Assembly (NCBI RefSeq): GCF_004801255.1
Contig: NZ_CP036295.1
Span: 1,438,001 to 1,502,000, forward strand
DNA length: 64,000 bases
From: Desulfovibrio desulfuricans
Lineage (GTDB): Bacteria > Desulfobacterota > Desulfovibrionia > Desulfovibrionales > Desulfovibrionaceae
Reading direction: 5' to 3'
The notes under the pieces are model-generated. The model had not been told where the DNA came from. It searched no databases and was given only the letters and a program-made list of their open reading frames with translations. The translations under genes and the position numbers were made by a program. Below are positions 1 through 64,000 of this stretch, in pieces (the stretch's first letter is position 1; each line of letters opens with the position of its first letter).

Positions 1-31
1 CCGCTAAACGCGGCCCGTCGTCGGTCTGAAG

Positions 32-59
32 GCCCACCCTTAGGTTGGGCTTTTTTTTT
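32..59 (+). terminator. Rho-independent terminator of a gene left of the window
   Basis: A short hairpin (arms of about 7 bp around 32-50) is followed by nine T residues at 51-59. It ends whatever transcript enters from the left and separates it from bioB. Confidence 0.75.
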
Positions 60-173
60 GGCCCGAAAAGTGGCATGTTGCGAACCTGAACAGCAGCATT
101 GGCTGCCTGTCAGAGCGGTTTTAGCCGGTAATCAATATTTTGCTCTGCATCATCGTTTTTTCAGGATTGCGAC

Positions 174-1124
174 ATGACTGAATCTCTGGCGGTTGCAACG
201 CCCGCCCAGGCCTTGGCGCTGCTTTCCTTACCACAGGGAGAGCTCTTTGCCAGGGCCACTGCGCTGCGTGAGGCGTCATTTGGGCGCAACATAGTTTTGT
301 GCGCCATCATCAATGCCAAAAGCGGAAACTGCAGCATGGACTGCCGTTTTTGTTCCCAAAGCAGGCATAATCACACGCCCATTGAGGTTTTTCCTCTGCT
401 GCCCGACAGCGAGCTGCGCGAGCGTATTTTGCAGCTGGCGACGCTGCCGGTGGCTCGCATCGGCGTTGTCACCAGCGGCTCGGCCCTGAGCGGCGGCGAG
501 CTGCAGCGGCTGTGCAACGTGGTTGCCTCCCTGCCCGAGCCTGTGCGCCAGCGCGTCTGCGCTTCGCTGGGCAAACTTGCGGCTGATGATTTCAGCAGTT
601 TGTCCCGGGCCGGGCTGACCCGGTTTCATCACAATATGGAAACCTCACGCGATTACTATGCGAGCGTCTGCACCACGCAAACCTGGGAGCAGCGGCGCGA
701 TACGGTGCGCAGGGCTGGCGAATCAGGCCTGAGCGTTTGCTCAGGAGGCCTTTTTGGCCTGGGCGAAAGTTGGCAAGACCGGGTGGATTTTGCCTTCAGC
801 CTTAGAGAGATGGGCGTGGAACATGTGCCCATGAATTTTTTGCATCCGCATCCCAGGACGCCGCTTGCGGGGCAACAGCCCCTTTTTGCTGATGAAGCTC
901 TGACCATCATTGCCTTGTTCCGGCACATCCTGCCTGAGGCCACCCTGCGTATCTGCGGGGGCAGGCCTCTGGTGCTTGGCGACAGGCAGAATGAAGTTTT
1001 TGCCGCTGGCGCCAATGCCATGATGACTGGCGATTACCTGACGACCCACGGGCAAACCATAAAGCATGACCTTGAAATGATAGCCGCCCTTGGGCTTGAG
1101 GTTACGTGCGATGTCTCCTGCTGA
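174..1124 (+). CDS. bioB: Biotin synthase BioB
   Basis: BioB is the radical-SAM enzyme that inserts sulfur into dethiobiotin to make biotin, the last step of the pathway. The 316-residue protein has the radical-SAM cluster motif CSMDCRFC near residues 45-52, followed by the SQS.H segment typical of BioB, and it matches the usual family length. The ATG at 174 is preceded by CAGGA at a suitable distance. The stop lies inside the start region of the bioD-bioA fusion gene (14-nt overlap), so the two are translationally linked. I found no convincing BirA operator upstream. The identity is secure; the regulation is not visible. Confidence 0.95.
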   Translation: MTESLAVATPAQALALLSLPQGELFARATALREASFGRNIVLCAIINAKSGNCSMDCRFCSQSRHNHTPIEVFPLLPDSELRERILQLATLPVARIGVVTSGSALSGGELQRLCNVVASLPEPVRQRVCASLGKLAADDFSSLSRAGLTRFHHNMETSRDYYASVCTTQTWEQRRDTVRRAGESGLSVCSGGLFGLGESWQDRVDFAFSLREMGVEHVPMNFLHPHPRTPLAGQQPLFADEALTIIALFRHILPEATLRICGGRPLVLGDRQNEVFAAGANAMMTGDYLTTHGQTIKHDLEMIAALGLEVTCDVSC

Positions 1125-3198
1125 AAATACCATGCTGCCCCTGCGCCCTCTCCGGGGTCTGTTTGTAACCGGGTCTGGTACGGATGTGGGCAAAACCGTG
1201 GCCACGGCGGCGCTGCTGCGGGCCCTGCTGCTGGCCAACGTAAGAGTTCAGGCCATCAAGCCGGTGCAGACGGGCGTCGCGCCAGCAGAGGCGCGCACGG
1301 CCCCACTGGCTGACGCGCGGGTTTACGCCGAAGCCGTGGCAGGTCTGCCTCAGGCGGCATCCATGCAACCGCCTACAGCCCTGCGTTGTTTTACCCTGCC
1401 CGCCTCGCCGCATCTGGCTGCGGCGCGTGAAGGCGCGCACCTGACCTGCGCCGGGCTGCGCAACGATATTGAGGCCCGCTGGCAGTCGGGCGCTGCGGAC
1501 ATGCTGCTGCTCGAGGGGGCAGGCGGCCTGCGCGTGCCCCTCAACAAACGCGAGGACATGCTTGACCTCATGGCGGCGGTGGGTTTGCCCGTGCTGCTGG
1601 TGGGCGGCAACTATCTGGGCGGTCTCAATCATATTTTGCTTTCGCTCGACGCCTTGCGCCACAACGGTCTGCAGGTGGCCGGGATTGTGCTTGCGCCCCC
1701 GGTCGATCCGGCTGCCGGTTGCCCCGGCGTGGATGTGCAGGCCATGCTTGCCGATAACGCCGCCATGCTGCGCGAGCGCATGCAGCAGCAGGGTATTACG
1801 GCTCCGCTGGTGGAGCTGCCCCGTCTGGCGCGGCTTGACGCCGCAGGCTGGCAGACGCTGGCCGAGCGCCTCACGCCGCTGGTCGGGCATGTGTTGCCCA
1901 AATGCGGGGATTGCGAAGCGGAGATAGTGCGCCGCGACCATCAGGTCATATGGCATCCCTACGCTTCGGCCATGCAGCCGCCGCTGCTCAGCGCTGTTGC
2001 GCGCACGCGGGGCAACCGCATTGTGCTGGCGGACGGCAGGGAGCTTGTGGACGGAATGTCGTCCTGGTGGGCCGCAGTGCATGGGTACAACCATCCCCGG
2101 TTGATGGAGGCCCTGCACGCCCAGGCCGGGCGCATGCCCCACGTGATGTTTGGCGGCCTGACGCACGAGCCGGCAGTTGCGCTGGCCGAAAAGCTGCTGC
2201 AACTCATGCCTGACGGGCTTGAGCGCGTCTTTTTTGCTGATTCCGGCTCTGTGGCGGTTGAGGTGGCCCTGAAGATGGCCCTGCAGTACCAGCAGGGCAG
2301 GGGAGAAACCCGGCGCACCAGGTTTTTGACGCCGCGCGGCGGATACCACGGCGACACCTTTGGGGCCATGTCGGTATGCGACCCGGTCACGGGCATGCAC
2401 AGCCTTTTTACCGCCATGCTGCCCCGGCAGATATTTATGGAGCGGCCCGGCTGCCGTTTTGATCAGCCCTTTGACCCCGCCAGCCTTGATGATGCCCGCC
2501 GCAATTTTGCCGAACACGGGGCGGAGATTGCCGCCGTTATTCTGGAGCCGGTTGTGCAGGGCGCTGGCGGCATGTGGTTTTACCATCCGCAGTATCTGCG
2601 CGGTCTTGCCCAGCTGTGCCGCGATGCGGGCGCGCTGCTGATATTTGACGAGATAGCCACAGGCTTTGGCCGCACCGGCAAGATGTTTGCGGCGGAATGG
2701 GCTGGCCTTTCGCCGGATATTTTGTGCTGCGGCAAGGCGCTTACGGGCGGGGTGCTCACGCTTGCAGCCACGGCCTGCAGCGGCGAAGTGGCGCAGGGCA
2801 TCTGCGGCGGCGGCAACGTGTTTATGCACGGCCCGACCTTTATGGCCAACGCCCTTGCCTGCGCCGTGGCCTGCGCAAGCCTTGAACTGCTTGAAGAAGA
2901 AGGCTGGCGGCAGCGTGTGGCTCTGCTTGAGGAGGGCCTGAGCAAGGGTCTTGCCCGGTGCGCGGGGCTGACGGGCGTGGCCGATGTGCGGGTTCTGGGC
3001 GGCATTGGCGTTGTGGAAACGCGCGAGCCGGTCAATGCGCAGGCCTTGCAGCGGTATTTTGTGGAGCACGGCGTCTGGATCAGGCCGTTCAACCGCCTTG
3101 TTTACCTGATGCCGCCGTACATAAGCCCGGCGGAGGATGTGGAGCGGCTGTGCTCGGTAACGGCAGGGGCCTTGAGCGCGGGAGTGCATGTGCAATAA
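1111..3198 (+). CDS. bioDA: Fused dethiobiotin synthetase / DAPA aminotransferase (BioD-BioA)
   Basis: One 695-residue polypeptide carries two consecutive biotin enzymes. The N-terminal part (about 1-225) is BioD: the P-loop GSGTDVGKT lies at residues 21-29 and the ATP-dependent carboxylation of 7,8-diaminopelargonate is inferred from it. The C-terminal part (about 280-690) is BioA, the PLP aminotransferase that makes that substrate: it opens with WHPYASAMQPP, has GYHGDTFGAMSV in the middle, and the PLP lysine is in CCGKALTGG near residue 542. The ATG at 1111 has GAGG upstream and overlaps the end of bioB; a TTG at 1090 is a less likely start. There is no stop or frameshift between the domains. 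Separate bioD and bioA genes are the more common bacterial arrangement, so this is a true fusion. Confidence 0.93.
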   Translation: MSPAENTMLPLRPLRGLFVTGSGTDVGKTVATAALLRALLLANVRVQAIKPVQTGVAPAEARTAPLADARVYAEAVAGLPQAASMQPPTALRCFTLPASPHLAAAREGAHLTCAGLRNDIEARWQSGAADMLLLEGAGGLRVPLNKREDMLDLMAAVGLPVLLVGGNYLGGLNHILLSLDALRHNGLQVAGIVLAPPVDPAAGCPGVDVQAMLADNAAMLRERMQQQGITAPLVELPRLARLDAAGWQTLAERLTPLVGHVLPKCGDCEAEIVRRDHQVIWHPYASAMQPPLLSAVARTRGNRIVLADGRELVDGMSSWWAAVHGYNHPRLMEALHAQAGRMPHVMFGGLTHEPAVALAEKLLQLMPDGLERVFFADSGSVAVEVALKMALQYQQGRGETRRTRFLTPRGGYHGDTFGAMSVCDPVTGMHSLFTAMLPRQIFMERPGCRFDQPFDPASLDDARRNFAEHGAEIAAVILEPVVQGAGGMWFYHPQYLRGLAQLCRDAGALLIFDEIATGFGRTGKMFAAEWAGLSPDILCCGKALTGGVLTLAATACSGEVAQGICGGGNVFMHGPTFMANALACAVACASLELLEEEGWRQRVALLEEGLSKGLARCAGLTGVADVRVLGGIGVVETREPVNAQALQRYFVEHGVWIRPFNRLVYLMPPYISPAEDVERLCSVTAGALSAGVHVQ

Positions 3199-3269
3199 GG
3201 CGCACGCACGGCAGCCTTGCCCGTATGACGCGGCGCGCTGGGTATGTCGGCGCGGACGGGCGCAGGCAG

Positions 3270-3479
3270 TTATTTGTCGGTCGGCGGCGGGGGGACAGGC
3301 AGCCCCTTGAAGATGATCCTTGTGGCGGCGGCATCGGCAAGGTCCCCCAGGTCCATGAGCTTTTCGAGCAGTTCGAGCAGGTAGTGGCGGTCATTTTCGC
3401 AACCGTCCTTAAAGTCCGCTTCAAGTTCGCCGCTACGGATGTAATTTTCGAGTTCTGTAAGATCGTTTGCCGTAAGCAT
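3270..3479 (-). CDS. Small conserved-type hypothetical protein (69 aa), coupled to the LpdD-like gene
   Basis: I do not recognise this 69-residue protein. It is acidic and leucine-rich in the middle (a likely helix around HYLLELLEKLMDLGDL) and ends in a short proline run (PVPPPP). Its ATG shares one base with the stop of the upstream LpdD-like gene (TAATG at 3477-3481), which argues that it is a real, translationally coupled gene and that the two products act together. No signal peptide, cysteine motif or membrane segment is visible. Confidence 0.6.
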   Translation of the reverse strand: MLTANDLTELENYIRSGELEADFKDGCENDRHYLLELLEKLMDLGDLADAAATRIIFKGLPVPPPPTDK

Positions 3480-3877
3480 TAACAGTCCTTTTGCAGTGCA
3501 ATAATGCAGCGTTGCGTGAGATCGCGGGTCATTTGTTCGACCTGCGTGATTTCTTCACGGGTGATGTTGTCGTAATGAATGCCCGCGCTGACGCATACGG
3601 CGCAGTTGAGCGCCTGGGCCATGCTCTCGGCCATGTACTGCGCCAGGTCGGCCTCCTTGTGGCCGGGTAGACCCAGAAGCTGAACCTGAATTTGCGCATC
3701 GTGCTGCGCCTGCCCCTGCGCCTGCCCCGGCATTGGGGGGTGATCAGCCACAGGCGCGGCAAGGGCTACCGCGCCGATATGGGTTGCGCCGCCTCCGCAG
3801 AGCACCTGGAGGTCGCGCCCCTGGCGAAATACGCGCAGATGTATGGTTAACCGGCCTCGCCGGGCGGTAAATCGCAT
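3479..3877 (-). CDS. LpdD-like protein (prenylated-flavin chaperone family)
   Basis: The 132-residue protein has the conserved features I associate with LpdD-type proteins, the small third component of UbiD-like gallate decarboxylases, now viewed as a prenylated-FMN chaperone: GGGATHIGAVALA near residues 29-41, LPGHKEADLAQ in the middle and AGIHYDNITREEI near the C terminus. These proteins were often annotated as amino-acid decarboxylases. The ATG at 3877 is chosen because similarity starts there; the frame is open up to a TTG at 3946. No ubiD or ubiX gene lies nearby, so the client decarboxylase must be encoded elsewhere if the role holds. It is coupled to the 69-residue gene downstream. Confidence 0.65.
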   Translation of the reverse strand: MRFTARRGRLTIHLRVFRQGRDLQVLCGGGATHIGAVALAAPVADHPPMPGQAQGQAQHDAQIQVQLLGLPGHKEADLAQYMAESMAQALNCAVCVSAGIHYDNITREEITQVEQMTRDLTQRCIIALQKDC

Positions 3878-4133
3878 GCAGGTCCTGCCGTGCTGGCGGG
3901 TAGTGAGTGATGTTTGCCTCCGGGCTGTCTGTAAAAACAGAGGCAACTACGGGGCTCCCCCTTGTTGCCTGTCGCTACGGGCAGGCAAGGCCGCCCATAC
4001 GCAGGGCGGAATTGTTGTGATATATCCAATGCTGCCAGCCGCCGCAAGGCTCGGGCTGGCCCGCTGTTTCAGGCTTGACGCCCCTGCTGGCGGTCCGTAA
4101 CATTTTGACAATTCTATGTTGTATGGAGAACGC

Positions 4134-5912
4134 ATGACCCTTGATCCTACCAAGCACCCGGACTGGCAGATTGCCCTGGATGCGGAAAAGAATATGAAAA
4201 CCTTTGAGGCCCTCACAGCGGAGATGGGCCTGAAGCCTTCAGAAGTTCTGCCCTACGGGCGATATATGGGCAAGATTGAGCAGCAGGAAGTGCTGAACCG
4301 GCTCGAAAACCGCCCCAACGGTAAATATGTTGACGTTACGGCCATTACGCCCACGCCGCTTGGCGAGGGCAAGTCAACCACCACCATTGGTCTGGTGCAG
4401 GGCCTTGCCCGGCGCGGCCTGCGGTCTTCGGCGGCCATACGGCAACCCTCGGGCGGCCCCACCATGGGCATGAAGGGCTCCGCCGCTGGCGGCGGTCTTT
4501 CGCAGTGCATCCCGCTGACGCCGTATTCCCTCAATTTTACGGGCGACATACATGCAGTCGGCGCAGCGCACAACCTCGCCATGACGGCCCTGACGGCCCG
4601 TATGCAGCACGAGCGCAACTACGACGACGCCACGCTTGAGCGGCTCTCGGGCATGCGCCGGCTGGATATCGACCCCACGCGCGTGAGCACCGGCTGGGTG
4701 ATGGATTTTTGCACCCAGGCGCTGCGCAACGTCGTCATCGGCATGGAAGGCGACGGCAGGCGCAACGACGGTTTTATGATGCGCTCGCATTTTGACATCA
4801 CCGTGGCTTCCGAGGTCATGTCCATTCTTTCGGTCGCGCGTGATCTGGCCGACCTGCGTCAGCGCATGGGCCGCATGGTTCTGGCCCTTGACCGCAACGG
4901 CAGGCCCGTGACCACTGCTGACCTTGAGGTGGACGGGGCCATGACCGCCTGGCTTGTCGAGGCCATCAAGCCCAACCTTATCCAGACCATCGAGGGCCAG
5001 CCCGTGTTGGTGCATACAGGCCCCTTCGGCAACATCGCCCTGGGCCAGAGCTCGGTTATCGCCGACAGGGTGGGCCTCAAGCTGGGCGACATCCATGTGA
5101 CGGAATCCGGCTTTGCCGCCGAAATGGGCTACGAAAAATTCTGGAACCTCAAGTGCCGTTACAGCGGGCTTGCGCCCGATGCGGCGGTGATTGTGGCCAC
5201 CGTGCGCGCCCTCAAGCACCACGGCGGCGCGCCGCAACCGCGCCCCGGCCAGCCCCTGCCCGAGGAATACCTGCGTGAAGACGTGGGCCTGGTGGAGGCC
5301 GGGTGCGTCAACCTGCTGCACCATATCGGCATTGTGCGCCGCTCCGGAGTGCCCTCGGTTGTGTGCATCAACAAGTTTTATACCGACAAACCCGCAGAGA
5401 TTGCCGCTATCCGCCGTATCTGCGAAAAAGCCGGGGCCAGCGTGGCTGTGTCGGAACATTGGGAAAAAGGCGGCGAAGGCGCGCTGGAGCTGGCGGACGC
5501 CGTTATGGACGCCTGCAATTCGTCCAGGCGCGGCTTTCGCCCGCTCTATGACTGGAAGCTGCCCCTTGCGGAACGCATTGTCTGCATTGCCCGCGAGGTC
5601 TACGGCGCGGACGGGGTCGATTTTGAACCCATGGCTGCCCAGCGGCTCAAGAGCCTGCAGGAGCGGCCAGACGCGGACGAGCTTGGCGTATGCATGGTCA
5701 AAACCCAGTACTCGCTTTCGGACGACGCCAAGCGCAGGGGCGTGCCGTCGTCGTGGCGGCTGCACGTGCGCGATGTGCTGCTGTTTGGCGGCGCTGGGCT
5801 TGTGGCCCCGGTGGCGGGCGATATCAGCCTTATGCCGGGTACGGGTTCCAAGCCCTCGTTCCGCAATATCGATGTGGATGTGACAACCGGGCGGGTCACC
5901 GGCCTGTTCTAA
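4134..5912 (+). CDS. fhs: Formate-tetrahydrofolate ligase
   Basis: The enzyme joins formate to tetrahydrofolate at the expense of ATP, giving 10-formyl-THF for one-carbon metabolism. The 592-residue protein has the family ATP-binding loop TPLGEGKSTTTIG near residues 73-85, the RQPSGGPTMGMKG segment, and the expected length. The ATG at 4134 has GGAGA five bases upstream; an in-frame ATG at 4116 lacks a ribosome-binding site. The gene is monocistronic, flanked by the divergent lpdD-like gene and by a long perfect hairpin downstream. In sulfate reducers it connects formate to serine and methyl-THF; metH in this same window would use the methyl group. Confidence 0.95.
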   Translation: MTLDPTKHPDWQIALDAEKNMKTFEALTAEMGLKPSEVLPYGRYMGKIEQQEVLNRLENRPNGKYVDVTAITPTPLGEGKSTTTIGLVQGLARRGLRSSAAIRQPSGGPTMGMKGSAAGGGLSQCIPLTPYSLNFTGDIHAVGAAHNLAMTALTARMQHERNYDDATLERLSGMRRLDIDPTRVSTGWVMDFCTQALRNVVIGMEGDGRRNDGFMMRSHFDITVASEVMSILSVARDLADLRQRMGRMVLALDRNGRPVTTADLEVDGAMTAWLVEAIKPNLIQTIEGQPVLVHTGPFGNIALGQSSVIADRVGLKLGDIHVTESGFAAEMGYEKFWNLKCRYSGLAPDAAVIVATVRALKHHGGAPQPRPGQPLPEEYLREDVGLVEAGCVNLLHHIGIVRRSGVPSVVCINKFYTDKPAEIAAIRRICEKAGASVAVSEHWEKGGEGALELADAVMDACNSSRRGFRPLYDWKLPLAERIVCIAREVYGADGVDFEPMAAQRLKSLQERPDADELGVCMVKTQYSLSDDAKRRGVPSSWRLHVRDVLLFGGAGLVAPVAGDISLMPGTGSKPSFRNIDVDVTTGRVTGLF

Positions 5913-5937
5913 CCTCCAGTGATTCTGACCGCATGCG

Positions 5938-5988
5938 ATCTATACCCGCGTTATCCGGCCTGCTTTACCGGATAACGCGGGTATAGAT
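5938..5988 (+). terminator. Perfect 21-bp hairpin after fhs
   Basis: Arms 5938-5958 and 5968-5988 are exact inverted complements with a 9-nt loop. It sits 26 bases after the fhs stop, which suggests transcription termination or 3'-end protection. Only a short T run follows directly, but a T7 stretch comes about 15 bases later, so a classic intrinsic terminator is likely but not certain. Confidence 0.65.
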
Positions 5989-6156
5989 TTCCATAAGTAA
6001 AATTTTTTTAAAAAAAGGATTTTTGAGTAATATACATTATTTATAGGGGATTGTAATACTTGGTTTCAGATAACCTGAATTCATCTCTTGAAAAAAGCCA
6101 CAAATTCAATACTATTAATAAAATAATTCCGCTGTATAGAGCCATTGGGAGGCCCC
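5989..6156 (+). promoter_or_regulatory. AT-rich leader before the signalling block
   Basis: This stretch is strikingly richer in A and T than everything around it, with T7 and A7 runs near 6002-6016 and several TATA-like hexamers. It ends in a strong ribosome-binding site, GGGAGG at 6147-6152, five bases before the ATG at 6157. No single promoter stands out, but the composition marks it as the control region of the 6157-12897 gene set. Confidence 0.5.
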
Positions 6157-8211
6157 ATGGAAGTTGTGCTCAGAGGCGTGCGCGGCAGCATAGCCACGCC
6201 AGCTCCAGCCATGTCTTTTTACGGTGGCAACACCTCATGTGTTGAACTGCACACCGACAGCGGGGCGCTTGTTTTTTTTGATGCGGGTACAGGCTTGCGC
6301 GAGGCAGGCGAAAACCTGCCGCCAAGCGGAACCTGCCATCTTTTTATTTCGCACGGGCATACCGACCATATCCAGGGGCTGGGCTTTTTTCGTCCCTTGC
6401 ATTCGTCCCGCTGGACCACCCACATCTATATCCCCGCCTGGCTCGAAAACGTGCTGGACAACCACTTTGCCCACGGCATGTTCCCCATCGCCTTCAGCGA
6501 CTTTGCCGGAACAGTGGTGCGGCACTGCCTTGAACCAGGGGATGCGGTAACCATTGACGCAGCCACCACCATCACGGCCATAGAGGCAAATCATCCCGGC
6601 GGCGCGCTGGCGTACAAGGCATGCGGCGAAGGCGCAGTTTTTTTGTATAGCGGCGACTACGAGATTACCCGCGACGACAAGGTGCGGCAGGCCACGCGCG
6701 CAATGCTTGAAAATGTTGATCTGGCCGTTGTGGACAGCATGTACAGCACGTCCAGCTATATCGAGGGATGGGGGCACTCCCGCTGGGAGGACTGGCGCGA
6801 TCTTGGCCTTGAGGCGGGGGCTGGCTGCGTTGTCCTTTCGCACCATTCGCCCCAAATGACCGACAGGCAGATAGACGTGCTGCAGCGCGAGGCTCTGCAG
6901 AGTTGCCGTCTAAACGGCCTGCGCCTGTGTTTTGCGCGCGAAGGCATGCGCTTTGACCTGCCCATGGGCAAAGACCGCACCTGCAACGAATGCTCTCTTG
7001 TGCAGTTCAGCGACTGGCTTGACAAATTTGTTGACGCCCTGTCGCAATACCAGGATGAAAATACGCTGCTGGACCGCATACTTGCCAAATCGCGCGAAAT
7101 CACCAACGCCGACGCCGGTACTATTTTTCTTGTGGACGGCGAAGACCTGCTCTTTGCCTACACTCACAACGACAGCCTGTTTTCTGTCAACACCGCTTCA
7201 AAGTTCGCCTATTCATCGGCACGGCTGCCGATCAACACCCAGTCCATTGCCGGCTATGCCGCCTGCACAGGCGAGCTGCTCAACCTTGCCGATGTACGGG
7301 CGCTGCCGTCTGGTCTGCCGTTTTCGTTCCGCGATGATTTTGACAAGGCTACGGGCTACCGCACCGAATCAATGCTGGTGGTTCCGTTTCATGATCACGC
7401 TGGCCGCGTCTCGGGCGTCATGCAGCTCATCAACAGTCTTGACCCGCGCACGTGCAGGCCGCGCAGGTTTACGCACGATATGGAAGGGCATATACGGGTG
7501 CTCGCGCGCGAGATCGCAAACGTCCTCGAGCGCAGCCACCTTGTGCGGGCGAGCATCAACAGGCTTATCCGTCTTGCTTCGGTGCACGACCCGCTGGAAA
7601 CCGGCCCCCATGCCGAACGCGTAGGGGCCATCGCCGCAGAAATGTATCAGGTCAGGGCCAATCAGCTGAATCTCGACCCGGACGTAACCCTGCACGTAAA
7701 AAGCCAGATACGCCTTGCCGCCATGCTGCACGACATTGGCAAGGTGGGCGTGAGCGACCTGCTGCTGAAAAAGCCGGGCAAGCTCACCGACGAAGAAATG
7801 TCCGCCATGCGGGCGCATACCATGATCGGGGCTGGCATACTTGCGGCAGAAGCCCAGGGTGGTGGTTTTATGGCTTTTGCCCGCGACATTGCCCGCCACC
7901 ATCACCAGAAATGGAACGGCCAGGGCTATGCCGGTCCCAGCGACGTGGGCAGGCTGTCTGGCGAGGATATCCCCATTGCGGCCCGCATCACGGCCATTGC
8001 AGATGTTTTTGATGCGCTGGTTTCGCCCCGCTCGTACAAGGCCGCCTGGCCCCACTCAAAAGCTCTGGCGCTGATGCGCGAGGAGGCGGGCAAGCATTTT
8101 GACCCCAACCTGGTGGCCTGCCTTGAAGAAGTAATGGATGTCGTGGCCAAAATTTATGAGCGCTTTCCCGATGCTGATCCGGTGCAGGTCAGCCGCGATG
8201 CCGCCTCATGA
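6157..8211 (+). CDS. MBL-fold hydrolase / GAF / HD-GYP signalling protein
   Basis: The 684-residue protein joins three domains. Residues 1 to about 270 form a metallo-beta-lactamase fold of the cyclic-phosphodiesterase/RNase-Z-like type, with an RGSIATP...YGGNTSC start and the metal motif HGHTDH at 66-71. A GAF-like domain follows at about 300-465. An HD-GYP domain occupies about 475-660: the metal pair LHDIGK is at about 523-528, but the second signature reads HHHQKWNGQGYAG (about 581-593) instead of HHE..DG.GYP. HD-GYP proteins usually hydrolyse c-di-GMP or cGAMP; the altered signature leaves activity open. No signal peptide or membrane segment is seen, so it should be cytoplasmic. Its stop overlaps the cyclase start (ATGA), so the two are coupled. 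Confidence 0.85.
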   Translation: MEVVLRGVRGSIATPAPAMSFYGGNTSCVELHTDSGALVFFDAGTGLREAGENLPPSGTCHLFISHGHTDHIQGLGFFRPLHSSRWTTHIYIPAWLENVLDNHFAHGMFPIAFSDFAGTVVRHCLEPGDAVTIDAATTITAIEANHPGGALAYKACGEGAVFLYSGDYEITRDDKVRQATRAMLENVDLAVVDSMYSTSSYIEGWGHSRWEDWRDLGLEAGAGCVVLSHHSPQMTDRQIDVLQREALQSCRLNGLRLCFAREGMRFDLPMGKDRTCNECSLVQFSDWLDKFVDALSQYQDENTLLDRILAKSREITNADAGTIFLVDGEDLLFAYTHNDSLFSVNTASKFAYSSARLPINTQSIAGYAACTGELLNLADVRALPSGLPFSFRDDFDKATGYRTESMLVVPFHDHAGRVSGVMQLINSLDPRTCRPRRFTHDMEGHIRVLAREIANVLERSHLVRASINRLIRLASVHDPLETGPHAERVGAIAAEMYQVRANQLNLDPDVTLHVKSQIRLAAMLHDIGKVGVSDLLLKKPGKLTDEEMSAMRAHTMIGAGILAAEAQGGGFMAFARDIARHHHQKWNGQGYAGPSDVGRLSGEDIPIAARITAIADVFDALVSPRSYKAAWPHSKALALMREEAGKHFDPNLVACLEEVMDVVAKIYERFPDADPVQVSRDAAS

Positions 8212-10406
8212 GCATAGGGTCCGCCCTGAAGCGGCTGCTGCGGCAGCCATGGCTTTTTACCGCCATGGCGGGACTGTGCGGGGGCGTGGTCATGCTGGCG
8301 CTGTATGTGGCGCAGCCTGTGGCGTTGCAGCGCCTTGACCTGAAAATTTATGACGCATTGCTGCCCCTGCGCAAGCTGAGCCAGCCATCGGCTGTACCTG
8401 TTATTATCGACATCGACGAGCAATCATTGGCCCGCTACGGCCAGTGGCCCTGGCCGCGTTACCTGGTGGCCGATCTTGTGGACAGGCTGAGACAAAGCGG
8501 CGTTGCCTCCATCGGGCTGGATATCATGTTCGCCGAGCCGGACAGAACATCGCCCGCGCGCATGCAGCAGGATATTTACCGCAACAGGGGCATATCGCTT
8601 GAAATTGCTGGCCTGCCTGCGTCGCTGGCAGACTTTGACGCGCTTTTTGCCGCATCGCTGCGCGCCGCGCCAGTGGTGCTGGGCGCATTTGCACGCTACA
8701 CCGGCGAGCCCGGCGGCGGCCCTCAACCCCGCCCTCCGGCCATGATCGCGCGCGGCGGCAAGGATGCCCCCCCGTATGACCAGTTTTTGCCCCTCGCTTC
8801 AGGCGCGGTTTTACCGCTGCCGCAGTTTTTTGAACAAGCCCCGGTGGGATTTGTAAATGTTTCACCCGATGTCGACGGGCTGGTGCGGCAGATTCCGCTG
8901 CTGATCAGATTTGGCGATGCCGTTTACCCTTCGCTGGCCCTGCAGGCGCTCATGCGGGCGCTGGGTACGGACTCCCTCAGGCTGTACACCGGGCCGGACG
9001 GGCTGTTCAGCCTTGCGGCCGGCAGTTTCAAGATTCCTGTATCGCGCGAGGGGTATATGCAGGTTCCCTTTCAGGGGGCGCGGCATACGTACAGGTACAT
9101 CAGTGCCGCCAGGGTGCTGGAGGGCACAGCCGACAAGACCGACCTTGGGGGCTGCATAGCCTTTGTGGGCACGTCGGCCCCCGGTCTGGCCGATATACGG
9201 GCCACGCCGTTTGACAGGGTAATGCCGGGCGTGGAGGTGCACGCTGCCGCCATTGACGCCATGGTCAACGGCAACTTTGTGCAGACGCCCGCGTGGGCCC
9301 CCGGCGCGCAGATGCTCATGATAGCCATTGCGACCTGTGCCGCAACACTGGCTTTTGGCTTTGCCGGGCCGAGGGTGTATGTGCCCGCCGCCGTCGCCCT
9401 TATGGGGGCGACAGTGCTTGCGTCGCGGCAGCTGTTTATGACGGGGCTGTTTCTTTCACCCCTGTATGGCCTGCTAACCTCGCTGCTGTGCGGCGGCCTG
9501 CTGCTGAGCGTGCGCTTTTGGCACGAAGAAAAGCAGAAACTTGTGCTGCGGCGGGCTTTTTCGCGCTATGTGTCGCCCGAGGTGGTCAGGCAGATCAGCA
9601 AGAGGCAGGGGGATTTGCTGGCGGGCGAAAACCGTGAGCTTTCCATCCTGTTTACGGACATCCGGGGATTCACCAGCCTGTCGGAGTCGCTTTCGCCCCA
9701 GAATGTGGTGCAGCTGCTGAACCGGTACTTTACGCCCATGACGGCCATTGTGCGCAACCGTTGCGGCACGTTGGACAAATTCATCGGCGATGCGCTCATG
9801 GCCTTTTGGAACGCGCCTCTTGATGTGCCCGGGCACGCCGCGCTGGCGGTGGATGCGGCCCTGAGCATGCAGGAGCAGCTCGAGGCCCTGAATGCGGAAA
9901 TTGAGGAGAGTTTTGGCATACGGCTGGCCATGGGGGCGGGTATCCATACGGGGCAGGCCTATGTAGGCAACATGGGCTCGGACGATCTGATCAATTACAC
10001 GCTTATCGGCGACAGCGTTAATCTTGCTTCGCGTCTTGAGGGCCTGTGCAAGCGCTACGGCGTACCTGTGGTTGTCAGCGAGGATACAATGAAGGGCTGT
10101 GGGGAGACTTTTGCCTTTGTTCATCTTGATTTGCTGAGGGTCAAGGGTAAAACTCGGCCTGTAAGCATCTACTGGCCCATGCGGCCGGGTATGGATGAAA
10201 TTTTTCAGCAGGCCATGCCGCAGTGGACAGCCGCCCGCACATGCTACGAGAGGGGCGCGTTTGCCGAGGCAGCGGCGGAGTTTGCCGCTCTGGCGGCGCG
10301 GTACTCCGGTGTGCGGCTGTTTGAGCTGTACTGCGAGCGATCACGCATGCTCGCGCAATCGCCGCCCCCGGCATGGGACGGCATCTGGACCATGGAAGAT
10401 AAGTAG
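8208..10406 (+). CDS. CHASE2-domain class III adenylate cyclase
   Basis: The 732-residue membrane protein has an N-terminal membrane segment (about 15-35), an extracytoplasmic CHASE2 domain (about 36-350, with VPVIIDIDEQSL and GLDIMFAE), a cluster of hydrophobic segments (about 355-435) and a C-terminal class III cyclase domain. Catalytic metal-binding aspartates are in FTDIRGF (482-488) and LDKFIGD (522-528); the lysine in the latter and the later INYTLIGDSVNLASRLE segment favour ATP as substrate and indicate an active enzyme. It would make cAMP in response to a periplasmic signal. The start ATG overlaps the stop of the MBL/GAF/HD-GYP gene by 4 nt, and a FecR-domain gene follows after 31 nt. 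Confidence 0.9.
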   Translation: MSIGSALKRLLRQPWLFTAMAGLCGGVVMLALYVAQPVALQRLDLKIYDALLPLRKLSQPSAVPVIIDIDEQSLARYGQWPWPRYLVADLVDRLRQSGVASIGLDIMFAEPDRTSPARMQQDIYRNRGISLEIAGLPASLADFDALFAASLRAAPVVLGAFARYTGEPGGGPQPRPPAMIARGGKDAPPYDQFLPLASGAVLPLPQFFEQAPVGFVNVSPDVDGLVRQIPLLIRFGDAVYPSLALQALMRALGTDSLRLYTGPDGLFSLAAGSFKIPVSREGYMQVPFQGARHTYRYISAARVLEGTADKTDLGGCIAFVGTSAPGLADIRATPFDRVMPGVEVHAAAIDAMVNGNFVQTPAWAPGAQMLMIAIATCAATLAFGFAGPRVYVPAAVALMGATVLASRQLFMTGLFLSPLYGLLTSLLCGGLLLSVRFWHEEKQKLVLRRAFSRYVSPEVVRQISKRQGDLLAGENRELSILFTDIRGFTSLSESLSPQNVVQLLNRYFTPMTAIVRNRCGTLDKFIGDALMAFWNAPLDVPGHAALAVDAALSMQEQLEALNAEIEESFGIRLAMGAGIHTGQAYVGNMGSDDLINYTLIGDSVNLASRLEGLCKRYGVPVVVSEDTMKGCGETFAFVHLDLLRVKGKTRPVSIYWPMRPGMDEIFQQAMPQWTAARTCYERGAFAEAAAEFAALAARYSGVRLFELYCERSRMLAQSPPPAWDGIWTMEDK

Positions 10407-10437
10407 GTCTTTTATACTGTAGAGTTGGGGGGAAATC

Positions 10438-11514
10438 ATGATTCGATACACGTTTGGGCATGGCGCGCTGGCCCTGTGCCTTATCTTGTTGACTGGCACC
10501 ATGTGCGCGGCCAAGGATGTGGGACAGGTCATTTCCTACAAGGCGGGTGTTACCGCCCAGCGGGAAGGGCAACCTGTTGCGCTGGGCATGAAAAGCCCTG
10601 TGGGCGACAGGGATGTGCTGTCCACCGATGCCACAGGCCGGGCGCAAATTCTCTTTGACGACGATACCACGGTTGCTCTTGGCTCCAACACGTCGCTCAG
10701 TCTTGAGACCGTTGTGGCCGAAGGCCCCAACCCCGCCTTCAAGGCCAAACTGGGTGAAGGCGTGGCCCGTTTTATAACGGGCAAGATTGTTGAAAAGAAC
10801 CCTGATGGTTTTTCTGTGGTAACGCCAGACGCAACCGTGGGTATTCGCGGCACTATTTTTTCTGTCAAAGTGAGCGACGGAACCACAATAGTTTATGTGA
10901 CCAACACAACCAAACAGGTCTTTGTCAACGGGGTGCTGGTTCCTTCCGGCTTCAAGATGTCCCTGCCGCAGGGGGCGGTAAGCCCCATGACGCCAGCTGA
11001 TACCAATACCATTATGGGCAGCGTGGCAACTCGCAGTTCTGCCCCTGGCAGCCCGGCGCCCCTTGCGCCGCCCTCCACCGCGTCGGTCGGCGTAACTGCG
11101 CCCACATCGTTGGCGCAGGCGCCGCTTGTGGCGCAGGCGCAGACCAACCAGCAGGGATTTGGAATAGATACGTTCCGGCATCTCAATAATGCCGTTGTTT
11201 CAGGAGTGCTGCAGAACAGTGATCACCTGGATGCAGGTACGTTCAACTTTCACGTCAATCTTGCAAGTGGTATCGTCAGCAACGGAATGATGAAGCCGGA
11301 TGGTCTGGGCACGCTTACTGGAGGCAATGGATCAATTTCCGGATCTTCCCTGAGCGTGACCAATTTTACGAACCACAACTATAGCGGCAGCATGACTGGT
11401 ACTGCGGCAACCAGCAGCGGTATATTATCCGTGAACGGCAATTATACAATTTTAGATCGCTCTGATCTGTCAGAAGTCAGATCTGCTCAATTTTACGGAA
11501 GCCAGCACAATTAG
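10438..11514 (+). CDS. Secreted FecR-domain protein with C-terminal beta-rich domain
   Basis: The 358-residue protein begins with a signal peptide (about 1-24, no good lipobox). Residues about 25-180 are a FecR domain: GQVISYKAGVTAQREGQ, ALGSNTSLSLE, and TPDATVGIRGTIFSV. An Ala/Pro/Ser-rich linker (about 195-235) leads to a Gly/Ser/Thr-rich tail (about 255-358) with alternating polar and hydrophobic residues, such as GTLTGGNGSISGSSLSV, GSMTGTA and a final QFYGSQHN. That pattern resembles the small beta-barrel lobe of TbpB/hemophilin-type proteins exported by Slam; this is inference. A GGGGG-type ribosome-binding site precedes the ATG. It lies 12 nt before the TPR/barrel gene and presumably forms an operon with it and the cyclase. 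Confidence 0.8.
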   Translation: MIRYTFGHGALALCLILLTGTMCAAKDVGQVISYKAGVTAQREGQPVALGMKSPVGDRDVLSTDATGRAQILFDDDTTVALGSNTSLSLETVVAEGPNPAFKAKLGEGVARFITGKIVEKNPDGFSVVTPDATVGIRGTIFSVKVSDGTTIVYVTNTTKQVFVNGVLVPSGFKMSLPQGAVSPMTPADTNTIMGSVATRSSAPGSPAPLAPPSTASVGVTAPTSLAQAPLVAQAQTNQQGFGIDTFRHLNNAVVSGVLQNSDHLDAGTFNFHVNLASGIVSNGMMKPDGLGTLTGGNGSISGSSLSVTNFTNHNYSGSMTGTAATSSGILSVNGNYTILDRSDLSEVRSAQFYGSQHN

Positions 11515-11526
11515 GGGAACTGAGGC

Positions 11527-12897
11527 ATGAAATTTTGCGTCTCAATCAACCCCGCTGTGCAGTTTTTTGCTTTGCTGCCCCTTCTCTTGCTGTTGGGCTG
11601 CTCATCAGCCATGGCGGCGGAGGATTCGCCCGCTCTGCGTACGGCTGTTGGCTCTGCCAAGGCCGACGCTGCAGCGCTCATGCAACAGGGCAAGTACGCG
11701 TCGGCCTACGAAATGTATATGCGCCTGCTGCGCGAAACCCCGGATGATGACGAAGTCAACCTTAACCTTGCCCGCACCTCCATGCATACAGGGCGTTACA
11801 ACCAGGCTGTGATGGCCTATGAGCGGCTTACGGAAAAATATCCCAGCGAACCTGTGCTCTTTGGCGAGCTGGCCCAGGCCTACATGGCGCTTGAAGACCG
11901 CCGGAGCGCGGAAAGCGCCATGGCTACAGCGCTCGCCCTTAACCCCAATATCAACAAGGCCGACAGCGACAGGTTGCTCGACTCGCTCGAAAAGCGCTAC
12001 GAGCACTGGCAGATACACGGCAAGGTGCGCAGCGGTCTGCTGTACGATTCAAACGCCACCTTTGGCCCTGCAAGTACGAGCATGGATCTTGGTTCATGGC
12101 GCATTGACGTGCCGGATTCCGGGGCTAAAAGCACATTTGGCGCGTATCTTGGCAGTAATCTTGATGTCGCCTGGAAGGCCGAGCGCGACACCCCCTGGTG
12201 GGTCGTGGGCGATGTGCAGGGGCTTGCGCGCGGCAACGGCAATGCCTCGCTAGACAACGTGCACAGCCGCACTTCGGAGTGGGGCAGGGCCGCAGCGGGC
12301 TTTCGCCATCTTACGCCCACAACCATGCTGGACGTGCGGTTTAAAAGCGAGGTTTTTGACTACCAGTGGTACCAAAACGTCTCTGCCTCCGGCACGGAAG
12401 CTACCTGGCTGTGGGCTGTAACCCCCGCGTGGCACCTGATTACGCGCGGAACCCTTGATTCGCGCGCCTATTCAAGAGACGGCGACCGTAACGGTGCGTA
12501 CTGGACGCTGGGGCAGTACGTGCGCCGCTATTTTGGCGAGAGCAACCACGAGATAATGCTGGGTGTGAGCTACCTTGGCGGCAATACGCCTGAGAAGGCC
12601 GACTATTGCTATACCGGCATTGAAACCAGCGCTCGGGTGGTCTTTAAGCTGCCCAAGGATTTTGAGTTGTCGCCCTTCGTTTCTTTTGAAAAAGACTGGT
12701 ATAACGGCCCGGCCACCGCGCTGGAAACCTCAAACCGCCTTGACCAGAAGTGGCGCACAGGCGCTGCGCTCACATGGCGCGTTACCGAGGCCTGGTCTGT
12801 GGAAACGTCGTACCAGTACACGCACAACGCCTCTGAAAGCGCGATCTACAGGTTTGACCAGTCGCTGGTTTCACTTGGGGTTGCCTGGTCATTTTAG
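11527..12897 (+). CDS. TPR plus outer-membrane beta-barrel protein, Slam/DUF560-like
   Basis: The 456-residue protein has a signal sequence that could be cleaved at LLGC (lipobox, Cys about 25) or after AMA (about 31). TPR repeats span about 45-155 (ALMQQGKYASAYEMYMRLL, NLARTSMHTGRYNQAVMAYERL). From about 160 to the end it is a beta-barrel: alternating aromatic strands, the phrase GLLYDSNATFGP, and a terminal phenylalanine as in BAM substrates. TPR followed by a barrel of about 300 residues is the layout of surface lipoprotein assembly modulators (Slam), which move proteins with small barrel domains across the outer membrane. Its adjacency to the FecR protein suggests that protein is the client. 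A Slam role is inferred from architecture and motif only. Confidence 0.75.
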   Translation: MKFCVSINPAVQFFALLPLLLLLGCSSAMAAEDSPALRTAVGSAKADAAALMQQGKYASAYEMYMRLLRETPDDDEVNLNLARTSMHTGRYNQAVMAYERLTEKYPSEPVLFGELAQAYMALEDRRSAESAMATALALNPNINKADSDRLLDSLEKRYEHWQIHGKVRSGLLYDSNATFGPASTSMDLGSWRIDVPDSGAKSTFGAYLGSNLDVAWKAERDTPWWVVGDVQGLARGNGNASLDNVHSRTSEWGRAAAGFRHLTPTTMLDVRFKSEVFDYQWYQNVSASGTEATWLWAVTPAWHLITRGTLDSRAYSRDGDRNGAYWTLGQYVRRYFGESNHEIMLGVSYLGGNTPEKADYCYTGIETSARVVFKLPKDFELSPFVSFEKDWYNGPATALETSNRLDQKWRTGAALTWRVTEAWSVETSYQYTHNASESAIYRFDQSLVSLGVAWSF

Positions 12898-13310
12898 CCC
12901 GGCATATGACGCGCGCCAGCGAGCCTTGATGATCGCAGCGCGGCGGGCTGTCTGTGCGTCTGCCCTGGTAAGGGGCGGGCGCACTTTTTTTGCGAATAAC
13001 GCACTGCTTTTTTGCACAGTAAAAAATGGCAGTGCCACAAGCCGGATAGGTTTGGCTGGCAACCGCCAAACCAGCATTAAGGGGCTACAAAGCTATCAGG
13101 GTGAACAATAGAGAGGACGTCCCGGCAATTGCCGTCGTATGGCTATTGCGACGCAATAAACAGGCCCCACCGGCAGATATATGGGCAGGCGGGCAAAAAA
13201 TGTCAAAACCGGTCAGTTTTGTCTGCAATGTGCAGAAAAACTGACCGGTTTTTGGTTACGCAGAAATGTTACGGATTGGTAAGTCAAAAAACCGTCTGCG
13301 CGTGCCAGAC
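12898..13310. other. Gap without a gene, holding a bidirectional terminator
   Basis: Between the barrel gene (plus) and the ACT gene (minus). Apart from the hairpin at 13205-13252, I see no open frame with a ribosome-binding site and no RNA gene. The left part (12900-13130) has no recognisable content. Confidence 0.5.
13205..13252. terminator. Bidirectional terminator
   Basis: Arms 13205-13220 and 13237-13252 pair exactly, and the inner arms 13222-13227 and 13231-13236 extend the stem with one bulged base. A runs at one end and T runs at the other make it usable from both sides, fitting its place between convergent genes. Confidence 0.85.
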
Positions 13311-13742
13311 TTAGCGGGCGCAAAGGCGCTCGGCCGGAATGATGACAAAGTTGTTGGCTTTGAGCACTTCAATGGCCTGATCGATCTTGTCGAAGCGAAA
13401 GATCATAACGGCGCTTTCGGCTTCGCGCTGCACAAAGGCGTACATGTATTCCACGTTGATGCCGTTTTTTGAAACGGTTTGCAGCACAGAATCAAGACCG
13501 CCGGGAGTGTCGGGAACCTCCACAGCCACCACCGTTGTGCGGCCAAGGGTGAAGCCTTTATCTTTCAGCACGACCTTGGCTTTTTCATGATCGCACACAA
13601 TCATGCGCAGGATGCCAAAGTCAGAGGTGTCGGCCAGCGACAGAGCGCGTATATTGATGCCTGCCTCGGCCAGGGTGTGCGTAACCTCGGCCAGACGTCC
13701 GGCCCGGTTTTCCAGAAATACAGAGAGCTGTTCCGTTTTCAT
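13311..13742 (-). CDS. Tandem ACT-domain protein
   Basis: The 143-residue protein is two ACT domains in a row (about 1-70 and 72-140). The first starts [21 protein letters not shown] and the second has [12 protein letters not shown], both typical ligand-binding ACT turns. ACT pairs without a catalytic domain usually bind amino acids and regulate or sense them; the ligand cannot be told here. The start ATG has AAGGAT upstream. It lies 29 nt after tatA and probably shares its transcript, ending at the bidirectional hairpin. Confidence 0.85.
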
Positions 13743-13771
13743 GACAAATCCTTTGAGTTCGTCAGGCGGGT

Positions 13772-13981
13772 TTAGGCCTTGTGATTGGGATCGTCAGAGG
13801 ACGTGGGCTGTTTTTTGTCCTTGGGAGTAATGTCGATTTCATCCGGTTCGGACGACGCGCGGCGAAAGTTGCGGATTGCCCTGCCAAGCCCACCACCGAT
13901 TTCCGGCAACTTGTTAGACCCGAAAAGAAGCAAAACAACAACCAGTAAAAGCAACAATTCAGGCATGCTTACGCCGAACAT
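13772..13981 (-). CDS. tatA: Twin-arginine translocase subunit TatA/TatE
   Basis: The 69-residue protein has one N-terminal membrane helix (about 6-21, [16 protein letters not shown]), the hinge GSNKLPEIG, an amphipathic helix ([10 protein letters not shown]) and an acidic/polar tail, which is the full TatA layout at normal length. It forms the pore for folded proteins at the inner membrane. GGAGG precedes the ATG. No tatB or tatC is adjacent. Confidence 0.93.
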
Positions 13982-14128
13982 GCGGGGAGCCTCCGTTGAG
14001 AGTTGGGCAAATAATGCAAATTACACCTTAAAGATAAGCCCTGCGGAACACGAGGTCAAGGTTAATCCTGAAGCCAGCCAGTGGCTCATGGCCTCCGCCG
14101 CGGGCAGGCACGGCTGTGCCTGGGCGGC

Positions 14129-15424
14129 CTATTTGCCCATGGCGTTCATAAAGTCTTTGTTGGACTTGGTAGCGCGCATTTTGTCGAGCAAAAATTCCAT
14201 GCTGTCGATGGACGACATGGGGGCAAGAATCTTGCGCAGAATCCACACGCGGTTGAGCACGTCGTCGGCCAGCAGCAGGTCTTCCTTGCGCGTACCGGTG
14301 CGGTTGATGTCGATGGCGGGGAAAACACGCTTTTCCGACAGATGACGGTCGAGGTATATTTCCATATTGCCGGTACCCTTGAACTCTTCAAAGATAACTT
14401 CGTCCATGCGGGAGCCCGTGTCGATAAGGGCCGTTGCAATGATGGTAAGGCTGCCGCCTTCTTCAATATTGCGGGCCGCGCCAAAAAAGCGCTTGGGCCG
14501 CTGCAGGGCGTTGGCGTCAAGACCGCCGGAAAGCACGCGGCCTGACGAAGGGGTAACCGCGTTGTAGGCGCGCCCCAGACGAGTGATGGAGTCGAGCAGG
14601 ATGACCACGTCGCGCTTGCGTTCCACAAGGCGCTTGGCCTTTTCGAGCACCATTTCGCACACCTGCACATGGCGCTGCGGAGGCTCGTCAAAGGTGGAGC
14701 TGATAACTTCGGCCTTTTTGACCGTGCGCTCCATGTCGGTGACTTCTTCGGGGCGCTCGTCGATTAGCAGCACAATAAGGTAAACATCGGGGTTGTTGGC
14801 GTTGATGGCATTGGCCAGCGCCTGCAGCAACATGGTTTTACCGGTGCGGGGCGGCGCCACGATAAGGCCGCGCTGACCGCAGCCAATGGGGGCCATGATG
14901 TCGATAACCCGGTTGGAAAGGTTTTTTTCGCCATTTTCCATGACGAGCTGGCGATCGGGGTAGATAGGGGTGAGGTTATCGAAAAGAACGAGGTTTTTGG
15001 CGTGCTCCGGCGGTTCAAAGCCGATCTCGGTAACCTTGAGCAGGGCAAAGTAGCGTTCGCCCTCCTTGGGCGGGCGTATCTGCCCCGAAACAATATCACC
15101 CTTGCGCAAAGAGAAACGTCTAATCTGCGATGGCGATACATAGATATCGTCCGGGCCGGGCATGTAGCTGCACAGCGGCGACCGCAAAAAGCCAAAACCA
15201 TCGGGCAGGATTTCGAGCACACCATCGCCGTAGATGGAGCCATTTTGCGAGGCGCAGGTAGAAAGCAGTGCAAAAATGAGCTCCTGCTTGCGCATGGAAC
15301 TGGCATTTTCAATTTCATACTGCTCAGCCAGCTCCATGAGTTCTTGCATGCTACGCGTCTTCAGATCCGTGAGGCTTAAGGCGCTGTCGGTCAACAGTGT
15401 GGAAGTAGCTTTCTTTTTACGCAT
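14129..15424 (-). CDS. rho: Transcription termination factor Rho
   Basis: Rho is the hexameric RNA helicase that ends transcription. The 431-residue protein has the N-terminal helical and cold-shock-like RNA-binding region (about 20-135; [18 protein letters not shown]), Walker A (APPRTGKT, about 190-197), Walker B ([10 protein letters not shown]) and the Q/R-loop region, ending NAMGK. The ATG at 15424 (MRKKK) is preferred over an upstream in-frame start at 15460 because similarity starts there. carD lies just upstream, an order I recall from Desulfovibrio. The 183-nt leader before it could hold autoregulation, but no specific site is seen. Confidence 0.96.
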
Positions 15425-15607
15425 AACAGTCCGATATTTTGATAATACACAGGGTAACACTTACAGTATTTGTATACTGTAGTGTGGTAGGCGGATGATA
15501 TTGGGAACAAAAAAGATGTGTGAAATTGCGATTAGCCCATCTTTTCAGTAATGGCAAGGAAAAAATGCGTTACAGCCCACAAAAAAGTTGGTCATGGTTC
15601 CAGAGCG

Positions 15608-16123
15608 CTAGCTGACAGGTTCCTGCGGGGCTGGCGGCGGGGCATAAATTTCAAGCAGCTCGTCGCGTACTTTGCCTTCTTCGACGTCCAGAACTTCAGA
15701 CAATTCGCCGGTAACAAGGCCCATGGCCTGCTCCTGAAGGCGTCGCTCGCCGAACGAAAGCTCCTTGCTGCGGCCTATCAGCAGCAGCTCGCGCAGCACT
15801 TCGGCTACCGTGGCAAGGCTGGGGCTTTTGAGTCGCTCGGAATATTCGCGAAAACGGCGGTTCCAGTTCTGGCCGGTGTAGACGGCCTTGCCCGAGTCGT
15901 TGCGCAACGATTCGAGTATGGCTTCCGCCTCGTCCTTTGGGGTAAGCATGCGCAGGCCCACATGGGCTGCATTGTTCACCGGAACCATCAACGTAACGTT
16001 GTTTGCCCGTATGCGCACAATATAGAGCTCGCAGACAAGACCCCCAACGGTTTTGCTGTCTATGCGTTCTATTTTGCCCACACCTTGGGCAGGGTAAACA
16101 ACGAGATCGTCCGAAGTGAACAT
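15608..16123 (-). CDS. carD: CarD-family transcriptional regulator
   Basis: The 171-residue protein starts with the CarD/CdnL RNA-polymerase-interaction domain (FTSDDLVVYPAQGVGKIERI, about 2-65) and continues with a helical DNA-binding region (about 70-160; NWNRRFREYSERLKS, RELLLIGRSKELSFGERR). CarD proteins bind the RNAP beta subunit and stabilise open complexes at rRNA and other promoters. The ATG at 16123, preceded by GGTGG, fits the domain start; the frame stays open upstream to 16258. It sits between pth and rho, all on the minus strand. Confidence 0.9.
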   Translation of the reverse strand: MFTSDDLVVYPAQGVGKIERIDSKTVGGLVCELYIVRIRANNVTLMVPVNNAAHVGLRMLTPKDEAEAILESLRNDSGKAVYTGQNWNRRFREYSERLKSPSLATVAEVLRELLLIGRSKELSFGERRLQEQAMGLVTGELSEVLDVEEGKVRDELLEIYAPPPAPQEPVS

Positions 16124-16434
16124 GATGCCACCAACACGCCCCATAAGGGGCGCAACTAAACGAGACCTGGAGCGATTTAGCTGGAAGTCGCGAATTAACT
16201 GAAAAATAGGAAGAGTCTGAAACCAACTCTTCAAAGACCTTAGTCCAAGAATGGGCAAGAGTCCAGTTGAAAAAGCATTTTGCTCATATTCATGCAGAGT
16301 GCCGCCGCGTAGTAAAAAACGAACTCGTGCGCACTGCAGTTTTGTCAGGGTTGCAGCGCGTTGGGGCGCATTGTTGCCGCAATCACACTCGGTACAGTAG
16401 TAATTTGCATGCGCTGCGACGGCCCCGGTAAATG
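16124..16434. other. Gap between pth and carD
   Basis: This 311-base stretch separates the pth stop from the carD start (both minus). It must hold the carD promoter, but I find no clear -35/-10 pair, no hairpin with a U tract and no open frame with a ribosome-binding site. Confidence 0.4.
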
Positions 16435-17031
16435 TCAGGCTGTTTTTCGTGAGGCCCTGACCGCGCTTTCCAGTCCTTTATCCGCAAAGGCAAACAGCGT
16501 CTCCGCTGCCTGCGCCATGGACTTTTGGATATTTTGCGCATCTTCGCCCTCGGGGCGGCCCAGCACCCAGTTGGTCACATCGCCCTTGTGCGGTGGGCGG
16601 CCAATGCCCATACGCAGGCGGTAAAAATCGGGCGTGCCCAAAAGTTCGGTGATGGATTTGAGCCCGTTGTGGCCGGCATTGCCGCCCCCAAGTTTGAACC
16701 GAAGCTCGCCGGCGGGGATATCCAGCTCGTCGTGCACCACCACCATGTCTTGCGGCTTGAGTTTGTGCCAGGCAAGCAGGGGCTGCACGCACTGGCCGCT
16801 CAGGTTCATAAAGGTCTGAGGCTTGGCCGCAAGCCAGCAGCCCCCGAGCTCTGGCAGGCGCAGACGCCACAGCTCGCACGAAAACTTGCCCCCGTTTTGC
16901 TGGCTGGCCTCCCCCTCGCGGCTGGCAAGATCCACAAGGTACGAAACAAATTCAAAGCCGCAATTATGGCGGGTGTGGTCATATTTAGCGCCGGGGTTGC
17001 CCAGTCCGACGATTACGCCTTTATAGTCCAT
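16435..17031 (-). CDS. pth: Peptidyl-tRNA hydrolase
   Basis: Pth recycles peptidyl-tRNA released from stalled ribosomes. The 198-residue protein begins with VGLGNPGAKYDHTRHNCGF, containing the conserved Asn and the catalytic His (about His20), and has KPQTFMNLSG, VVHDELDIPAGELR and GGGNAGHNGLKS. The ATG at 17031 has GGAGGC seven bases upstream, located inside the end of the alpha/beta hydrolase gene, which it overlaps by 11 nt. Confidence 0.96.
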   Translation of the reverse strand: MDYKGVIVGLGNPGAKYDHTRHNCGFEFVSYLVDLASREGEASQQNGGKFSCELWRLRLPELGGCWLAAKPQTFMNLSGQCVQPLLAWHKLKPQDMVVVHDELDIPAGELRFKLGGGNAGHNGLKSITELLGTPDFYRLRMGIGRPPHKGDVTNWVLGRPEGEDAQNIQKSMAQAAETLFAFADKGLESAVRASRKTA

Positions 17032-17923
17032 CAAATGCGCCTCCAGACGCGATAGAGCTGCGTTCAAGCCGCAGCGGCAGCTTGAGCCCCGCGCAAACGG
17101 CAGCGGCGGTGCAGGCCATAAAACGGCAGAGCGGGGGATTCATGGCCGCCAGATGTCCTCCTCCGGCAAGCCACACCAGACGTTTTGACGGGGCTTCAAG
17201 AGCGTCAAAGGTCGCCTGAATGACTGCGGGGGTAAACAGGGCGTCGTTGCGCGCACTGAAAAGGCACACAGGGCAGCCCAACTTGTGGGACAACCGGGCG
17301 TTGAACAGGCTGGCCAGAAATTCGAGCGGATAGGTAAACCGGGCCTTGCGGCGGTCGGTTACTGTGCGCCTCGCCCCGGCGAGGATCTTGCCCGGTTCAA
17401 GATATGCGTGCAGCGGCAGGGGCAGTCTCGGCAACCAGCGGGCCAGCGTGGCAAAAAAAGCGGCTATTTTTTGCCTGCGGTCGGCCAAGGACGCAAAGCG
17501 CGTAAGATAAATGGCCTCGCGCATCTGCGGCAGTATGCCGGTGATGGGAAAGGCCGCCGTGAGCCTGGACGAGGCGGCGGCGTGCGCCAGCGCAAGTATG
17601 CCGCCCTGGCTGTGCCCGCACACGGCAATGTCGCTGTGTCCCTCGGCCCGCAGCCAGCCTTCCGCATCCAGACCGTTTTGCAACAGGTCGCCAAAGGTAA
17701 AGCCGGTGCTGTGCCGGTTGAGGCCGTGTCCTGTCAGGTGCAGGGCCGCCACGGCAAAGCCCGATTGACGCAGAGCCGCAAGCAGGGGCCGATACTGAAA
17801 GGGCGACAGCATGGTGCCGGGATAAAACAGCATGACCCCGGCCCCCTGGTTGGGCCAGATTTCCAGCTGCAGCTCCCGGTGGCGGGAAGGCAGTTTGCGA
17901 ATGACAGTGGCGAATTTGTGCAT
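17021..17923 (-). CDS. Alpha/beta hydrolase of unknown substrate
   Basis: The 300-residue protein has an alpha/beta-hydrolase core: a first strand and oxyanion region (VMLFYPGTMLSPFQYRPLLAAL), the nucleophile elbow GHSQGG (about 97-102), a later aspartate in SARNDALF and the terminal histidine in GGGHLAAMNPP. A full Ser-Asp-His triad is therefore present. No signal peptide is seen, so it is probably cytoplasmic. The substrate is not evident. It is inserted between rplY and pth, genes that are neighbours in many proteobacteria, and overlaps pth, so they are co-transcribed. Confidence 0.8.
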   Translation of the reverse strand: MHKFATVIRKLPSRHRELQLEIWPNQGAGVMLFYPGTMLSPFQYRPLLAALRQSGFAVAALHLTGHGLNRHSTGFTFGDLLQNGLDAEGWLRAEGHSDIAVCGHSQGGILALAHAAASSRLTAAFPITGILPQMREAIYLTRFASLADRRQKIAAFFATLARWLPRLPLPLHAYLEPGKILAGARRTVTDRRKARFTYPLEFLASLFNARLSHKLGCPVCLFSARNDALFTPAVIQATFDALEAPSKRLVWLAGGGHLAAMNPPLCRFMACTAAAVCAGLKLPLRLERSSIASGGAFDGL

Positions 17924-17945
17924 AAAACCGCGCGCATAAAAATGA

Positions 17946-17969
17946 GGCCGGCTCCGCGAGGAACCGGCC
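17946..17969 (-). terminator. Hairpin after rplY
   Basis: Arms 17946-17955 and 17960-17969 pair with one mismatch; read on the minus strand the stem is followed by a U-rich stretch. It sits about 50 bases after the rplY stop and may end or weaken that transcript before the hydrolase gene. Confidence 0.6.
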
Positions 17970-18018
17970 AGTACAGTCGCGCAAAGGCCGGAAACAACCG
18001 GCTTTGCAACAAGCAGTA

Positions 18019-18612
18019 TTACTCTGCGGCCTCTTCAGCGGCATCCTTGGCCTTGGCCAGAACGCTGACGATGGCAAAGTTTCGGTCGTAAACGGCCTTG
18101 ACGTTTTCGGGCAGCTGCAGGTCGGCCACGTAGATGGTGGCGTTGATGTCCATGGGGGTCACGTCAACAACAATCTTTTTGGGCACATCCAGGGGCTTGC
18201 TGCTCAGGCGCACGACTTCGCGGTAGGTTTCCAGCTGACCGCCAAGCTTCACGCCGCGCGACACGCCCACAAACTCCACGGGCACGTCAACGGTGACGGG
18301 CTTGTCGAGGTCAACGCCGTAGTAGTCGATGTGGCAGAAGACCTTCTTGTAGGGATGGTACTGCACGTCCCAGATGATCACGGGATGAACGGTCTTCTGG
18401 CCGTTGTCGTCGATCTCCAGGTTGAACACGGAGGTGCGGCCGGCTTCGGCATACAGCTTTTCCAGCGGCAGGGCAGGGGCCTGCACAGAGATGTTTTCGC
18501 CCTTGGCAGTGTAGAACACGCCGGGGATCAGATTTTCGGTACGCAGACGGCCGCTCGCGCCTTTGCCGCTACCCTCGCGCTTCTGCACGCTCAACGTTTT
18601 TTCAATATTCAT
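18019..18612 (-). CDS. rplY: Ribosomal protein bL25 (long, CTC type)
   Basis: bL25 binds 5S rRNA in the central protuberance. The 197-residue protein has the N-terminal 5S-binding domain (about 1-95; LSVQKREGSGKGASGRLR) and the C-terminal beta domain (about 96-185) of the long CTC type, ending in an Ala/Glu-rich tail. AAGGAG lies directly before the ATG. It follows prs on the same strand. Confidence 0.95.
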   Translation of the reverse strand: MNIEKTLSVQKREGSGKGASGRLRTENLIPGVFYTAKGENISVQAPALPLEKLYAEAGRTSVFNLEIDDNGQKTVHPVIIWDVQYHPYKKVFCHIDYYGVDLDKPVTVDVPVEFVGVSRGVKLGGQLETYREVVRLSSKPLDVPKKIVVDVTPMDINATIYVADLQLPENVKAVYDRNFAIVSVLAKAKDAAEEAAE

Positions 18613-18721
18613 GTCCTGCTCCTTGGCTTACCGCCGCCGAAACGTGCGGAAAAAGTTCTGTTATTATGGAACCGGCCCTTGCGGGCAGATTTGGGTCTAC
18701 ACGCTTGCCGCCCTCAGCGGG

Positions 18722-19669
18722 CTACACAAACAACACGCTTACCGAAGAACCGGTATGAATGTTGTGAATGGTCTTGCCCAGAAGGGCAGCCACAGAGACA
18801 ACTTCAAGCTTGGGACAGCGTTCGAGCTTGTCGCCCATGGGGATGGTGTCTGTGACAAATACCTGCGAGAGCGCCTCAGTGCTGTTGATGCGCTCAATGG
18901 CCGGACCGGACAGCACAGCGTGGGTGGCGCAGGCGACGATTTTGGTGGCGCCGTTTTTCAGCAGCACATCGGCGCCGGCGCACAAAGTGCCCGCAGTGTC
19001 GATCATGTCGTCAACCACAATGGCCAGTCGGCCTTTTACATCGCCGATAACGTGCATGGCCTGAGCCTGATTGGGCTTGTCGCGGCGCTTGTCCACAATG
19101 GCCAGGGGCGCGTTGAGCCTTTTGGCGTAGGCGCGGGCGCGTTCAACGCCGCCGGCGTCGGGCGAAACAATGACGATGTTGTCGTCGTGCAGCCGCCGCA
19201 GTGATTCAAGCATGACAGGCACGGCAAACAGGTTGTCCACAGGGCAGTCAAAGTAACCCTGAATCTGTCCGGCGTGCAGGTCAATGGTGACCACGCGCTC
19301 CGCACCGGCAACGCTGATAAAGTCTGCCACCATCTTGGCGCTGATGGGCGCACGGGGGCTGACCTTGCGGTCCTGGCGCGCATAGCCGTAGTACGGAATA
19401 ACGGCTGTTATCCTGTCTGCGCTGGCCCTTTTGAGGGCGTCGAGCATAAGGCAGAGCTGCACCAGGTTGCGGTTGATCGTCGGCGGGCAGGTAGGCTGCA
19501 CCACAAAGACGTCATCACCGCGAACATTGTCGCCTATTTCAATCCGCAACTCGCCGTCGCTGAACGTGGTAGCCAGCGTGGGCGTGAGCTGACAGCCCAG
19601 ATGGTTGCAGATGGCCTTGGCCAGATCCGGATTGGAAGACCCGGTGACGATCTTGAGATCGCTGTACAT
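18722..19669 (-). CDS. prs: Ribose-phosphate pyrophosphokinase (PRPP synthetase)
   Basis: The enzyme makes PRPP from ribose 5-phosphate and ATP for nucleotide, His and Trp synthesis. The 315-residue protein shows IVTGSSNPDLAKAI, FSDGELRIEIGDNVRGDDVFV, YYGYARQDRK, DLHAGQIQGYF and the PRPP-binding loop VVDDMIDTAGT. The ATG at 19669 matches the family start; an in-frame start at 19693 is possible but less likely. Its neighbours are tRNA-Gln and ispE upstream and rplY downstream. Confidence 0.96.
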   Translation of the reverse strand: MYSDLKIVTGSSNPDLAKAICNHLGCQLTPTLATTFSDGELRIEIGDNVRGDDVFVVQPTCPPTINRNLVQLCLMLDALKRASADRITAVIPYYGYARQDRKVSPRAPISAKMVADFISVAGAERVVTIDLHAGQIQGYFDCPVDNLFAVPVMLESLRRLHDDNIVIVSPDAGGVERARAYAKRLNAPLAIVDKRRDKPNQAQAMHVIGDVKGRLAIVVDDMIDTAGTLCAGADVLLKNGATKIVACATHAVLSGPAIERINSTEALSQVFVTDTIPMGDKLERCPKLEVVSVAALLGKTIHNIHTGSSVSVLFV

Positions 19670-19815
19670 GAACCGTCCTGCCTTGCGCGCCAACGTGCAC
19701 TTACGGTTATATATCCTTGCTGCCGTCGCCGGAAGAAAGGCGGCGCATTATTGCCAGGCCGCCGAAAGCCGACGGAAGACGCGTGATAGCGCCCAAAGCG
19801 CTGAGCAGCAGTGCA

Positions 19816-19890
19816 TGGCTGGGATGGAAGGGTTCGAACCTTCGAATGACGGAGCCAAAACCCGTTGCCTTACCACTTGGCTACATCCCA
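19816..19890 (-). tRNA. tRNA-Gln (anticodon UUG)
   Basis: Read on the minus strand, the 75-nt gene folds into a normal cloverleaf: acceptor arms TGGGATG/CATCCCA, D arm with AAGTGGTAAGG, anticodon loop GTTTTGG containing TTG, a T arm with GGTTCGAACC, and an encoded CCA at 19816-19818. It lies between ispE and prs, the same place as in many proteobacteria. Confidence 0.95.
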
Positions 19891-19893
19891 GTA

Positions 19894-20775
19894 TTACAGC
19901 ACATGCGCGTATACGCGCCTGTTCTCTCCCTGCAGCATGGCAGCCGCCGCCTGCGATTCCACATGAAATTCGCGCGCGAAAAGCGCCACAATGCCTGAGC
20001 CGCTGCCACTCATGGCCACGGCCCCAGCCCCAAGGCGCAGCAAGTTCGCCTTGATTTCTGCAAGTTGCGGATGGCGTGAAAACACAACGGCCTCAAGGTC
20101 ATTGTGCATGTCCAAAGCTGTCCGCACCCCGGAGAGAAAAGTTCCATTAGCCTTGCTTTGCGGCTTTGTCAAGCAATTTTGCCCGGGAATAGTGTTTGAA
20201 GCCTGCATGGCGGCGTCATAATCAGCATATGCCTGCGGGGTTGAAGCGTGAATGTCAGGACATACCAGAACAAGGTGCATGCCTGCAAGCTCATCCTGCG
20301 CATACGGTTCAATAATTTCACCAATTCCACGTACGCGACAGGGCGCGTTTTTAAGAAAAAACGGCGTGTCCGCGCCCACGCTGAGGGCGACCTTGGCCAG
20401 CGCGGCCTCATCAAGGGGGTGCGGCAGCCTGCCGTTGAGCCAGCGCAGCAGGGCCGCCGCATCGCTGCTGCCGCCGCCAAGACCGGCCCCTGTGGGTATG
20501 CCCTTGTTGAGCCTGACCTCAAGACCGGGCAGCCCCGGTACGCGATCGGCCAGCGCTTTGTATGATCTGGTCAGGGTGTTGCGCGCAAGGTCTATGCCCG
20601 GCGTGTCGCAGTGCACCACAAGCCCCGCGGGGCCGCCTGTCTCCCTGATATGCAGCCTGTCGCAGGGCCGGGGCAGGGGCCAGAAGAGCGAATCAAGCTC
20701 ATGATAGCCGTTTGCGCGCACGCCCGTGATGCGCAAGCCGAGGTTAACCTTGCACCCTGCAACAACTACGCTCAT
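19894..20775 (-). CDS. ispE: 4-diphosphocytidyl-2-C-methyl-D-erythritol kinase
   Basis: IspE phosphorylates CDP-methylerythritol in the MEP isoprenoid pathway. The 293-residue GHMP kinase has the substrate-binding start CKVNLGLRITGVRANGYHELDS, the ATP loop IPTGAGLGGGSSDAAA (about 90-105), GADTPFFL and the C-terminal MSGSGSGIVALF. The gene ends three bases before the tRNA-Gln gene, and hslV lies 24 nt upstream. Confidence 0.95.
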   Translation of the reverse strand: MSVVVAGCKVNLGLRITGVRANGYHELDSLFWPLPRPCDRLHIRETGGPAGLVVHCDTPGIDLARNTLTRSYKALADRVPGLPGLEVRLNKGIPTGAGLGGGSSDAAALLRWLNGRLPHPLDEAALAKVALSVGADTPFFLKNAPCRVRGIGEIIEPYAQDELAGMHLVLVCPDIHASTPQAYADYDAAMQASNTIPGQNCLTKPQSKANGTFLSGVRTALDMHNDLEAVVFSRHPQLAEIKANLLRLGAGAVAMSGSGSGIVALFAREFHVESQAAAAMLQGENRRVYAHVL

Positions 20776-20799
20776 GTGGTTTGTCCTGTCGAAGCAACG

Positions 20800-21336
20800 T
20801 TACAGGGTTTCAACAGTCAGGTTGCCGTTGGTGTACACGCAGATTTCGGAAGCAATGCGCATGGCCTCGCGGGCGATGGTCTCCGCGTCCATGTCGCTGT
20901 GCCGCGTGAGGGCGCGGGCCGCCGCAAGGGCGTAGGGGCCGCCGCTGCCAATGGCCGCCACATCGTCGTCTGGCTCGATGACGTCGCCCGTGCCCGACAG
21001 AACAAGTATGTGCTCGCTGTCGGCAAGCAGCAGCATGGCCTCGAGCTTGCGCAGATACTTGTCCTTGCGCCACTCCTTGGTCATTTCGACAGCGGCGCGG
21101 ACCATGTTGCCGCGCAGCTCCTTGAGCTTGGCTTCAAACAGCTCAAAAAGCGTAAATGCGTCGGCTGTGGCCCCGGCAAAACCTGCCAGAATCTTGCCGT
21201 CATACAGCCGCCGCACCTTTTGCGCGCCGTGCTTCATGATCATGTTCTGGCCAAGGGTCACCTGTCCGTCGCCCGCAATGGCCACGCGGCCGTCTTTGCG
21301 CACGGCCAGTATGGTTGTGGCATGTGTGTCCATCAT
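20800..21336 (-). CDS. hslV: ATP-dependent protease peptidase subunit HslV (ClpQ)
   Basis: HslV is the proteasome-like threonine peptidase that works with the HslU ATPase. The 178-residue protein starts [19 protein letters not shown]; the catalytic Thr is the first residue of TTI after removal of a short propeptide. [25 protein letters not shown] and [15 protein letters not shown] are family hallmarks. Two adjacent ATGs (21336, 21333) are both possible. No hslU is in the window, so the partner is encoded elsewhere. Confidence 0.94.
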
Positions 21337-21337
21337 A

Positions 21338-22747
21338 TCAGTTCTTTTCCCATATTTCCTTGCGCTCTTTGTAGGCGGCTTCGAGCCGCTGAAAAGGCCG
21401 CTGGTCGGCTGATCTGCCCGCAAGCGACTTGGCCTGGTTAAAGTAGCGCTCGGCCTGTTTTTTGTTGTTGGAATACAGGGCGCTGTATGCCATGTGGATG
21501 TAAGCTCCGGCGGTGTCGCCGGTTTTGCCGAGCGAGCGGGCATAGGCCTCGTGCACTTCGGCGTCTTCAGGCACATAGCGCAGCACTTCCTGGTAGTATT
21601 GCGCTGCCTGGGCCTGCCTGCCGGTTTCGTCCAGCATGCGGGCGTAGAAAAACGAGGCCATGTAGTCGCGCGAGTCAAGGCGCATGGCCTGACGCAGCAG
21701 TCCGTCGGCCCGGTTCATGTCTCCCTTGCGATAATGGAAGGCCCCTGCCTCGCGCAGCACAAGGGGGTCGTTGGGCGAAGCGGCAAGGGCCTCGTCAAAG
21801 GCCTTGTTGGCCTCGCTGACCCGGTTGATGCGGGCCAGCACAATGCCCCGCCCCATGCACGAGAGGCCGTCCTTGCCCGAAAAACGCTGCTGGGCCGCCT
21901 GCTCGTCGCCATAGCGGGCCCACAGCAGGGTCTTGACGCGGACAAAGCGCTTGTTGTCCTGCGTGCGGCCCTGTACGGCCTTGCCCATGCCCTGTATGCG
22001 GGCCTGCAGGCCGTTGATGCGGTCGCCGATGGCAGGGTGGGTAGAAAGATATGTGGGCACGCTGGAGCCGCTCATCCAGCTTTTCTGGCGCAGAACCTTA
22101 AAGCCGTCCACCATGCCCTGCGGGGGATAGCCCGCAGCCACAAGATATTGCAGGCCTATCTGGTCGGCTTCGGTTTCGTCCATACGGCTGTAGTTGAGCA
22201 TGGCCGACTGACCGGCTCCCAGAGCGCCCACGGCCAGCGCGCCGCCGCCCGAGCCGCCCACGGCAACGCCAGCAATGGCCAGCAGCAGCGAGCCGACAGT
22301 TACAAACTGCGCCCGTTCAAGTCGAGTGGCCACATGGTGCTGGGTCACGTGCGCCAGTTCGTGCGCCAGAACACCGGCAAGATCTTCTTCCTTGTCCAGA
22401 TTCATGATCAGGCCGGTAAAAACATACACATAGCCGCCGGGCACGGCAAAGGCGTTGAGCGAATTGTGCAGAACCACCGCCGCCTTGAAGGTAAACGGCT
22501 GCGGCGGGATGGTCTTGACCAGCCGTTGCACGATCTGGTTGACGTACTGGCTCACTTCAGGGTCTTCAACAATACCCATGTTGGAGCGGATCATTACGTC
22601 AAACTTGTGCCCCATCTCCTTTTCGTCCTTGATGGTGACGCCGCCGAAAAAGAAGGCCTGGGCTGGCGCCGCCACAAGCTGGGCCGACAGAAACGACAGG
22701 ATGATCAACAGCGCCATAACGCGGCGCACGGCAACACGTTGCAACAT
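21338..22747 (-). CDS. Periplasmic M48 metalloprotease with TPR repeats (BepA-like)
   Basis: The 469-residue protein has a signal peptide (about 1-31, ending APAQA), an M48 peptidase domain (about 35-260) with zinc motif [10 protein letters not shown] and the third ligand in [14 protein letters not shown], and TPR repeats from about 290 to 455. This is the architecture of BepA, which degrades or helps assemble outer-membrane proteins such as LptD. It lies directly upstream of hslV, both being quality-control proteases. The exact ortholog status is not proven. Confidence 0.88.
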
Positions 22748-22767
22748 GTATTCCTCGCTGGGCCGCG

Positions 22768-22800
22768 AAAAAAACGCCCGCGCCGAAAACCGACGCGGGC
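22768..22800 (-). terminator. Rho-independent terminator after cysS
   Basis: On the minus strand a GC-rich hairpin (arms about 22776-22784 and 22792-22800) is followed by a run of seven U residues. It lies directly after the cysS stop and separates cysS from the M48 gene. Confidence 0.9.
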
Positions 22801-22806
22801 AGCGGC

Positions 22807-24258
22807 TTATTCCAGATCCCAGACCTGACCTTCGGGGGTGTCGCGTACGCTGACGCCAAGGTCGGTAATTTCCTGCCGCAGCGAGTCCGAGCGGGCAAAA
22901 TCCTTGCTGGCTCGGGCTTCGTGCCGTGCAAGCATAAGCTGTTCCACGCGGGCTACGTCAATGCTTTTGCGGCGGGCGCGCTGGCCGCGCAGGTCGGCCA
23001 GAAAAACCTGCGGGTCCTGGCCAAACAGGCCAAGGCGCTCATTCCATCCCCGCGCGCGCGCAAGAAACTGCTGCAACAGGTCGCGTCCGGCTTCGCCAGC
23101 GCGCAGTCCCTTGTCTTCAAGCAGGCGGTTGACCAGGCGCACCTGAGCAAATACCTGCCCCAGGGCCTGGGCGGTGTTGACGTCGTCCTCAAGGGCGGCG
23201 TCAAAAGCCTTGGGCAGAGATGCCCACTCATCGGCCATTTCGGGGGGCAGGGGGGTCTTTTTCCACTTGTCGCGGGCAAGGGCCTTGCCCGCCTCAAGCA
23301 GGGCCGTATAGACGCGGTGCTGGGCTTTTTCCGCCTCGTCCATGCTGTCGGCGGTAAAGTCGATGGGGCTGCGGTAGTGCTTGCCCAGCAGGAAAAAGCG
23401 CAGGGTTTCGGGCAGATAGTTTTCGAGAATATCGCGTATGGTCTTAAAGTTGCCCAACGACTTGGACATCTTTTCGGCGTTTACCTGCACAAATCCGTTG
23501 TGCACCCAGTAGCGGGCCAGCGAACAGGCGCAGGCCGCCTCTGACTGGGCAATTTCGTTCTCATGATGCGGAAAGATAAGATCCTGCCCGCCGCCATGGA
23601 TATCCAGGGGCAGATAGGGCTGGCTCATGGCCGAGCATTCGATATGCCAGCCGGGTCGGCCCTTGCCCCAGGGGCTTTCCCAAAAAGGTTCGCCGGGTTT
23701 GGCCGCCTTCCAGAGGGCAAAGTCGAGGGGGTCTTCCTTTTCCTCGCCGGGTGCAACGCGCGCTCCCGACAGCAGATCGTCAAGGCTGCGGCCCGAGAGC
23801 TTGCCGTAAGGCTCGTATGCCCGCACCCTGAAATACACGTCGCCCGAAGGCGTGGGGTAGGCCTTGCCCTCTTCCACAAGGCGGGCGCACAGGGCCTGAA
23901 TCTGCGGGATATATTCGGTGGCGCGTGGCTCGTCGTCGGCCCGCAGCACGCCGAGGCGGTCCATATCTTCGTGAAAGGCGGTTATGTAGGTCTGGGCGAC
24001 CTCGCGCCAGTCGCGGCCTTCCTTGTTGGCCCGGTTGATGATTTTGTCGTCCACATCGGTAAAGTTGCGGACAAAGCGCACCTCAAGGCCCATGTGCCGC
24101 AGCTGCCGCACCAGCACGTCAAAGACAAGGGCGGAACGGGCATGCCCGATATGACAAAGATCATAGGCCGTGATGCCGCAAACATACATGTTTGCCTTGC
24201 CCGCGTGCACGGGGACGAATTCTTCCTTTTTGCGGCCCAGGGTATTGTAGATCAGCAT
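22807..24258 (-). CDS. cysS: Cysteinyl-tRNA synthetase
   Basis: The class I synthetase charges tRNA-Cys. The 483-residue protein has the zinc-binding [10 protein letters not shown], the HIGH motif (CHIGHARSA), GWHIECSAM with further zinc ligands, [11 protein letters not shown] and the KMSKS loop ([10 protein letters not shown]). Length is normal. It lies 18 nt after rpiB and is followed by a strong terminator. Confidence 0.97.
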
Positions 24259-24276
24259 GTATATCCCTTACCCGGC

Positions 24277-24711
24277 CTAGCCGGGAAGATTGATCAGATC
24301 AATGCGGCGCTGATGCCTGCCGCCCTCAAACGTTCCTTCCAGAAAAGCCTCGACAATGGCCTGGGCCAGTTCGACGCCGATGATGCGCGCGCCAAGGCAA
24401 AGCACATTGGCGTTGTTGTGCTGGCGCGAGAGTCGCGCCTGCAGCTCGGTGCTGCACAGGGCCGCGCGGATGCCGGGGTGGCGGTTGGCGGTAATGGAAA
24501 TGCCTATGCCCGTGCCGCAGATAAGAATACCCGTGCCCTGTTCCTTTTCAACCTCGGCGCACAGCTTGTGCGCCAGCACGGGGTAGTCGCAGCTTTCGGT
24601 GGAGTGGGTGCCGTCGTCCACCACGTTGACGCCCTTTTGGGCGAGAAACTGCACGAGGTGATCTTTTAGCGCGTAGCCTGCGTGGTCTGAGGCGATGTGG
24701 ATGGTTTGCAT
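24277..24711 (-). CDS. rpiB: Ribose-5-phosphate isomerase B
   Basis: RpiB interconverts ribose 5-phosphate and ribulose 5-phosphate, feeding prs further along the cluster. The 144-residue protein has IHIASDHAGYALK, the active-site region STESCDYPVLA, ILICGTGIGISITANRHPGIRAAL and NVLCLGARIIG. The ATG at 24711 fits the family; the frame is open upstream but carries no similarity there. A GGAGC ribosome-binding site is present. Confidence 0.95.
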   Translation of the reverse strand: MQTIHIASDHAGYALKDHLVQFLAQKGVNVVDDGTHSTESCDYPVLAHKLCAEVEKEQGTGILICGTGIGISITANRHPGIRAALCSTELQARLSRQHNNANVLCLGARIIGVELAQAIVEAFLEGTFEGGRHQRRIDLINLPG

Positions 24712-24837
24712 GTCTGCTCCTGCAAAGTTGCGGGCGGTGCGCCCGGACTGGCCGGACGCACCGCGTAATGGCTGTAGATACAGACCGCCCGTATGCTGCA
24801 AGCGCCAAAAAATCAGCGCTGCGCCAGCAGGGAGCGG

Positions 24838-25623
24838 CTATTGCTGCTGCTTGAACTTGGCAAGAGGCAGCAGGGGTGCGTCTTCCGGAAGGGGTAAGGC
24901 CATCTGCTCTTTTGTAAAGGGCTGGGAGGGCTTTTCTCTTTCCTTGATAAGTACAATTGCGCGTTTGCCGTTGCTGTGGGCGAGGTTCAGACGGCGGGGC
25001 AGCGGTACGGCATCGTCGGAGTACTGGATTTCCATGCTCCAGCCCTTGCCGTTGGGTTGTTCCTGCCACTCGACGGGCAGACCCTGCTCGTTGAGGGTCA
25101 GGCGGCCTCCCGGCTGTCCCTCGAGGTCGTACACGGCCTTGCCGTCGGTAGAAAAGGCGGTTTTACCAAACTGTTTGCCAAATACCGCCGCGTACCTGCC
25201 GTTGAGCAGGTCGGCCAGGTGCACGAGGTTGAAGGGAACCGGCACGCCAACCTGCAGCAGGGGCTTGGTTGCTCCCTGATAAAAGTAGGCCTTGTTTTCG
25301 CTGGGGCTGTAAACAAGAAAATGCTGGCCGTCCTCAAGAATTTTGGCAACCGTGGTGCCCACGCCGGCCATGACGTCAAGGCGCAGCTGGCGCTGGCTGT
25401 TGCCCCAGAACAGCGCAGTGACGCGGCGCGTGTCGCCCTCAGTGCCAAAGCGCAGGCTCATCTGCAGGCGGTAGGGATCGGCTTTTTCAACAGCGCCTAT
25501 GGCGGCGAATTTTTGCCAGCGTTGTTCGAGCGCCACGCGGTTTTCAGGCGTGGTTTCCAGCACAGGCTGACGGGCGCATGCGCAAAGCAGCGCCAGGCAG
25601 CAGAAAATAACGAGTTTTTTCAT
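24838..25623 (-). CDS. lolB: LolB-like outer-membrane lipoprotein
   Basis: The 261-residue protein has a lipoprotein signal (lipobox LLCAC, Cys about 15) and then a chain of beta strands (FAAIGAVEKADPYRLQMSLRF, VTALFWGNSQRQLRLDVM, FLVYSPSENKAYFYQG) consistent with the LolA/LolB half-barrel. LolB accepts lipoproteins from LolA at the outer membrane. Sequence alone is only suggestive, but its place after a TPR gene and before ispE / tRNA-Gln / prs copies the lolB locus of gammaproteobacteria. The ATG overlaps the TPR gene stop (ATGA), so they are coupled. Confidence 0.7.
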   Translation of the reverse strand: MKKLVIFCCLALLCACARQPVLETTPENRVALEQRWQKFAAIGAVEKADPYRLQMSLRFGTEGDTRRVTALFWGNSQRQLRLDVMAGVGTTVAKILEDGQHFLVYSPSENKAYFYQGATKPLLQVGVPVPFNLVHLADLLNGRYAAVFGKQFGKTAFSTDGKAVYDLEGQPGGRLTLNEQGLPVEWQEQPNGKGWSMEIQYSDDAVPLPRRLNLAHSNGKRAIVLIKEREKPSQPFTKEQMALPLPEDAPLLPLAKFKQQQ

Positions 25624-27404
25624 AGGTGTGAAAGCCGCTGCCGCAATGCTTCCGCATTGTCGGGTTTGAGTTCCATGGCCTTTTGATAGGCGGCGCGGGC
25701 TTCGTCCTTAAGACCGGCACGCGCGGCGATATCGCCATAATGCTCCCATATGGAGGCATCCGTATGCTCGTCCAGCGTAACGGCGCGGCGGATTTCCTTC
25801 AGAGCGTCGTCAATTTTTCCGGCCTTGAAATAGGCCCAGGCCAGAGAATCCACAATGTAGGACTGGTTGGGCGCAATTTCGTCCGCCCGGACAAGCAGCG
25901 TCAGGGCGCGGTCAAGATCGCGGTTTTCCTCGGCAAGGGTGTAGCCCACGTAGTTGAGGGCCTGATAGTTGTCGGGGTGTTTGGTTATGAGCTGCTCCAT
26001 GGTCTTGAGGGCGGCTTTTTTGTCGCCGGTCTCATCCTGCAGGGAGCCAAGCAAAAAAGATACATCGGCATTGTCGGGCCAGCGTTTTGCTGCGTCCAGG
26101 GCAACCTGCAGGGCCTGCGTCATCTGCTTTTGCCGCGCCAGCAGCCGCACTTCAACTTCCACCAGCTCGGAGGAGTCCGGGTTGGTGCTTATGGCCTTGC
26201 GTACAGCGGCGAGCGCCTCGGCGTCGCGCCCGGCCTCGGCCAGCAGCTGCGTGCGCAGCAGCTCGCCGCGTACAGCCGCCTTGCTGGACGGAGGTATTTT
26301 GTCCAGCCACGAAAAAGCCAGGTCAAGGTCGCGGCGCTGGTCGTAGGCCAGCTCGGCCAGCAGCAGATAAACGTCCAAAGGCGCGTCGCCCTGGGCCACA
26401 ATCTGTTTGAGCAGGCTCTCCGCCTGCAGAAAGTGGCGCGAATCCATAAACATGCTGGCGACAGTGAGCCTGAAGGGCGTGCTGTCCGGCCCCTGCTGCA
26501 TGTATTTGAGCGCCTTTTCAGGCTGGCCCATGCGCAACGAAATGTTGATCAGCCGCAGCAGCACGTCCTGTGAAGAAAAGTGGAGCTTGAGCAGTTTTTC
26601 GTAGATGGCGCGCGCAGCCTTGAGGTCGGGCTTTTGCTCGTACACAAAGGCCAGCTCTGCCATGGCTTCCACAAAATCGGGCATGTCCTTGATGGCGCGC
26701 TGCAGATAGCTCACGGCCTCGTTGGGCCTGTCCATGCCGATGAGCGCCCGTGCGTGGTAGTAATCCACCAGCGGGGTGCGCTGTTTGCCGGTAACGCTGT
26801 TGAGCAGCCCCTCCGCCTCGGGATATTGCTTGCTTTTGACCAGCAGCAGAGCCAGCTCCATGCGGGCATCCACAGAATCGGGATGCTTTTTAAGGTATTC
26901 GCGCATGAGCTTGACGCCCAGTTCGGGGGAGCCCTTTTCCATAAGGGCTTCGGCGTACAGCAGGTTGAGCGATATGTCGTCGGGCCAGACGCTGAGCGCC
27001 TGCTCCATGACCGTCGCCGCGTGGGGCGACTTGCGGCTCAGCAGCCACACGCCGCCCTCGAGCCAGATGTTGACGGGCATGTGCGCCTTGGCCAGCAGCG
27101 GAGACGCCGCTGCAAGCGCGTTGTCGTCCTCATTGTTCATGGCCTCGGCAAAGACCAGAAATGCGTAGGTGTTGAGCGCATTGGGCGACAGCTCGGCTTC
27201 AACCGGGCGCAACGAAACGCCCTTGAGGTCGTGTTGCTGCGCCTTGGCTGTGGCGGGAGGCGCGGTTGATTCTGCCGCAGGAGCATCCGTGTTTTGGGAC
27301 GCCTGGTGGCGTGCGCCCGAGCAGCCGCCGCACCCCAACAGAGAAAAAGACGTGGCGGCGGCAAGGGCCAGAGCGCACAACAGCGCAACGTGGTTACGTT
27401 TCAT
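25620..27404 (-). CDS. TPR-repeat lipoprotein
   Basis: The 594-residue protein has a lipoprotein signal (SLLGC, Cys about 25) followed by a low-complexity Ala/Thr/Pro linker and then TPR repeats from about 75 to the end (AEALMEKGSPELGVKLMREY, LNYVGYTLAEENRDLDRAL, DSLAWAYFKAGKIDDALKEI). It is probably anchored in the outer membrane as a protein-interaction scaffold. A TPR gene also precedes lolB in Pseudomonas, so a link to lipoprotein handling is plausible. It starts one base after the rpoH stop and overlaps the lolB-like gene. Confidence 0.88.
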   Translation of the reverse strand: MKRNHVALLCALALAAATSFSLLGCGGCSGARHQASQNTDAPAAESTAPPATAKAQQHDLKGVSLRPVEAELSPNALNTYAFLVFAEAMNNEDDNALAAASPLLAKAHMPVNIWLEGGVWLLSRKSPHAATVMEQALSVWPDDISLNLLYAEALMEKGSPELGVKLMREYLKKHPDSVDARMELALLLVKSKQYPEAEGLLNSVTGKQRTPLVDYYHARALIGMDRPNEAVSYLQRAIKDMPDFVEAMAELAFVYEQKPDLKAARAIYEKLLKLHFSSQDVLLRLINISLRMGQPEKALKYMQQGPDSTPFRLTVASMFMDSRHFLQAESLLKQIVAQGDAPLDVYLLLAELAYDQRRDLDLAFSWLDKIPPSSKAAVRGELLRTQLLAEAGRDAEALAAVRKAISTNPDSSELVEVEVRLLARQKQMTQALQVALDAAKRWPDNADVSFLLGSLQDETGDKKAALKTMEQLITKHPDNYQALNYVGYTLAEENRDLDRALTLLVRADEIAPNQSYIVDSLAWAYFKAGKIDDALKEIRRAVTLDEHTDASIWEHYGDIAARAGLKDEARAAYQKAMELKPDNAEALRQRLSHL

Positions 27405-27405
27405 A

Positions 27406-28668
27406 TCAGGATTGTATCCATGTGTCTGAAAAGTCCTTGATGTCCACAGCAAGATGCTGCCGGATTTTTTCCAGCAGTCTTGCCTCAAGCTGGCGGACGC
27501 GTTCCCGCGTGACGTTATACCGTTCGCCTATCTCGCGCAAGGTTACCGGCTCGTCCGTGAGCAGGCGGTTTTGCAGAATATACAGCTCTTTTTCGTTCAG
27601 TTTGGGCAGTATGGTCTTGAGGCGGCTGCGCACAAGACCGGCGATCTCGTTGCTGGCAAGCGTGTCTTCTATGCCGGGGCCGAGAGCGGGCAAAAAATCC
27701 ATGCGGGTGGCCCCGCCCGCATCCTCGCCCACGGGCACGTTGAGCGACATGTCGGTGGAGGCGAGGCGCTGGTCCATCTCGTTGATCTGGTCTTCGGTAA
27801 CGCCCAGCCGCTCGGAAAGCATGGCCGCATCAGGGTCAAAACCCTGTACCATGAGCTTTTGACGTTCGCGGTTGAGGTTGTAGAACAGCTTGCGCTGCAC
27901 CTGGGTGGTGCCGATCTTGACCATGCGCCAGTTGTCCATGATGAACTTGAGAATATAGGCCTTGATCCAGAACGAGGCGTAATACGAAAACTTGATGCCC
28001 TTGTCGGGATCAAACTTGTTTACCGCGCGCATGAGCCCCACGTTGCCCTCCTGCACAAGGTCGAGCACGTTCTGCATCCAGCGGCGCTGAAAGTCCATGG
28101 CGATGCGCACCACAAGGCGCAGATGCGACGACACCAGCCTGAAGGCGGCGTCGGGGTCGTTGTGGTCGCGCACGCGCAGGGCAAGCTCATGCTCCTCGTC
28201 GGGTTTGAGCAGGGGAAAGCGGCTCACTTCGCGCAGGTAGAGGTGCAGGCTGTCGCGCGGGCCAACGGCGGGCAGGCGGGGAGTGGAGGGCGCAGGCAGG
28301 TCGTTCTGGCTGTCCTCTTCAATCGCGAGCGGGTCAAACTCATGGTCGACGGGGTCAAGGTCAAGATCGACATCCGTGGCGGAATCGGCCAGCGCCTCGT
28401 CGTCCTGATCTTCCACCGGCGAATCGACGGTTGTTTCCGTTACGTCGGAGGCTTCGACATCAAGAATATTGCGGGACGCAGATTTTTTTTCACCAGACCG
28501 GGGTCGGGGAGCTGCAGCCGCGACGCGAGAGCTTCCCGTGCCCACGGCGGTACGTTTGTCCGCCTTGGGAGCATCCAGAATTTCCACCTCTGGCGCGGAA
28601 ATTTCAGACTTCGCCGGGGATTTGGCACGTCTCGTGCGTGGGGGAACTATCGGACTGTCTTTTTTCAT
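27406..28668 (-). CDS. rpoH: RpoH-type (sigma-32) RNA polymerase sigma factor with long N-terminal extension
   Basis: Residues about 141-420 form a sigma-70 family factor: region 2 ([42 protein letters not shown]), the RpoH box [10 protein letters not shown] at about 253-262, and a region 4 helix-turn-helix ([21 protein letters not shown], quoted in part). The RpoH box marks it as a heat-shock sigma factor. Residues 1-140 are an unusual extension, basic and Ala/Pro/Ser-rich at first and then strongly acidic. It heads a run including the TPR and LolB-like lipoproteins. Its 5' leader contains a short hairpin. Confidence 0.9.
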
Positions 28669-28689
28669 GATATTTATGTCAGGTCATCG

Positions 28690-28744
28690 CAGCCTGTAAC
28701 TGGCTGCAATGTTTGATGCTATAGTTTTGATTTGTTCTTTTCAA
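28690..28744 (-). promoter_or_regulatory. Putative rpoH promoter and leader hairpin
   Basis: On the minus strand, TTGAAA (28739-28744) and TATAGC (28718-28723) lie 15 bases apart, followed by a 6-bp hairpin with a 7-nt loop at about 28690-28708, some 22 bases before the ATG. The spacing is short for sigma-70 and could suit a heat-shock sigma. No reporter evidence exists. Confidence 0.35.
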
Positions 28745-28966
28745 CGTTTTTCAGTAGTAAAAGGCCTGCCGGTTTCCACGGCGCGGCTGAATTTTTTGAC
28801 CCCGGCTGCGTGCTGCCCCGGTTTCGGCTTGCGCGTGCTGGCCTGCAAATATCTGCGCAGCCAGCGGCTGCAAACAACTGAAGCCCCACCATACAGGTAA
28901 TGCAGGCGGAAGGCAAAGGTGCTCTTTCGCTTGCGGCAGGTGTGCTGGGAACACTGCGAGACGACG

Positions 28967-31363
28967 ATGACATTCCGACAAGCCCTCGGCCTTGGCAGGC
29001 CTCTTTTGCTCGACGGCGCCATGGGAACCATGCTTCAGGCCTCGGGCATGCCCGCTGGCGCGACGCCCGAAGAATTCTGCATGGAAAACCCCGACACCCT
29101 GCGCGGTATCCATAAGGCATATCTGGACGCGGGCGTCGACCTGCTGACCTCGTGCACCTTTGGCGGCAACATCTACAAGCTGCCCAAGAGTCTGGATGTT
29201 TTTTCGTTTAACCGCCGTATGGTCGAAATTGCCCGGCAAGCCGCGTCGCAGGTGGGGCGGCCTGTCTTTGTGGCGGGCAATGTGGGCCCAACCGGCCATT
29301 TTGCCAAGCCTTTGGGGCCGGTGGAGCCGCGCGACCTTATCGCCGCCTTTGCCACGCAGATTCGTGGTCTTGTGGCCGGCGGGGCAGACCTCATCTTTAT
29401 TGAAACGCAGTTTGACCTGGCCGAGGCCAGAGCCGCCGTCGCCGCTGCAAGGCAGGAGTGCGACCTGCCGGTCATGGTCTCCATGACTTTTGAACAGGGC
29501 GTGAGCCTTACCGGGTCGAGCCCCGCAATTTTTGCCGAAACCATGCAGAACATGGGCGTGGATGTGGTGGGCACCAACTGCAGCCTTGGGCCGGACCAGA
29601 TGCAGCCCGTGGTGCAGGAGCTGCTGACCGCCTGTGAGTGCCCCGTGATGGCCGAGCCCAACGCGGGCCTGCCCGAGCTGCGCGACAATGTAACGGTGTT
29701 TCCTCTCGGGCCGGAAGACTTTGCGCAAAAGACCGCGCCGTTTGCCCACATGGGGGCGCGCGTGCTGGGCGGCTGCTGCGGCACGACCCCCGCGCATCTG
29801 GCCGCGCTGGCGCAAGCCCTGCGCGGTATGGAAAGCGTCGACCCGCCCAAGGTGACGCGCGCGGGCATCTGCCTGACCAACCGCTCGCAGATGGTGCGCA
29901 TTGCCGCAGGGCAGCCGCTGACCATTATTGGCGAGCGCATCAACCCCACCGGCAAAAAGGCCCTTACCCAGGAGCTGCAGGCCGGGCTGTTTGATGTGGC
30001 CATGCAGCTGGCCGACGCGCAGGTGGACGCAGGCGCCACTGTGCTGGACGTGAACGTGGGCGCGCCGCTGGTGGATGAAACCCAGCTGCTGCCAGAACTG
30101 CTGCAACGTCTTGTGGCGCGGCTGCCCATGCCGTTTTCCATTGATTCGTCCAATGCGGAGGCCATTGCCAACGCCCTGCCGTACTGCCCGGGTTCTTTTT
30201 TGGTCAATTCCATCAGCGGCGAGGCTGGGCGCATGGAGATGCTCGGCCCTTTGTGCCGCGATTTTGGCGCGCCCTTTATTTTGCTGCCCCTGCAGGGGGC
30301 GCATCTGCCGGAAAAGGCCGCCGATCGCATCCGCACGGTGGAAAGCCTGATCGAAAAAGCCGAAGCCATGGGTATCTCGCGGCGGCTGATGATGGTGGAT
30401 ATTCTGGCTCTGGCGGTCTCCTCCAGCGCCAACAGCGCGTTGCAGTGCCTTGAAATGACGCGCTGGTGCGCCGCCAACGGCCTGCCCACAACGCTTGGGC
30501 TTTCAAATCTTTCTTTTGGTCTGCCAGCCCGCGAGCTGCTCAACGCCACATTTTTGTCGCTGGCGGCGGGAGCGGGGCTTACCTCGTGCATTGCCAACCC
30601 TTCCGCGCAGCGTCTGCGCGAGGCGGCCGACGCGCTCAAGGTGCTGTGCAACCACGACGCGCACGCCTCGTCGTTTATCGCCTCCTACTCTGGCTGGAAG
30701 CCCGGCGAGGGCTCGGTGCAGGTGCGGCAGGGCGCTGGCGCGGCGGCAAAAACCCTTGCCGAGGCCGTGCTCAACGGCGACAAGGAAAACGTGCTGCCCC
30801 TGCTTGATGCCGAGCTTGCCAAAGGCTCGGACCCGTTTATCCTGGTGCAGGAAACGCTTATCCCCGCCATTACCGAGGTGGGCGCGCGCTATGAGCGGCG
30901 CGAATACTTTTTGCCCCAGCTCATCCGCGCGGCGGAAACCATGCAGACGGCCTTTGCCCACCTTAAACCACTGCTTGAAGCCAGTCGCGGGGCCGAGGTA
31001 CGCCCCGTGGTGGTGATGGCCACGGTGGAGGGCGATATTCACGACATCGGCAAAAATATTGTTTCGCTCTTGCTGGGCAACCACGGTTTTGACGTGGTGG
31101 ACGCGGGCAAGGACGTTCCGGCCGAGGCCATTGTTGCTTGCGCACTCAAGCATAACGCGCGTATCGTCGGCCTGTCGGCGTTGATGACGACCACCATGGT
31201 TCGTATGGAAGACACCATCAAAATCGTCAGGGAGCGCGGACTGCCCATCAAGGTTATGGTGGGCGGCGCGGCCGTTACCCAGGCTTTTGCCGACGCCATC
31301 GGCGCGGATGCATATTGCGCTGACGCCGTAGGTGCGGTAAAGGCCGCCAAGCAGTTTGTGTAG
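28967..31363 (+). CDS. metH: Cobalamin-dependent methionine synthase lacking the reactivation domain
   Basis: The enzyme transfers a methyl group from methyl-THF through cobalamin to homocysteine. The 798-residue protein has the homocysteine domain (about 1-300; LLLDGAMGTML, zinc cysteines in GTNCS and GGCCGTTP), the pterin domain (about 315-590; IIGERINPTGKKAL), the cap (about 600-680) and the B12 domain (to the end) with the ligand motif DIHDIGKNIV near 690. The C-terminal SAM-dependent reactivation domain of the E. coli enzyme is absent. The ATG at 28967 matches the family start. I saw no B12 riboswitch box in the 298-base gap before it. Confidence 0.95.
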   Translation: MTFRQALGLGRPLLLDGAMGTMLQASGMPAGATPEEFCMENPDTLRGIHKAYLDAGVDLLTSCTFGGNIYKLPKSLDVFSFNRRMVEIARQAASQVGRPVFVAGNVGPTGHFAKPLGPVEPRDLIAAFATQIRGLVAGGADLIFIETQFDLAEARAAVAAARQECDLPVMVSMTFEQGVSLTGSSPAIFAETMQNMGVDVVGTNCSLGPDQMQPVVQELLTACECPVMAEPNAGLPELRDNVTVFPLGPEDFAQKTAPFAHMGARVLGGCCGTTPAHLAALAQALRGMESVDPPKVTRAGICLTNRSQMVRIAAGQPLTIIGERINPTGKKALTQELQAGLFDVAMQLADAQVDAGATVLDVNVGAPLVDETQLLPELLQRLVARLPMPFSIDSSNAEAIANALPYCPGSFLVNSISGEAGRMEMLGPLCRDFGAPFILLPLQGAHLPEKAADRIRTVESLIEKAEAMGISRRLMMVDILALAVSSSANSALQCLEMTRWCAANGLPTTLGLSNLSFGLPARELLNATFLSLAAGAGLTSCIANPSAQRLREAADALKVLCNHDAHASSFIASYSGWKPGEGSVQVRQGAGAAAKTLAEAVLNGDKENVLPLLDAELAKGSDPFILVQETLIPAITEVGARYERREYFLPQLIRAAETMQTAFAHLKPLLEASRGAEVRPVVVMATVEGDIHDIGKNIVSLLLGNHGFDVVDAGKDVPAEAIVACALKHNARIVGLSALMTTTMVRMEDTIKIVRERGLPIKVMVGGAAVTQAFADAIGADAYCADAVGAVKAAKQFV

Positions 31364-31412
31364 CCGCGCCCTGCGTGGTCCGTGCTTCTACCCTTAAAAC
31401 TTCGGGTGAATT

Positions 31413-31877
31413 ATGAAGAAAGTCATCCTCGCCTTGTTGCTGTGCCTGGCTTTGCCGTGCTCTGCACTGGCGGCTTCGTCTGTTCCTACCCTCAATTTGG
31501 CCGGGCTTACCGACATGCTTGCCAAAAACAAGGGCAAGGTCGTCATGCTCAATTTTTTCGCCACATGGTGCCCTCCGTGCCGCGTTGAAATTCCCGAGCT
31601 TGTGAACGTGCGCAAAAAATATGCGGAGAAGGACGTCCTTATCGTGAGCCTTTCGCTTGACGAAGACGCCAAGGTTGTGCCCCCCTTTGTGGAAAAGATG
31701 AAGATGACCTACCCCGTCTTTATGGCCGACCGCGAGATCGCCAAGGCGTTCAAAATTTCGCAGATTCCGCACAATGCCTTTTACAGCAAGGACGGGCAGC
31801 TCATACTCTCCGAGCCTGGCATGGCCGATGCTGAAATGGTCGAAATGGTCTTTAAAAAGTTGCTGGAACAGAAATAA
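31413..31877 (+). CDS. Periplasmic TlpA/ResA-type thioredoxin
   Basis: The 154-residue protein has a signal peptide (about 1-20, ALA end) and a thioredoxin fold with active site WCPPC (Cys53, Cys56), VEIPELVNVRKKY and a cis-Pro region IPHNAFYS. It should act as a thiol reductant in the periplasm, possibly using electrons from a DsbD such as the one encoded at 36148. Its stop shares one base with the start of the next gene (TAATG). Confidence 0.9.
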   Translation: MKKVILALLLCLALPCSALAASSVPTLNLAGLTDMLAKNKGKVVMLNFFATWCPPCRVEIPELVNVRKKYAEKDVLIVSLSLDEDAKVVPPFVEKMKMTYPVFMADREIAKAFKISQIPHNAFYSKDGQLILSEPGMADAEMVEMVFKKLLEQK

Positions 31878-32386
31878 TGGAAAGTACCCTTGTGGTGCGC
31901 AAAGCCCACATGGACGACGTCAAGTCCATGCATGGGCTTTTGCTGCAATGCGCCCAAAAAGGGCTCTTGCTGCCCCGTGCCCTGATCCATCTGTACGGGC
32001 ATGTGCGCAATTTTATGGTTGCCGAGAACGCAGCGGGCGAGATTGTGGGCTGCTGCGCTCTGGCGCCGGTTTGGGAAGACCTTGCCGAAATATGCTCGCT
32101 TGTTGTACGCGACGACCTGCGCCGCATGGGCGCGGGCAGGGAGCTGGTAAACGCCTGTCTGGTGGAGTGCCGGGATCTGCACATCAAAAAAGTGTTTGCG
32201 CTTACATACCAGGAGGCTTTTTTTGCCCGCCTGGGGTTCAAGGTTGTGGACAAGAGCGTTTTGCCGCAAAAAATCTGGGCTGACTGCGTGCACTGCGCCA
32301 AGTACCCCAACTGCGATGAAACAGCTGTTTATTTTGAACTGGATTCCGCTGCACAGGAAGCAGGAGAAACACATGCCCAAGGCTAA
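31877..32386 (+). CDS. argA: Short N-acetylglutamate synthase (ArgA-type GNAT)
   Basis: The 169-residue protein is a GNAT acetyltransferase: RKAHMDDVKSMHGLL, GCCALAPVWEDLAEICSLVV and the acetyl-CoA loop RRMGAGRELV. The C-terminal QEAFFARLGFKVVDKSVLP and the cysteine segment DCVHCAKYPNCDE are hallmarks of short-form N-acetylglutamate synthases, which start arginine synthesis without a kinase-like domain. It overlaps the thioredoxin gene by one base and the hpt gene by 14, so translation is coupled. Confidence 0.82.
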   Translation: MESTLVVRKAHMDDVKSMHGLLLQCAQKGLLLPRALIHLYGHVRNFMVAENAAGEIVGCCALAPVWEDLAEICSLVVRDDLRRMGAGRELVNACLVECRDLHIKKVFALTYQEAFFARLGFKVVDKSVLPQKIWADCVHCAKYPNCDETAVYFELDSAAQEAGETHAQG

Positions 32387-32921
32387 AGAGATCAAGGTCA
32401 AAGAACTGAAACCGGTGTTTACGCCGGAACAGATAGCAGCCCGGATCCAGGATCTGGCCCGCGAGATTGACGCAGTCTACGGTGACGAACCGGTAGTGGC
32501 GGTATGCGTGCTCAAGGGCGGCTTTATGTTTTTTAGCGATTTGGTTCGGTCTTTGCATAACACGAAACTGGAGCTGGATTTTGTTCGCCTTTCCAGCTAC
32601 GGCAAGGGATCCTCAAGCTCCAAGCATGTTATTTTCAGCAAGGATGTAGAGATTGACATTTGCGGCAAGCATGTGCTGATTATTGAGGATATAGTGGACA
32701 GCGGGCACAGCATGCGCTTTTTGCTGGGCCAGTTTGCGGCCCGCAAGGCCCGCAGCCTGCGCCTGGCAGCTCTGGTCGACAAGGACGAGCGCCGTGAAGT
32801 TGACGTTACGGTCGATTTTGCGGGCTTCAAGTTGAACCAGGGGTTCATTGTGGGCTATGGCCTGGACTACGCCGAGCGTTACCGTATGCTGCCCGGCGTG
32901 TTTGAAGTGATTCCCGAGTAG
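32373..32921 (+). CDS. hpt: Hypoxanthine phosphoribosyltransferase
   Basis: The enzyme salvages hypoxanthine and guanine with PRPP. The 182-residue protein has VVAVCVLKGGFMFFSDLVR, the PRPP loop VLIIEDIVDSGHSM and the C-terminal GYGLDYAERYRMLPGV. The ATG at 32373 has AGGAG seven bases upstream; the frame is open further upstream but that part is a shadow of the acetyltransferase gene. Basic lysine-rich residues 1-15 are a modest N-terminal extension. Confidence 0.93.
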   Translation: MPKAKEIKVKELKPVFTPEQIAARIQDLAREIDAVYGDEPVVAVCVLKGGFMFFSDLVRSLHNTKLELDFVRLSSYGKGSSSSKHVIFSKDVEIDICGKHVLIIEDIVDSGHSMRFLLGQFAARKARSLRLAALVDKDERREVDVTVDFAGFKLNQGFIVGYGLDYAERYRMLPGVFEVIPE

Positions 32922-32963
32922 GCTTTTCCCGGCTCCGGCAGCCGGTAGGTTTGGAGTATTGGC

Positions 32964-33683
32964 ATGGAAATAAAATGTCCCAGTTGCGCTAGCCGCTTTA
33001 ATTTGCCGGATCAGCTTGCCAAGCCGGGCGTCAAGCTGCGGTGCTCGGTCTGCAAAACGGTTTTTGCCTACGAGCCAGAGGTCCCTCTGGCGGAGCAGGG
33101 CCCCCTGCCCGACATGCCCATAAAGAAAAAACTGCCGCTGGTTAAGCTGGCGCTGGTTTTTGTGCTTGTGCTGGCGTGCGCGGGCGGAGGCTGGTGGTAC
33201 TACACCACAAAGGGCGCTGCCAAGCAGCAGAGCGAGCAGGACATAGCCAAGCAGGTCGAACTGCTTACCATGCGCAATGTGCGGCAGTACTATGTAGATA
33301 ACGAAAAAGTGGGCAAGGTCTTTGTTATCGAGGGCAGGGTGGTCAACGAATTTCCGCAGCCAAAGGAACTCATAACCATCGAAGCCGCCATTTACGACAA
33401 GGATAAAAAAGCGCTGGCCGTTAAAAAACAGCTGGGCGGCGTGCAGCTTTCACTTTTTCAGCTTCAGGTGCTGAGTGAAAAGGAGATGGAATCCTTCCTC
33501 AACAACAAGGTAGAGATCCTTTCCAACAACACCAACGTGCCGCGCGGGGGCGAGGTGCCCTTTATGGTGCTTTTTTACTCCCCGCCCGAAGGTGTGGCTG
33601 AATTTGGCGTACGGATAATTGATGCCAGGGATGTGTCCGAACAGGCTGCGTCTGCGGCTGGCGGGTCCGAACAATCCAAGTAA
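32964..33683 (+). CDS. Zinc-ribbon membrane protein, DUF3426 type
   Basis: The 239-residue protein starts with an MJ0042-type zinc ribbon (CPSCASRFNLP...CSVCKTVF, cysteines at about 5, 8, 28 and 31), followed by a membrane segment (about 59-77) and a C-terminal domain (about 105-225) of the DUF3426 kind with VFVIEGRVVNEFP and GEVPFMVLFYSPP. The cytoplasmic ribbon and extracytoplasmic domain suggest a membrane-bound sensor or assembly protein; the function is unknown. It follows hpt after 42 nt. Confidence 0.8.
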   Translation: MEIKCPSCASRFNLPDQLAKPGVKLRCSVCKTVFAYEPEVPLAEQGPLPDMPIKKKLPLVKLALVFVLVLACAGGGWWYYTTKGAAKQQSEQDIAKQVELLTMRNVRQYYVDNEKVGKVFVIEGRVVNEFPQPKELITIEAAIYDKDKKALAVKKQLGGVQLSLFQLQVLSEKEMESFLNNKVEILSNNTNVPRGGEVPFMVLFYSPPEGVAEFGVRIIDARDVSEQAASAAGGSEQSK

Positions 33684-33689
33684 ACCAAG

Positions 33690-33736
33690 CGGCTCCCGGA
33701 TGCTGGCGCCTGTGCGCGCCCTGCATCGGGGAGCCG
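33690..33736 (+). terminator. Stem-loop after the DUF3426 gene
   Basis: Arms 33690-33703 and 33723-33736 pair over 14 bases with one mismatch and a 19-nt loop. No U tract follows, so termination may depend on Rho, or the hairpin may protect the 3' end. Confidence 0.5.
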
Positions 33737-33998
33737 TATTGCGTGCATTATCCAGATAACCGGCGGGGCAAGCCGGATCACCGCCGCGACAGCCATGGCG
33801 CGGGCGGAGTTTTGCGTCTGTTGATGGTCATGCCTGCTGCGACGCGGCTGGCGTGAAGATGGTTTTGTGGCGTTGGGGCAGCGACTGGTAGGGATACACC
33901 GCCCGTGACGCGCTAAGGATGGGGAGTAACCGGCCGCATACCGGGTATGGTGCAACAGGACCACTCTGGCGGGGGTAGTCGCAGCCAATTTTTTGCGA
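33737..33998. other. Leader region of the permease gene
   Basis: Together with the stem-loop this is a 315-base gap. It contains a 5-bp hairpin around 33937-33949 and a GGGGAGTAA segment at about 33921-33929. I could not assign it to a known riboswitch family, and no open frame carries a ribosome-binding site. Confidence 0.35.
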
Positions 33999-35393
33999 AT
34001 GAAAAACAATACACAAGAATTAAAAAGAGCCTTGAAAAACAGGCATGTACAGCTCATTGCCTTGGGCGGGGCCATTGGTACGGGGCTTTTCCTCGGCTCG
34101 GCGGGCACCATCCAGATGGCTGGCCCGGCTGTTTTGCTGAGCTATTCCCTGGGCGGTTTTATCGCCTTTATGATCATGCGCCAGCTTGGCGAAATGATGG
34201 CTCAGGAGCCTGTTGCCGGGTCGTTCAGCAACCTTGCCCATAAATACTGGGGCGATTTTCCCGGTTTGCTGTCCGGCTGGAACTACTGGATACTCTACGT
34301 GCTTGTGGGCATGTCCGAGCTGTCGGCTGTGGCGGTGTATGTGCAGTACTGGTTTCCCACTATTCAGCCCTGGCAGACGACGGCATTTTTCTTCTTGCTG
34401 ATTACGGGCGTCAATCTTTGTCATGTGAGCCTGTTTGGCGAGATGGAATTCTGGTTTGCCTCCATCAAGATTGTGGCCATTGTGTCCATGATTCTTCTGG
34501 GCACTTTTTTGCTGTTCAGCGGTCAGGCCGGGCCGGATGCCGCCGTCAGCAATCTGTGGGCGCACGGCGGCTTTTTGCCCCACGGCTGGGAGGGCGTGTT
34601 TACGGCGCTTGCGGTCGTGGCCTTTTCGTTTGGCGGGCTTGAGCTTGTGGGCATCGCCGCAGCGGAGACCGACAACCCGCGCGTGACCATCCCCAAGGCT
34701 ATAAACCAGATCATCTACCGTATTCTTATTTTTTACATCGGCGCGCTGCTCGTGCTGCTGACCCTGCATCCCTGGAGCCAGCTTGGCGCGCCTGTGGACA
34801 AGAGCCACTGGGCCCAGGCCATGGTGGCCAGCCCCTTTGTGCAGATTTTTGACCTTATCGGCATCCCCTCCGCCGCGCATGTGCTCAACTTTGTGGTGCT
34901 TACAGCGGCGCTTTCGGTTTACAACGGCTGCGTTTACTGCAACAGCCGCATGCTCTACGGCCTTGCGCTTCAGGGCAACGCCCCCAAGGCTCTGGGCACT
35001 GTCAGCGCGCGCGGCGTACCGGTGTACGCGCTGCTGATTTCGTCGCTGGCCACGCTGATCTGCGTGCTCATCAACTACGCCATGCCCGGCAAGGCTCTGG
35101 GCCTGCTCATGTCGCTTGTGGTGGCCGCGCTGGTCATCAACTGGGCCATGATCAGCCTGACCCACCTCAAGTTTCGCGCGGCCATGGTGCGCGCGGGGGA
35201 ACTAATCTACTTCAAGGCGTTTTGGTATCCCTTTACCAACTACCTTTGCCTCCTGGTCATGGCCATGGTGCTGATCGTGCTTGTGATGATCGGCGAAGGG
35301 TTGTCGGTGATGCTGGCGCCTATCTGGATTGCCTTTGTCTGGGTGGGCTACAAGCTGAAAAAGCAGTCCAAGCACCTGCCGCCCAGCGCATAG
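33999..35393 (+). CDS. Amino-acid permease of the APC superfamily (AroP/PheP/ProY type)
   Basis: The 464-residue inner-membrane protein has about 12 membrane segments. It opens with LKNRHVQLIALGGAIGTGLFLGSA, the amino-acid/H+ symporter signature with the unwound GAIGTGLF helix, followed by GPAVLLSYSLGG, FIAFMIMRQLGEM and the EPVAGSF motif of the AAT family. It most resembles enterobacterial aromatic or neutral amino-acid permeases. The substrate cannot be fixed by eye. It stands alone between a leader of unknown content and a perfect downstream hairpin. Confidence 0.9.
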   Translation: MKNNTQELKRALKNRHVQLIALGGAIGTGLFLGSAGTIQMAGPAVLLSYSLGGFIAFMIMRQLGEMMAQEPVAGSFSNLAHKYWGDFPGLLSGWNYWILYVLVGMSELSAVAVYVQYWFPTIQPWQTTAFFFLLITGVNLCHVSLFGEMEFWFASIKIVAIVSMILLGTFLLFSGQAGPDAAVSNLWAHGGFLPHGWEGVFTALAVVAFSFGGLELVGIAAAETDNPRVTIPKAINQIIYRILIFYIGALLVLLTLHPWSQLGAPVDKSHWAQAMVASPFVQIFDLIGIPSAAHVLNFVVLTAALSVYNGCVYCNSRMLYGLALQGNAPKALGTVSARGVPVYALLISSLATLICVLINYAMPGKALGLLMSLVVAALVINWAMISLTHLKFRAAMVRAGELIYFKAFWYPFTNYLCLLVMAMVLIVLVMIGEGLSVMLAPIWIAFVWVGYKLKKQSKHLPPSA

Positions 35394-35429
35394 CGGCTTT
35401 GCCGCAAGCTTCAGCTCTTTTATCCGGTT

Positions 35430-35477
35430 CAGGCCCGTTTGCCCGCATGTTTAACTGCATGCGGGCAAACGGGCCTG
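35430..35477 (+). terminator. Perfect 20-bp hairpin after the permease gene
   Basis: Arms 35430-35449 and 35458-35477 are exact inverted complements with an 8-nt loop, 37 bases past the stop codon. No U tract follows. It has the same design as the hairpin after fhs. Confidence 0.6.
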
Positions 35478-35950
35478 ACTGTTTGGGGGACGCGCAGGCT
35501 GCCAGCAACTTGCGCGCTGCCTGGCTTGGTCACCCCAGGACATGCAGACTAGCATTGTCTGTCCTCGGCACGCCCTTGCCATCGGATCTCCCGGCTTGAC
35601 CGTCAGCGTCGTGGTTGAGCACGGTTTGGAATAATTCTTTTACGCACAAGCGGCGCTGTTGGCATCAGCAACAAAATGGCTGACAGCCCGTGACGGGTTG
35701 TGGGCAGCGATGCCCAGAGCGAACTCCTGCGCGTAAAGCCGATCTGCGCGGGCGTGACGAAATTTCAGGCCGCAGTTGCGGCGCGGGGGCAGGGAGAGGA
35801 CGTGCTCAGGCAGCGATTGGTCAGGCAAAGATGAAAGGCGCAGATTTCACAAGTAAGGTGGACAAGTTACGGTAGTCTGGACTTGTTTTAGACGAGCGGC
35901 TATTGTCTTGGAACAGGTGAACGGCCATGGAAAAACGCAAAAAGACAATA

Positions 35951-35980
35951 AAAAAAGGTTCGCGGCTGAACCGCGAACCT
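35951..35980 (-). terminator. Rho-independent terminator of tRNA-Lys
   Basis: On the minus strand an 11-bp stem with a 4-nt loop (arms about 35956-35965 and 35970-35980) is followed by six U residues, directly after the tRNA 3' end. Confidence 0.9.
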
Positions 35981-35988
35981 GAATTTTC

Positions 35989-36064
<76 letters not shown>

Positions 36065-36147
36065 GCATTGCGTGAAGAGGTGTTTACGCTCAAGCGCCCC
36101 TGCCTGTCAAGCAATTTGAAAAAAATCAGCAAAAAAGAGATATCGCT

Positions 36148-38079
36148 TTGAAATATGACAAGTTGGTTGCAACGGCAATCGTCTTTGCCGACCTGCGCTG
36201 GCGTGTGCTGCGCGCAAGCCTGGTCGCGCTGATTGCCGCCCTGTTTATGTGCACCGGAGCGCGTGCGGAAAACCTGCACCCGCAGCTTGAAACAGCCCGC
36301 GACGGGCAGAATGTGATTGCGGCCCTGCACATTGCGATTCCCGCCGAGTTTCATGCCTACGGGCATGAACCAGGCGAGGCAGGCAGGCCTACCACTGTGG
36401 ACCTGCTTTTGGAGGGCAGGCGCGTACTCCCTGTGTTTTACCCGGACGGGGCGGTGCAGCGGGATTATTACGACCCCTCGGCCACGGTAAACGTGTACGA
36501 AGGCGATGTGACCTTTTTTATCCCTCTGCCAGACAATGCGGCGGGCAAGCCCTTTACGGCCGAGCTGAGCATGCTTTTGTGCTCAAACCGCAAGTGCGTG
36601 CCGGTCAACGAAGAGGCGTCAGGCGTGATACCCGCCCCAGCCGGCACTGTAGGCGACATGCCCTGGGGGGCCCAGTGGCAGGCGCTGCGGCATAAACCCC
36701 CGGTTGATGCCGCAGCCGCGCAGAACGGCGACCCGCAGGACGAGCCAGGCAGCGACGATGCGGCCTCCGAGGCATGGGCTAAAGAAACGCAGACCTCCGA
36801 AGGGGCATGGGCAGATGAGAGCGCCCAAAAACTGCCGCCGCCCGACGGGTTTGACGTGCGCCTTACGCCGCGCTTTTTGGACGACTCCCTTGAAATTTCC
36901 GGCTTGGGCAAAGCCCTGCTGTTTGGCATCATTGCCGGGTTGCTGCTCAATGCCATGCCCTGCGTGCTGCCGGTGCTCACCTTCAAGGTCAGCGGCCTGC
37001 TGCTGGTGGGCGGGCGCGACGCCGCCGGGCTCAGGCGCTTCAGACAGCACAATTTGTGCTTTGCAGCGGGGGTGATGACGCTTTTCAGTGTTCTTGCCCT
37101 TGTGCTGGGGCTGGCCGACCTCATGTGGGGGCAGCTATACCAAAACCAGGCAGTGCTCATGGTAATGCTGCTGGTGGTCTTCCTTATGGGGTTGTCCACG
37201 CTTGGGGTGTTCAGCCTGCCGGTCATTGACCTCAAAACCGGGGCGAGCAGCAAAAATCCCTGTCTGCAGGCCTATTTTACCGGCCTTGTATCGACTTTTC
37301 TGGCCACTCCTTGCAGCGGCCCCCTGCTGGGCGGGGTGCTGGGCTGGGCTTTTACTCAGCCGCTGATCATTGTCATTGTGGTCTTTTGGGCTGTGGGGCT
37401 GGGCATGGCCCTTCCGTACATACTGTTTTGCCTTTGGCCCGACCTTGCGCGCATTCTGCCCAAGCCAGGCGCCTGGATGCACGTCTTTGAGCGCATTGTG
37501 GGCTTTATGCTTATGGGGACGGCTCTGTATCTGCTCTCTGTGCTGCCGGTCGAGCGGCACATGCAGGTGCTGACCGTGCTGCTGGTGCTCTCGCTGTGCG
37601 CCTGGCTGTGGGGCCAGTATTGCGGCATAACCGCGCCCCCGCTGCGGCGCAGGGTCATGAGCGTTTTGGGCGTGTGCCTTCTGGTGGCATCCGTTTTTTG
37701 GGTGCTGCGTCCGGTTGCGCCCCTGCCCCAGTGGCGTCAGTTTACGCCGGAGGCCTTTGAGGCCAACTTGGGCAAAAAGCCCATGCTGCTTGAATTTACT
37801 GCCAACTGGTGCCCCAACTGCAAATTTATGGAAGCCACCGTGCTGACAGATGAGCGCATGCGCAAACTGCAGGCACGCTATGGTATGGAACTGGTGCGCG
37901 TTGACCTTACCAATGCCAATGCATACGCAGTGCGTCTGCTCGATGCCCTGGGCAGCAAAAGCATCCCTCTCACAGCGCTTTTTTCCGCAGGTGAAGACGC
38001 CAACCAACCGCTCGTGTTGCGTGATGTGTACAGCGTCCGCACACTGGAGCAGGCCCTGAGCGAAGCGTATGAAAAATAA
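36148..38079 (+). CDS. dsbD: Thiol:disulfide interchange protein DsbD
   Basis: DsbD carries electrons from cytoplasmic thioredoxin to periplasmic thiol proteins. The 643-residue protein has a signal sequence (ending about 40), a periplasmic alpha domain (about 41-190, with CSNRKC), a polar Glu/Asp/Ala-rich spacer, eight or so membrane segments (about 250-530) holding the redox cysteines in NAMPC (Cys272) and ATPCSG (Cys389), and a C-terminal thioredoxin domain with WCPNC (Cys555, Cys558). All six redox cysteines are present. The start is a TTG at 36148 with AAGAGA upstream; another nearby start is possible. It could reduce the TlpA-like protein encoded at 31413. Confidence 0.93.
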   Translation: MKYDKLVATAIVFADLRWRVLRASLVALIAALFMCTGARAENLHPQLETARDGQNVIAALHIAIPAEFHAYGHEPGEAGRPTTVDLLLEGRRVLPVFYPDGAVQRDYYDPSATVNVYEGDVTFFIPLPDNAAGKPFTAELSMLLCSNRKCVPVNEEASGVIPAPAGTVGDMPWGAQWQALRHKPPVDAAAAQNGDPQDEPGSDDAASEAWAKETQTSEGAWADESAQKLPPPDGFDVRLTPRFLDDSLEISGLGKALLFGIIAGLLLNAMPCVLPVLTFKVSGLLLVGGRDAAGLRRFRQHNLCFAAGVMTLFSVLALVLGLADLMWGQLYQNQAVLMVMLLVVFLMGLSTLGVFSLPVIDLKTGASSKNPCLQAYFTGLVSTFLATPCSGPLLGGVLGWAFTQPLIIVIVVFWAVGLGMALPYILFCLWPDLARILPKPGAWMHVFERIVGFMLMGTALYLLSVLPVERHMQVLTVLLVLSLCAWLWGQYCGITAPPLRRRVMSVLGVCLLVASVFWVLRPVAPLPQWRQFTPEAFEANLGKKPMLLEFTANWCPNCKFMEATVLTDERMRKLQARYGMELVRVDLTNANAYAVRLLDALGSKSIPLTALFSAGEDANQPLVLRDVYSVRTLEQALSEAYEK

Positions 38080-38101
38080 TGCTCTTTTTTGCGGTATGCC
38101 C

Positions 38102-38128
38102 TATGGTTCTTTACTGCACTGCCGATAT
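38102..38128 (+). promoter_or_regulatory. Putative sigma-28 (FliA) promoter of cheW
   Basis: GCCGATAT at 38121-38128 matches seven of eight bases of the FliA -10 element. Exactly 15 bases upstream is TATG (38102-38105), a weak match to TAAA. It would give a leader of about 110 nt before cheW. Confidence 0.45.
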
Positions 38129-38247
38129 TGTCTAATGTGTGACCATACAGCAGTGCTTGAGAAGCAAATGAGAGTTTTGACCCTGCGGCGATACCCCGTT
38201 TGATTTTTGGCGCACGACTGCGGCCTACTTGCGACAAGGGAGCAGAC

Positions 38248-38724
38248 ATGGATCTGAGTCAGAAAAAACAGGAAGACGAACTTCTGCAACTGGTGACGTT
38301 CAGCATCGGTGAAGAAGAGTTCGGGGTGAATATCCTGAAGGTTCAGGAAATTATCCGCACCATGGAAATTACCAAGGTGCCCCGCGCTCCGGAATTTGTG
38401 GAAGGCGTCATCAATCTGCGCGGCAAGGTGATCCCGATCATTGATCTGCGTCGGCGCTTTGGTCTTGCCCCCAAGGGGCACGACAAAAACACGCGGATTA
38501 TTGTCATTGAAATCAACAATATTATCGTGGGCTTTGTTGTGGATGCCGTTTCCGAGGTGCTGCGCATACCCGCGAGCACGGTCGAACCGCCGCCGCCAGT
38601 CGTGGCCGGGGTGGACTCGGACTACATCAGCGGCGTGGGCAAGTTGCAGGATCGCCTGCTTATCATGCTTGACCTTGATAAGCTGCTTTCTGGCGACGAC
38701 ATGGAGCTGTTGACGACCGTCTAG
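38248..38724 (+). CDS. cheW: Chemotaxis adaptor protein CheW
   Basis: CheW links chemoreceptors to the CheA kinase. The 158-residue protein is a single CheW domain: LVTFSIGEEEFGVNILKVQEI, VPRAPEFVEGVINLRGKVIPIIDLR and the C-terminal ISGVGKLQDRLLIMLDLDKLL. The ATG at 38248 has AAGGGA upstream. No other che gene is nearby; the hemerythrin chemoreceptor at 49503 and the flagellin at 44306 are in the same window. Confidence 0.95.
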   Translation: MDLSQKKQEDELLQLVTFSIGEEEFGVNILKVQEIIRTMEITKVPRAPEFVEGVINLRGKVIPIIDLRRRFGLAPKGHDKNTRIIVIEINNIIVGFVVDAVSEVLRIPASTVEPPPPVVAGVDSDYISGVGKLQDRLLIMLDLDKLLSGDDMELLTTV

Positions 38725-39299
38725 TCAGCAGTGCCTGCCTTGGCTTTGTCTGACCTGCTGCTTGATACGCAATGGCCAATGCCGGCATCGGGTATCTCTG
38801 ATGTCGCGCGCAGAGCGCCGTTGCGGCAGCTTGAGCAGCAGGCGCGTCGCAAGACGGCTTGACAAGCAGACAGCTGAAGATGCCGTAAGATGCCAAAGGG
38901 TATTTACCAGACAGGCCGGGCTTTTGCCCGGCCTGTCTGCGTTTGAATCATGGCATGTCTTAAAAAGCCTGAATGCCCCCGGACAAGGTACGGTGAGCTG
39001 GAATACCAATGCAGTGTGCGCCGCTATCTGCTGGCAAACGCGTGCCAATGCGGATCTGACGGGCAGTATCGTCGGTCAGGACAGGGCAAGCGGCGCTGCC
39101 GCAGAGCTGGTATGAAGGCAGCACCGGGCGCCCGCCCGTCATGCTGGTTTTGGGCGCGCTACAGCTGCAGGGTAACGATTACGGCGGCAGCTGGGCATTT
39201 GCGGTACTGCAAAATATAAAAACAGGCGCGGCTTGTTGGCCACCTGGCCGTGCCGACTGCGCGCAAGCACATTTACGGCGAGCGGCCTTCAGGCATTGT
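38725..39299. other. Gap after cheW
   Basis: This 575-base stretch contains the stem-loop at 38909-38938. The rest has short open frames, one cysteine-rich near 38950-39219, but none with a ribosome-binding site or known motif. It may hold gene relics. Confidence 0.4.
38909..38938 (+). terminator. 13-bp GC-rich hairpin downstream of cheW
   Basis: Arms 38909-38921 and 38926-38938 are perfectly complementary with a TTTT loop. It is 185 bases past the cheW stop and has no strong U tract, so its role as the cheW terminator is tentative. Confidence 0.5.
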
Positions 39300-39530
39300 C
39301 TATTTGTCCAGCGGGGCTTGCCGCACGCGGCGGCTGGAGCGCAAAAAAAGCTCTTCGACAATGGCCTTTTCATAATCCGGGGCAAGGGTCAGGTCTGCAT
39401 GCAGGGCGCTGCAAAGCAGGCTCTCGAGCTGTTGGGTTTCTTCCCAGATTTCGAGCAGTTCATCGTCTGCCATGGTTTTGACACGTTCCGCAAAAGGCTG
39501 TTCGTCTATAAAGGGAATACAGGAACCCAT
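39300..39530 (-). CDS. Small hypothetical protein (76 aa)
   Basis: I do not recognise this acidic, probably helical 76-residue protein (ADDELLEIWEETQQLESLLC in the middle; basic end SSRRVRQ). GGAG lies before its ATG and it starts nine bases after the stop of the SGNH hydrolase gene, so it is likely the last gene of that operon. No membrane segment or metal motif beyond two isolated cysteines is seen. Confidence 0.6.
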   Translation of the reverse strand: MGSCIPFIDEQPFAERVKTMADDELLEIWEETQQLESLLCSALHADLTLAPDYEKAIVEELFLRSSRRVRQAPLDK

Positions 39531-39539
39531 TGTGTTCTC

Positions 39540-40157
39540 CTACGCTGTCCGCATAAAGGCACTTACGCATTGCTGCGCTAAAAGTATTTGCGCCATCAGG
39601 GCGCATCCCTGCGAACCAGGGTGCAGCCCGTCACTCAGGTCATTTGTATAGTCGGGGTTGTTTGCCAGCAGGGTATACACCTGGGCAAACGGTATGCCGC
39701 GCCTCTGGCATATGCGCCGCTGCAGGTCGACCAGCAGCGCAATGCGCGTGTTTGCCCGCGTTTCCGTCACTGGCGGCGGGCTGATAGCCAGAGTTGGCGC
39801 GACACTAGCCGCCTGGGCCAGCAGATTGTCAAACTGGTCGGCAATCCGCGTTGGGTCGGCAGCCACGCCACCTCCTGGGGCGGCCATGTCCACCACGCCA
39901 GTGCAAAACACAAGGCGCGGCTCCATGCCGGGTATAAGCCTGCTTTCCAGCTCAGACCGCCAGCGGGCGGCAATGGTCGCCGTACTGTGCCGCCGTGCGC
40001 CCAAGTTGTAAAACGTGGCGCGTGGTATGGAGCACAGGCCTGCCTCGTTCGCCAGCACGGCAAGCCTGCTGGCCCAGCCGCCGGGCATGAGCTGGTCGTT
40101 GACGCCCTGCGTCAGCGAATCTCCAAAAAAGAACCAGGCGGGTGTGGCATGCGGCAT
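39540..40157 (-). CDS. SGNH/GDSL-family hydrolase
   Basis: The 205-residue protein has the SGNH blocks in order: FFGDSLTQG with the nucleophile Ser (about 14), a Gly block (NLGARRHST), and DGLHPGSQG with the catalytic Asp and His near the C terminus. The Asn block is less clear. It has no signal peptide and is probably a cytoplasmic esterase or lipase; the substrate is unknown. It starts three bases after the radical-SAM gene stop. Confidence 0.85.
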   Translation of the reverse strand: MPHATPAWFFFGDSLTQGVNDQLMPGGWASRLAVLANEAGLCSIPRATFYNLGARRHSTATIAARWRSELESRLIPGMEPRLVFCTGVVDMAAPGGGVAADPTRIADQFDNLLAQAASVAPTLAISPPPVTETRANTRIALLVDLQRRICQRRGIPFAQVYTLLANNPDYTNDLSDGLHPGSQGCALMAQILLAQQCVSAFMRTA

Positions 40158-40160
40158 TGT

Positions 40161-42836
40161 TTACTCTGGATAGCTCTGGCCGTCTGCAAAAATCTGCGCT
40201 GTTTTGAGCAGGCCTATGCGTTGGCGCAGTGTTTCCGGCGTTCCCAATGTTTCAAGCACTGCCATGCAAAATACCAGCGGAGAGAGATAACCGTTACCCC
40301 AGTCCGCCACAAATGTCACGGCTTCAACAGCTCCCGTCTCGCTGTGCCGTGGCGACCAGCTGCGCAGCATCAGGCGTATGTCGGCAGTGCGCGGTCCCTT
40401 TTTGGTGTCGCGGGTGAACATGCGTTCCGGCAGTTCTGCAAAATCGGCAAAGCAGCGGGCTGCTGCGGCGGTTTCATCCTCTGTGGGCATGCGCAGGGTA
40501 AAGGCCTCGGCAACGGCCTGCTCGGTGCGGCGGCTTTTTTCGACCGGCTCCACCCGCATCACGTTCATGCCGGGGGGCAGCAGGGGCCTGAGGCGATCGG
40601 CCACTTCCTGCGGGGGCAAGGCCTTGTGCAGGGTAAGCGCAAACCATTCGGCCTGACTTTCTACCCCGACCGGCAGCGCGCGGCCAAACGAAAGCAGCGG
40701 CATGGGGTGAAAGCCCTGCGAAAATGCCAACGGCATGGCGGCGCGGCGCAACGCGCGGTCAAGTACCGCCTGCAATTCAAGCTGGCTCAGATAGGCGCTG
40801 CCCTGGGCCTTGCTGTGCCATACGCGGTACTGCGCCGCCTTGACGGTCAGCTCTGCCGTAATTTTGGGCGGGCGGCTGGTCTGGGGGCGGCACACGAGGC
40901 GGCCGTCAGCATCAAGCGTAGGCGCGTGAGCCGTCTGGTCGCGTTGCGGCAAGATAAGCCTGTTGCGGTGCAGGGGCTGGTCGGGGCCGTCATTTGCCGT
41001 GGGGGCGGAGGCGTGCTGCATGCGCGAGGGCGAGGCCTTGGTATCGCACGCGCCGCACTGGCGGCATGCGCCGTAGCGGCAGTCGTCGGTAATTTTTTCC
41101 GCCAGCGCCCGCTCTCGCTCGCGCAGCAAAAATTCTTCCGAGATGCCCGCTTCAAGGTGGCTCCAGGGCAGCGCAGCGCCCGGTTCGCGAGGGCCGGTGC
41201 AAGCGTCGGCGCTGATGCCGCATTCGTCGAGCGCTTCAAGCCAGGGCGGCAGCGAAAAATGCTCCATCCAGCTCGTAAACACCGCGCCCTTGCGGTAGGC
41301 CTTTTCCACCACGTCGGCCATACGGCGGTCAGCGCGGGACAGTATGCCCTCAAGGTGGCTCATGGCCGGTTCGTGCCAGCGCAGCTTGAGGAACTTTTGC
41401 CCTTTGAACTGCTGGCGCACAAGGTTGACGCGCCGCTGGATTTCATCCTGTCCGATCTGCGCAACCCACTGAAAGGGTGTAAAGGGCTTGGGCACAAAGG
41501 GAGAAAGGGCAGCGGTAACCTGCAGGCGGGGGCCGCCGCGTCCGGCGGCGTCGCGCACCTTTCGGCAGATGTCGGCAATGGCTATAAGGTCTGCGTCCGT
41601 CTCGGTGGGCAGCCCTATCATAAAATAGAGTTTTACCAGCCGCCAGCCGTGCTCGAGCAGTTTTTGGGCGTGCAGCAGCAGGCCCTCTTCGGTGACGCCC
41701 TTGTTGATAACATCGCGCAGACGCTGGCTGCCTGCCTCGGGGGCCAGTGTAACGCCCGTGCGGCGCAGGTCGGCCATGCGCTCGATGATTTCGTCGTCAA
41801 TGGAGCCTACGCGCAGCGAGGGCAGCGAAAGGCTGATCTGCTCGCGGGCGCAGCGGTCGAGCACGCCGAAACTCAGAGTTTTGAGCGCCGAAAAATCACC
41901 AGTGCTCAGCGAAAGGAAGGAAATTTCGTCAAACCCCGTTTCGTTGAGGCATTTGCTCAGCAGCTCGTTGATATCCTCAAGCGAGCGCTCGCGCGCCGGG
42001 CGGTAAACCATGCCCGCATGGCAAAAACGGCAGCCGCGCGTGCAGCCTCGGGCAATCTCGAGCGAAAGCCGGTTGTGCACCGCACCGACGGGCACAACCT
42101 GCCGGGTAGGGTAGGCGGCGTTGTTGAGGTCGGCCACAATACGGCGGGAGGGGCGCTGATAGTCGTCGCGCAGCGGCTTGAGCGGAAAAACCGGCTCGCC
42201 CCAGGCGGTTGTTTCCTGCTTGAAAAGCGAGGGCACGTACACGCCGGGAATAGTGCGCGACTGCAGCAGCATTTCGCTGCGGGTCCAGCCCTGGTCAAGG
42301 GCTGTCTCGAGCATGCGCAGCACGTCGGGCAGGCTTTCCTCGCCGTCGCCAAGCACCATGATGTCTATGAAGGGCGTCAGCGGTTCAGCGCTCAGCAGCG
42401 CGCCGCCGCCCGCGATGACCAGCGGGCATTCGGTCAGGCTTTGCGGCCTGTCTTCCATACGCAGGGGGATGCCCGCCAGATCGAGCATGTAGAGCACATT
42501 TGTGTAGCAAAGCTCGTGCGTGATGGAAAAGCTCAGGCAATGCATGCTGGCAAGGGGCGTGTCAGATTCCAGGGTGGCCAGCGGGGTGTTGTGGGCGCGC
42601 AGTATCTCGGCGGCCTCTTTTTCGGGCGCCATGACGCGTTCGGCCCACCAGTGAGGCACGCTGTTGACGATATTATACAGAATTTTTTGCCCAAGGTAGG
42701 ACATGCCCACATCATAGGTATCAGGAAAGGCCAGAGCCACGCGCAGGCGCACATCCTCGAGGTTTTTACGGCAGGCGTTGTCCTCAATGCCCGCATAACG
42801 GCTTGGTTTGGGCAGTAGGGGCAGCAGGTGGCGCAT
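40161..42836 (-). CDS. Radical-SAM protein of the TIGR03960 type fused to a DUF2344 (TIGR03936) domain
   Basis: The 891-residue protein starts with a B12-binding-like region (about 1-200; FPDTYDVGMSYLGQKILY, VLGDGEESLPD), followed by a radical-SAM core with cluster cysteines in RGCTRGCRFCHAG (about 260) and a long C-terminal part. Before residue 600 there is a second cysteine cluster (CRYGACRQCGACD) and then a DUF2344-like domain (about 665-890; YRVWHSKAQGSAYLSQLELQ, MPLAFSQGFHPMP). In other bacteria these are two neighbouring genes; here they are one. The function is unknown, though the family is often near RNA-processing genes, and rnc is close by. The ATG at 42836 fits the family start. 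Confidence 0.85.
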   Translation of the reverse strand: MRHLLPLLPKPSRYAGIEDNACRKNLEDVRLRVALAFPDTYDVGMSYLGQKILYNIVNSVPHWWAERVMAPEKEAAEILRAHNTPLATLESDTPLASMHCLSFSITHELCYTNVLYMLDLAGIPLRMEDRPQSLTECPLVIAGGGALLSAEPLTPFIDIMVLGDGEESLPDVLRMLETALDQGWTRSEMLLQSRTIPGVYVPSLFKQETTAWGEPVFPLKPLRDDYQRPSRRIVADLNNAAYPTRQVVPVGAVHNRLSLEIARGCTRGCRFCHAGMVYRPARERSLEDINELLSKCLNETGFDEISFLSLSTGDFSALKTLSFGVLDRCAREQISLSLPSLRVGSIDDEIIERMADLRRTGVTLAPEAGSQRLRDVINKGVTEEGLLLHAQKLLEHGWRLVKLYFMIGLPTETDADLIAIADICRKVRDAAGRGGPRLQVTAALSPFVPKPFTPFQWVAQIGQDEIQRRVNLVRQQFKGQKFLKLRWHEPAMSHLEGILSRADRRMADVVEKAYRKGAVFTSWMEHFSLPPWLEALDECGISADACTGPREPGAALPWSHLEAGISEEFLLRERERALAEKITDDCRYGACRQCGACDTKASPSRMQHASAPTANDGPDQPLHRNRLILPQRDQTAHAPTLDADGRLVCRPQTSRPPKITAELTVKAAQYRVWHSKAQGSAYLSQLELQAVLDRALRRAAMPLAFSQGFHPMPLLSFGRALPVGVESQAEWFALTLHKALPPQEVADRLRPLLPPGMNVMRVEPVEKSRRTEQAVAEAFTLRMPTEDETAAAARCFADFAELPERMFTRDTKKGPRTADIRLMLRSWSPRHSETGAVEAVTFVADWGNGYLSPLVFCMAVLETLGTPETLRQRIGLLKTAQIFADGQSYPE

Positions 42837-42874
42837 GTCTATCCTTGTGTGGGTTGGAGAAAAGGCGAGGGGTG

Positions 42875-42903
42875 CAAAAAGGGCGGCGTTTAGCGCCGCC
42901 CCC
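42875..42903 (-). terminator. Rho-independent terminator after the Sm-like gene
   Basis: On the minus strand an 8-bp GC stem with a 4-nt loop (about 42881-42901) is followed by six U residues, downstream of the gene at 43004 and just before the radical-SAM gene start. Confidence 0.85.
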
Positions 42904-43003
42904 TGAAGAAGCAGAAAAGCCGAAATGTCAAATGACTTACCCGGCAAATCCGTCCGGCAGGCAGCCGGGCGGAGGTGGCGGGTACGCGGAGGCTTTTCAG
43001 AAG

Positions 43004-43345
43004 TTACTTGATAAGGCCGCTGCCAGAGCCATTGAATGGCTCGGAGCTGAACTGCATCCGGCCAAGGCCGCCGGCCACGGTCAGATTGGTGCAGGCTTCA
43101 ATATATTTGTCCTGCAGTTCCTTGGGGGTGTTGGCATAGCGATAGAGGAAATTTTTGCCCTCGATGCTGCCGGTAAAATCAGGTTCAAAAGGATAGCCGT
43201 AGGGCAGCATCATCATTTGCACGCCCTGCTGGGTGGGAATGGTCTGAATGGTGGCCACCTCGTTAAGGCAGTCCTTTTCGGCGTCGTATTTGCCGATGAT
43301 CAGTTCACCCGTCACCAGCTTCATCAAACGGATATCGTAAGCCAT
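43004..43345 (-). CDS. Small hypothetical protein, possibly Sm-like fold (113 aa)
   Basis: The 113-residue protein has an N-terminal beta-rich stretch, IRLMKLVTGELIIGKYDAE, reminiscent of the first strands of Sm/Hfq-like proteins, followed by MMMLPYGYPFEPD and a helical tail. The similarity is an impression, not an established hit. GAGGAG seven bases before the ATG at 43345 and a strong terminator behind it show a well-expressed single gene. It lies divergent from rnc. Confidence 0.65.
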   Translation of the reverse strand: MAYDIRLMKLVTGELIIGKYDAEKDCLNEVATIQTIPTQQGVQMMMLPYGYPFEPDFTGSIEGKNFLYRYANTPKELQDKYIEACTNLTVAGGLGRMQFSSEPFNGSGSGLIK

Positions 43346-43446
43346 GCTCAACTCCTCGGTAGTCGTTGGTTTTACCTAGGCATTGGTGAAGCGCATGTCA
43401 AGGTATTTTGTGTTGCCATCGGTCATGAAATGAATAGAGTACGGCT

Positions 43447-44190
43447 ATGCAAAATTTTGACGCTTCATCAAATATGCCGCCCAAGACAGCGGCAAAATTG
43501 CTGGAACCCGTGCTGGGCTACACCTTTATAAGACCGGAGCTGCTTGATCTTGCGTTGACGCACAGCTCGTGGGCCAACGAGTGCGGCATGGGGCAGAACC
43601 ATAACGAAAGGCTTGAGTTTTTGGGCGATGCGGTGCTTGAGCTTTGCGTGTCTGCCCAGCTGTATCGTCGTTTTCCTGACGCGCGCGAGGGCGAGCTTAC
43701 CAAGATGCGCGCGCATCTGGTAAGCACGGTCAGCCTTGCGGAGCGCGCAAGAAAAATCGGGCTTGATACCCTGCTCAAGCTTGGCAGGGGTGAAGAAAGT
43801 CAGGGCGGGCGCACGCGCGACGGCGTGCTGAGCGACGCGTTTGAAGCGATGCTGGCAGCTGTGTACGAGGACGGCGGTTTTGACGCGGCCAGGGAGGCTG
43901 TGGCGCGGCTTTTTGCCGACCGCTGGCCCACAGCGGCGAGCAAGACCATGCCCAAGGATTACAAAACCAGACTGCAGGAGACCTCGCAGCAGCAGTTTGG
44001 CGAGGCGCCCTTGTACACCCGGCTGGGCAGCAATGGCCCAGAGCATGCTAAGGTTTTTGAAATAGGGGTTAAACTGCCGGACGGCAGAGAATTTGTGGCT
44101 ACAGGCAGCAGCTGCAAAAAGGCGGAACAAAATGCCGCCCAGCAGGCGCTGGATATGCTTGAAACGGCCAAGAGCACCAAAAACAGCTGA
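43447..44190 (+). CDS. rnc: Ribonuclease III
   Basis: RNase III cuts double-stranded RNA in rRNA and mRNA processing. The 247-residue protein has the catalytic signature NERLEFLGDAVLEL (about 51-64), the second acidic site SDAFEAMLAAVYEDGG (about 128-143) and a C-terminal double-stranded-RNA-binding domain (about 172-240; GSSCKKAEQNAAQQAL). Length is slightly above average because of an N-terminal extension. A weak GAG precedes the ATG. Confidence 0.96.
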   Translation: MQNFDASSNMPPKTAAKLLEPVLGYTFIRPELLDLALTHSSWANECGMGQNHNERLEFLGDAVLELCVSAQLYRRFPDAREGELTKMRAHLVSTVSLAERARKIGLDTLLKLGRGEESQGGRTRDGVLSDAFEAMLAAVYEDGGFDAAREAVARLFADRWPTAASKTMPKDYKTRLQETSQQQFGEAPLYTRLGSNGPEHAKVFEIGVKLPDGREFVATGSSCKKAEQNAAQQALDMLETAKSTKNS

Positions 44191-44242
44191 CACATTCCCC
44201 AACATACCCAGCCTGTTACGTGGGCATATTCGGGAATGTCCC

Positions 44243-44267
44243 GGTCCGGGGGCACAGCCCCCGGACC
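44243..44267. terminator. GC-rich hairpin between rnc and flagellin
   Basis: Arms 44243-44253 and 44257-44267 are exact complements with a 3-nt loop. It lies between the convergent rnc and flagellin genes and may act for both, though neither side has a long U tract. Confidence 0.65.
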
Positions 44268-44305
44268 TCCCATCTTTGGTCTACCACAGCCTAGTTTGTG
44301 ATGGC

Positions 44306-45211
44306 CTAACCGCCAATAAGCTTCATGGCCATCTGCGGCAAGGAGTTGGCCTGCGAGAGCATGGCCACCGCTGACTGGGTCAAAATTTGTTCACGCACAA
44401 ACTGCGTCATTTCCGTCGCCACGTCCACGTCCGAAATACGGGATTCAGCAGCCTGGAGGTTTTCAGCCTGAGTGTTCAGGTTGGTGATGGTGTTTTCCAG
44501 ACGGTTTTGCACGGAACCGAGGTGGGCGCGGATTTTGTCCTTGGAAACAATGGCCTGCGTAATGGCGTCAAGGGACTTCTGCGCAGCCTCCTGCGTGGAC
44601 ACCGTACCGCCGTCGCGCATATTGCCGCTGGCGTCAAGGGCCTGATTGCCCACGCCCAATGACGAGGCGGTGGCGCTGCCGATGGTGATGTAATAATAGT
44701 CTTCGGCAGAGTCGTTGCCCGTGCCAAAGTGCACTTTGAGCTTGCCGCTCGAATTCATGCCGCTGCCATCGTGCGTTTCGGACGAAAGCGCGCCGTTGAG
44801 CAGATGGATGCCGTTGAAGTCGGTGGCGTTGGCGATACGGGTAATTTCCGACGCCATGGCCTGATATTCCGATTCGATCATCAGGCGCTGGGTGGAGTCG
44901 TACGTGCCGGTTGCGGCCTGTTCTGCCAGTTCCTTCATGCGGGTGAGCTTTTCGTCAACGACCCCAAGAGCGCCGTCGGCGGTCTGGATCATTGAGATAG
45001 CGTCGTTTGCGTTACGGGCGCCTTGCTGCAGGGTGGCTATATCGGCACGCTGCAGTTCGCGGATTGCCAGTCCGGCGGCATCGTCGGCGGCGCTGTTTAC
45101 GCGAAGACCGGACGACAGCCTTTGTGTTGATTTACCCAATGCTGAGTAGTGCGCATTTAAATTTCTGGCCGTGTTGGCGGCCATCATATTATGGTTAATG
45201 ACCAAAGACAT
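44306..45211 (-). CDS. fliC: Flagellin
   Basis: Flagellin is the filament subunit. The 301-residue protein has the conserved N-terminal D0/D1 domain (about 1-140; INHNMMAANTARNLN, LSSGLRVNSAADDAAGLAI), a short variable centre (about 150-205) and the conserved C-terminal D1/D0 (LGSVQNRLENTITNLN, ending LPQMAMKLIGG). AGGAGG lies just before the ATG at 45211, and a perfect sigma-54 promoter is 41 bases upstream. It is a single-gene unit; other flagellar genes are not in the window. Confidence 0.96.
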   Translation of the reverse strand: MSLVINHNMMAANTARNLNAHYSALGKSTQRLSSGLRVNSAADDAAGLAIRELQRADIATLQQGARNANDAISMIQTADGALGVVDEKLTRMKELAEQAATGTYDSTQRLMIESEYQAMASEITRIANATDFNGIHLLNGALSSETHDGSGMNSSGKLKVHFGTGNDSAEDYYYITIGSATASSLGVGNQALDASGNMRDGGTVSTQEAAQKSLDAITQAIVSKDKIRAHLGSVQNRLENTITNLNTQAENLQAAESRISDVDVATEMTQFVREQILTQSAVAMLSQANSLPQMAMKLIGG

Positions 45212-45251
45212 GGGACACCTCCTGGTGGTTGCTAAGCTGTACACGCCAAGA

Positions 45252-45267
45252 TGCAATCCATGTGCCA
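45252..45267 (-). promoter_or_regulatory. Sigma-54 promoter of flagellin
   Basis: Read on the minus strand, TGGCAC, five bases, then TTGCA gives GG and GC dinucleotides exactly ten bases apart, a perfect -24/-12 element. An AT-rich stretch lies upstream. A FlrC/FleQ-type activator would be needed; none is encoded here. Confidence 0.9.
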
Positions 45268-45559
45268 ATAAAAAAAATATAATTATTGCAAATGATTATA
45301 AAATGACAGAACAAGCAGGAAAAATTTTCCCCCGGCAAAGGGGAATTTTTGACAGTATATCAGGGCATTCGAAGGCTTGCCCGACATCGGTTTTGTGCAT
45401 AAGGAACGGCGCATCAGGCCACCGGCTGACTTGCAGTCGACAAATTGTTTCAGCGGCATGCGCGCCATGATTGATCTGCGGATGCCCTGCCTTTGCAACG
45501 CCGCAATGCCAAACAGGTAAACCCAGTCTGCGGGTGAGGAGCAGACAGAAAAAAACGTA

Positions 45560-45607
45560 AAAGCCCCGGCCATGTCTCTTCAAGCTGAGAGACATGGCCG
45601 GGGCTTT
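45560..45607 (-). terminator. Strong terminator of the glutamate/aspartate importer operon
   Basis: Arms 45560-45579 and 45588-45607 pair perfectly over 20 bp. On the minus strand the stem ends in a T-rich stretch and a T7 run, 22 bases after the ATPase gene stop. Confidence 0.9.
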
Positions 45608-45628
45608 GGCTATATAAGAAGGAAGCTG

Positions 45629-46381
45629 TTAGTGCGGAATGATGTTGGCCAAAAAGTCTTTTGCACGCTGGGTGGCGGGGTTGTCGAAAAACTTGTCCTT
45701 GGGCGAGTCCTCAAGGATCGCGCCGGTCTCCATAAACAGAACCCTGTTGGCCACCTTGCGGGCAAAGCCCATCTCGTGGGTCACAACCATCATGGTCATG
45801 CCCTCGTAGGCGAGTTCAACCATAACGTCCAACACTTCATTGATCATTTCGGGGTCAAGGGCAGATGTTGGCTCGTCAAAAAGCATGGCCACAGGGTCCA
45901 TGCACAGCGCACGTGCAATGGCCACGCGCTGCTGCTGCCCGCCGGAGAGCTGCGAGGGGTATTTGTCCGTTTGCGGCTCAAGCCCCACGCGTTTGAGCAG
46001 CATAAGGCCTTTCTCCATGGCTTCTTCGCGGTTGCGCTTGAGCACTTTTTCCTGAGCGAGCACAAGGTTGTGAATGATGCTCAAATGCGGAAAAAGCTCA
46101 AAGTGCTGAAAAACCATGCCCACATGGCTGCGCAGCCGGGCCAGATTGGTTTTTTTGCTGGTCACCTCTGTGCCGTTAACAATAATCTTGCCATCCTGCA
46201 CAGGTTCCAGGCCGTTGACGGTCTTGATAAGCGTGGACTTTCCCGAACCGGAAGGCCCGCACACAACCACAACCTCGCCCTTGTGTATGCGCGTGCTGCA
46301 ATGGCTCAGCACATTGAAGTCACCGTACCACTTGGATACGTTTTCCATAATAATCATGGCTTCATCGGTAGGGTTGATCAT
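45629..46381 (-). CDS. gltL: Amino-acid ABC transporter ATPase (GltL/GlnQ type)
   Basis: The 250-residue ATPase has Walker A (GPSGSGKST), the Q-loop ([13 protein letters not shown]), the ABC signature (LSGGQQQR), Walker B ([12 protein letters not shown]) and the H-loop (VVTHEMGFA), all of the polar amino-acid importer type. It powers uptake through the two permeases encoded just upstream. Its ATG overlaps the gltK stop (ATGA). The first in-frame start at 46432 lies inside gltK and is not used here. Confidence 0.94.
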
Positions 46382-47055
46382 AGCTTGAGTCTCTTTTTTA
46401 CCATGGTTACGGTGACTGATACACAGAAGCAAACAATAAAATAGCCCGCGCCTGCAAACAGCACCATATCAATTTCGTTGCCGGTCGTCTTGCCAATGTT
46501 GGAAGCGGTACGGAAAAAATCCGCCAGGCCGATGATGTAGACCAGGGCTGTATCCTGAAAAAGAATCATGCCCTGGGTCAGCAGCAGGGGAGTCATAACG
46601 CGAAAGGCCTGGGGCAGAATGACGTAGGTGAGCGTTTGCGACTTGGTCATGCCGAGCGCCAGCGCTGCGGAATACTGCCCGCTGGAAACGCTGCGCATGC
46701 CTGCGCGGATGATTTCGGCATAGTAGGCCGCCTCAAAGGCGGTAAATGCCACAATGGCGGAGACCAGTCGAATGTCTGTTTGCGGCGAAAGGTTGAAAAA
46801 CGAACTCAAAAAATGCGGCACAATAAGGTAGAACCACAGCAGCACCATAACAAGCGGTATGGAGCGGAAGCAGTTTACATAGCTCGCCGAAAGCCAGCGC
46901 AGGGGCGCGTACACTGAAATGCGCGCGACCGCCAAAAGCGTGCCTATAACCATGCCCAGCGCAATGGCCGTGACCGTGATTTTAAGCGTAACCAGCGCTC
47001 CCTGACCGAGTAGGGGCAGGCTCTGCTGAATGATGCTCCAGTCAAAGCTAAACAT
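46378..47055 (-). CDS. gltK: Amino-acid ABC transporter permease (GltK type)
   Basis: The 225-residue inner-membrane protein has about five membrane segments and the HisMQ-type EAA loop ([21 protein letters not shown]). It opens with [26 protein letters not shown] precedes the ATG at 47055, which lies inside the last codons of gltJ (8-nt overlap). It pairs with GltJ to form the channel. Confidence 0.92.
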
Positions 47056-47797
47056 TTTTGCCTCCTGCACTCGTGGAGGGCAAACGCATCTTGTTCTCCA
47101 GCAGTTTCATGGAACGCATGACCACAAAGTTCAGCAGCGCATAGGCAAGTGTCACCGCGATAAATGATTCGTAGGCGTAGCCCGAAAATTCCAACAGCCT
47201 GTTGGCCTGGGCGGTCAGCTCAATAAGACCGACTGTTGAGGCAACAGCCGAGTTTTTTACCATATTGAGCATCTCGGAGGTCAGCGGCGGTATGATGATG
47301 CGGTATGCGTTGGGCAGCAGCACATGCCGGTAGGTCTGGGGCAGCGTGAGGCCGAGGGCCAGAGCCGCATAGCGCTGCCCGTGCGAAAGCGCCTGAATGC
47401 CTGACCGTACCTGCTCGCATACGCGCGCGCCCGTAAAGAAACCCAGCGCGCAGACAGATATGATGAAAAATTGGATATTGGGGTTCAGTTCTGCCTTGAA
47501 CCACACGCTCGCCCTGTAAGGCAAAAGGTCTGGCGCGGCAAGATACCAGATAAAAAATTGAACAATAAGAGGTATGTTACGAAAAATGGTCACATAGGCT
47601 GCGCCGATGTTGCTGAGAATCTTGTTGGGCAATGTGCGTAGAATGCCAAATAGCGAGCCCAGAACAAAAGCCAGAATCCAGGCGCAGACAGACAGGGCCA
47701 CTGTTGTCAAAAAGCCATCCACCAGCCAGCTGAAGTAGGTGACGTTTCCAAACGGCGCCTGTTCAAAAAATATGCCCCAGTTCCAGTTAGCCTGCAT
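47048..47797 (-). CDS. gltJ: Amino-acid ABC transporter permease (GltJ type)
   Basis: The 249-residue permease has about five membrane segments and the EAA loop [21 protein letters not shown]. The [20 protein letters not shown] segment is typical of glutamate/aspartate importers. It is separated from the binding-protein gene by 99 bases that hold a perfect hairpin, and it overlaps gltK. Confidence 0.92.
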
Positions 47798-47854
47798 TCT
47801 TTGGTTCCATCCCTAGTGTAAAAACATATATCAAGTGCTGCGGGCTGAACCGCA

Positions 47855-47888
47855 TGTGCTGACGCGCTGCAAGCAGCGCGTCAGCACA
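47855..47888 (-). repeat. Perfect 16-bp hairpin between gltI and gltJ
   Basis: Arms 47855-47870 and 47873-47888 are exact complements with almost no loop. It lies in the mRNA between the binding-protein and permease genes and has no U tract. Such elements commonly stabilise the upstream message so that the binding protein is made in excess. Confidence 0.75.
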
Positions 47889-47896
47889 CACCAAAA

Positions 47897-48808
47897 TCAG
47901 TTCAGGGCCTTGTCGTTGGGGGCCTTGAAAAGAGCCTTCATTTCGTTGGACATTTCAAAGTTCATGTTTATGTTCTTGGGCGGAATGGGCTGCATGAACC
48001 AGCGGTTGTACGACTTTTCGGCGTCGCCGTTCGCCTGTTCGGCGGCGATGGTGGCGTCAACCAGCTTCTTGAACTGGGCGTCGCCCTTGCGCACCATGCA
48101 GCCGTATGCTTCAAAACTCTGCGGCGTGCCAACGATGATCCAGTCGGTGGGCTTTTTGGCCTTGGCGCGTTCGCCCGCAAGCAGGGCGTCGTCCATAAAG
48201 AAGGCCACAGCGCGGCCCGATTCAACAGTGCGGAAGGCGTCGCCGTGGTCTTTAACGCTGATGATGTTGATGGCGAGGCCCTTGTCGTCGTTCATCTTGT
48301 TCAGCAGTTTTTCGGAGGTGGTGCCCGAGGTCACGGCTACGTTTTTGCCCTTAAGGTCGGCAAAATCCTTGATGCTCGAGTCTTTGTTGACCAGCAGACG
48401 GGTGCCGATGATGAAAAAGGTGTTGGAGAAGTCAACCTGCTGCTGACGTTCCAGGTTGTTGGTGGTGGAGCCGCATTCAAAGTCAAAGGTGCCGTTTTGC
48501 AGAAGGGGGATGCGGTTCTGCGAGGTGATGGGCACGTAGCGAACCTGCAGGTTGGGCATGTTCAGCTGCTTTTTGACGGCGTCAACGATCTTGCTGGAGT
48601 AATCCTGGGCATAGCCGATAACATTCTGCTGCAGGTCGTAGTAAGAAAAAGGCACGGAGGATTCGCGGTGACCCACCACGATAACGCCGGTATCCTTAAT
48701 TTTTTGCAAGGTTCCGGTGAGTTCTTCTGCCTGGGCCTGACCGCCCTGAGCGGAGGTCAGAAGAAGCAGAGCCGCCAAAGCGGACAAAATGGATTTTTTC
48801 AGCGCCAT
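47897..48808 (-). CDS. gltI: Glutamate/aspartate periplasmic binding protein (GltI type)
   Basis: The 303-residue protein has a signal peptide (about 1-27, ending AQA) and a type II periplasmic binding fold: GVIVVGHRESSVPFSYYD, FECGSTTNNLERQQQVDFS and LKGKNVAVTSGTTSEKLL. The ECGSTTNN segment is typical of GltI-like glutamate/aspartate binding proteins. AGGAGG precedes the ATG at 48808 and a TATAAT -10 lies about 50 bases upstream. It heads the gltIJKL operon. Confidence 0.93.
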   Translation of the reverse strand: MALKKSILSALAALLLLTSAQGGQAQAEELTGTLQKIKDTGVIVVGHRESSVPFSYYDLQQNVIGYAQDYSSKIVDAVKKQLNMPNLQVRYVPITSQNRIPLLQNGTFDFECGSTTNNLERQQQVDFSNTFFIIGTRLLVNKDSSIKDFADLKGKNVAVTSGTTSEKLLNKMNDDKGLAINIISVKDHGDAFRTVESGRAVAFFMDDALLAGERAKAKKPTDWIIVGTPQSFEAYGCMVRKGDAQFKKLVDATIAAEQANGDAEKSYNRWFMQPIPPKNINMNFEMSNEMKALFKAPNDKALN

Positions 48809-48857
48809 GGGTTCCTCCTGAATTGGCATTTACAAAAGGCGACGCCACGTTTGCCAA

Positions 48858-48863
48858 ATTATA
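48858..48863 (-). promoter_or_regulatory. -10 element of the gltIJKL promoter
   Basis: A consensus TATAAT on the minus strand, 50 bases before the gltI ATG. The matching -35 is weak; TTGCTC lies 21 bases upstream and other hexamers at 17 bases are poor, so an activator may be involved. Confidence 0.5.
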
Positions 48864-49400
48864 GCGCCGCGCAAGAAAATAGTTGAGCAAAAACGTGTCA
48901 GAAGCGCCCCGAAGCACCGCGCCTGCGGGCCGCTCCATGGGTGAATGCCCGGGGGCGTTTTGCCAGACGGTTTTTACCGGTTCTCCTGCCAGAGTACACA
49001 GCCTGCACACATCAGACGCGCCAATATGGGCAGACAAACATGCCGGATGCGCATCACGATTTTTAACGCACGCCGAATCACGCCACTGTAAACGATAACG
49101 CATCAATCAGCAAAGAAAAATACTATCAAGCCATACGGACGCATAACGTCCCATGGCTCGATGCTGATTGGTGCCTTGGGGGGAAAAGGCGCCTCCGCAC
49201 GTAGGCGTGCAGAAACCACAAATGCTGGCGGTAAAATACCTGCTGCAGAATTGTCGCTAAACTACCTCGTTACAATTATAAATATTGAGGGTGGTGTCAA
49301 TAAGTCCGTGGCCTGTCCATGGCTGTGCTGCCTTGCTAACGGCTGTTTTTGGGGGCCTTCAAACTGTGCGTTTTTTTTATTTTGTCTCTGCTGACGCCGC

Positions 49401-49429
49401 TTGTTTTGTCCGATAAAGGATAATATGAT
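49401..49429 (+). promoter_or_regulatory. Putative promoter of the hemerythrin chemoreceptor gene
   Basis: TTGTTT (49401-49406), 17 bases, then TATGAT (49424-49429) forms a fair sigma-70 promoter. A CCGATAA at 49410-49416 inside it resembles the FliA -10, but no TAAA lies at the right distance. Confidence 0.35.
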
Positions 49430-49502
49430 CAAAATGCTTGGTTTGTGTCTTTGCCATTGTCCGTAGCACCCCCGGAAGCCTGTTTCTCCAAAGGATGAGT
49501 TT

Positions 49503-51209
49503 ATGGTTTTTATTCCACACGTTTTTGCCTTTATTCTGCTGATGATTTTGGCTTTTGCAGGCAATTTGGGCGGATTTTTATGGGCTGCCTGGGCGGGGGT
49601 TGCTGCCTGCATGGTCGGCGACGCGCTCTTGCGGGTACGTTTACTGGCTGCCGCCGGGCAGATGCGCAGGCAGATGGAGGCCGCTATCGATGATGCCGGT
49701 ACGGGCGGCGGTGCACGTGCGGGTTTGGGCGCAAGCGCAAGCAATGCCGATCTGCTTGCCCTTTGTCTTGAGCGCCTGCGCAGAGCGGAATCGAACCTTG
49801 CCGCAGAGCGTGTGCGTGCGGCGGAGCTTGAAACCGCTGGCGGGGAACTTCAAAACAGCCTGCGGGATGCGCAGGCTGAAAAAGCCGCGCTGCTTGAAAA
49901 ATTTGCCAGTGGCGATGCCGTGCTGCGCAAAGCCCATACGGTTTGCACCAAGCTCTCTGCTGAAGCGCAGCATCTTGCGACGCTTGTTTCAGAGGTTAAT
50001 CAGGGGGTAGGCGTGCAGCGTGACCGCCTGAACGAAACCGGCGGCGCCATGGAAGCGGTTGCGCAGGGTGCGCAGGAGTCCTCCATGCGCGTGCGCGAGG
50101 TTTCGGAAAACGCCCACACGGCCAGCGCCAGCGCGTCGGCCAGCAAGCAGGAGGTAGACGGTGCTGTGGCGTCCATTGATAAGCTCAAGGACACCATTGT
50201 ACTGCTCAAGGAGGCCATGGCTGGCCTGGGCGAAAAAGCCAGCAATATTGGCAAGGTAATGGCGGTGATCAACGAGGTTGCCGACCAGACCAACCTGCTT
50301 GCCCTGAACGCGGCCATCGAAGCTGCCCGTGCGGGCGAGGCCGGGCGAGGGTTTGCCGTTGTGGCGGACGAGGTGCGCAAACTGGCGGAAAAAACCATGG
50401 GCGCCACCAAGGAAGTTGAAGAAGCCGTAACCGCCATACAGCAGGAAACCCGGCGCAATGCGGAAACCGTAGAGGCGGCGGCCCATCTGGGTGTTGAGGG
50501 GGCTACGTCGGCCTCGCTGGCGGGGGGGCGTCTGGGCGAAATTCTTGAAGCCATCTCGGGCACCGCCCAGCATCTGCAGGCCGTGGCCGCTACCGCAGGC
50601 GTGCAGTCAAACAATATTGAAGACGCCAACAAGGCTCTGGAAGAAATCCGTATAGTGGCCGAGCAGACCTCCGGCAACATGCAGGTTTTTACCGCCGCGC
50701 TTTTGACTTTTCAGGGCGGCATGGAAGAGCTGGACATGATTGTCAACGCCATGGTCAGCGGCGATTACGAACGGGCGGCATCAAGCAAATTTGTGCAGTG
50801 GACGCCGCGTATGGAACTGGGAATCAGCGAGATAGACCGCCAGCACCGCATGCTTGTCGACTATATCAACGACCTGCACAGCGCCATGTCCAACCATCGC
50901 AGCGCAGAAGAACTGCTGGGCATACTGCACAAGCTGCATGATTACACCAGCACGCACTTCAGGGATGAAGAAAAACGCTTTGTCCATACAGATTACCCGT
51001 CTGTCAAGGATCATCTCCAGATCCACAGAGAGTTTGAAGCAAAGGTTGATGAAGTGGAGCGCGGCATAAAGCAGGGCACAGTCACCTTGAGCATGGATCT
51101 GTTGTCCTTCCTCAAAGACTGGCTGGTGCAGCACATAATGGGCATGGATGCGCAGTACGTGCAGTATGTCAAAAAAGGCGCCAGGGCCCCAGTCCGCAAG
51201 GGACGATAA
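49503..51209 (+). CDS. Methyl-accepting chemoreceptor with C-terminal bacteriohemerythrin domain (DcrH-like)
   Basis: The 568-residue protein has two close membrane segments at the N terminus (about 5-45) and no periplasmic ligand domain. A cytoplasmic coiled-coil signalling region follows (about 95-425), with the MCP hairpin tip [25 protein letters not shown]. The tail (about 435-555) is a hemerythrin: the ligands of a di-iron site can all be placed, in DRQH, THFRDEE, DHLQIH and QHIMGMD. Bacteriohemerythrins bind oxygen, so this should be an internal oxygen or redox receptor for chemotaxis. It resembles DcrH of Desulfovibrio but lacks a large sensory N terminus. AAGGATGAG precedes the ATG. 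Confidence 0.93.
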
Positions 51210-51489
51210 ATTGAGCTGCGTCAGGTAGCTGGCTCATTGAATCATGGCCCGTCTGGCCCCCGGTGCACTTGTTGCGCTGGCGGTTCAGACGGGCCTTTTG
51301 CTGTCCAATGCGGCACTGCGGGCTTTGGCTTGCGCAATGCCCGTAAATTATTCATTGTGTTCATGCCCGCTTACCCTCGCAATCCCATAAGGTCTGCCGG
51401 TCAGATTCGCCCCATCGCGGCATTGCAGCTGATCTTTTAATTGCCGGGCTTTGGGGATGCTGGACATGCCAGCTGCGGCGGCTCAGCGC
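51210..51489. other. Gap between the chemoreceptor gene and the GGDEF pseudogene
   Basis: A short imperfect palindrome near 51248-51300 may be the chemoreceptor terminator. The rest may include decayed 5' parts of the pseudogene, but no similarity can be traced before about 51500. Confidence 0.35.
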
Positions 51490-51990
51490 GGTGTTCTGCA
51501 CCTTTCCAATACCGGCGTCTCACGGGCCTTGCCAACAGGCAAAAATTTTCCAGCGCCCTGTCTGAGGCAATGACGGACTCGCATCGGTACGAGCGCCCTT
51601 TTCCCTTGCTGTTCTTGATGTGGACAACGTAACGTGTGTTAACGACACCATTTGGTCATCTTGCGGGCGATGCCGTGCTGCAACCCTGAGCGCCATTACC
51701 CTGAGGGCGCTTCGCCCCGGCAACATGGCGGGCCGTTGGGGAAGCGAGGAATTTCTTGTGCTTCTGCAAGATACCGCAGCAGCCGAGGCGCTGGAGCTGG
51801 CCGACAAGCTGCGGCGCAGCCTCGGCGGGCACGATTTTGCCGACGGCCTGCGTTGCGCCGTCAGCATCGGCGTGGCGGTAATGCGCCGCGAGGAACACCG
51901 TTGACAACCTTATCCATCGTGGGATACGGCCCTGTACAGTGCAAAAATGCAGGCAAGAACAGGGTGATGATGAGCCAGGCTGTTTGTGCG
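51490..51990 (+). pseudogene. Frameshifted diguanylate-cyclase (GGDEF) relic
   Basis: A complete GGDEF domain can be read only by changing frame several times: LTGLANRQKFSSALSEAM at about 51520, then LAVLDVDNVTCVNDTI in a second frame, GHLAGDAVLQ in a third, GRWGSEEFLVLLQDTAAAEA back in the second, TVDNLIH near 51912, then DTALYSAK and AGKNRVM in further frames. The signature itself is GSEEF rather than GGDEF/GGEEF. At least four frameshifts mean it cannot make a functional protein. It is followed by the intact GGDEF-EAL gene. Confidence 0.85.
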
Positions 51991-52215
51991 TGCGCCGCAG
52001 GCAGACTTGCCGTGGTTGATGCCAGAGTTTATTGTTCCTGTGCTTGCCTGAAATGATATTTTGAGATAGATTTTTTTATAGATGGCCTTCAACTAACAGC
52101 TATTTTAAGGGCCTTAAGCAAATTTCCTATGGTTTAGCATGGCTTTTGTCGGGGCCATGTGCTCCTGCTGGTCTGCATGTGCTGCATTACACGAAATCCG
52201 TTGTGCGGGGTTCAT
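51991..52215. other. Leader of the GGDEF-EAL gene
   Basis: A 225-base stretch after the pseudogene, AT-rich around 52060-52130. I see no clear promoter pair and no terminator. Confidence 0.35.
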
Positions 52216-55200
52216 ATGCCAGAGGCCCATCCACACATTCGTTCGCAAACTTCAACAAATTATCCAGTCTGGCTGCGCACATACAGGCCGTTGTGGATTA
52301 TTGCCATAATTGACCTGCTTGTGCTGGGCATTATTGTGTTTGCCCTTACGGTGAGCAGACAGCGTGATTTTGAAAAAATCGCCGCAACACTCGAAAATGT
52401 TTCCAGTTCCATGGATCAAATACTTTCGTGGCGGTTTGAAAAAATTCACTTTGCGCTGCTCTCCACCATCGACGAGGTGGAGCGTCTGACCAGAACCGGC
52501 AATGCAACCTGGGAAAGCTTTGACAGTCTTGGTCTAAGCCTGGACGAAAGGGTGCCGGAAACGCTTGGTTATGTGATTGCCAACAACAAGGGCAATGTCA
52601 TTTATGCCTCGCCCCGTGCTCTGACCGGCGAAATATCCGTCGCCAACGACGAGCATTTTCGCCACATGCGAGACAGCCTCACGACCGGGCTTGTTATCTC
52701 CAGGCCTTTTTACGGTCATTCGTGGCCACACCCCATTGTGGTGCTGTCCATGCCGTATGCGCAGCCTGACGGTTCGTTTGGCGGTATTGTGGCCTGCGCT
52801 GTTTCCATCAACATGTTTTCTTCTGTCATGCAGGCTGCCGAAATCGTCGGCCCCACCGCCATGGCAACGCTGTGGGATAAAAAGCCCGGGTTGATCACCC
52901 AGCACCCCGAGGGGCTGTTTGTTCTGGACGCCAAACCTTCCGCCCCGCTGCGCAAGCTCATAATGCAGGATGCGGCCCCTACCATTTACCATCACAACCG
53001 CGTTGACTTTAACAATAAAAACAGGATCGCCTTTTTTCGCAAGCTCAGCCAGTGGCCGCTGTATCTCTCCATAGGCGTGTACGAGCAGGACATACTGGGC
53101 AAGTGGCGACAAAACCTGTTTTCAATAGGCATTTTGGGGTTGGTATGCCTTGTTATCTCTCTCTGGAGCGGTCTGGCCTACACCCGGCACGTCAACGCCA
53201 TAGAAAAAAACGAAAAACGTTACAAAGGGCTTTTTGACAACATGCAGGCAGGTCTGGCCCTGTTTGAGCCGGTTTTTTCGCCTTCGGGCGCAATCAGCGA
53301 CTTCAAGTATGTTGAAATCAACAATGCCTATTGCAAAATTTTTAAGGTGACGCCCGAAGACGTTTTGGAAAAAACACTTCTGTTCCGCATTGCCAACAAA
53401 ACATCCAAGGCCGGGCTGTGGGTGAACCCTCTCATAGCGACCGTTGAAACCGGTGAACCGCGACATTTTGACTTTTTTCTTGAAGGCAACAACCTTTGGA
53501 TAGACATCGTGGCCTACCGCCCGGAAGCGGGAAAGGTGGCTATTTTGTGCACAGACGTGAGCGAAAGCCGGTTTGCGCAGGAGAGAGCCAGCCGGGTTTC
53601 GCAAATGTACGCAGCACTCAGCCGGTGCAACCAGGCCATTGTGCGCTGCAAGGCGCGCGAAGCGCTGTTTTCTGAAATATGCCGTGCAGCAGTTGAGGCT
53701 GGCGGCTTGAAGGGCGCGTGGATAGGGCTTGTTGAAAAATCAACCGGCAACGTGCGCCCGGTGGCCTCTTTCGGCCTTGATGCCGTCGATCTGCAACGAC
53801 TGCGGGTGTCCATGCACGAGTCAGATCCCTTTGGGGCTGGCCCAACAGGCTGCGCCATACGCGATAACGAGGCCATCTGGTCTGACAATTCCACTGCAGA
53901 TCCGCGTCTTGTCCCCTGGTGGCAGCTGATCCAGAAGACCGGCTTTCTTTCTGTCGGGGCGCTGCCCTTGCGGCAGCGTGGAGAAGTGCTGGGCAACATG
54001 ACGCTCTACTCGACAGAGGTGGGCGCTTTTGACCCAGAGGCGCGCGAGCTGCTGGCCGAAATGGCCACCAACGTAAGCTTTGCGCTTGATAATTTTGCCT
54101 GGGAGGAAGAGCGCCAGCGCAACGAAGCCATAATCAACGAGCTGGCTTTCTATGACCAGCTGACCGGTCTAGCCAATCGCCCCCTGCTGGCGGACCGCAT
54201 ACGGCTGGCTGTTGCGGCAGGCCTGCAAAATCACCAGTACAGCGCGCTGCTGTTCATCGACCTCGACAGCTTCAAGACCATCAATGATACGCTTGGGCAC
54301 GATCATGGCGACAGCCTGCTCAAGCAGGTGGGCAAACGCCTGCTTACGCTTGTGCAGCCAGAGGATACCGTGGCCCGGTTTGGCGGCGACGAATTTGTGC
54401 TGTTGCTGCAGGCGATTTCGAGCCGGCGCGACAAGGCGGTAGAAAGGGCGGGGCTTGCCAGCCGCAAGATACTGAGCGCGGTGAGAGACCCCATCATTAT
54501 TGAGGGCATAACCTGCAACTGTACGGCCAGTATAGGCGTCACCCTGTTTGGCGTAGACGCCATCACGCCCGACGAGCTGCTCAAGCAGGCCGACCTTGCC
54601 ATGTATCAGGCCAAGGATGCCGGCAGAAACACCGTGCGTTTTTTTGATCCGCACGTGCAACGGGTTGTTTTGGAGCGCATAGCTCTGGAACGGGAGCTTG
54701 AGGACGCCATAGGGCTTGAGCAGTTTGTGCTCCATTATCAGCCGCAGATTAATGCCGACAATCGGGTTATAGGCGCGGAGGCGCTGATACGTTGGCAACA
54801 CCCTGTGCGGGGGCTGATGAGCCCCGCCGAGTTTATCCCCCTGGCGGAAGAAAACGGCATGATCGTGCGCATAGGCAACTGGGTGCTGCGCCAGGCCTGC
54901 GCCCAGCTTGCCATATGGGCTGATCTGCCGGAATTTGCCGGGCTTTCTGTGGCGGTCAACGTGAGCGTCAGGCAGTTCCGTGAAAGCGGCTTTGTCAGGG
55001 ATGTGACTGCGGCGGTGCGGCAGTCGGGCATTGACCCAAGCCTGCTGAAACTGGAAATTACCGAAAGTCAGCTGGCGCTCAACATGCAGGAAATAATCTC
55101 CACCATGGTCGAGCTGGGCAATCTGGGCATACGGTTTTCACTGGACGACTTCGGCAAAGGGTATTCGTCCATGACCTATCTCAAGATGCTGCCGCTGGAG

Positions 55201-55470
55201 CAGCTCAAGATTGATGGCTCGTTTATCCGCGATCTGCTCACCGATTCCAACGACGCCGCCATCGCCGCAACCATTATTGCCCTTTCGCAAAGTCTTGGTT
55301 TTAGCGCGGTGGCAGAGTGCGTTGAAAACTCAGCGCAGCAAAACGCGTTGTTGCGCATGGGCTGCACGCTGTTTCAGGGGTATCTGTTCAGCAAGCCGCT
55401 TGCCGTGCAGGATTTTGAGCGGTATGTGGATGCGGCGGCAAAGGCCGCCAGCACGCTGCAGCAGGCATAA
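52216..55470 (+). CDS. Membrane sensor with PDC, PAS, GAF, GGDEF and EAL domains
   Basis: The 1084-residue protein has two membrane segments (about 26-46 and 305-325) flanking a periplasmic PDC/Cache-type sensor. PAS (about 345-460), GAF (about 480-640), GGDEF (about 650-810) and EAL (about 825-1075) domains follow in the cytoplasm. GGDEF is intact (FGGDEF, 723-727), and so is EAL (EALIRW, from 855) with DDFGKGYSS and LKIDGSFI, so both synthesis and hydrolysis of c-di-GMP are possible. The ATG at 52216 is chosen; the open frame extends upstream to a GTG at 52159. The gene is alone on its strand, right after the GGDEF relic. Confidence 0.93.
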   Translation: MPEAHPHIRSQTSTNYPVWLRTYRPLWIIAIIDLLVLGIIVFALTVSRQRDFEKIAATLENVSSSMDQILSWRFEKIHFALLSTIDEVERLTRTGNATWESFDSLGLSLDERVPETLGYVIANNKGNVIYASPRALTGEISVANDEHFRHMRDSLTTGLVISRPFYGHSWPHPIVVLSMPYAQPDGSFGGIVACAVSINMFSSVMQAAEIVGPTAMATLWDKKPGLITQHPEGLFVLDAKPSAPLRKLIMQDAAPTIYHHNRVDFNNKNRIAFFRKLSQWPLYLSIGVYEQDILGKWRQNLFSIGILGLVCLVISLWSGLAYTRHVNAIEKNEKRYKGLFDNMQAGLALFEPVFSPSGAISDFKYVEINNAYCKIFKVTPEDVLEKTLLFRIANKTSKAGLWVNPLIATVETGEPRHFDFFLEGNNLWIDIVAYRPEAGKVAILCTDVSESRFAQERASRVSQMYAALSRCNQAIVRCKAREALFSEICRAAVEAGGLKGAWIGLVEKSTGNVRPVASFGLDAVDLQRLRVSMHESDPFGAGPTGCAIRDNEAIWSDNSTADPRLVPWWQLIQKTGFLSVGALPLRQRGEVLGNMTLYSTEVGAFDPEARELLAEMATNVSFALDNFAWEEERQRNEAIINELAFYDQLTGLANRPLLADRIRLAVAAGLQNHQYSALLFIDLDSFKTINDTLGHDHGDSLLKQVGKRLLTLVQPEDTVARFGGDEFVLLLQAISSRRDKAVERAGLASRKILSAVRDPIIIEGITCNCTASIGVTLFGVDAITPDELLKQADLAMYQAKDAGRNTVRFFDPHVQRVVLERIALERELEDAIGLEQFVLHYQPQINADNRVIGAEALIRWQHPVRGLMSPAEFIPLAEENGMIVRIGNWVLRQACAQLAIWADLPEFAGLSVAVNVSVRQFRESGFVRDVTAAVRQSGIDPSLLKLEITESQLALNMQEIISTMVELGNLGIRFSLDDFGKGYSSMTYLKMLPLEQLKIDGSFIRDLLTDSNDAAIAATIIALSQSLGFSAVAECVENSAQQNALLRMGCTLFQGYLFSKPLAVQDFERYVDAAAKAASTLQQA

Positions 55471-55482
55471 GATACGGCAGAT

Positions 55483-55507
55483 AAAAAAGGCGAGCCGCAG
55501 CCCGCCC
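55483..55507 (-). terminator. Terminator of the plsC operon
   Basis: On the minus strand a 7-bp GC stem (one G-U or mismatch, loop of 4) is followed by a U6 run, 24 bases after the acyltransferase gene stop. Confidence 0.7.
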
Positions 55508-55530
55508 CATATGACATCCGTTAGCGTGCG

Positions 55531-56355
55531 CTATCCGTTGTTGCCGTCCAGTTGCTGCCATTTGCCAAGGCAGCTTTCAATGTGCCTGCATATGGCGGCC
55601 TGTTCCTCGCGTCCCTGACCGTTCACGCTGATAGGGTCGGCAAAGGTGTAGCGGATGGCCATGCCGGGCGTTACCGGGCCCAGCTCCTTAATTTTTTTGC
55701 CCTGACCCCAGGCGTCGGTTTTAAGCGCCAGCGGCACAATGGGCACCCCAGCCTTTTTTGCCAGCTTGACCCCGATGGAATTGAACATCTGCGGGTTAAA
55801 CTCGCGCGAGCGCGTGTGCTGCGGAAACACAATAATGGAAATACCCTTCTTAAGGCGTTCGAGGCCGCCCTCAAGCACTGCGGCGAGGTCTTCGCGAGGG
55901 TTGGTGCGTCCAACTACGACGGGGTCGCGCGAGCACATCACCGGGCCAAAAAACGGCATGGTGGTAAGGCTGCGTTTGACCACAAAGGTAACGGGGCGGC
56001 GGGGGCGTATCAGGCCCGGCAGCATAAAGGTTTCAAGCGTGCTCATGTGGTTGGCCACAAACAGGCAGGGGCCGTCGGCGGCTTCAATGGCGCTCATGCC
56101 CTCAATTTCGATGGGGCAGCCCATGCGCTCAACAAGGTCGGCAACCCATACGCTGGCGTACACCCACGCGGCGTCGTCGCAAAGACCCTTGGACGCACGC
56201 GCGCACAGCCAGCGTACCGGCCCGAGAAACAGGCGGCTGTAAAAGCTGAGCGATGGCATCATGCGGCTGAAAAAGCCCGCACTGGCATGTTGGCTGCTGT
56301 ATGTGTCGCCTGTAAGAAACTTGGCTTCAAATGCGCCGTCAACAAAGGGGTTCAT
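55531..56355 (-). CDS. 1-acyl-sn-glycerol-3-phosphate acyltransferase family protein (PlsC-like)
   Basis: The 274-residue protein has the acyltransferase motifs: motif I reads NHMSTLE, that is H-x4-E instead of the usual H-x4-D; motif II is near GPVMCSRDPVVVGR; motif III reads FPQHTRSREF in place of FPEGTRS; motif IV is VPIVPLAL. It probably acylates a lysophospholipid at the inner membrane. The unusual motif I and III residues may mean a different acceptor. It starts two bases after rarA. Confidence 0.82.
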   Translation of the reverse strand: MNPFVDGAFEAKFLTGDTYSSQHASAGFFSRMMPSLSFYSRLFLGPVRWLCARASKGLCDDAAWVYASVWVADLVERMGCPIEIEGMSAIEAADGPCLFVANHMSTLETFMLPGLIRPRRPVTFVVKRSLTTMPFFGPVMCSRDPVVVGRTNPREDLAAVLEGGLERLKKGISIIVFPQHTRSREFNPQMFNSIGVKLAKKAGVPIVPLALKTDAWGQGKKIKELGPVTPGMAIRYTFADPISVNGQGREEQAAICRHIESCLGKWQQLDGNNG

Positions 56356-56357
56356 GC

Positions 56358-57581
56358 CTATTCATCCGTTTTTTTGATTTTGTGCAATTTGCGCCACCAC
56401 TGGCTGAGCCGGGGTTCTTCGCCGTTTTCGCGCGGCTGATAAAACCTTCTGCCCTCCAGCTCGGGCGGCAGGTATGATTGCTCTATCCATGATTCCGGGT
56501 AGTTGTGGGGATATTTGTATTCCTTGCCGTAGCCCCATTCCTTTTGCAGCTGGGTAGAGGGGTTGCGCAGGTGCAGCGGCACAGGCCGCGCTCCGTTGAG
56601 CTTAACCTCACGCGCCGCATTAAGGTAGGCGGCGTAGGAGGCATTGCTTTTTTTGGCCATGGCCAGATAGGTAACAGTTTCGGCCAGTGGAATGAAGCCC
56701 TCGGGCATGCCCACAAACTCGACGGCCTGCTGGCAGGCTACCGCCAGCCCCAGCGCGTCTGGATCGGCCAGGCCGATATCCTCCGAGGCGGAGAGTATCA
56801 ACCTGCGGCAGACAAAACGCGGGTCTTCGCCCCCTTCAAGCAGACAGGCAAGATAGTAAAGCGCCGCGTCAACGTCGCTGCCCCGTATGGACTTGATGAG
56901 CGCCGAGGCCAGCTCGTAGTGGTTGTCGCCGTCCTTGTCGTGGCGAATGAGCACCTCGGGCAGGGCGGCCTTGATGTGCTCCAGGTCGCGCACGTCTTCG
57001 GGCAGGGCCGCAACGTACTCCACAAGGTTCAGCAGGGTGCGGGCGTCGCCGTGCGATACGCCTGCCAGCAGGTCGGCCACGTCGTCGGGCATCTGCATCT
57101 GCAGGTCGCCCGCGCCGCGCCGCGCAAGCTCCATAAGCTCGGGGCGGCCCAGGGGGCGCAGCCGGAGCACGTGCAGGCGCGAGAGCAGCTGGCGCGTAAC
57201 GCTAAAAGACGGGTTTTCCGTAGTGGTGGCCAGCAGGGTCAGGTCGCCCGACTCCACCAGCGGCAAAAAAAAGTCCTGCTGCGCCTTTGAAAAACGGTGC
57301 AGCTCGTCCAGAACCAGAATTTCCACGCCGGTAAGCGAGCGGCGCAGGTGCTGCAGCCCAGCCTCGGGCGCGCTCAGGCGCAGATACGGTCTGCCGGTGG
57401 ATTTTGCCAGCAGCAGGGCAAGGGTGGACTTGCCGCAGCCGGGCGGGCCAAAAAAAAGCAGGCTTGGCAGACGGCCCGACTTCATGATCGACCGCAAGCG
57501 GTCGCCAAGGTGGGTCTGCCCAAGAAAAAGGGCCAGATCGTCGGGGCGCATGCGCTCCGGTAGGGGCCTGTTTACGGTCAC
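56358..57581 (-). CDS. rarA: Replication-associated recombination protein A (RarA/MgsA)
   Basis: RarA is an AAA+ clamp-loader-like ATPase acting at stalled forks. The 407-residue protein has Walker A (FFGPPGCGKST), Walker B (LVLDELHRF), sensor 1 (LLATTTENPSFS) and the C-terminal tetramerisation region (SASEDIGLADPDAL, KEWGYGKEYKYPHNYPE quoted in part). The start is a GTG at 57581 overlapping the rsmE stop (GTGA) with GGAG upstream. Confidence 0.94.
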   Translation of the reverse strand: MTVNRPLPERMRPDDLALFLGQTHLGDRLRSIMKSGRLPSLLFFGPPGCGKSTLALLLAKSTGRPYLRLSAPEAGLQHLRRSLTGVEILVLDELHRFSKAQQDFFLPLVESGDLTLLATTTENPSFSVTRQLLSRLHVLRLRPLGRPELMELARRGAGDLQMQMPDDVADLLAGVSHGDARTLLNLVEYVAALPEDVRDLEHIKAALPEVLIRHDKDGDNHYELASALIKSIRGSDVDAALYYLACLLEGGEDPRFVCRRLILSASEDIGLADPDALGLAVACQQAVEFVGMPEGFIPLAETVTYLAMAKKSNASYAAYLNAAREVKLNGARPVPLHLRNPSTQLQKEWGYGKEYKYPHNYPESWIEQSYLPPELEGRRFYQPRENGEEPRLSQWWRKLHKIKKTDE

Positions 57582-58336
57582 TGTTTGATCTCCGTGGCGG
57601 CGTCGGCCTTGCCCGCAAGTTGCGAGCCCCACCAGTGCAGGCCAAGGCAGAGCGTTGCCGCCGTTTCGCAGCGCAGTACGCGTGCTCCAAGGCTCACTGG
57701 GTCAAATGCCGCTTTTTGCAGGGCTGTGAGCTCCCGCTGTGAAAAACCGCCTTCCGGGCCGATCACATAGACGGTAAGGCCGGGTTGCCCTGCCATCTGG
57801 GGGGTGAGCATGTGCACGCCGTCCTGCAGCTCCCAGGGCAAAATGCGGTGGTCGGCCTTGCGCGAGGCTTCGATGAGCTGATCAACCCCGCCCGAAAGGG
57901 CGCAGACCTCGGGCAACCAGGGGTTGCCGCTCTGCTTGGCGCCGGCGATCATCTGACCGAGGCAGGCTTCTTGCGCAGCAGCGGAGAGCTTGCCCTGACT
58001 GTGGTCGCCCTGCCACAGCCAGATGCCGTGCGCGCCAAGCTCGACGGCTTTTTCCATAAAAAACCCGCGCCGTACGGCCTTGCTGTAGGCCAGGGCCACA
58101 ACGGCCCGTGAATGGGGAGCTGGGGTGCTGGTTTCAGAAACGCGCTCAAGCTCCACATGCTTTTTGCAGACCTTGCGCACCACAAAGATTCCTGACCGGC
58201 CCCTGCCGTCCAGCAGCCCTATCTCCGTGCCGGGCGCCGCCCGCAAAACCTGCCCCAGGTGGCGGGCTTCCTGTCCTTCAAGACTAGCTGTATCTCCCCA
58301 CTGTTCCGGGGCCAGATAAAAAAACGGTCCGCTCAT
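57578..58336 (-). CDS. rsmE: 16S rRNA m3U1498 methyltransferase RsmE
   Basis: RsmE is a SPOUT methyltransferase that modifies 16S rRNA U1498. The 252-residue protein has an N-terminal PUA-like part (about 1-70) and a knotted domain with KAVELGAHGIWLW, IGPEGGFSQRE and LGARVLRCETAAT. Its start overlaps the end of the 572-residue gene (ATGA), and its end overlaps rarA. Confidence 0.93.
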   Translation of the reverse strand: MSGPFFYLAPEQWGDTASLEGQEARHLGQVLRAAPGTEIGLLDGRGRSGIFVVRKVCKKHVELERVSETSTPAPHSRAVVALAYSKAVRRGFFMEKAVELGAHGIWLWQGDHSQGKLSAAAQEACLGQMIAGAKQSGNPWLPEVCALSGGVDQLIEASRKADHRILPWELQDGVHMLTPQMAGQPGLTVYVIGPEGGFSQRELTALQKAAFDPVSLGARVLRCETAATLCLGLHWWGSQLAGKADAATEIKQ

Positions 58337-60051
58337 GTGCCTGTGTTTTCCTTGCCGCTGCGCGCCTTGCGCACAGCCTTGAACCCGTCCTGCAATGAAA
58401 CAAGACGCCTGTAGTTTTTGCGAATTTCCTGCCCGGCCGTGGTAAGCGTGTCTTCCGGCGGCTCGATGTACTTGCGCTGCAGGTAGCTGTCGCGCAGGAT
58501 TCTTTCCACACAGTCGATGACGGCGTCAACCAGACCGGGAAAAAAACTGACGATTTCAAATTTGAGCTCGTTGAGCAGGTTAAGGGCCTCGCGGAACATC
58601 TGCTGATAGGTGATGCGCGCGCCTTTGAAGGTGCGCAGGCACAGGTCTTCGAGGATGCGCACGCGTCGGGCCTGCTGGATGTAGCTGAAGCGCGTGCAGA
58701 CCTCCTGATAGAGTTCGCGCAGGTTTTCAAAGGCCTCGTCGTTGTCGGGCGAGAACAGGTAGTTGCTCAGCACCTTGCTCACATTGGAAAAAAATTCGTC
58801 GCTGTAGCTGATCATGCGGCGCTGGTGCTTGGTCAGCCAGCTGTAGAGAAACTTGAGGCGTTTTTCGTGGGTGCCGGTGTTTTCCACCACCTCTGTGCGC
58901 TTGTAGATGATGCGTCCCGTATATTCGCCGCGCACAATGTCGTTGAGGCGCAGAAACATGTTGGACGTATCCTTGATGATGTTAAGCCCTGTGAGCGCCT
59001 TGCCCGTAATTGGGTGCAAGACCTCCTGGGCCACCACCGAAAGGGCGCGGTCCTGCCGCACGTTGCTGGGGTCAAACGTGTGCTGGCGGTACTTGATGCG
59101 CAAAATAACCACCCGGCGCGGCTTGTCCAGAAAAAAGCCGTCGCGGTCAATGATGCTCAGCACTTCGTCCTGATCGGCATCCACCGCCACAAGCGCCACC
59201 TTTTCCAGCAGGGGGTAGCGCGTGTTTTCACCATTGGCCATGTAGGTGGTGAGGGTTCTGTCGGTCTGGCCGAGCACCCGCAGCAAAAAGCGCTCGCCCA
59301 TCTTGTGCAGCTTGCGGGCAAAGAGCGCGCTTGAGGTGCGCCGCTCGGAAACAATGGGGAAGCCGTAAAGCTCCATGAGGTACTGGTACACAAACATGCG
59401 GTTGCGTTCGTAAATATCGCTGTCGCCGTAGACAAACTTGCCTATGCGAATGCCAAAACGCTTGAGCTCGCTGTCGATGTCGGAGGGAAAGGAGGCAAAA
59501 ATGCCAGACAGGTGAAACTGTCTGTCCGCGCCCCAGGCCAGCACATGGGCCCTGTCCATGCTGAGCAGGTAGGGCATGAGGGCGGGGTAGGTCTCAAGCA
59601 GCACGGTGTCTATGGAGCGAAACTGCTGGCGAAAAATGTCCTGGTGCACGCGCGGCAGCCGCGAGGCCAGGGTTTGCAGGTTTTGCACCATGACCTGGTT
59701 TTCAAGCGGGCAGCAGGCCCCGTCGCCTTCAGTTATAACGGGGTGCAGGCGGTCAAACTGAAAAATTTCCGAAAAATAATCAAGCTGACGGGCAAAGGCC
59801 ACCATGGCAAAGCCGGGCAGCTCCTTGTATTCAAACATGTCGTTGTCAAAAGAGGGCAGCAGCTCGCGCGCCTCGACAAGCGGATAGTTTTTGTTTTCCT
59901 GATACGGTTTGACCAGGCACAGGCGGATATGCACCGCGTCAAGCAGGCGTTTGAGGTCGTTAAGCTCGCTCAGGGCGATGGAAGAGGACAACTGCGTAGC
60001 TTCCTGCCAGGGCAGGCCGTCCTTGCTGAATACCTCTTGCCATTTGATCAT
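58333..60051 (-). CDS. Large protein of unknown function (572 aa), first gene of the rsmE-rarA-plsC operon
   Basis: I do not recognise a domain in this 572-residue protein. It is soluble-looking, without signal peptide or membrane helices. The N-terminal half is mixed alpha/beta; the C-terminal half (about 380-560) is strongly helical and basic (RLKFLYSWLTKHQRRM, LCLRTFKGARITYQQM). A pair of cysteines (GACCPLE, about 110) is the only striking residue cluster. It overlaps rsmE by 4 nt, so it is translated with the rRNA methyltransferase and RarA, and it is divergent from the GAF-mreB pair. Confidence 0.75.
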   Translation of the reverse strand: MIKWQEVFSKDGLPWQEATQLSSSIALSELNDLKRLLDAVHIRLCLVKPYQENKNYPLVEARELLPSFDNDMFEYKELPGFAMVAFARQLDYFSEIFQFDRLHPVITEGDGACCPLENQVMVQNLQTLASRLPRVHQDIFRQQFRSIDTVLLETYPALMPYLLSMDRAHVLAWGADRQFHLSGIFASFPSDIDSELKRFGIRIGKFVYGDSDIYERNRMFVYQYLMELYGFPIVSERRTSSALFARKLHKMGERFLLRVLGQTDRTLTTYMANGENTRYPLLEKVALVAVDADQDEVLSIIDRDGFFLDKPRRVVILRIKYRQHTFDPSNVRQDRALSVVAQEVLHPITGKALTGLNIIKDTSNMFLRLNDIVRGEYTGRIIYKRTEVVENTGTHEKRLKFLYSWLTKHQRRMISYSDEFFSNVSKVLSNYLFSPDNDEAFENLRELYQEVCTRFSYIQQARRVRILEDLCLRTFKGARITYQQMFREALNLLNELKFEIVSFFPGLVDAVIDCVERILRDSYLQRKYIEPPEDTLTTAGQEIRKNYRRLVSLQDGFKAVRKARSGKENTGT

Positions 60052-60234
60052 CAGTTCATTCCTTACTGTAATTTGTTATTTAGTACCCGCTTTTCAGATT
60101 TTTTTCCAGTAGGAATGCGGCAGGTATCCGCAAAATCGGCGGCAGCAGCGGCAGTAGCGGGTTTAGCGCCTGCGGCGGCCCGTCCGTCCGGGTGATATGG
60201 GCCGGGTTATGAGCCGAAGACGCTGCAAAAGAAG

Positions 60235-60263
60235 TTGCGGCGGCGCAGGCCCTTTGCTACAAG
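60235..60263 (+). promoter_or_regulatory. Putative promoter of the GAF-mreB pair
   Basis: TTGCGG (60235-60240), 17 bases, then TACAAG (60258-60263), 60 bases before the GAF gene. The match is moderate and the only one seen in the divergent 272-base gap. Confidence 0.3.
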
Positions 60264-60323
60264 AAATGCGTTACCCAAGAGCCGTCGCGCAGGTGGCGGC
60301 CTCACCATCAACCCCATGTGCCC

Positions 60324-61361
60324 ATGACCGCCAACTCTGTTGAAAAGCATATTTTGAGCATCGTTTGCAGCGTGTTTGACGCCTATTCCGTGGTTCTTTT
60401 TTTGCCGGATGAAGAAGGCGAGGCGCACCACCTCTCCTCTGCGTTCAGCCTTGGCGAAAAAATCGCGTCCAATGCTTCGGTGCTGCCCGGCAAGGGGCTA
60501 GTCGGCTGGATTATCCGCAACCGGCAGCCTCTGCTGGTGCCCAATTTTGACCAGCGCCAGAGCAACCTTGGTTATTACAGCAGCGGCGAAGAGGCCAATA
60601 TCAAGGCCTTTATGGGCTGCCCTGTGCCCACGGGCGGCGCGCTGTGCGTGGACAGCAAGCGGCAGTATTCCTTTTCGGACAAAGACCACAAAATTTTGCA
60701 GATGTTTGCCGAGCTTATCTCGCGCCAGCAGGGTTCGGCCGGTCGGCAGGAGCTTGCGGGGGATATACCGCGTTATTTTGCCGAGCTGTCCGTCATTCAG
60801 GACCTGCGCTTTCGCTACAAGCGCTGGCCGCAGTTTTTGCAAAACTATCTGCGCATCATGGTCGAGGCCACGGGCTTTGACTACTGCGCTTTTGCCTCGG
60901 TGGACGAGCCGGGCGAGACCTATTGCGTGGAGAGCGAATCGGCCCGCCTGTTGCTGACAGGCGAGGATCCGCTTATCCTGCCCATGGGCAGCGGCATTAC
61001 GGGTTGGGTGTTTCGCAACGACCAGCCGGTGATCGCCGAGGGTATCGAAGGCGCGCCCGCAGCCGTGCTGTTTGGCAAGCTGCCCGACATGCCCGACTTT
61101 CAGGCGGCCATCTGCATGCCGGTTATGGTCAACAAAAGCACGCGCGGCGTGCTGTGCCTTGCCCACACCACCCCCCGGCAGATAGACGAATCGCTGCGCA
61201 GTTTTGTGCGGCAGTCTGTGGATCATCTGGCTTTGTTTTTGGAAAATCTGTATCTTAAAATGCGGCTTAGGACCATGTTGCCCAGAGCGCGGGTACACAG
61301 CGACGGTCCTCAGGCTTACGATCCCGACACCGCGCCCATGCCGCCAACAAAAGAATACTAA
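60324..61361 (+). CDS. Tandem GAF-domain protein coupled to mreB
   Basis: The 345-residue protein has two GAF-like domains (about 1-140 with LPGKGLVGWIIRNRQPLLVPNF, and about 165-320 with GSGITGWVFRNDQPVIAEG) and a short polar tail. It has no output domain, so it probably acts by protein contact. It ends two bases before mreB, which suggests a role in controlling cell shape by a small ligand or redox state; that is inference from position. The ATG at 60324 is used; a GTG at 60318 is also possible. Confidence 0.82.
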   Translation: MTANSVEKHILSIVCSVFDAYSVVLFLPDEEGEAHHLSSAFSLGEKIASNASVLPGKGLVGWIIRNRQPLLVPNFDQRQSNLGYYSSGEEANIKAFMGCPVPTGGALCVDSKRQYSFSDKDHKILQMFAELISRQQGSAGRQELAGDIPRYFAELSVIQDLRFRYKRWPQFLQNYLRIMVEATGFDYCAFASVDEPGETYCVESESARLLLTGEDPLILPMGSGITGWVFRNDQPVIAEGIEGAPAAVLFGKLPDMPDFQAAICMPVMVNKSTRGVLCLAHTTPRQIDESLRSFVRQSVDHLALFLENLYLKMRLRTMLPRARVHSDGPQAYDPDTAPMPPTKEY

Positions 61362-61363
61362 GT

Positions 61364-62389
61364 ATGCTGCTACGGCGTCTTTTCAGATTTTTGTCCAAAG
61401 ACATTGCCATGGATCTTGGCACTGCCAACACCCTGCTCTACACGCGGGCGCATGGCATTGTGATCAACGAGCCGTCTGTGGTTGCCATTGACACGCACAA
61501 AAATTCTGTTCTCGCCGTAGGAGCTGCGGCCAAGGATTACCTTGGTCGCACGCCCCAGCGCATCAGGGCGGTGCGCCCCATGAAGGACGGCGTCATCGCC
61601 GACTTCGATATCACCCGCGAAATGATCGCCTACTTTGTGCGCAAGGCCATTACGGGCATGCGTCTGGTCAAGCCCTCCATGGTCATCTGCATCCCCACCG
61701 GCATTACGCAGGTGGAAAAACGCGCCGTCATCGACTCTGCCATCATGGCTGGCGCGGCGGACGTGGCAATGGTCGAGGAGCCAATGGCGGCGGCCATAGG
61801 GGCCGATTTGCCCATTCACGAGCCGCTGGGCAACCTCGTGCTCGATATTGGCGGCGGTACAAGCGAGGTGGCCGTTATCACCTTGGCGGGCATTGCCAAC
61901 GCGCAGTCTGTGCGTGTGGCTGGCGACGCCATGAACATGGCCGTGCAGCGCTATATGCGCGATGTTTTTCGGATGGAAGTTGGCGACAATACAGCGGAAA
62001 ACGTCAAAAAAATTCTTGGTTCGGCCATGCCCATGCCCAACGCCCCGGTGCTTGAGGTCTCAGGCAAGGACTTGGTGCGGGGCGCGCCCCGCGTGGTAAA
62101 AGTTACCGAGGGTCACGTGCGCGAGGCCCTGCGGGAGCCTGTGCTGGCCATACTGGGCGCCGTGATGCGCGCGCTGGAAAAAACACCGCCCGAGCTAGCG
62201 GCCGATATTTACCGCAACGGCATGCTCATGGCGGGCGGCGGCTCGCTGCTCAAGGGGCTTGACCAGTTTATCGCCCAGGAGACGCGCCTTAAGGTTTTTG
62301 TGGACAAGGATCCCCTTACGACCGTGCTGCGGGGTACGGCGAGGGCCATGCTTGACCGCCAGCTGTACCACTCTGTTTTTATCAACTAG
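61364..62389 (+). CDS. mreB: Rod-shape determining protein MreB
   Basis: MreB is the actin-like filament that guides cell-wall synthesis. The 341-residue protein has the phosphate 1 loop MDLGTANTLLY, the conserved VIADFDITREMI, CIPTGITQVEKRAV, the phosphate 2 loop DIGGGTSEVAV and the adenosine motif LMAGGGSLLKG. Length is normal. mreC and mreD do not follow; suhB comes next after 328 bases. It may be a second MreB copy. Confidence 0.94.
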   Translation: MLLRRLFRFLSKDIAMDLGTANTLLYTRAHGIVINEPSVVAIDTHKNSVLAVGAAAKDYLGRTPQRIRAVRPMKDGVIADFDITREMIAYFVRKAITGMRLVKPSMVICIPTGITQVEKRAVIDSAIMAGAADVAMVEEPMAAAIGADLPIHEPLGNLVLDIGGGTSEVAVITLAGIANAQSVRVAGDAMNMAVQRYMRDVFRMEVGDNTAENVKKILGSAMPMPNAPVLEVSGKDLVRGAPRVVKVTEGHVREALREPVLAILGAVMRALEKTPPELAADIYRNGMLMAGGGSLLKGLDQFIAQETRLKVFVDKDPLTTVLRGTARAMLDRQLYHSVFIN

Positions 62390-62717
62390 CGACTGCTGCT
62401 GTGGTGTTGCCTGGCCGTCTGGCTGCGGCGACAGCCTTCTTTTACGCCGGTTGCACGCCAGCAATGGCCGCTGACCGGGGGCTTTCTTCTTCAATACGCC
62501 TGTCTGCCTTGCCGCAACACACCAGTAGCCTGGGCGCATTTTATCTTTGAAAATATGTCCTCAAAGCTGTTTCGGCGCTCGCTTTTGCTCATGTGCAAAG
62601 GGTCGGGCGACACAGACCGCTTTCGGGCATCTCATTATTATCAGCAATTGCAGCGGGGCAACCAGCCCTGCGGCATCACTGCGTTACGGCATGTCCGTGA
62701 GGCATGAAGGAAGACCC
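62390..62717. other. Gap between mreB and suhB
   Basis: A 328-base stretch. The suhB frame stays open through its right half, but the sequence before 62718 does not look like the family. I see no clear terminator for mreB or promoter for suhB. Confidence 0.4.
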
Positions 62718-63533
62718 ATGTTTTCATCTCAAAAAGTTTTGCAAGAGTGCATGGAAATTGTGCTGCAAAGCGGCAACATTGTGCGCGAGCACTGGGCGAG
62801 ACCCAGCAACGTGATGCACAAGGGGCGCATTGATCTGGTTACGCAGACCGATCTGGCAGTCGAGGCGTTTTTGAAAGAAAAACTGGCCGGGCTTGTGCCG
62901 GGCGCAGCCTTTATGGCTGAGGAAAGCAGCCAGAGCGAGCGCGAGCCGGATGGTCTGTGCTGGATTATTGACCCTGTGGACGGCACAACCAATTTTGTTC
63001 ACCGCATCCCGCAGGTAGCGACCTCTGTGGCCTTGTGGCACAATGGCCGCGCCGAGCTTGGCGTGGTCAACATCCCCATGATGCACGAGTGCTTCAGCGC
63101 GCGGCGGGGGCAGGGGGCTTTTGTCAACGACGTGCCGCTGGCCGTGAGCAAGGCCCAAACCCTTGGGGACTCGCTGGTAGCTACGGGCTTTCCGTACGAT
63201 TTTACGGGGCGTCTCGACAGGGTTCTTGCGCGGCTTGCCCTTGTGCTGCCCAAGAGCCAGGGCCTGCGCCGCATGGGCGCGGCGGCAGTGGATCTGGCCT
63301 ATGTGGCCTGCGGCAGGGTGGACATGTTTTATGAGGAAGGCCTGAAACCCTGGGATTTTGCCGCCGGGATGCTGCTGGTTGAAGAGGCCGGGGGCAAGGT
63401 TACCAATATGCGCGGCGATCCCCTGCATTTTGGCGATGTGCTGCTGGCCTCCAACGGCCTGGTGCATGAAGAATCCGTTGCCCTGCTTGGCCCCACTGAC
63501 GTGACATCTGGCGCGACATCTGGCGCGGCGTAG
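62718..63533 (+). CDS. suhB: Inositol-1-monophosphatase (SuhB family)
   Basis: The 271-residue phosphatase has the metal sites in order: EESS (about 73-76), DPVDGTTNFVH (about 93-103) and the C-terminal PWDFAAGMLLVEEAGG. It hydrolyses inositol phosphates; SuhB also affects rRNA transcription and ribosome assembly in E. coli. The ATG at 62718 has AAGGA upstream and matches the family start. The C-terminal tail has a short repeat (TSGATSGAA). Confidence 0.93.
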   Translation: MFSSQKVLQECMEIVLQSGNIVREHWARPSNVMHKGRIDLVTQTDLAVEAFLKEKLAGLVPGAAFMAEESSQSEREPDGLCWIIDPVDGTTNFVHRIPQVATSVALWHNGRAELGVVNIPMMHECFSARRGQGAFVNDVPLAVSKAQTLGDSLVATGFPYDFTGRLDRVLARLALVLPKSQGLRRMGAAAVDLAYVACGRVDMFYEEGLKPWDFAAGMLLVEEAGGKVTNMRGDPLHFGDVLLASNGLVHEESVALLGPTDVTSGATSGAA

Positions 63534-63547
63534 CGGGTGCATGGCGC

Positions 63548-63994
63548 TCAGCGCGGGCGTACCAGACCGGCCTGAACCGCCACGCGCAAAAAGGGCGACA
63601 GCAGCTCGCCAAAATGGATGCCAATGCCGCGCAGCTCATCGTAGTCCACCAGCATGTGACGATCCGGGTCGCGAACGGCTGCGGCTGCCAGCAACGCAGG
63701 CACGCGCCCCTCATATAGCGCCACAAATGCGTTGGAGCTCTCCGGCCCCGGCGGGCAGACCCCCAGCGGCAAGACCCTGCCATCGTGCCCCCAGTCGTCG
63801 TTTAAGAGCTGCAGGGCCCGGAGTTCAGTCGATTGCCCGGCTGGCAGCCGCCCAAAGGACGACATGCCCCAGCCGAGCCCTGGCCTGTGGGTAAGCAGGG
63901 CGCGCCCTTGCCGGTCGCGCACAAGCAGGCCCACGGCCCTGTGGTGCAGGGCCTGGCGCAGAACGTCTTCGCTGCGCATGACGCACAGAGGCAC
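63548..63994 (-). CDS. Nudix-like protein with degenerate Nudix box, start near or beyond the window edge
   Basis: The visible 148 residues look like a Nudix fold (AVGLLVRDRQGRALLTHRPG, GRLPAGQSTELRALQLL), but the box lacks the REUxEE glutamates: it reads GRLPAGQ, seven residues, then QLLNDDWG. Hydrolysis may be lost. The frame is open to the window end, so the true start may lie to the right; ATGs at 63979 or further right are possible. It is convergent with suhB, 14 bases away. Confidence 0.65.
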   Translation of the reverse strand: MPLCVMRSEDVLRQALHHRAVGLLVRDRQGRALLTHRPGLGWGMSSFGRLPAGQSTELRALQLLNDDWGHDGRVLPLGVCPPGPESSNAFVALYEGRVPALLAAAAVRDPDRHMLVDYDELRGIGIHFGELLSPFLRVAVQAGLVRPR

Positions 63995-64000
63995 GTTGTT

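Follow-up and report, generated by a model that had tools for sequence, protein, structure and literature searches.

How might an event outside the cell change the level of a nucleotide messenger within Desulfovibrio desulfuricans? The question is raised by four adjacent genes in a stretch of 64,000 nt (the window: NZ_CP036295.1, GCF_004801255.1, positions 1,438,001-1,502,000; all coordinates are window positions), which encode an MBL-GAF-HD protein, a CHASE2 adenylate cyclase, a FecR-domain protein and a TPR/barrel protein. A first-pass annotation presented these as an undescribed system in which the state of the FecR/barrel pair is read by CHASE2, which sets cAMP, while the first protein removes the signal. 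The novelty has to be given up: the available text of PMC9239204 (mBio 2022) already reports a CHASE2-cyclase/phosphodiesterase/FecR/TPR cluster in Campylobacterota and proposes a single signal transduction pathway. The reading itself gains from the conserved gene set, the linkage of FecR to CHASE2, the exchange of cyclase for kinase in one relative (L082) and the NsrA precedent. On balance, we favour the view that the four genes form a trans-envelope cAMP-signalling module, a split counterpart of Sinorhizobium meliloti NsrA-CyaK.

The locus and its two predicted nucleotide enzymes

All four tightly spaced plus-strand genes are real (Table 1) and their junctions are as described, a 4-nt overlap followed by gaps of 31 and 12 nt; this spacing suggests that they are co-transcribed. 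The most likely start of the first gene is ATG 6157 with GGGAGG upstream; the listed TTG 6145 overlaps this ribosome site. The leader is AT-rich, as claimed, against 59% G+C across the window, and the promoter scan of the region gave 2 sites where 4.1 were expected, with no sigma-70 excess. The terminator had been called bidirectional, but the hairpin at 12954-12984 has a plus-strand T-run and no preceding A-run, and the convergent ACT-domain gene has a separate terminator-like site of its own (13310-13294). The stem is the longest in the terminator scan listing; the region as a whole has 10 sites against 8.5 expected from shuffles (sd 3.1), which is no excess. Upstream, the core of the inverted repeat is identical in the window and in four of five relatives, L013 differing by one base. 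The repeat is possibly the end of fhs.

Table 1. Positions of the genes, domains and flanking signals in the window
Feature	Position	Strand	Basis or detail
Inverted repeat, perfect, 21-bp, fhs/first-gene interval	5938..5988		core GCGTTATCC/GGATAACGC
AT-rich leader, presumed promoter region	5990..6156	+	24% G+C at 6000-6140
MBL-GAF-HD protein, predicted cyclic-nucleotide phosphodiesterase	6157..8211	+	domain scan, conserved residues
Pfam domains of the first protein	about 6274-6846 (Lactamase_B_2); 7057-7524 (GAF); 7573-8112 (HD_5)	+	Pfam
CHASE2 adenylate cyclase, class III (predicted)	8208..10406	+	CHASE2 8292-9338; catalytic domain 9633-10172
Predicted exported FecR-domain protein with C-terminal eight-stranded domain	10438..11514	+	Pfam, structure model
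FecR fold, residues 27-183	10516..10986	+	fold comparison
C-terminal eight-stranded domain, residues 248-358	11179..11511	+	structure model, fold comparison
Predicted outer-membrane protein, Slam/type XI-like	11527..12897	+	TPR 11629-11985, 14-stranded barrel 12007-12894
Terminator-like hairpin, 13 pairs, then seven T	12954..12991	+	hairpin + T-run

The domains assigned to the first protein were found again. In the alignment its MBL half keeps the conserved H66, H68, D70, H71, H146, D167 and H207, and its HD half H525, D526, H582, H583 and D616. The proposal that this protein removes the signal has partial support from comparison with relatives. Of the Campylobacterota MBL proteins scanned with the class II cAMP phosphodiesterase model (PDEase_II, PF02112), three score above the cut-off (L086 38.1, L088 57.0, L087 41.5) and the truncated L090 equals it at 23.7, but the window MBL domain has no match at E 0.1; that of L085 has none at E 0.01. 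The main substrate of the first protein might instead be c-di-GMP or cGAMP, hydrolysed by the HD domain; the set would then couple cAMP to a second nucleotide without a closed cAMP loop, an alternative we hold to be possible rather than probable. It would fit the likeness of the HD half to solved c-di-GMP and 3'3'-cGAMP phosphodiesterases and the REC-GGDEF-EAL gene that adjoins the barrel gene in two relatives. It is less easily squared with the three Campylobacterota MBL halves above the cut-off, or with the GYP motif: the window protein and its near relatives have GYA at this place, other sequences GYT or GYP. As both halves could be active, this alternative is compatible with the main reading.

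Class III adenylate cyclases have two metal aspartates, an adenine-selecting Lys/Thr pair, an Asn and an Arg. The second protein, with its CHASE2 and Guanylate_cyc domains confirmed, carries D484/D528, K524/T598, N605 and R609 at these places, invariant across 16 aligned cyclase rows, and is predicted to be such an enzyme. CHASE2, FecR and class III cyclase are each encoded once in the host genome, which also has six cNMP-binding proteins.

The predicted outer-membrane pair

The fourth protein has a hydrophobic N-terminus (signal peptide). Its AlphaFold model comprises helices at residues 35-153 and 14 long strands in 161-455, with a short hairpin at 185-194. In fold comparison the barrel matches CymA (Z 21.8) and OmpG (Z 21.6), both 14-strand barrels; Foldseek ranked the cellulose channel BcsC and OmpG first, and no Slam structure was among the matches it listed. 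The model has the architecture given for type XI secretion (Slam/DUF560) outer-membrane proteins in the available text of PMC5449769, an N-terminal periplasmic TPR domain and a 14-stranded barrel. Pfam assigns TPR and a sub-threshold SlipAM to this protein: the window barrel scores 18.4 (19.1 in a second scan) with SlipAM (PF04575), under the curated cut-off of 22, and 32.3 with TPR_Slam, under 35.2. Five of seven distant relatives pass the SlipAM cut-off (L085 34.1, L082 30.5, L086 27.8, L180 43.8, L090 32.4) while for the barrels of L088 and L189 the model finds nothing at E 0.01. The window protein is therefore named Slam-like and is not filed as a Slam member.

FecR anti-sigma factors combine PF04773 with an anti-sigma part in the cytoplasm and a single membrane helix. 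The third protein carries PF04773 (52.7 bits), as annotated, but has no membrane helix after its signal peptide, and this identity was rejected. The best fold match of its modelled structure is the PupR cell-surface signalling domain (Z 15.8), over residues 56-199; an anchoring domain (5ix9) corresponds to residues about 21-90. By sequence, the FecR alignment finds among solved structures 5ix9 (E 6.5e-6) and two weak matches (E 0.13 and 0.6); NHBA and fHbp are absent from this search and were detected by fold only. The best solved match of the C-terminal domain is NHBA (Z 11.8), over 102 residues with rmsd 2.6 and 22% identity; fHbp and HphA each reach Z 10.6. The predicted fold appears to be that common to Slam cargo barrels (NHBA, fHbp, HphA, HpuA, TbpB) and to other small barrels. 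Because a Legionella porin (9nh2) ranks second at Z 10.8, above fHbp, the fold is not exclusive to cargo and the likeness is suggestive, not decisive; OmpW and avidins also match (Z 9.8).

Neither a TbpB nor an fHbp domain turned up when 26 FecR proteins were scanned with Pfam at E 1; a Shinella FecR protein outside this set reached 19.4 with FHBP_C, under the cut-off of 28.1. The C-terminal profile of the Desulfovibrio FecR proteins detects the domain in all nine complete FecR proteins that adjoin close barrel relatives and were not used to build it, and at E 0.01 misses L082, L085, L086, L088, L090, L180, L189, L193 and L195. By eye, barrel-like FecR tails are seen in L082, L085, L088 and L189 and not in L086, L090 (FecR partners of 293 aa), L180, L193 or L195.

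Architecture and predicted fold suggest that the barrel may be an exporter and the FecR protein its cargo. Alternatively, the barrel could export nothing and serve as a receptor porin, the role proposed for NsrA (PMC7529298, PMC13001267, available text); the FecR protein, C-terminal barrel included, would then be a wholly periplasmic linker. We regard this as a tenable minority reading: the L086 and L090 barrels pass SlipAM beside FecR partners without an evident C-terminal barrel, and unrelated small barrels match the C-terminal fold nearly equally, about one Z lower, but the conserved cargo-type domain in Desulfovibrionaceae would be left unexplained.

Conservation and linkage of FecR, barrel and CHASE2

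The predicted conservation in relatives is borne out, the set being kept beyond chance among 79 genomes of the genus. Full-length cyclase is found in 17, full-length MBL-GAF-HD in 18 and the barrel in 17 (in one of them as a fragment of 47 residues at the edge of a contig); cyclase and barrel co-occur in 16 (Fisher p 1e-14) and cyclase and MBL in 17 (p 2e-16), kinship being ignored in both tests. Loci carried under two handles (e.g. L059 = G013, L060 = G018, L072 = G005) were left out of these counts. Gene order is MBL-CYC-FECR-BARREL in seven cases, FECR-BARREL-CYC-MBL in four and different in the remainder, so that linkage is not merely inherited synteny. G076 has FecR and barrel without cyclase, and G091 cyclase without barrel. 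G005 and G015 lack a FecR gene beside the barrel and have a REC-GGDEF-EAL gene in its place, which was first taken for FecR and dropped from later FecR sets.

Phylum-wide, among the best 150 listed places of each family, FecR and CHASE2 lie within 6 kb in 28 of 168 same-genome pairs, where random placement predicts 0.6 (3.3-Mb genomes assumed, kinship ignored); 25 of the 28 are outside the genus. Related gene sets are present in Campylobacterota, in Catenovulum, on an alphaproteobacterial plasmid and in a PVC bacterium. Shinella p1 has TPR/barrel, FecR and CHASE2 cyclase in a row (barrel hhalign 96% over 363 columns). The cyclase matches 380 plasmid records; FecR is its immediate neighbour in three of four inspected and is separated from it by one small TPR gene in the fourth (Ensifer). 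CHASE2 is often found without FecR: in 40 neighbourhoods, one per family and some on short contigs, a FecR profile detects FecR in 13 cases, and the barrel is present in seven. From these 40 loci, 72 and 68 proteins entered the two neighbour lists, with 19 places missing, mostly at contig ends; the lists exclude an L183 FecR protein of >1500 aa and contain two L172 entries that are not true neighbours, the gene picker having taken an antisense ORF over the cyclase. In L160, L181, L186 and L194, FecR ORFs of 148-156 aa are linked to CHASE2 with no barrel detected. The PVC locus L082 combines barrel and FecR with a CHASE2-hybrid histidine kinase instead of a cyclase. The output is therefore exchangeable, which points to CHASE2 as the partner of the FecR/barrel pair.

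These statistics and the reshuffled gene orders make it very improbable that four unrelated genes lie together by chance, a reading already disfavoured, even if the operon junctions come from spacing and the promoter and terminator scans show no excess. It is also rather unlikely that the barrel exports by the type XI route and so displays the complete FecR protein outside the cell, where it would serve as an adhesin or binding protein, with cyclase and phosphodiesterase regulating its production and cAMP acting upstream of the pair. The cargo-type C-terminal fold, recovered by profile in the nine neighbours, would suit this, as would FecR-barrel pairs with no cyclase within about 10 kb (L066, L067, L069), a barrel with two FecR neighbours (L064) and a FecR protein of 1551 aa (L070). 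It leaves unexplained the FecR-CHASE2 linkage where no barrel was found, the kinase that replaces the cyclase behind CHASE2 and the NsrA-CyaK genetics (PMC7529298, available text).

A proposed route across the envelope and its known counterparts

Three observations lead us to the hypothesis that CHASE2 reads a barrel-tied periplasmic FecR domain: FecR is linked to CHASE2 across the phylum, a kinase can take the place of the cyclase, and a FecR-TPR protein is encoded before S. meliloti cyaK. In this signalling module the TPR/14-strand barrel would be located in the outer membrane. The FecR protein would enter the periplasm via its signal peptide and dock on the barrel protein, its C-terminal cargo-type barrel probably inserted into or through it and its N-terminal FecR domain facing the periplasm. 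The state of the pair (outside ligand bound, or export occupied) would alter the FecR domain; the inner-membrane cyclase would detect this through CHASE2, its periplasmic domain, and set the cAMP output to CRP-type regulators. The cytoplasmic MBL/GAF/HD protein would remove cAMP, with GAF as its own nucleotide sensor. The FecR domain cannot be on the surface and touch CHASE2 simultaneously, and full export would thus break the mechanism. A more specific and more speculative version, to which we give limited credence, treats exporter and cargo as the sensor: the C-terminal barrel would pass through or plug the Slam-like protein while FecR stays periplasmic, and cargo held, released or bound outside would act through FecR and CHASE2 on cAMP. 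If so, FecR proteins generally could be the long-sought input of CHASE2 receptors. The resemblance of the pair to a recently described protein-export system suggests a route linking outside to inside.

In FecA-FecR-FecI and PupB-PupR cell-surface signalling, an outer-membrane protein and a periplasmic FecR fold pass a signal inward. The likeness lies in the PupR domain, the best fold match of the window FecR protein; in the window this protein has no membrane helix beyond its signal peptide, the set has neither a TonB receptor nor a sigma factor gene, and the output is a cyclase. In the Burkholderia BiofilmReg operon, a LysM/FecR protein adjoins a CHASE2 protein and the output is a histidine kinase (PMC5192318, available text); this 2016 paper states the signal sensed by CHASE2 domains to be unknown and its main text mentions neither "cyclase" nor "outer membrane". 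In the mtxA region of magnetotactic bacteria, a gene for a CHASE2 cyclase comes after one for a TPR protein, with no mention of FecR in the available main text (PMC4439547).

Type XI/Slam systems place a TPR/14-strand barrel protein beside one that has a signal peptide and ends in an eight-strand barrel, as the window set appears to do (PMC5449769, PMC8406197, PMC9090332, PMC12282271, available text). The window set differs in its FecR-domain partner and its cyclase; neither FecR nor cyclase is mentioned in the available main text of PMC12282271 or PMC8406197. A literature search, with subscription journals mostly outside it, found nothing on DUF560 together with FecR or on Desulfovibrio with CHASE2 and cyclase. 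It gave a single Pasteurella screen for Slam together with adenylate cyclase, four papers for the FecR domain with cyclase and cAMP, and two for CHASE2 with FecR and adenylate cyclase.

In S. meliloti, outer-membrane NsrA and the CHASE2 cyclases CyaK, CyaD1 and CyaD2 produce cAMP in response to an outside protein (PMC7529298, PMC13001267, PMC10463352, available text). The window genes are predicted to encode the same parts, an outer-membrane barrel, FecR/TPR parts and a CHASE2 cyclase. In CP130050 the gene before cyaK encodes a protein of 1190 aa that combines FecR and TPR and weakly matches an outer-membrane barrel. By position and size this gene is presumably nsrA; the NsrA barrel is placed at residues 600-1200 (PMC7529298, available text). 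NsrA thus apparently has FecR, TPR and barrel on one chain, while the window divides them between two proteins. Against the window barrel profile, the 1190-aa protein aligns over the TPR only (probability 12.5%), the barrel part remaining unaligned. A FecR-domain gene at a different locus, smc02177, is dispensable for plant-signal perception (PMC5498481, available text).

The Campylobacterota cluster has the same four gene kinds, and L086, L088 and L090 are loci of this type. The available text of PMC9239204 names its TPR protein merely TPR domain-containing and its FecR protein an outer-membrane protein, with no mention of Slam or DUF560 in the main text. The window set differs in its host, Desulfovibrio, and in the predicted NHBA-like C-terminal fold of its FecR protein; what is new here is this fold together with a barrel of apparent Slam/type XI architecture.

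The four-gene set and its conservation in the genus

The first-pass annotation had placed here four closely spaced plus-strand genes for an MBL-GAF-HD protein (MBL), a CHASE2 adenylate cyclase (CYC), a FecR-domain protein (FECR) and a TPR/outer-membrane barrel protein (BARREL). Layout and domain content are borne out by the ORF coordinates and by Pfam, respectively (see the table): the ORFs are joined, in order, by a 4-nt overlap, a 31-nt gap and a 12-nt gap, and are flanked by fhs and by a convergent ACT-domain gene. The hairpin behind the set is terminator-like on the plus strand; contrary to the first-pass proposal, it does not look bidirectional. An inverted repeat without a T-run follows fhs. 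Its core (GCGTTATCC/GGATAACGC) is unchanged across five aligned relatives except for one base in locus L013, and its outer arms vary among them with pairing largely kept.

Features of the set and its flanks, in window positions
Feature	Position	Strand	Basis
fhs	4116-5912		
Inverted repeat	5938-5988		perfect, 21 bp
MBL-GAF-HD protein	6157-8211	+	ORF; Pfam Lactamase_B_2, GAF, HD_5
CHASE2 cyclase	8208-10406	+	ORF; Pfam CHASE2 (206 bits), Guanylate_cyc (84 bits)
FecR-domain protein	10438-11514	+	ORF; Pfam FecR (52.7 bits)
TPR/barrel protein	11527-12897	+	ORF; Pfam TPR; TPR_Slam and SlipAM below threshold
Hairpin then seven T	12954-12991	+	terminator-like
ACT-domain gene	13311-13742		

Conservation of the set in relatives, which had been left to be checked, is found within the genus. 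Of 79 genomes, 17 carry a full-length cyclase, 18 carry a full-length MBL-GAF-HD protein and 17 have the barrel (one a contig-edge fragment); cyclase and barrel occur together in 16, cyclase and MBL protein in 17. The exceptions are genomes G091 (without the barrel), G076 (without the cyclase) and G068 (with the MBL protein alone). There are several gene orders: MBL-CYC-FECR-BARREL in seven genomes including that of the window, FECR-BARREL-CYC-MBL in four (G044, G053, G074 and G092), and MBL-CYC facing FECR-BARREL in G042; in G005 and G015 the barrel faces MBL-CYC and FecR is on other contigs. Of the stretches read around the barrel gene (16 genomes, the fragment left out), 15 include the cyclase, 14 include the MBL protein and 13 have FecR adjoining the barrel. 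At loci L052 (9785-11458) and L053 (4837-6510) an ORF carrying REC-GGDEF-EAL (domains scanned in L052) adjoins the barrel where FecR would be expected.

The cyclase and the MBL-GAF-HD protein

Across 16 aligned cyclase rows, which range from Desulfovibrio to Campylobacterota, the residues of class III adenylate cyclases are kept: the two aspartates for metal, Lys/Thr, Asn and Arg. By hydropathy, CHASE2 in the cyclase is flanked by one N-terminal segment and a second cluster; the FecR and barrel proteins have a single N-terminal hydrophobic stretch each, and the MBL-GAF-HD protein has none. The cyclase ends in a C-terminal tail (window 10374-10403, such as WDGIWTMEDK), similar in most of the 16 rows and with a final Lys in all 16.

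The MBL half has HxHxDH and further conserved residues, and the HD half has the HD, HH and D residues, with GYA in place of the GYP motif. The solved structures nearest to the HD half are named as c-di-GMP and cGAMP phosphodiesterases; for the GAF part, the solved relatives are the GAF domains found in phosphodiesterases and in an adenylate cyclase. Five MBL proteins from other loci were scanned with the class II cAMP phosphodiesterase model (cut-off 23.7): three exceed it (L086, 38.1; L087, 41.5; L088, 57.0), the truncated protein of L090 equals it and that of L085 is not matched. A search for class III cyclases in the window genome returned one, the set's own; FecR and CHASE2 also occur once each. 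The same genome encodes six cNMP-binding proteins, which could be receivers of cAMP.

The proposed outer-membrane pair

In the predicted model of the barrel protein (mean pLDDT 83) a TPR domain is combined with 14 long strands, the closest folds being CymA (Z 21.8) and OmpG (Z 21.6). It resembles Slam, whose architecture is a TPR domain with a 14-strand barrel (PMC5449769). In the FecR protein model (mean pLDDT 82), a FecR fold matching the PupR signalling domain (Z 15.8) is followed by a poorly modelled linker at about 199-248 and by eight C-terminal strands. The C-terminal fold (248-358) matches NHBA (Z 11.8, 22% identity), fHbp (10.6), HphA (10.6), HpuA (9.6) and the TbpB C-lobe (9.3); a Legionella porin (Z 10.8, 7% identity), OmpW and avidins (both 9.8) are close competitors, so that NHBA leads by roughly one unit of Z and also in identity. 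Predicted and known type XI cargo have in common an eight-strand barrel at the C-terminus (PMC12282271).

Outside its training set, a genus-trained profile of this C-terminal domain matches every one of the nine complete FecR proteins that neighbour barrels of the close family (L061, L062, L064-L067, L070, L071 and L079), weakly in L079 and L070. Of three Campylobacterota FecR partners, two (L086 and L090) show by eye no evident barrel at the C-terminus, an argument against export as a general property. The supposed export of the FecR protein is the weakest step of the model.

FecR residues at about 21-90 (window 10498-10707) match, by sequence (E 6.5e-6) and by fold, 5ix9, a cell surface anchoring domain of an ice adhesin (named "antifreeze protein"), hinting that FecR-like folds are also used as periplasmic retention parts. 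In L064 (1-3389) a FecR gene lies on either side of the barrel, the first of them truncated where the contig ends, and in L070 (566-5221) the FecR neighbour is 1551 aa long with several profile matches along its length. In L073 an ORF at 182-1084, upstream of the barrel, encodes 300 aa rich in Ser, Gly and Pro; it has a cargo-type C-terminus and no FecR match.

FecR-CHASE2 linkage and comparison with known systems

One CHASE2 neighbourhood was taken from each of 40 families of the phylum. No Pfam family is more frequent there than FecR, with 5 of 72 immediate and 6 of 68 second neighbours scanned, from neighbour lists with some flaws. OmpA, PP2C and cNMP-binding (4 each) and MlaE (3) also recur among the 72 (L139, L158-L196). 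Our own profiles found FecR in 13 of the 40 and the barrel in seven; no FecR was found by profile in the other 27, some on short contigs. Among the best-listed 150 CHASE2 and best-listed 150 FecR places in 297 genomes, 168 pairs share a genome; 28 of these are no more than 6 kb apart, versus 0.6 expected. The hub is FecR, which adjoins CHASE2 with or without the barrel, and the barrel with or without the cyclase.

The barrel profile matches 32 of 297 genomes of the order (E 1e-10). Among named contigs farther afield, the set recurs as MBL-BARREL-FECR-CYC in a Sulfuricurvum and a Campylobacterales MAG, as BARREL-FECR-CYC with MBL on the opposite strand in a Sulfurimonas MAG, as BARREL-FECR-MBL-CYC-GAF/HD in Catenovulum maritimum, and in a PVC MAG (L082) with a CHASE2 hybrid histidine kinase as third gene. 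Five of seven distant barrel relatives scanned exceed the SlipAM cut-off of 22 (L085, 34.1; L086, 27.8; L082, 30.5; L180, 43.8; L090, 32.4); those of L088 and L189 are not matched at E 0.01.

In BiofilmReg (PMC5192318) CHASE2 is likewise kept, with a kinase where the cyclase would be. Since CHASE2 is constant while cyclase changes to kinase there and in the PVC locus, FecR goes with the sensor domain and not with the enzyme. From this partnership we read the set as an outer-membrane barrel and FecR protein that would report to CHASE2, with cAMP as the probable output and the MBL/GAF/HD protein as a putative counter-enzyme to the cyclase.

Cyclase matches occur in 380 plasmid records, four of which were inspected: in those of S. 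meliloti, Shinella and Ruegeria, FecR directly adjoins the cyclase, whereas a single small TPR gene separates them in Ensifer. Shinella p1 encodes consecutively a TPR/barrel protein, which aligns with the window barrel over 363 columns (probability 96%), a FecR protein with an FHBP_C match below threshold, and the cyclase. On the Ensifer and Shinella plasmids (L206, L207) NHLP bacteriocin export and cNMP-binding genes lie near the FecR/CHASE2-cyclase genes. In S. meliloti the product of the gene that ends at cyaK is 1190 aa long; it matches FecR (57.6 bits) and TPR and, weakly, an outer-membrane barrel family (16.1, cut-off 27). We infer that this gene is nsrA. NsrA is described as an outer-membrane barrel protein with its barrel at residues 600-1200 (PMC7529298), and the response to an outside protein needs NsrA and CyaK (PMC7529298, PMC13001267).

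FecR and cyclase are absent from the main text of the type XI papers PMC12282271 and PMC8406197. The first-pass description of an undescribed system does not hold: the gene cluster and the single-pathway idea are already in print for Campylobacterota (PMC9239204), and S. meliloti has an established system of outer-membrane barrel and CHASE2 cyclases, which the window set resembles.
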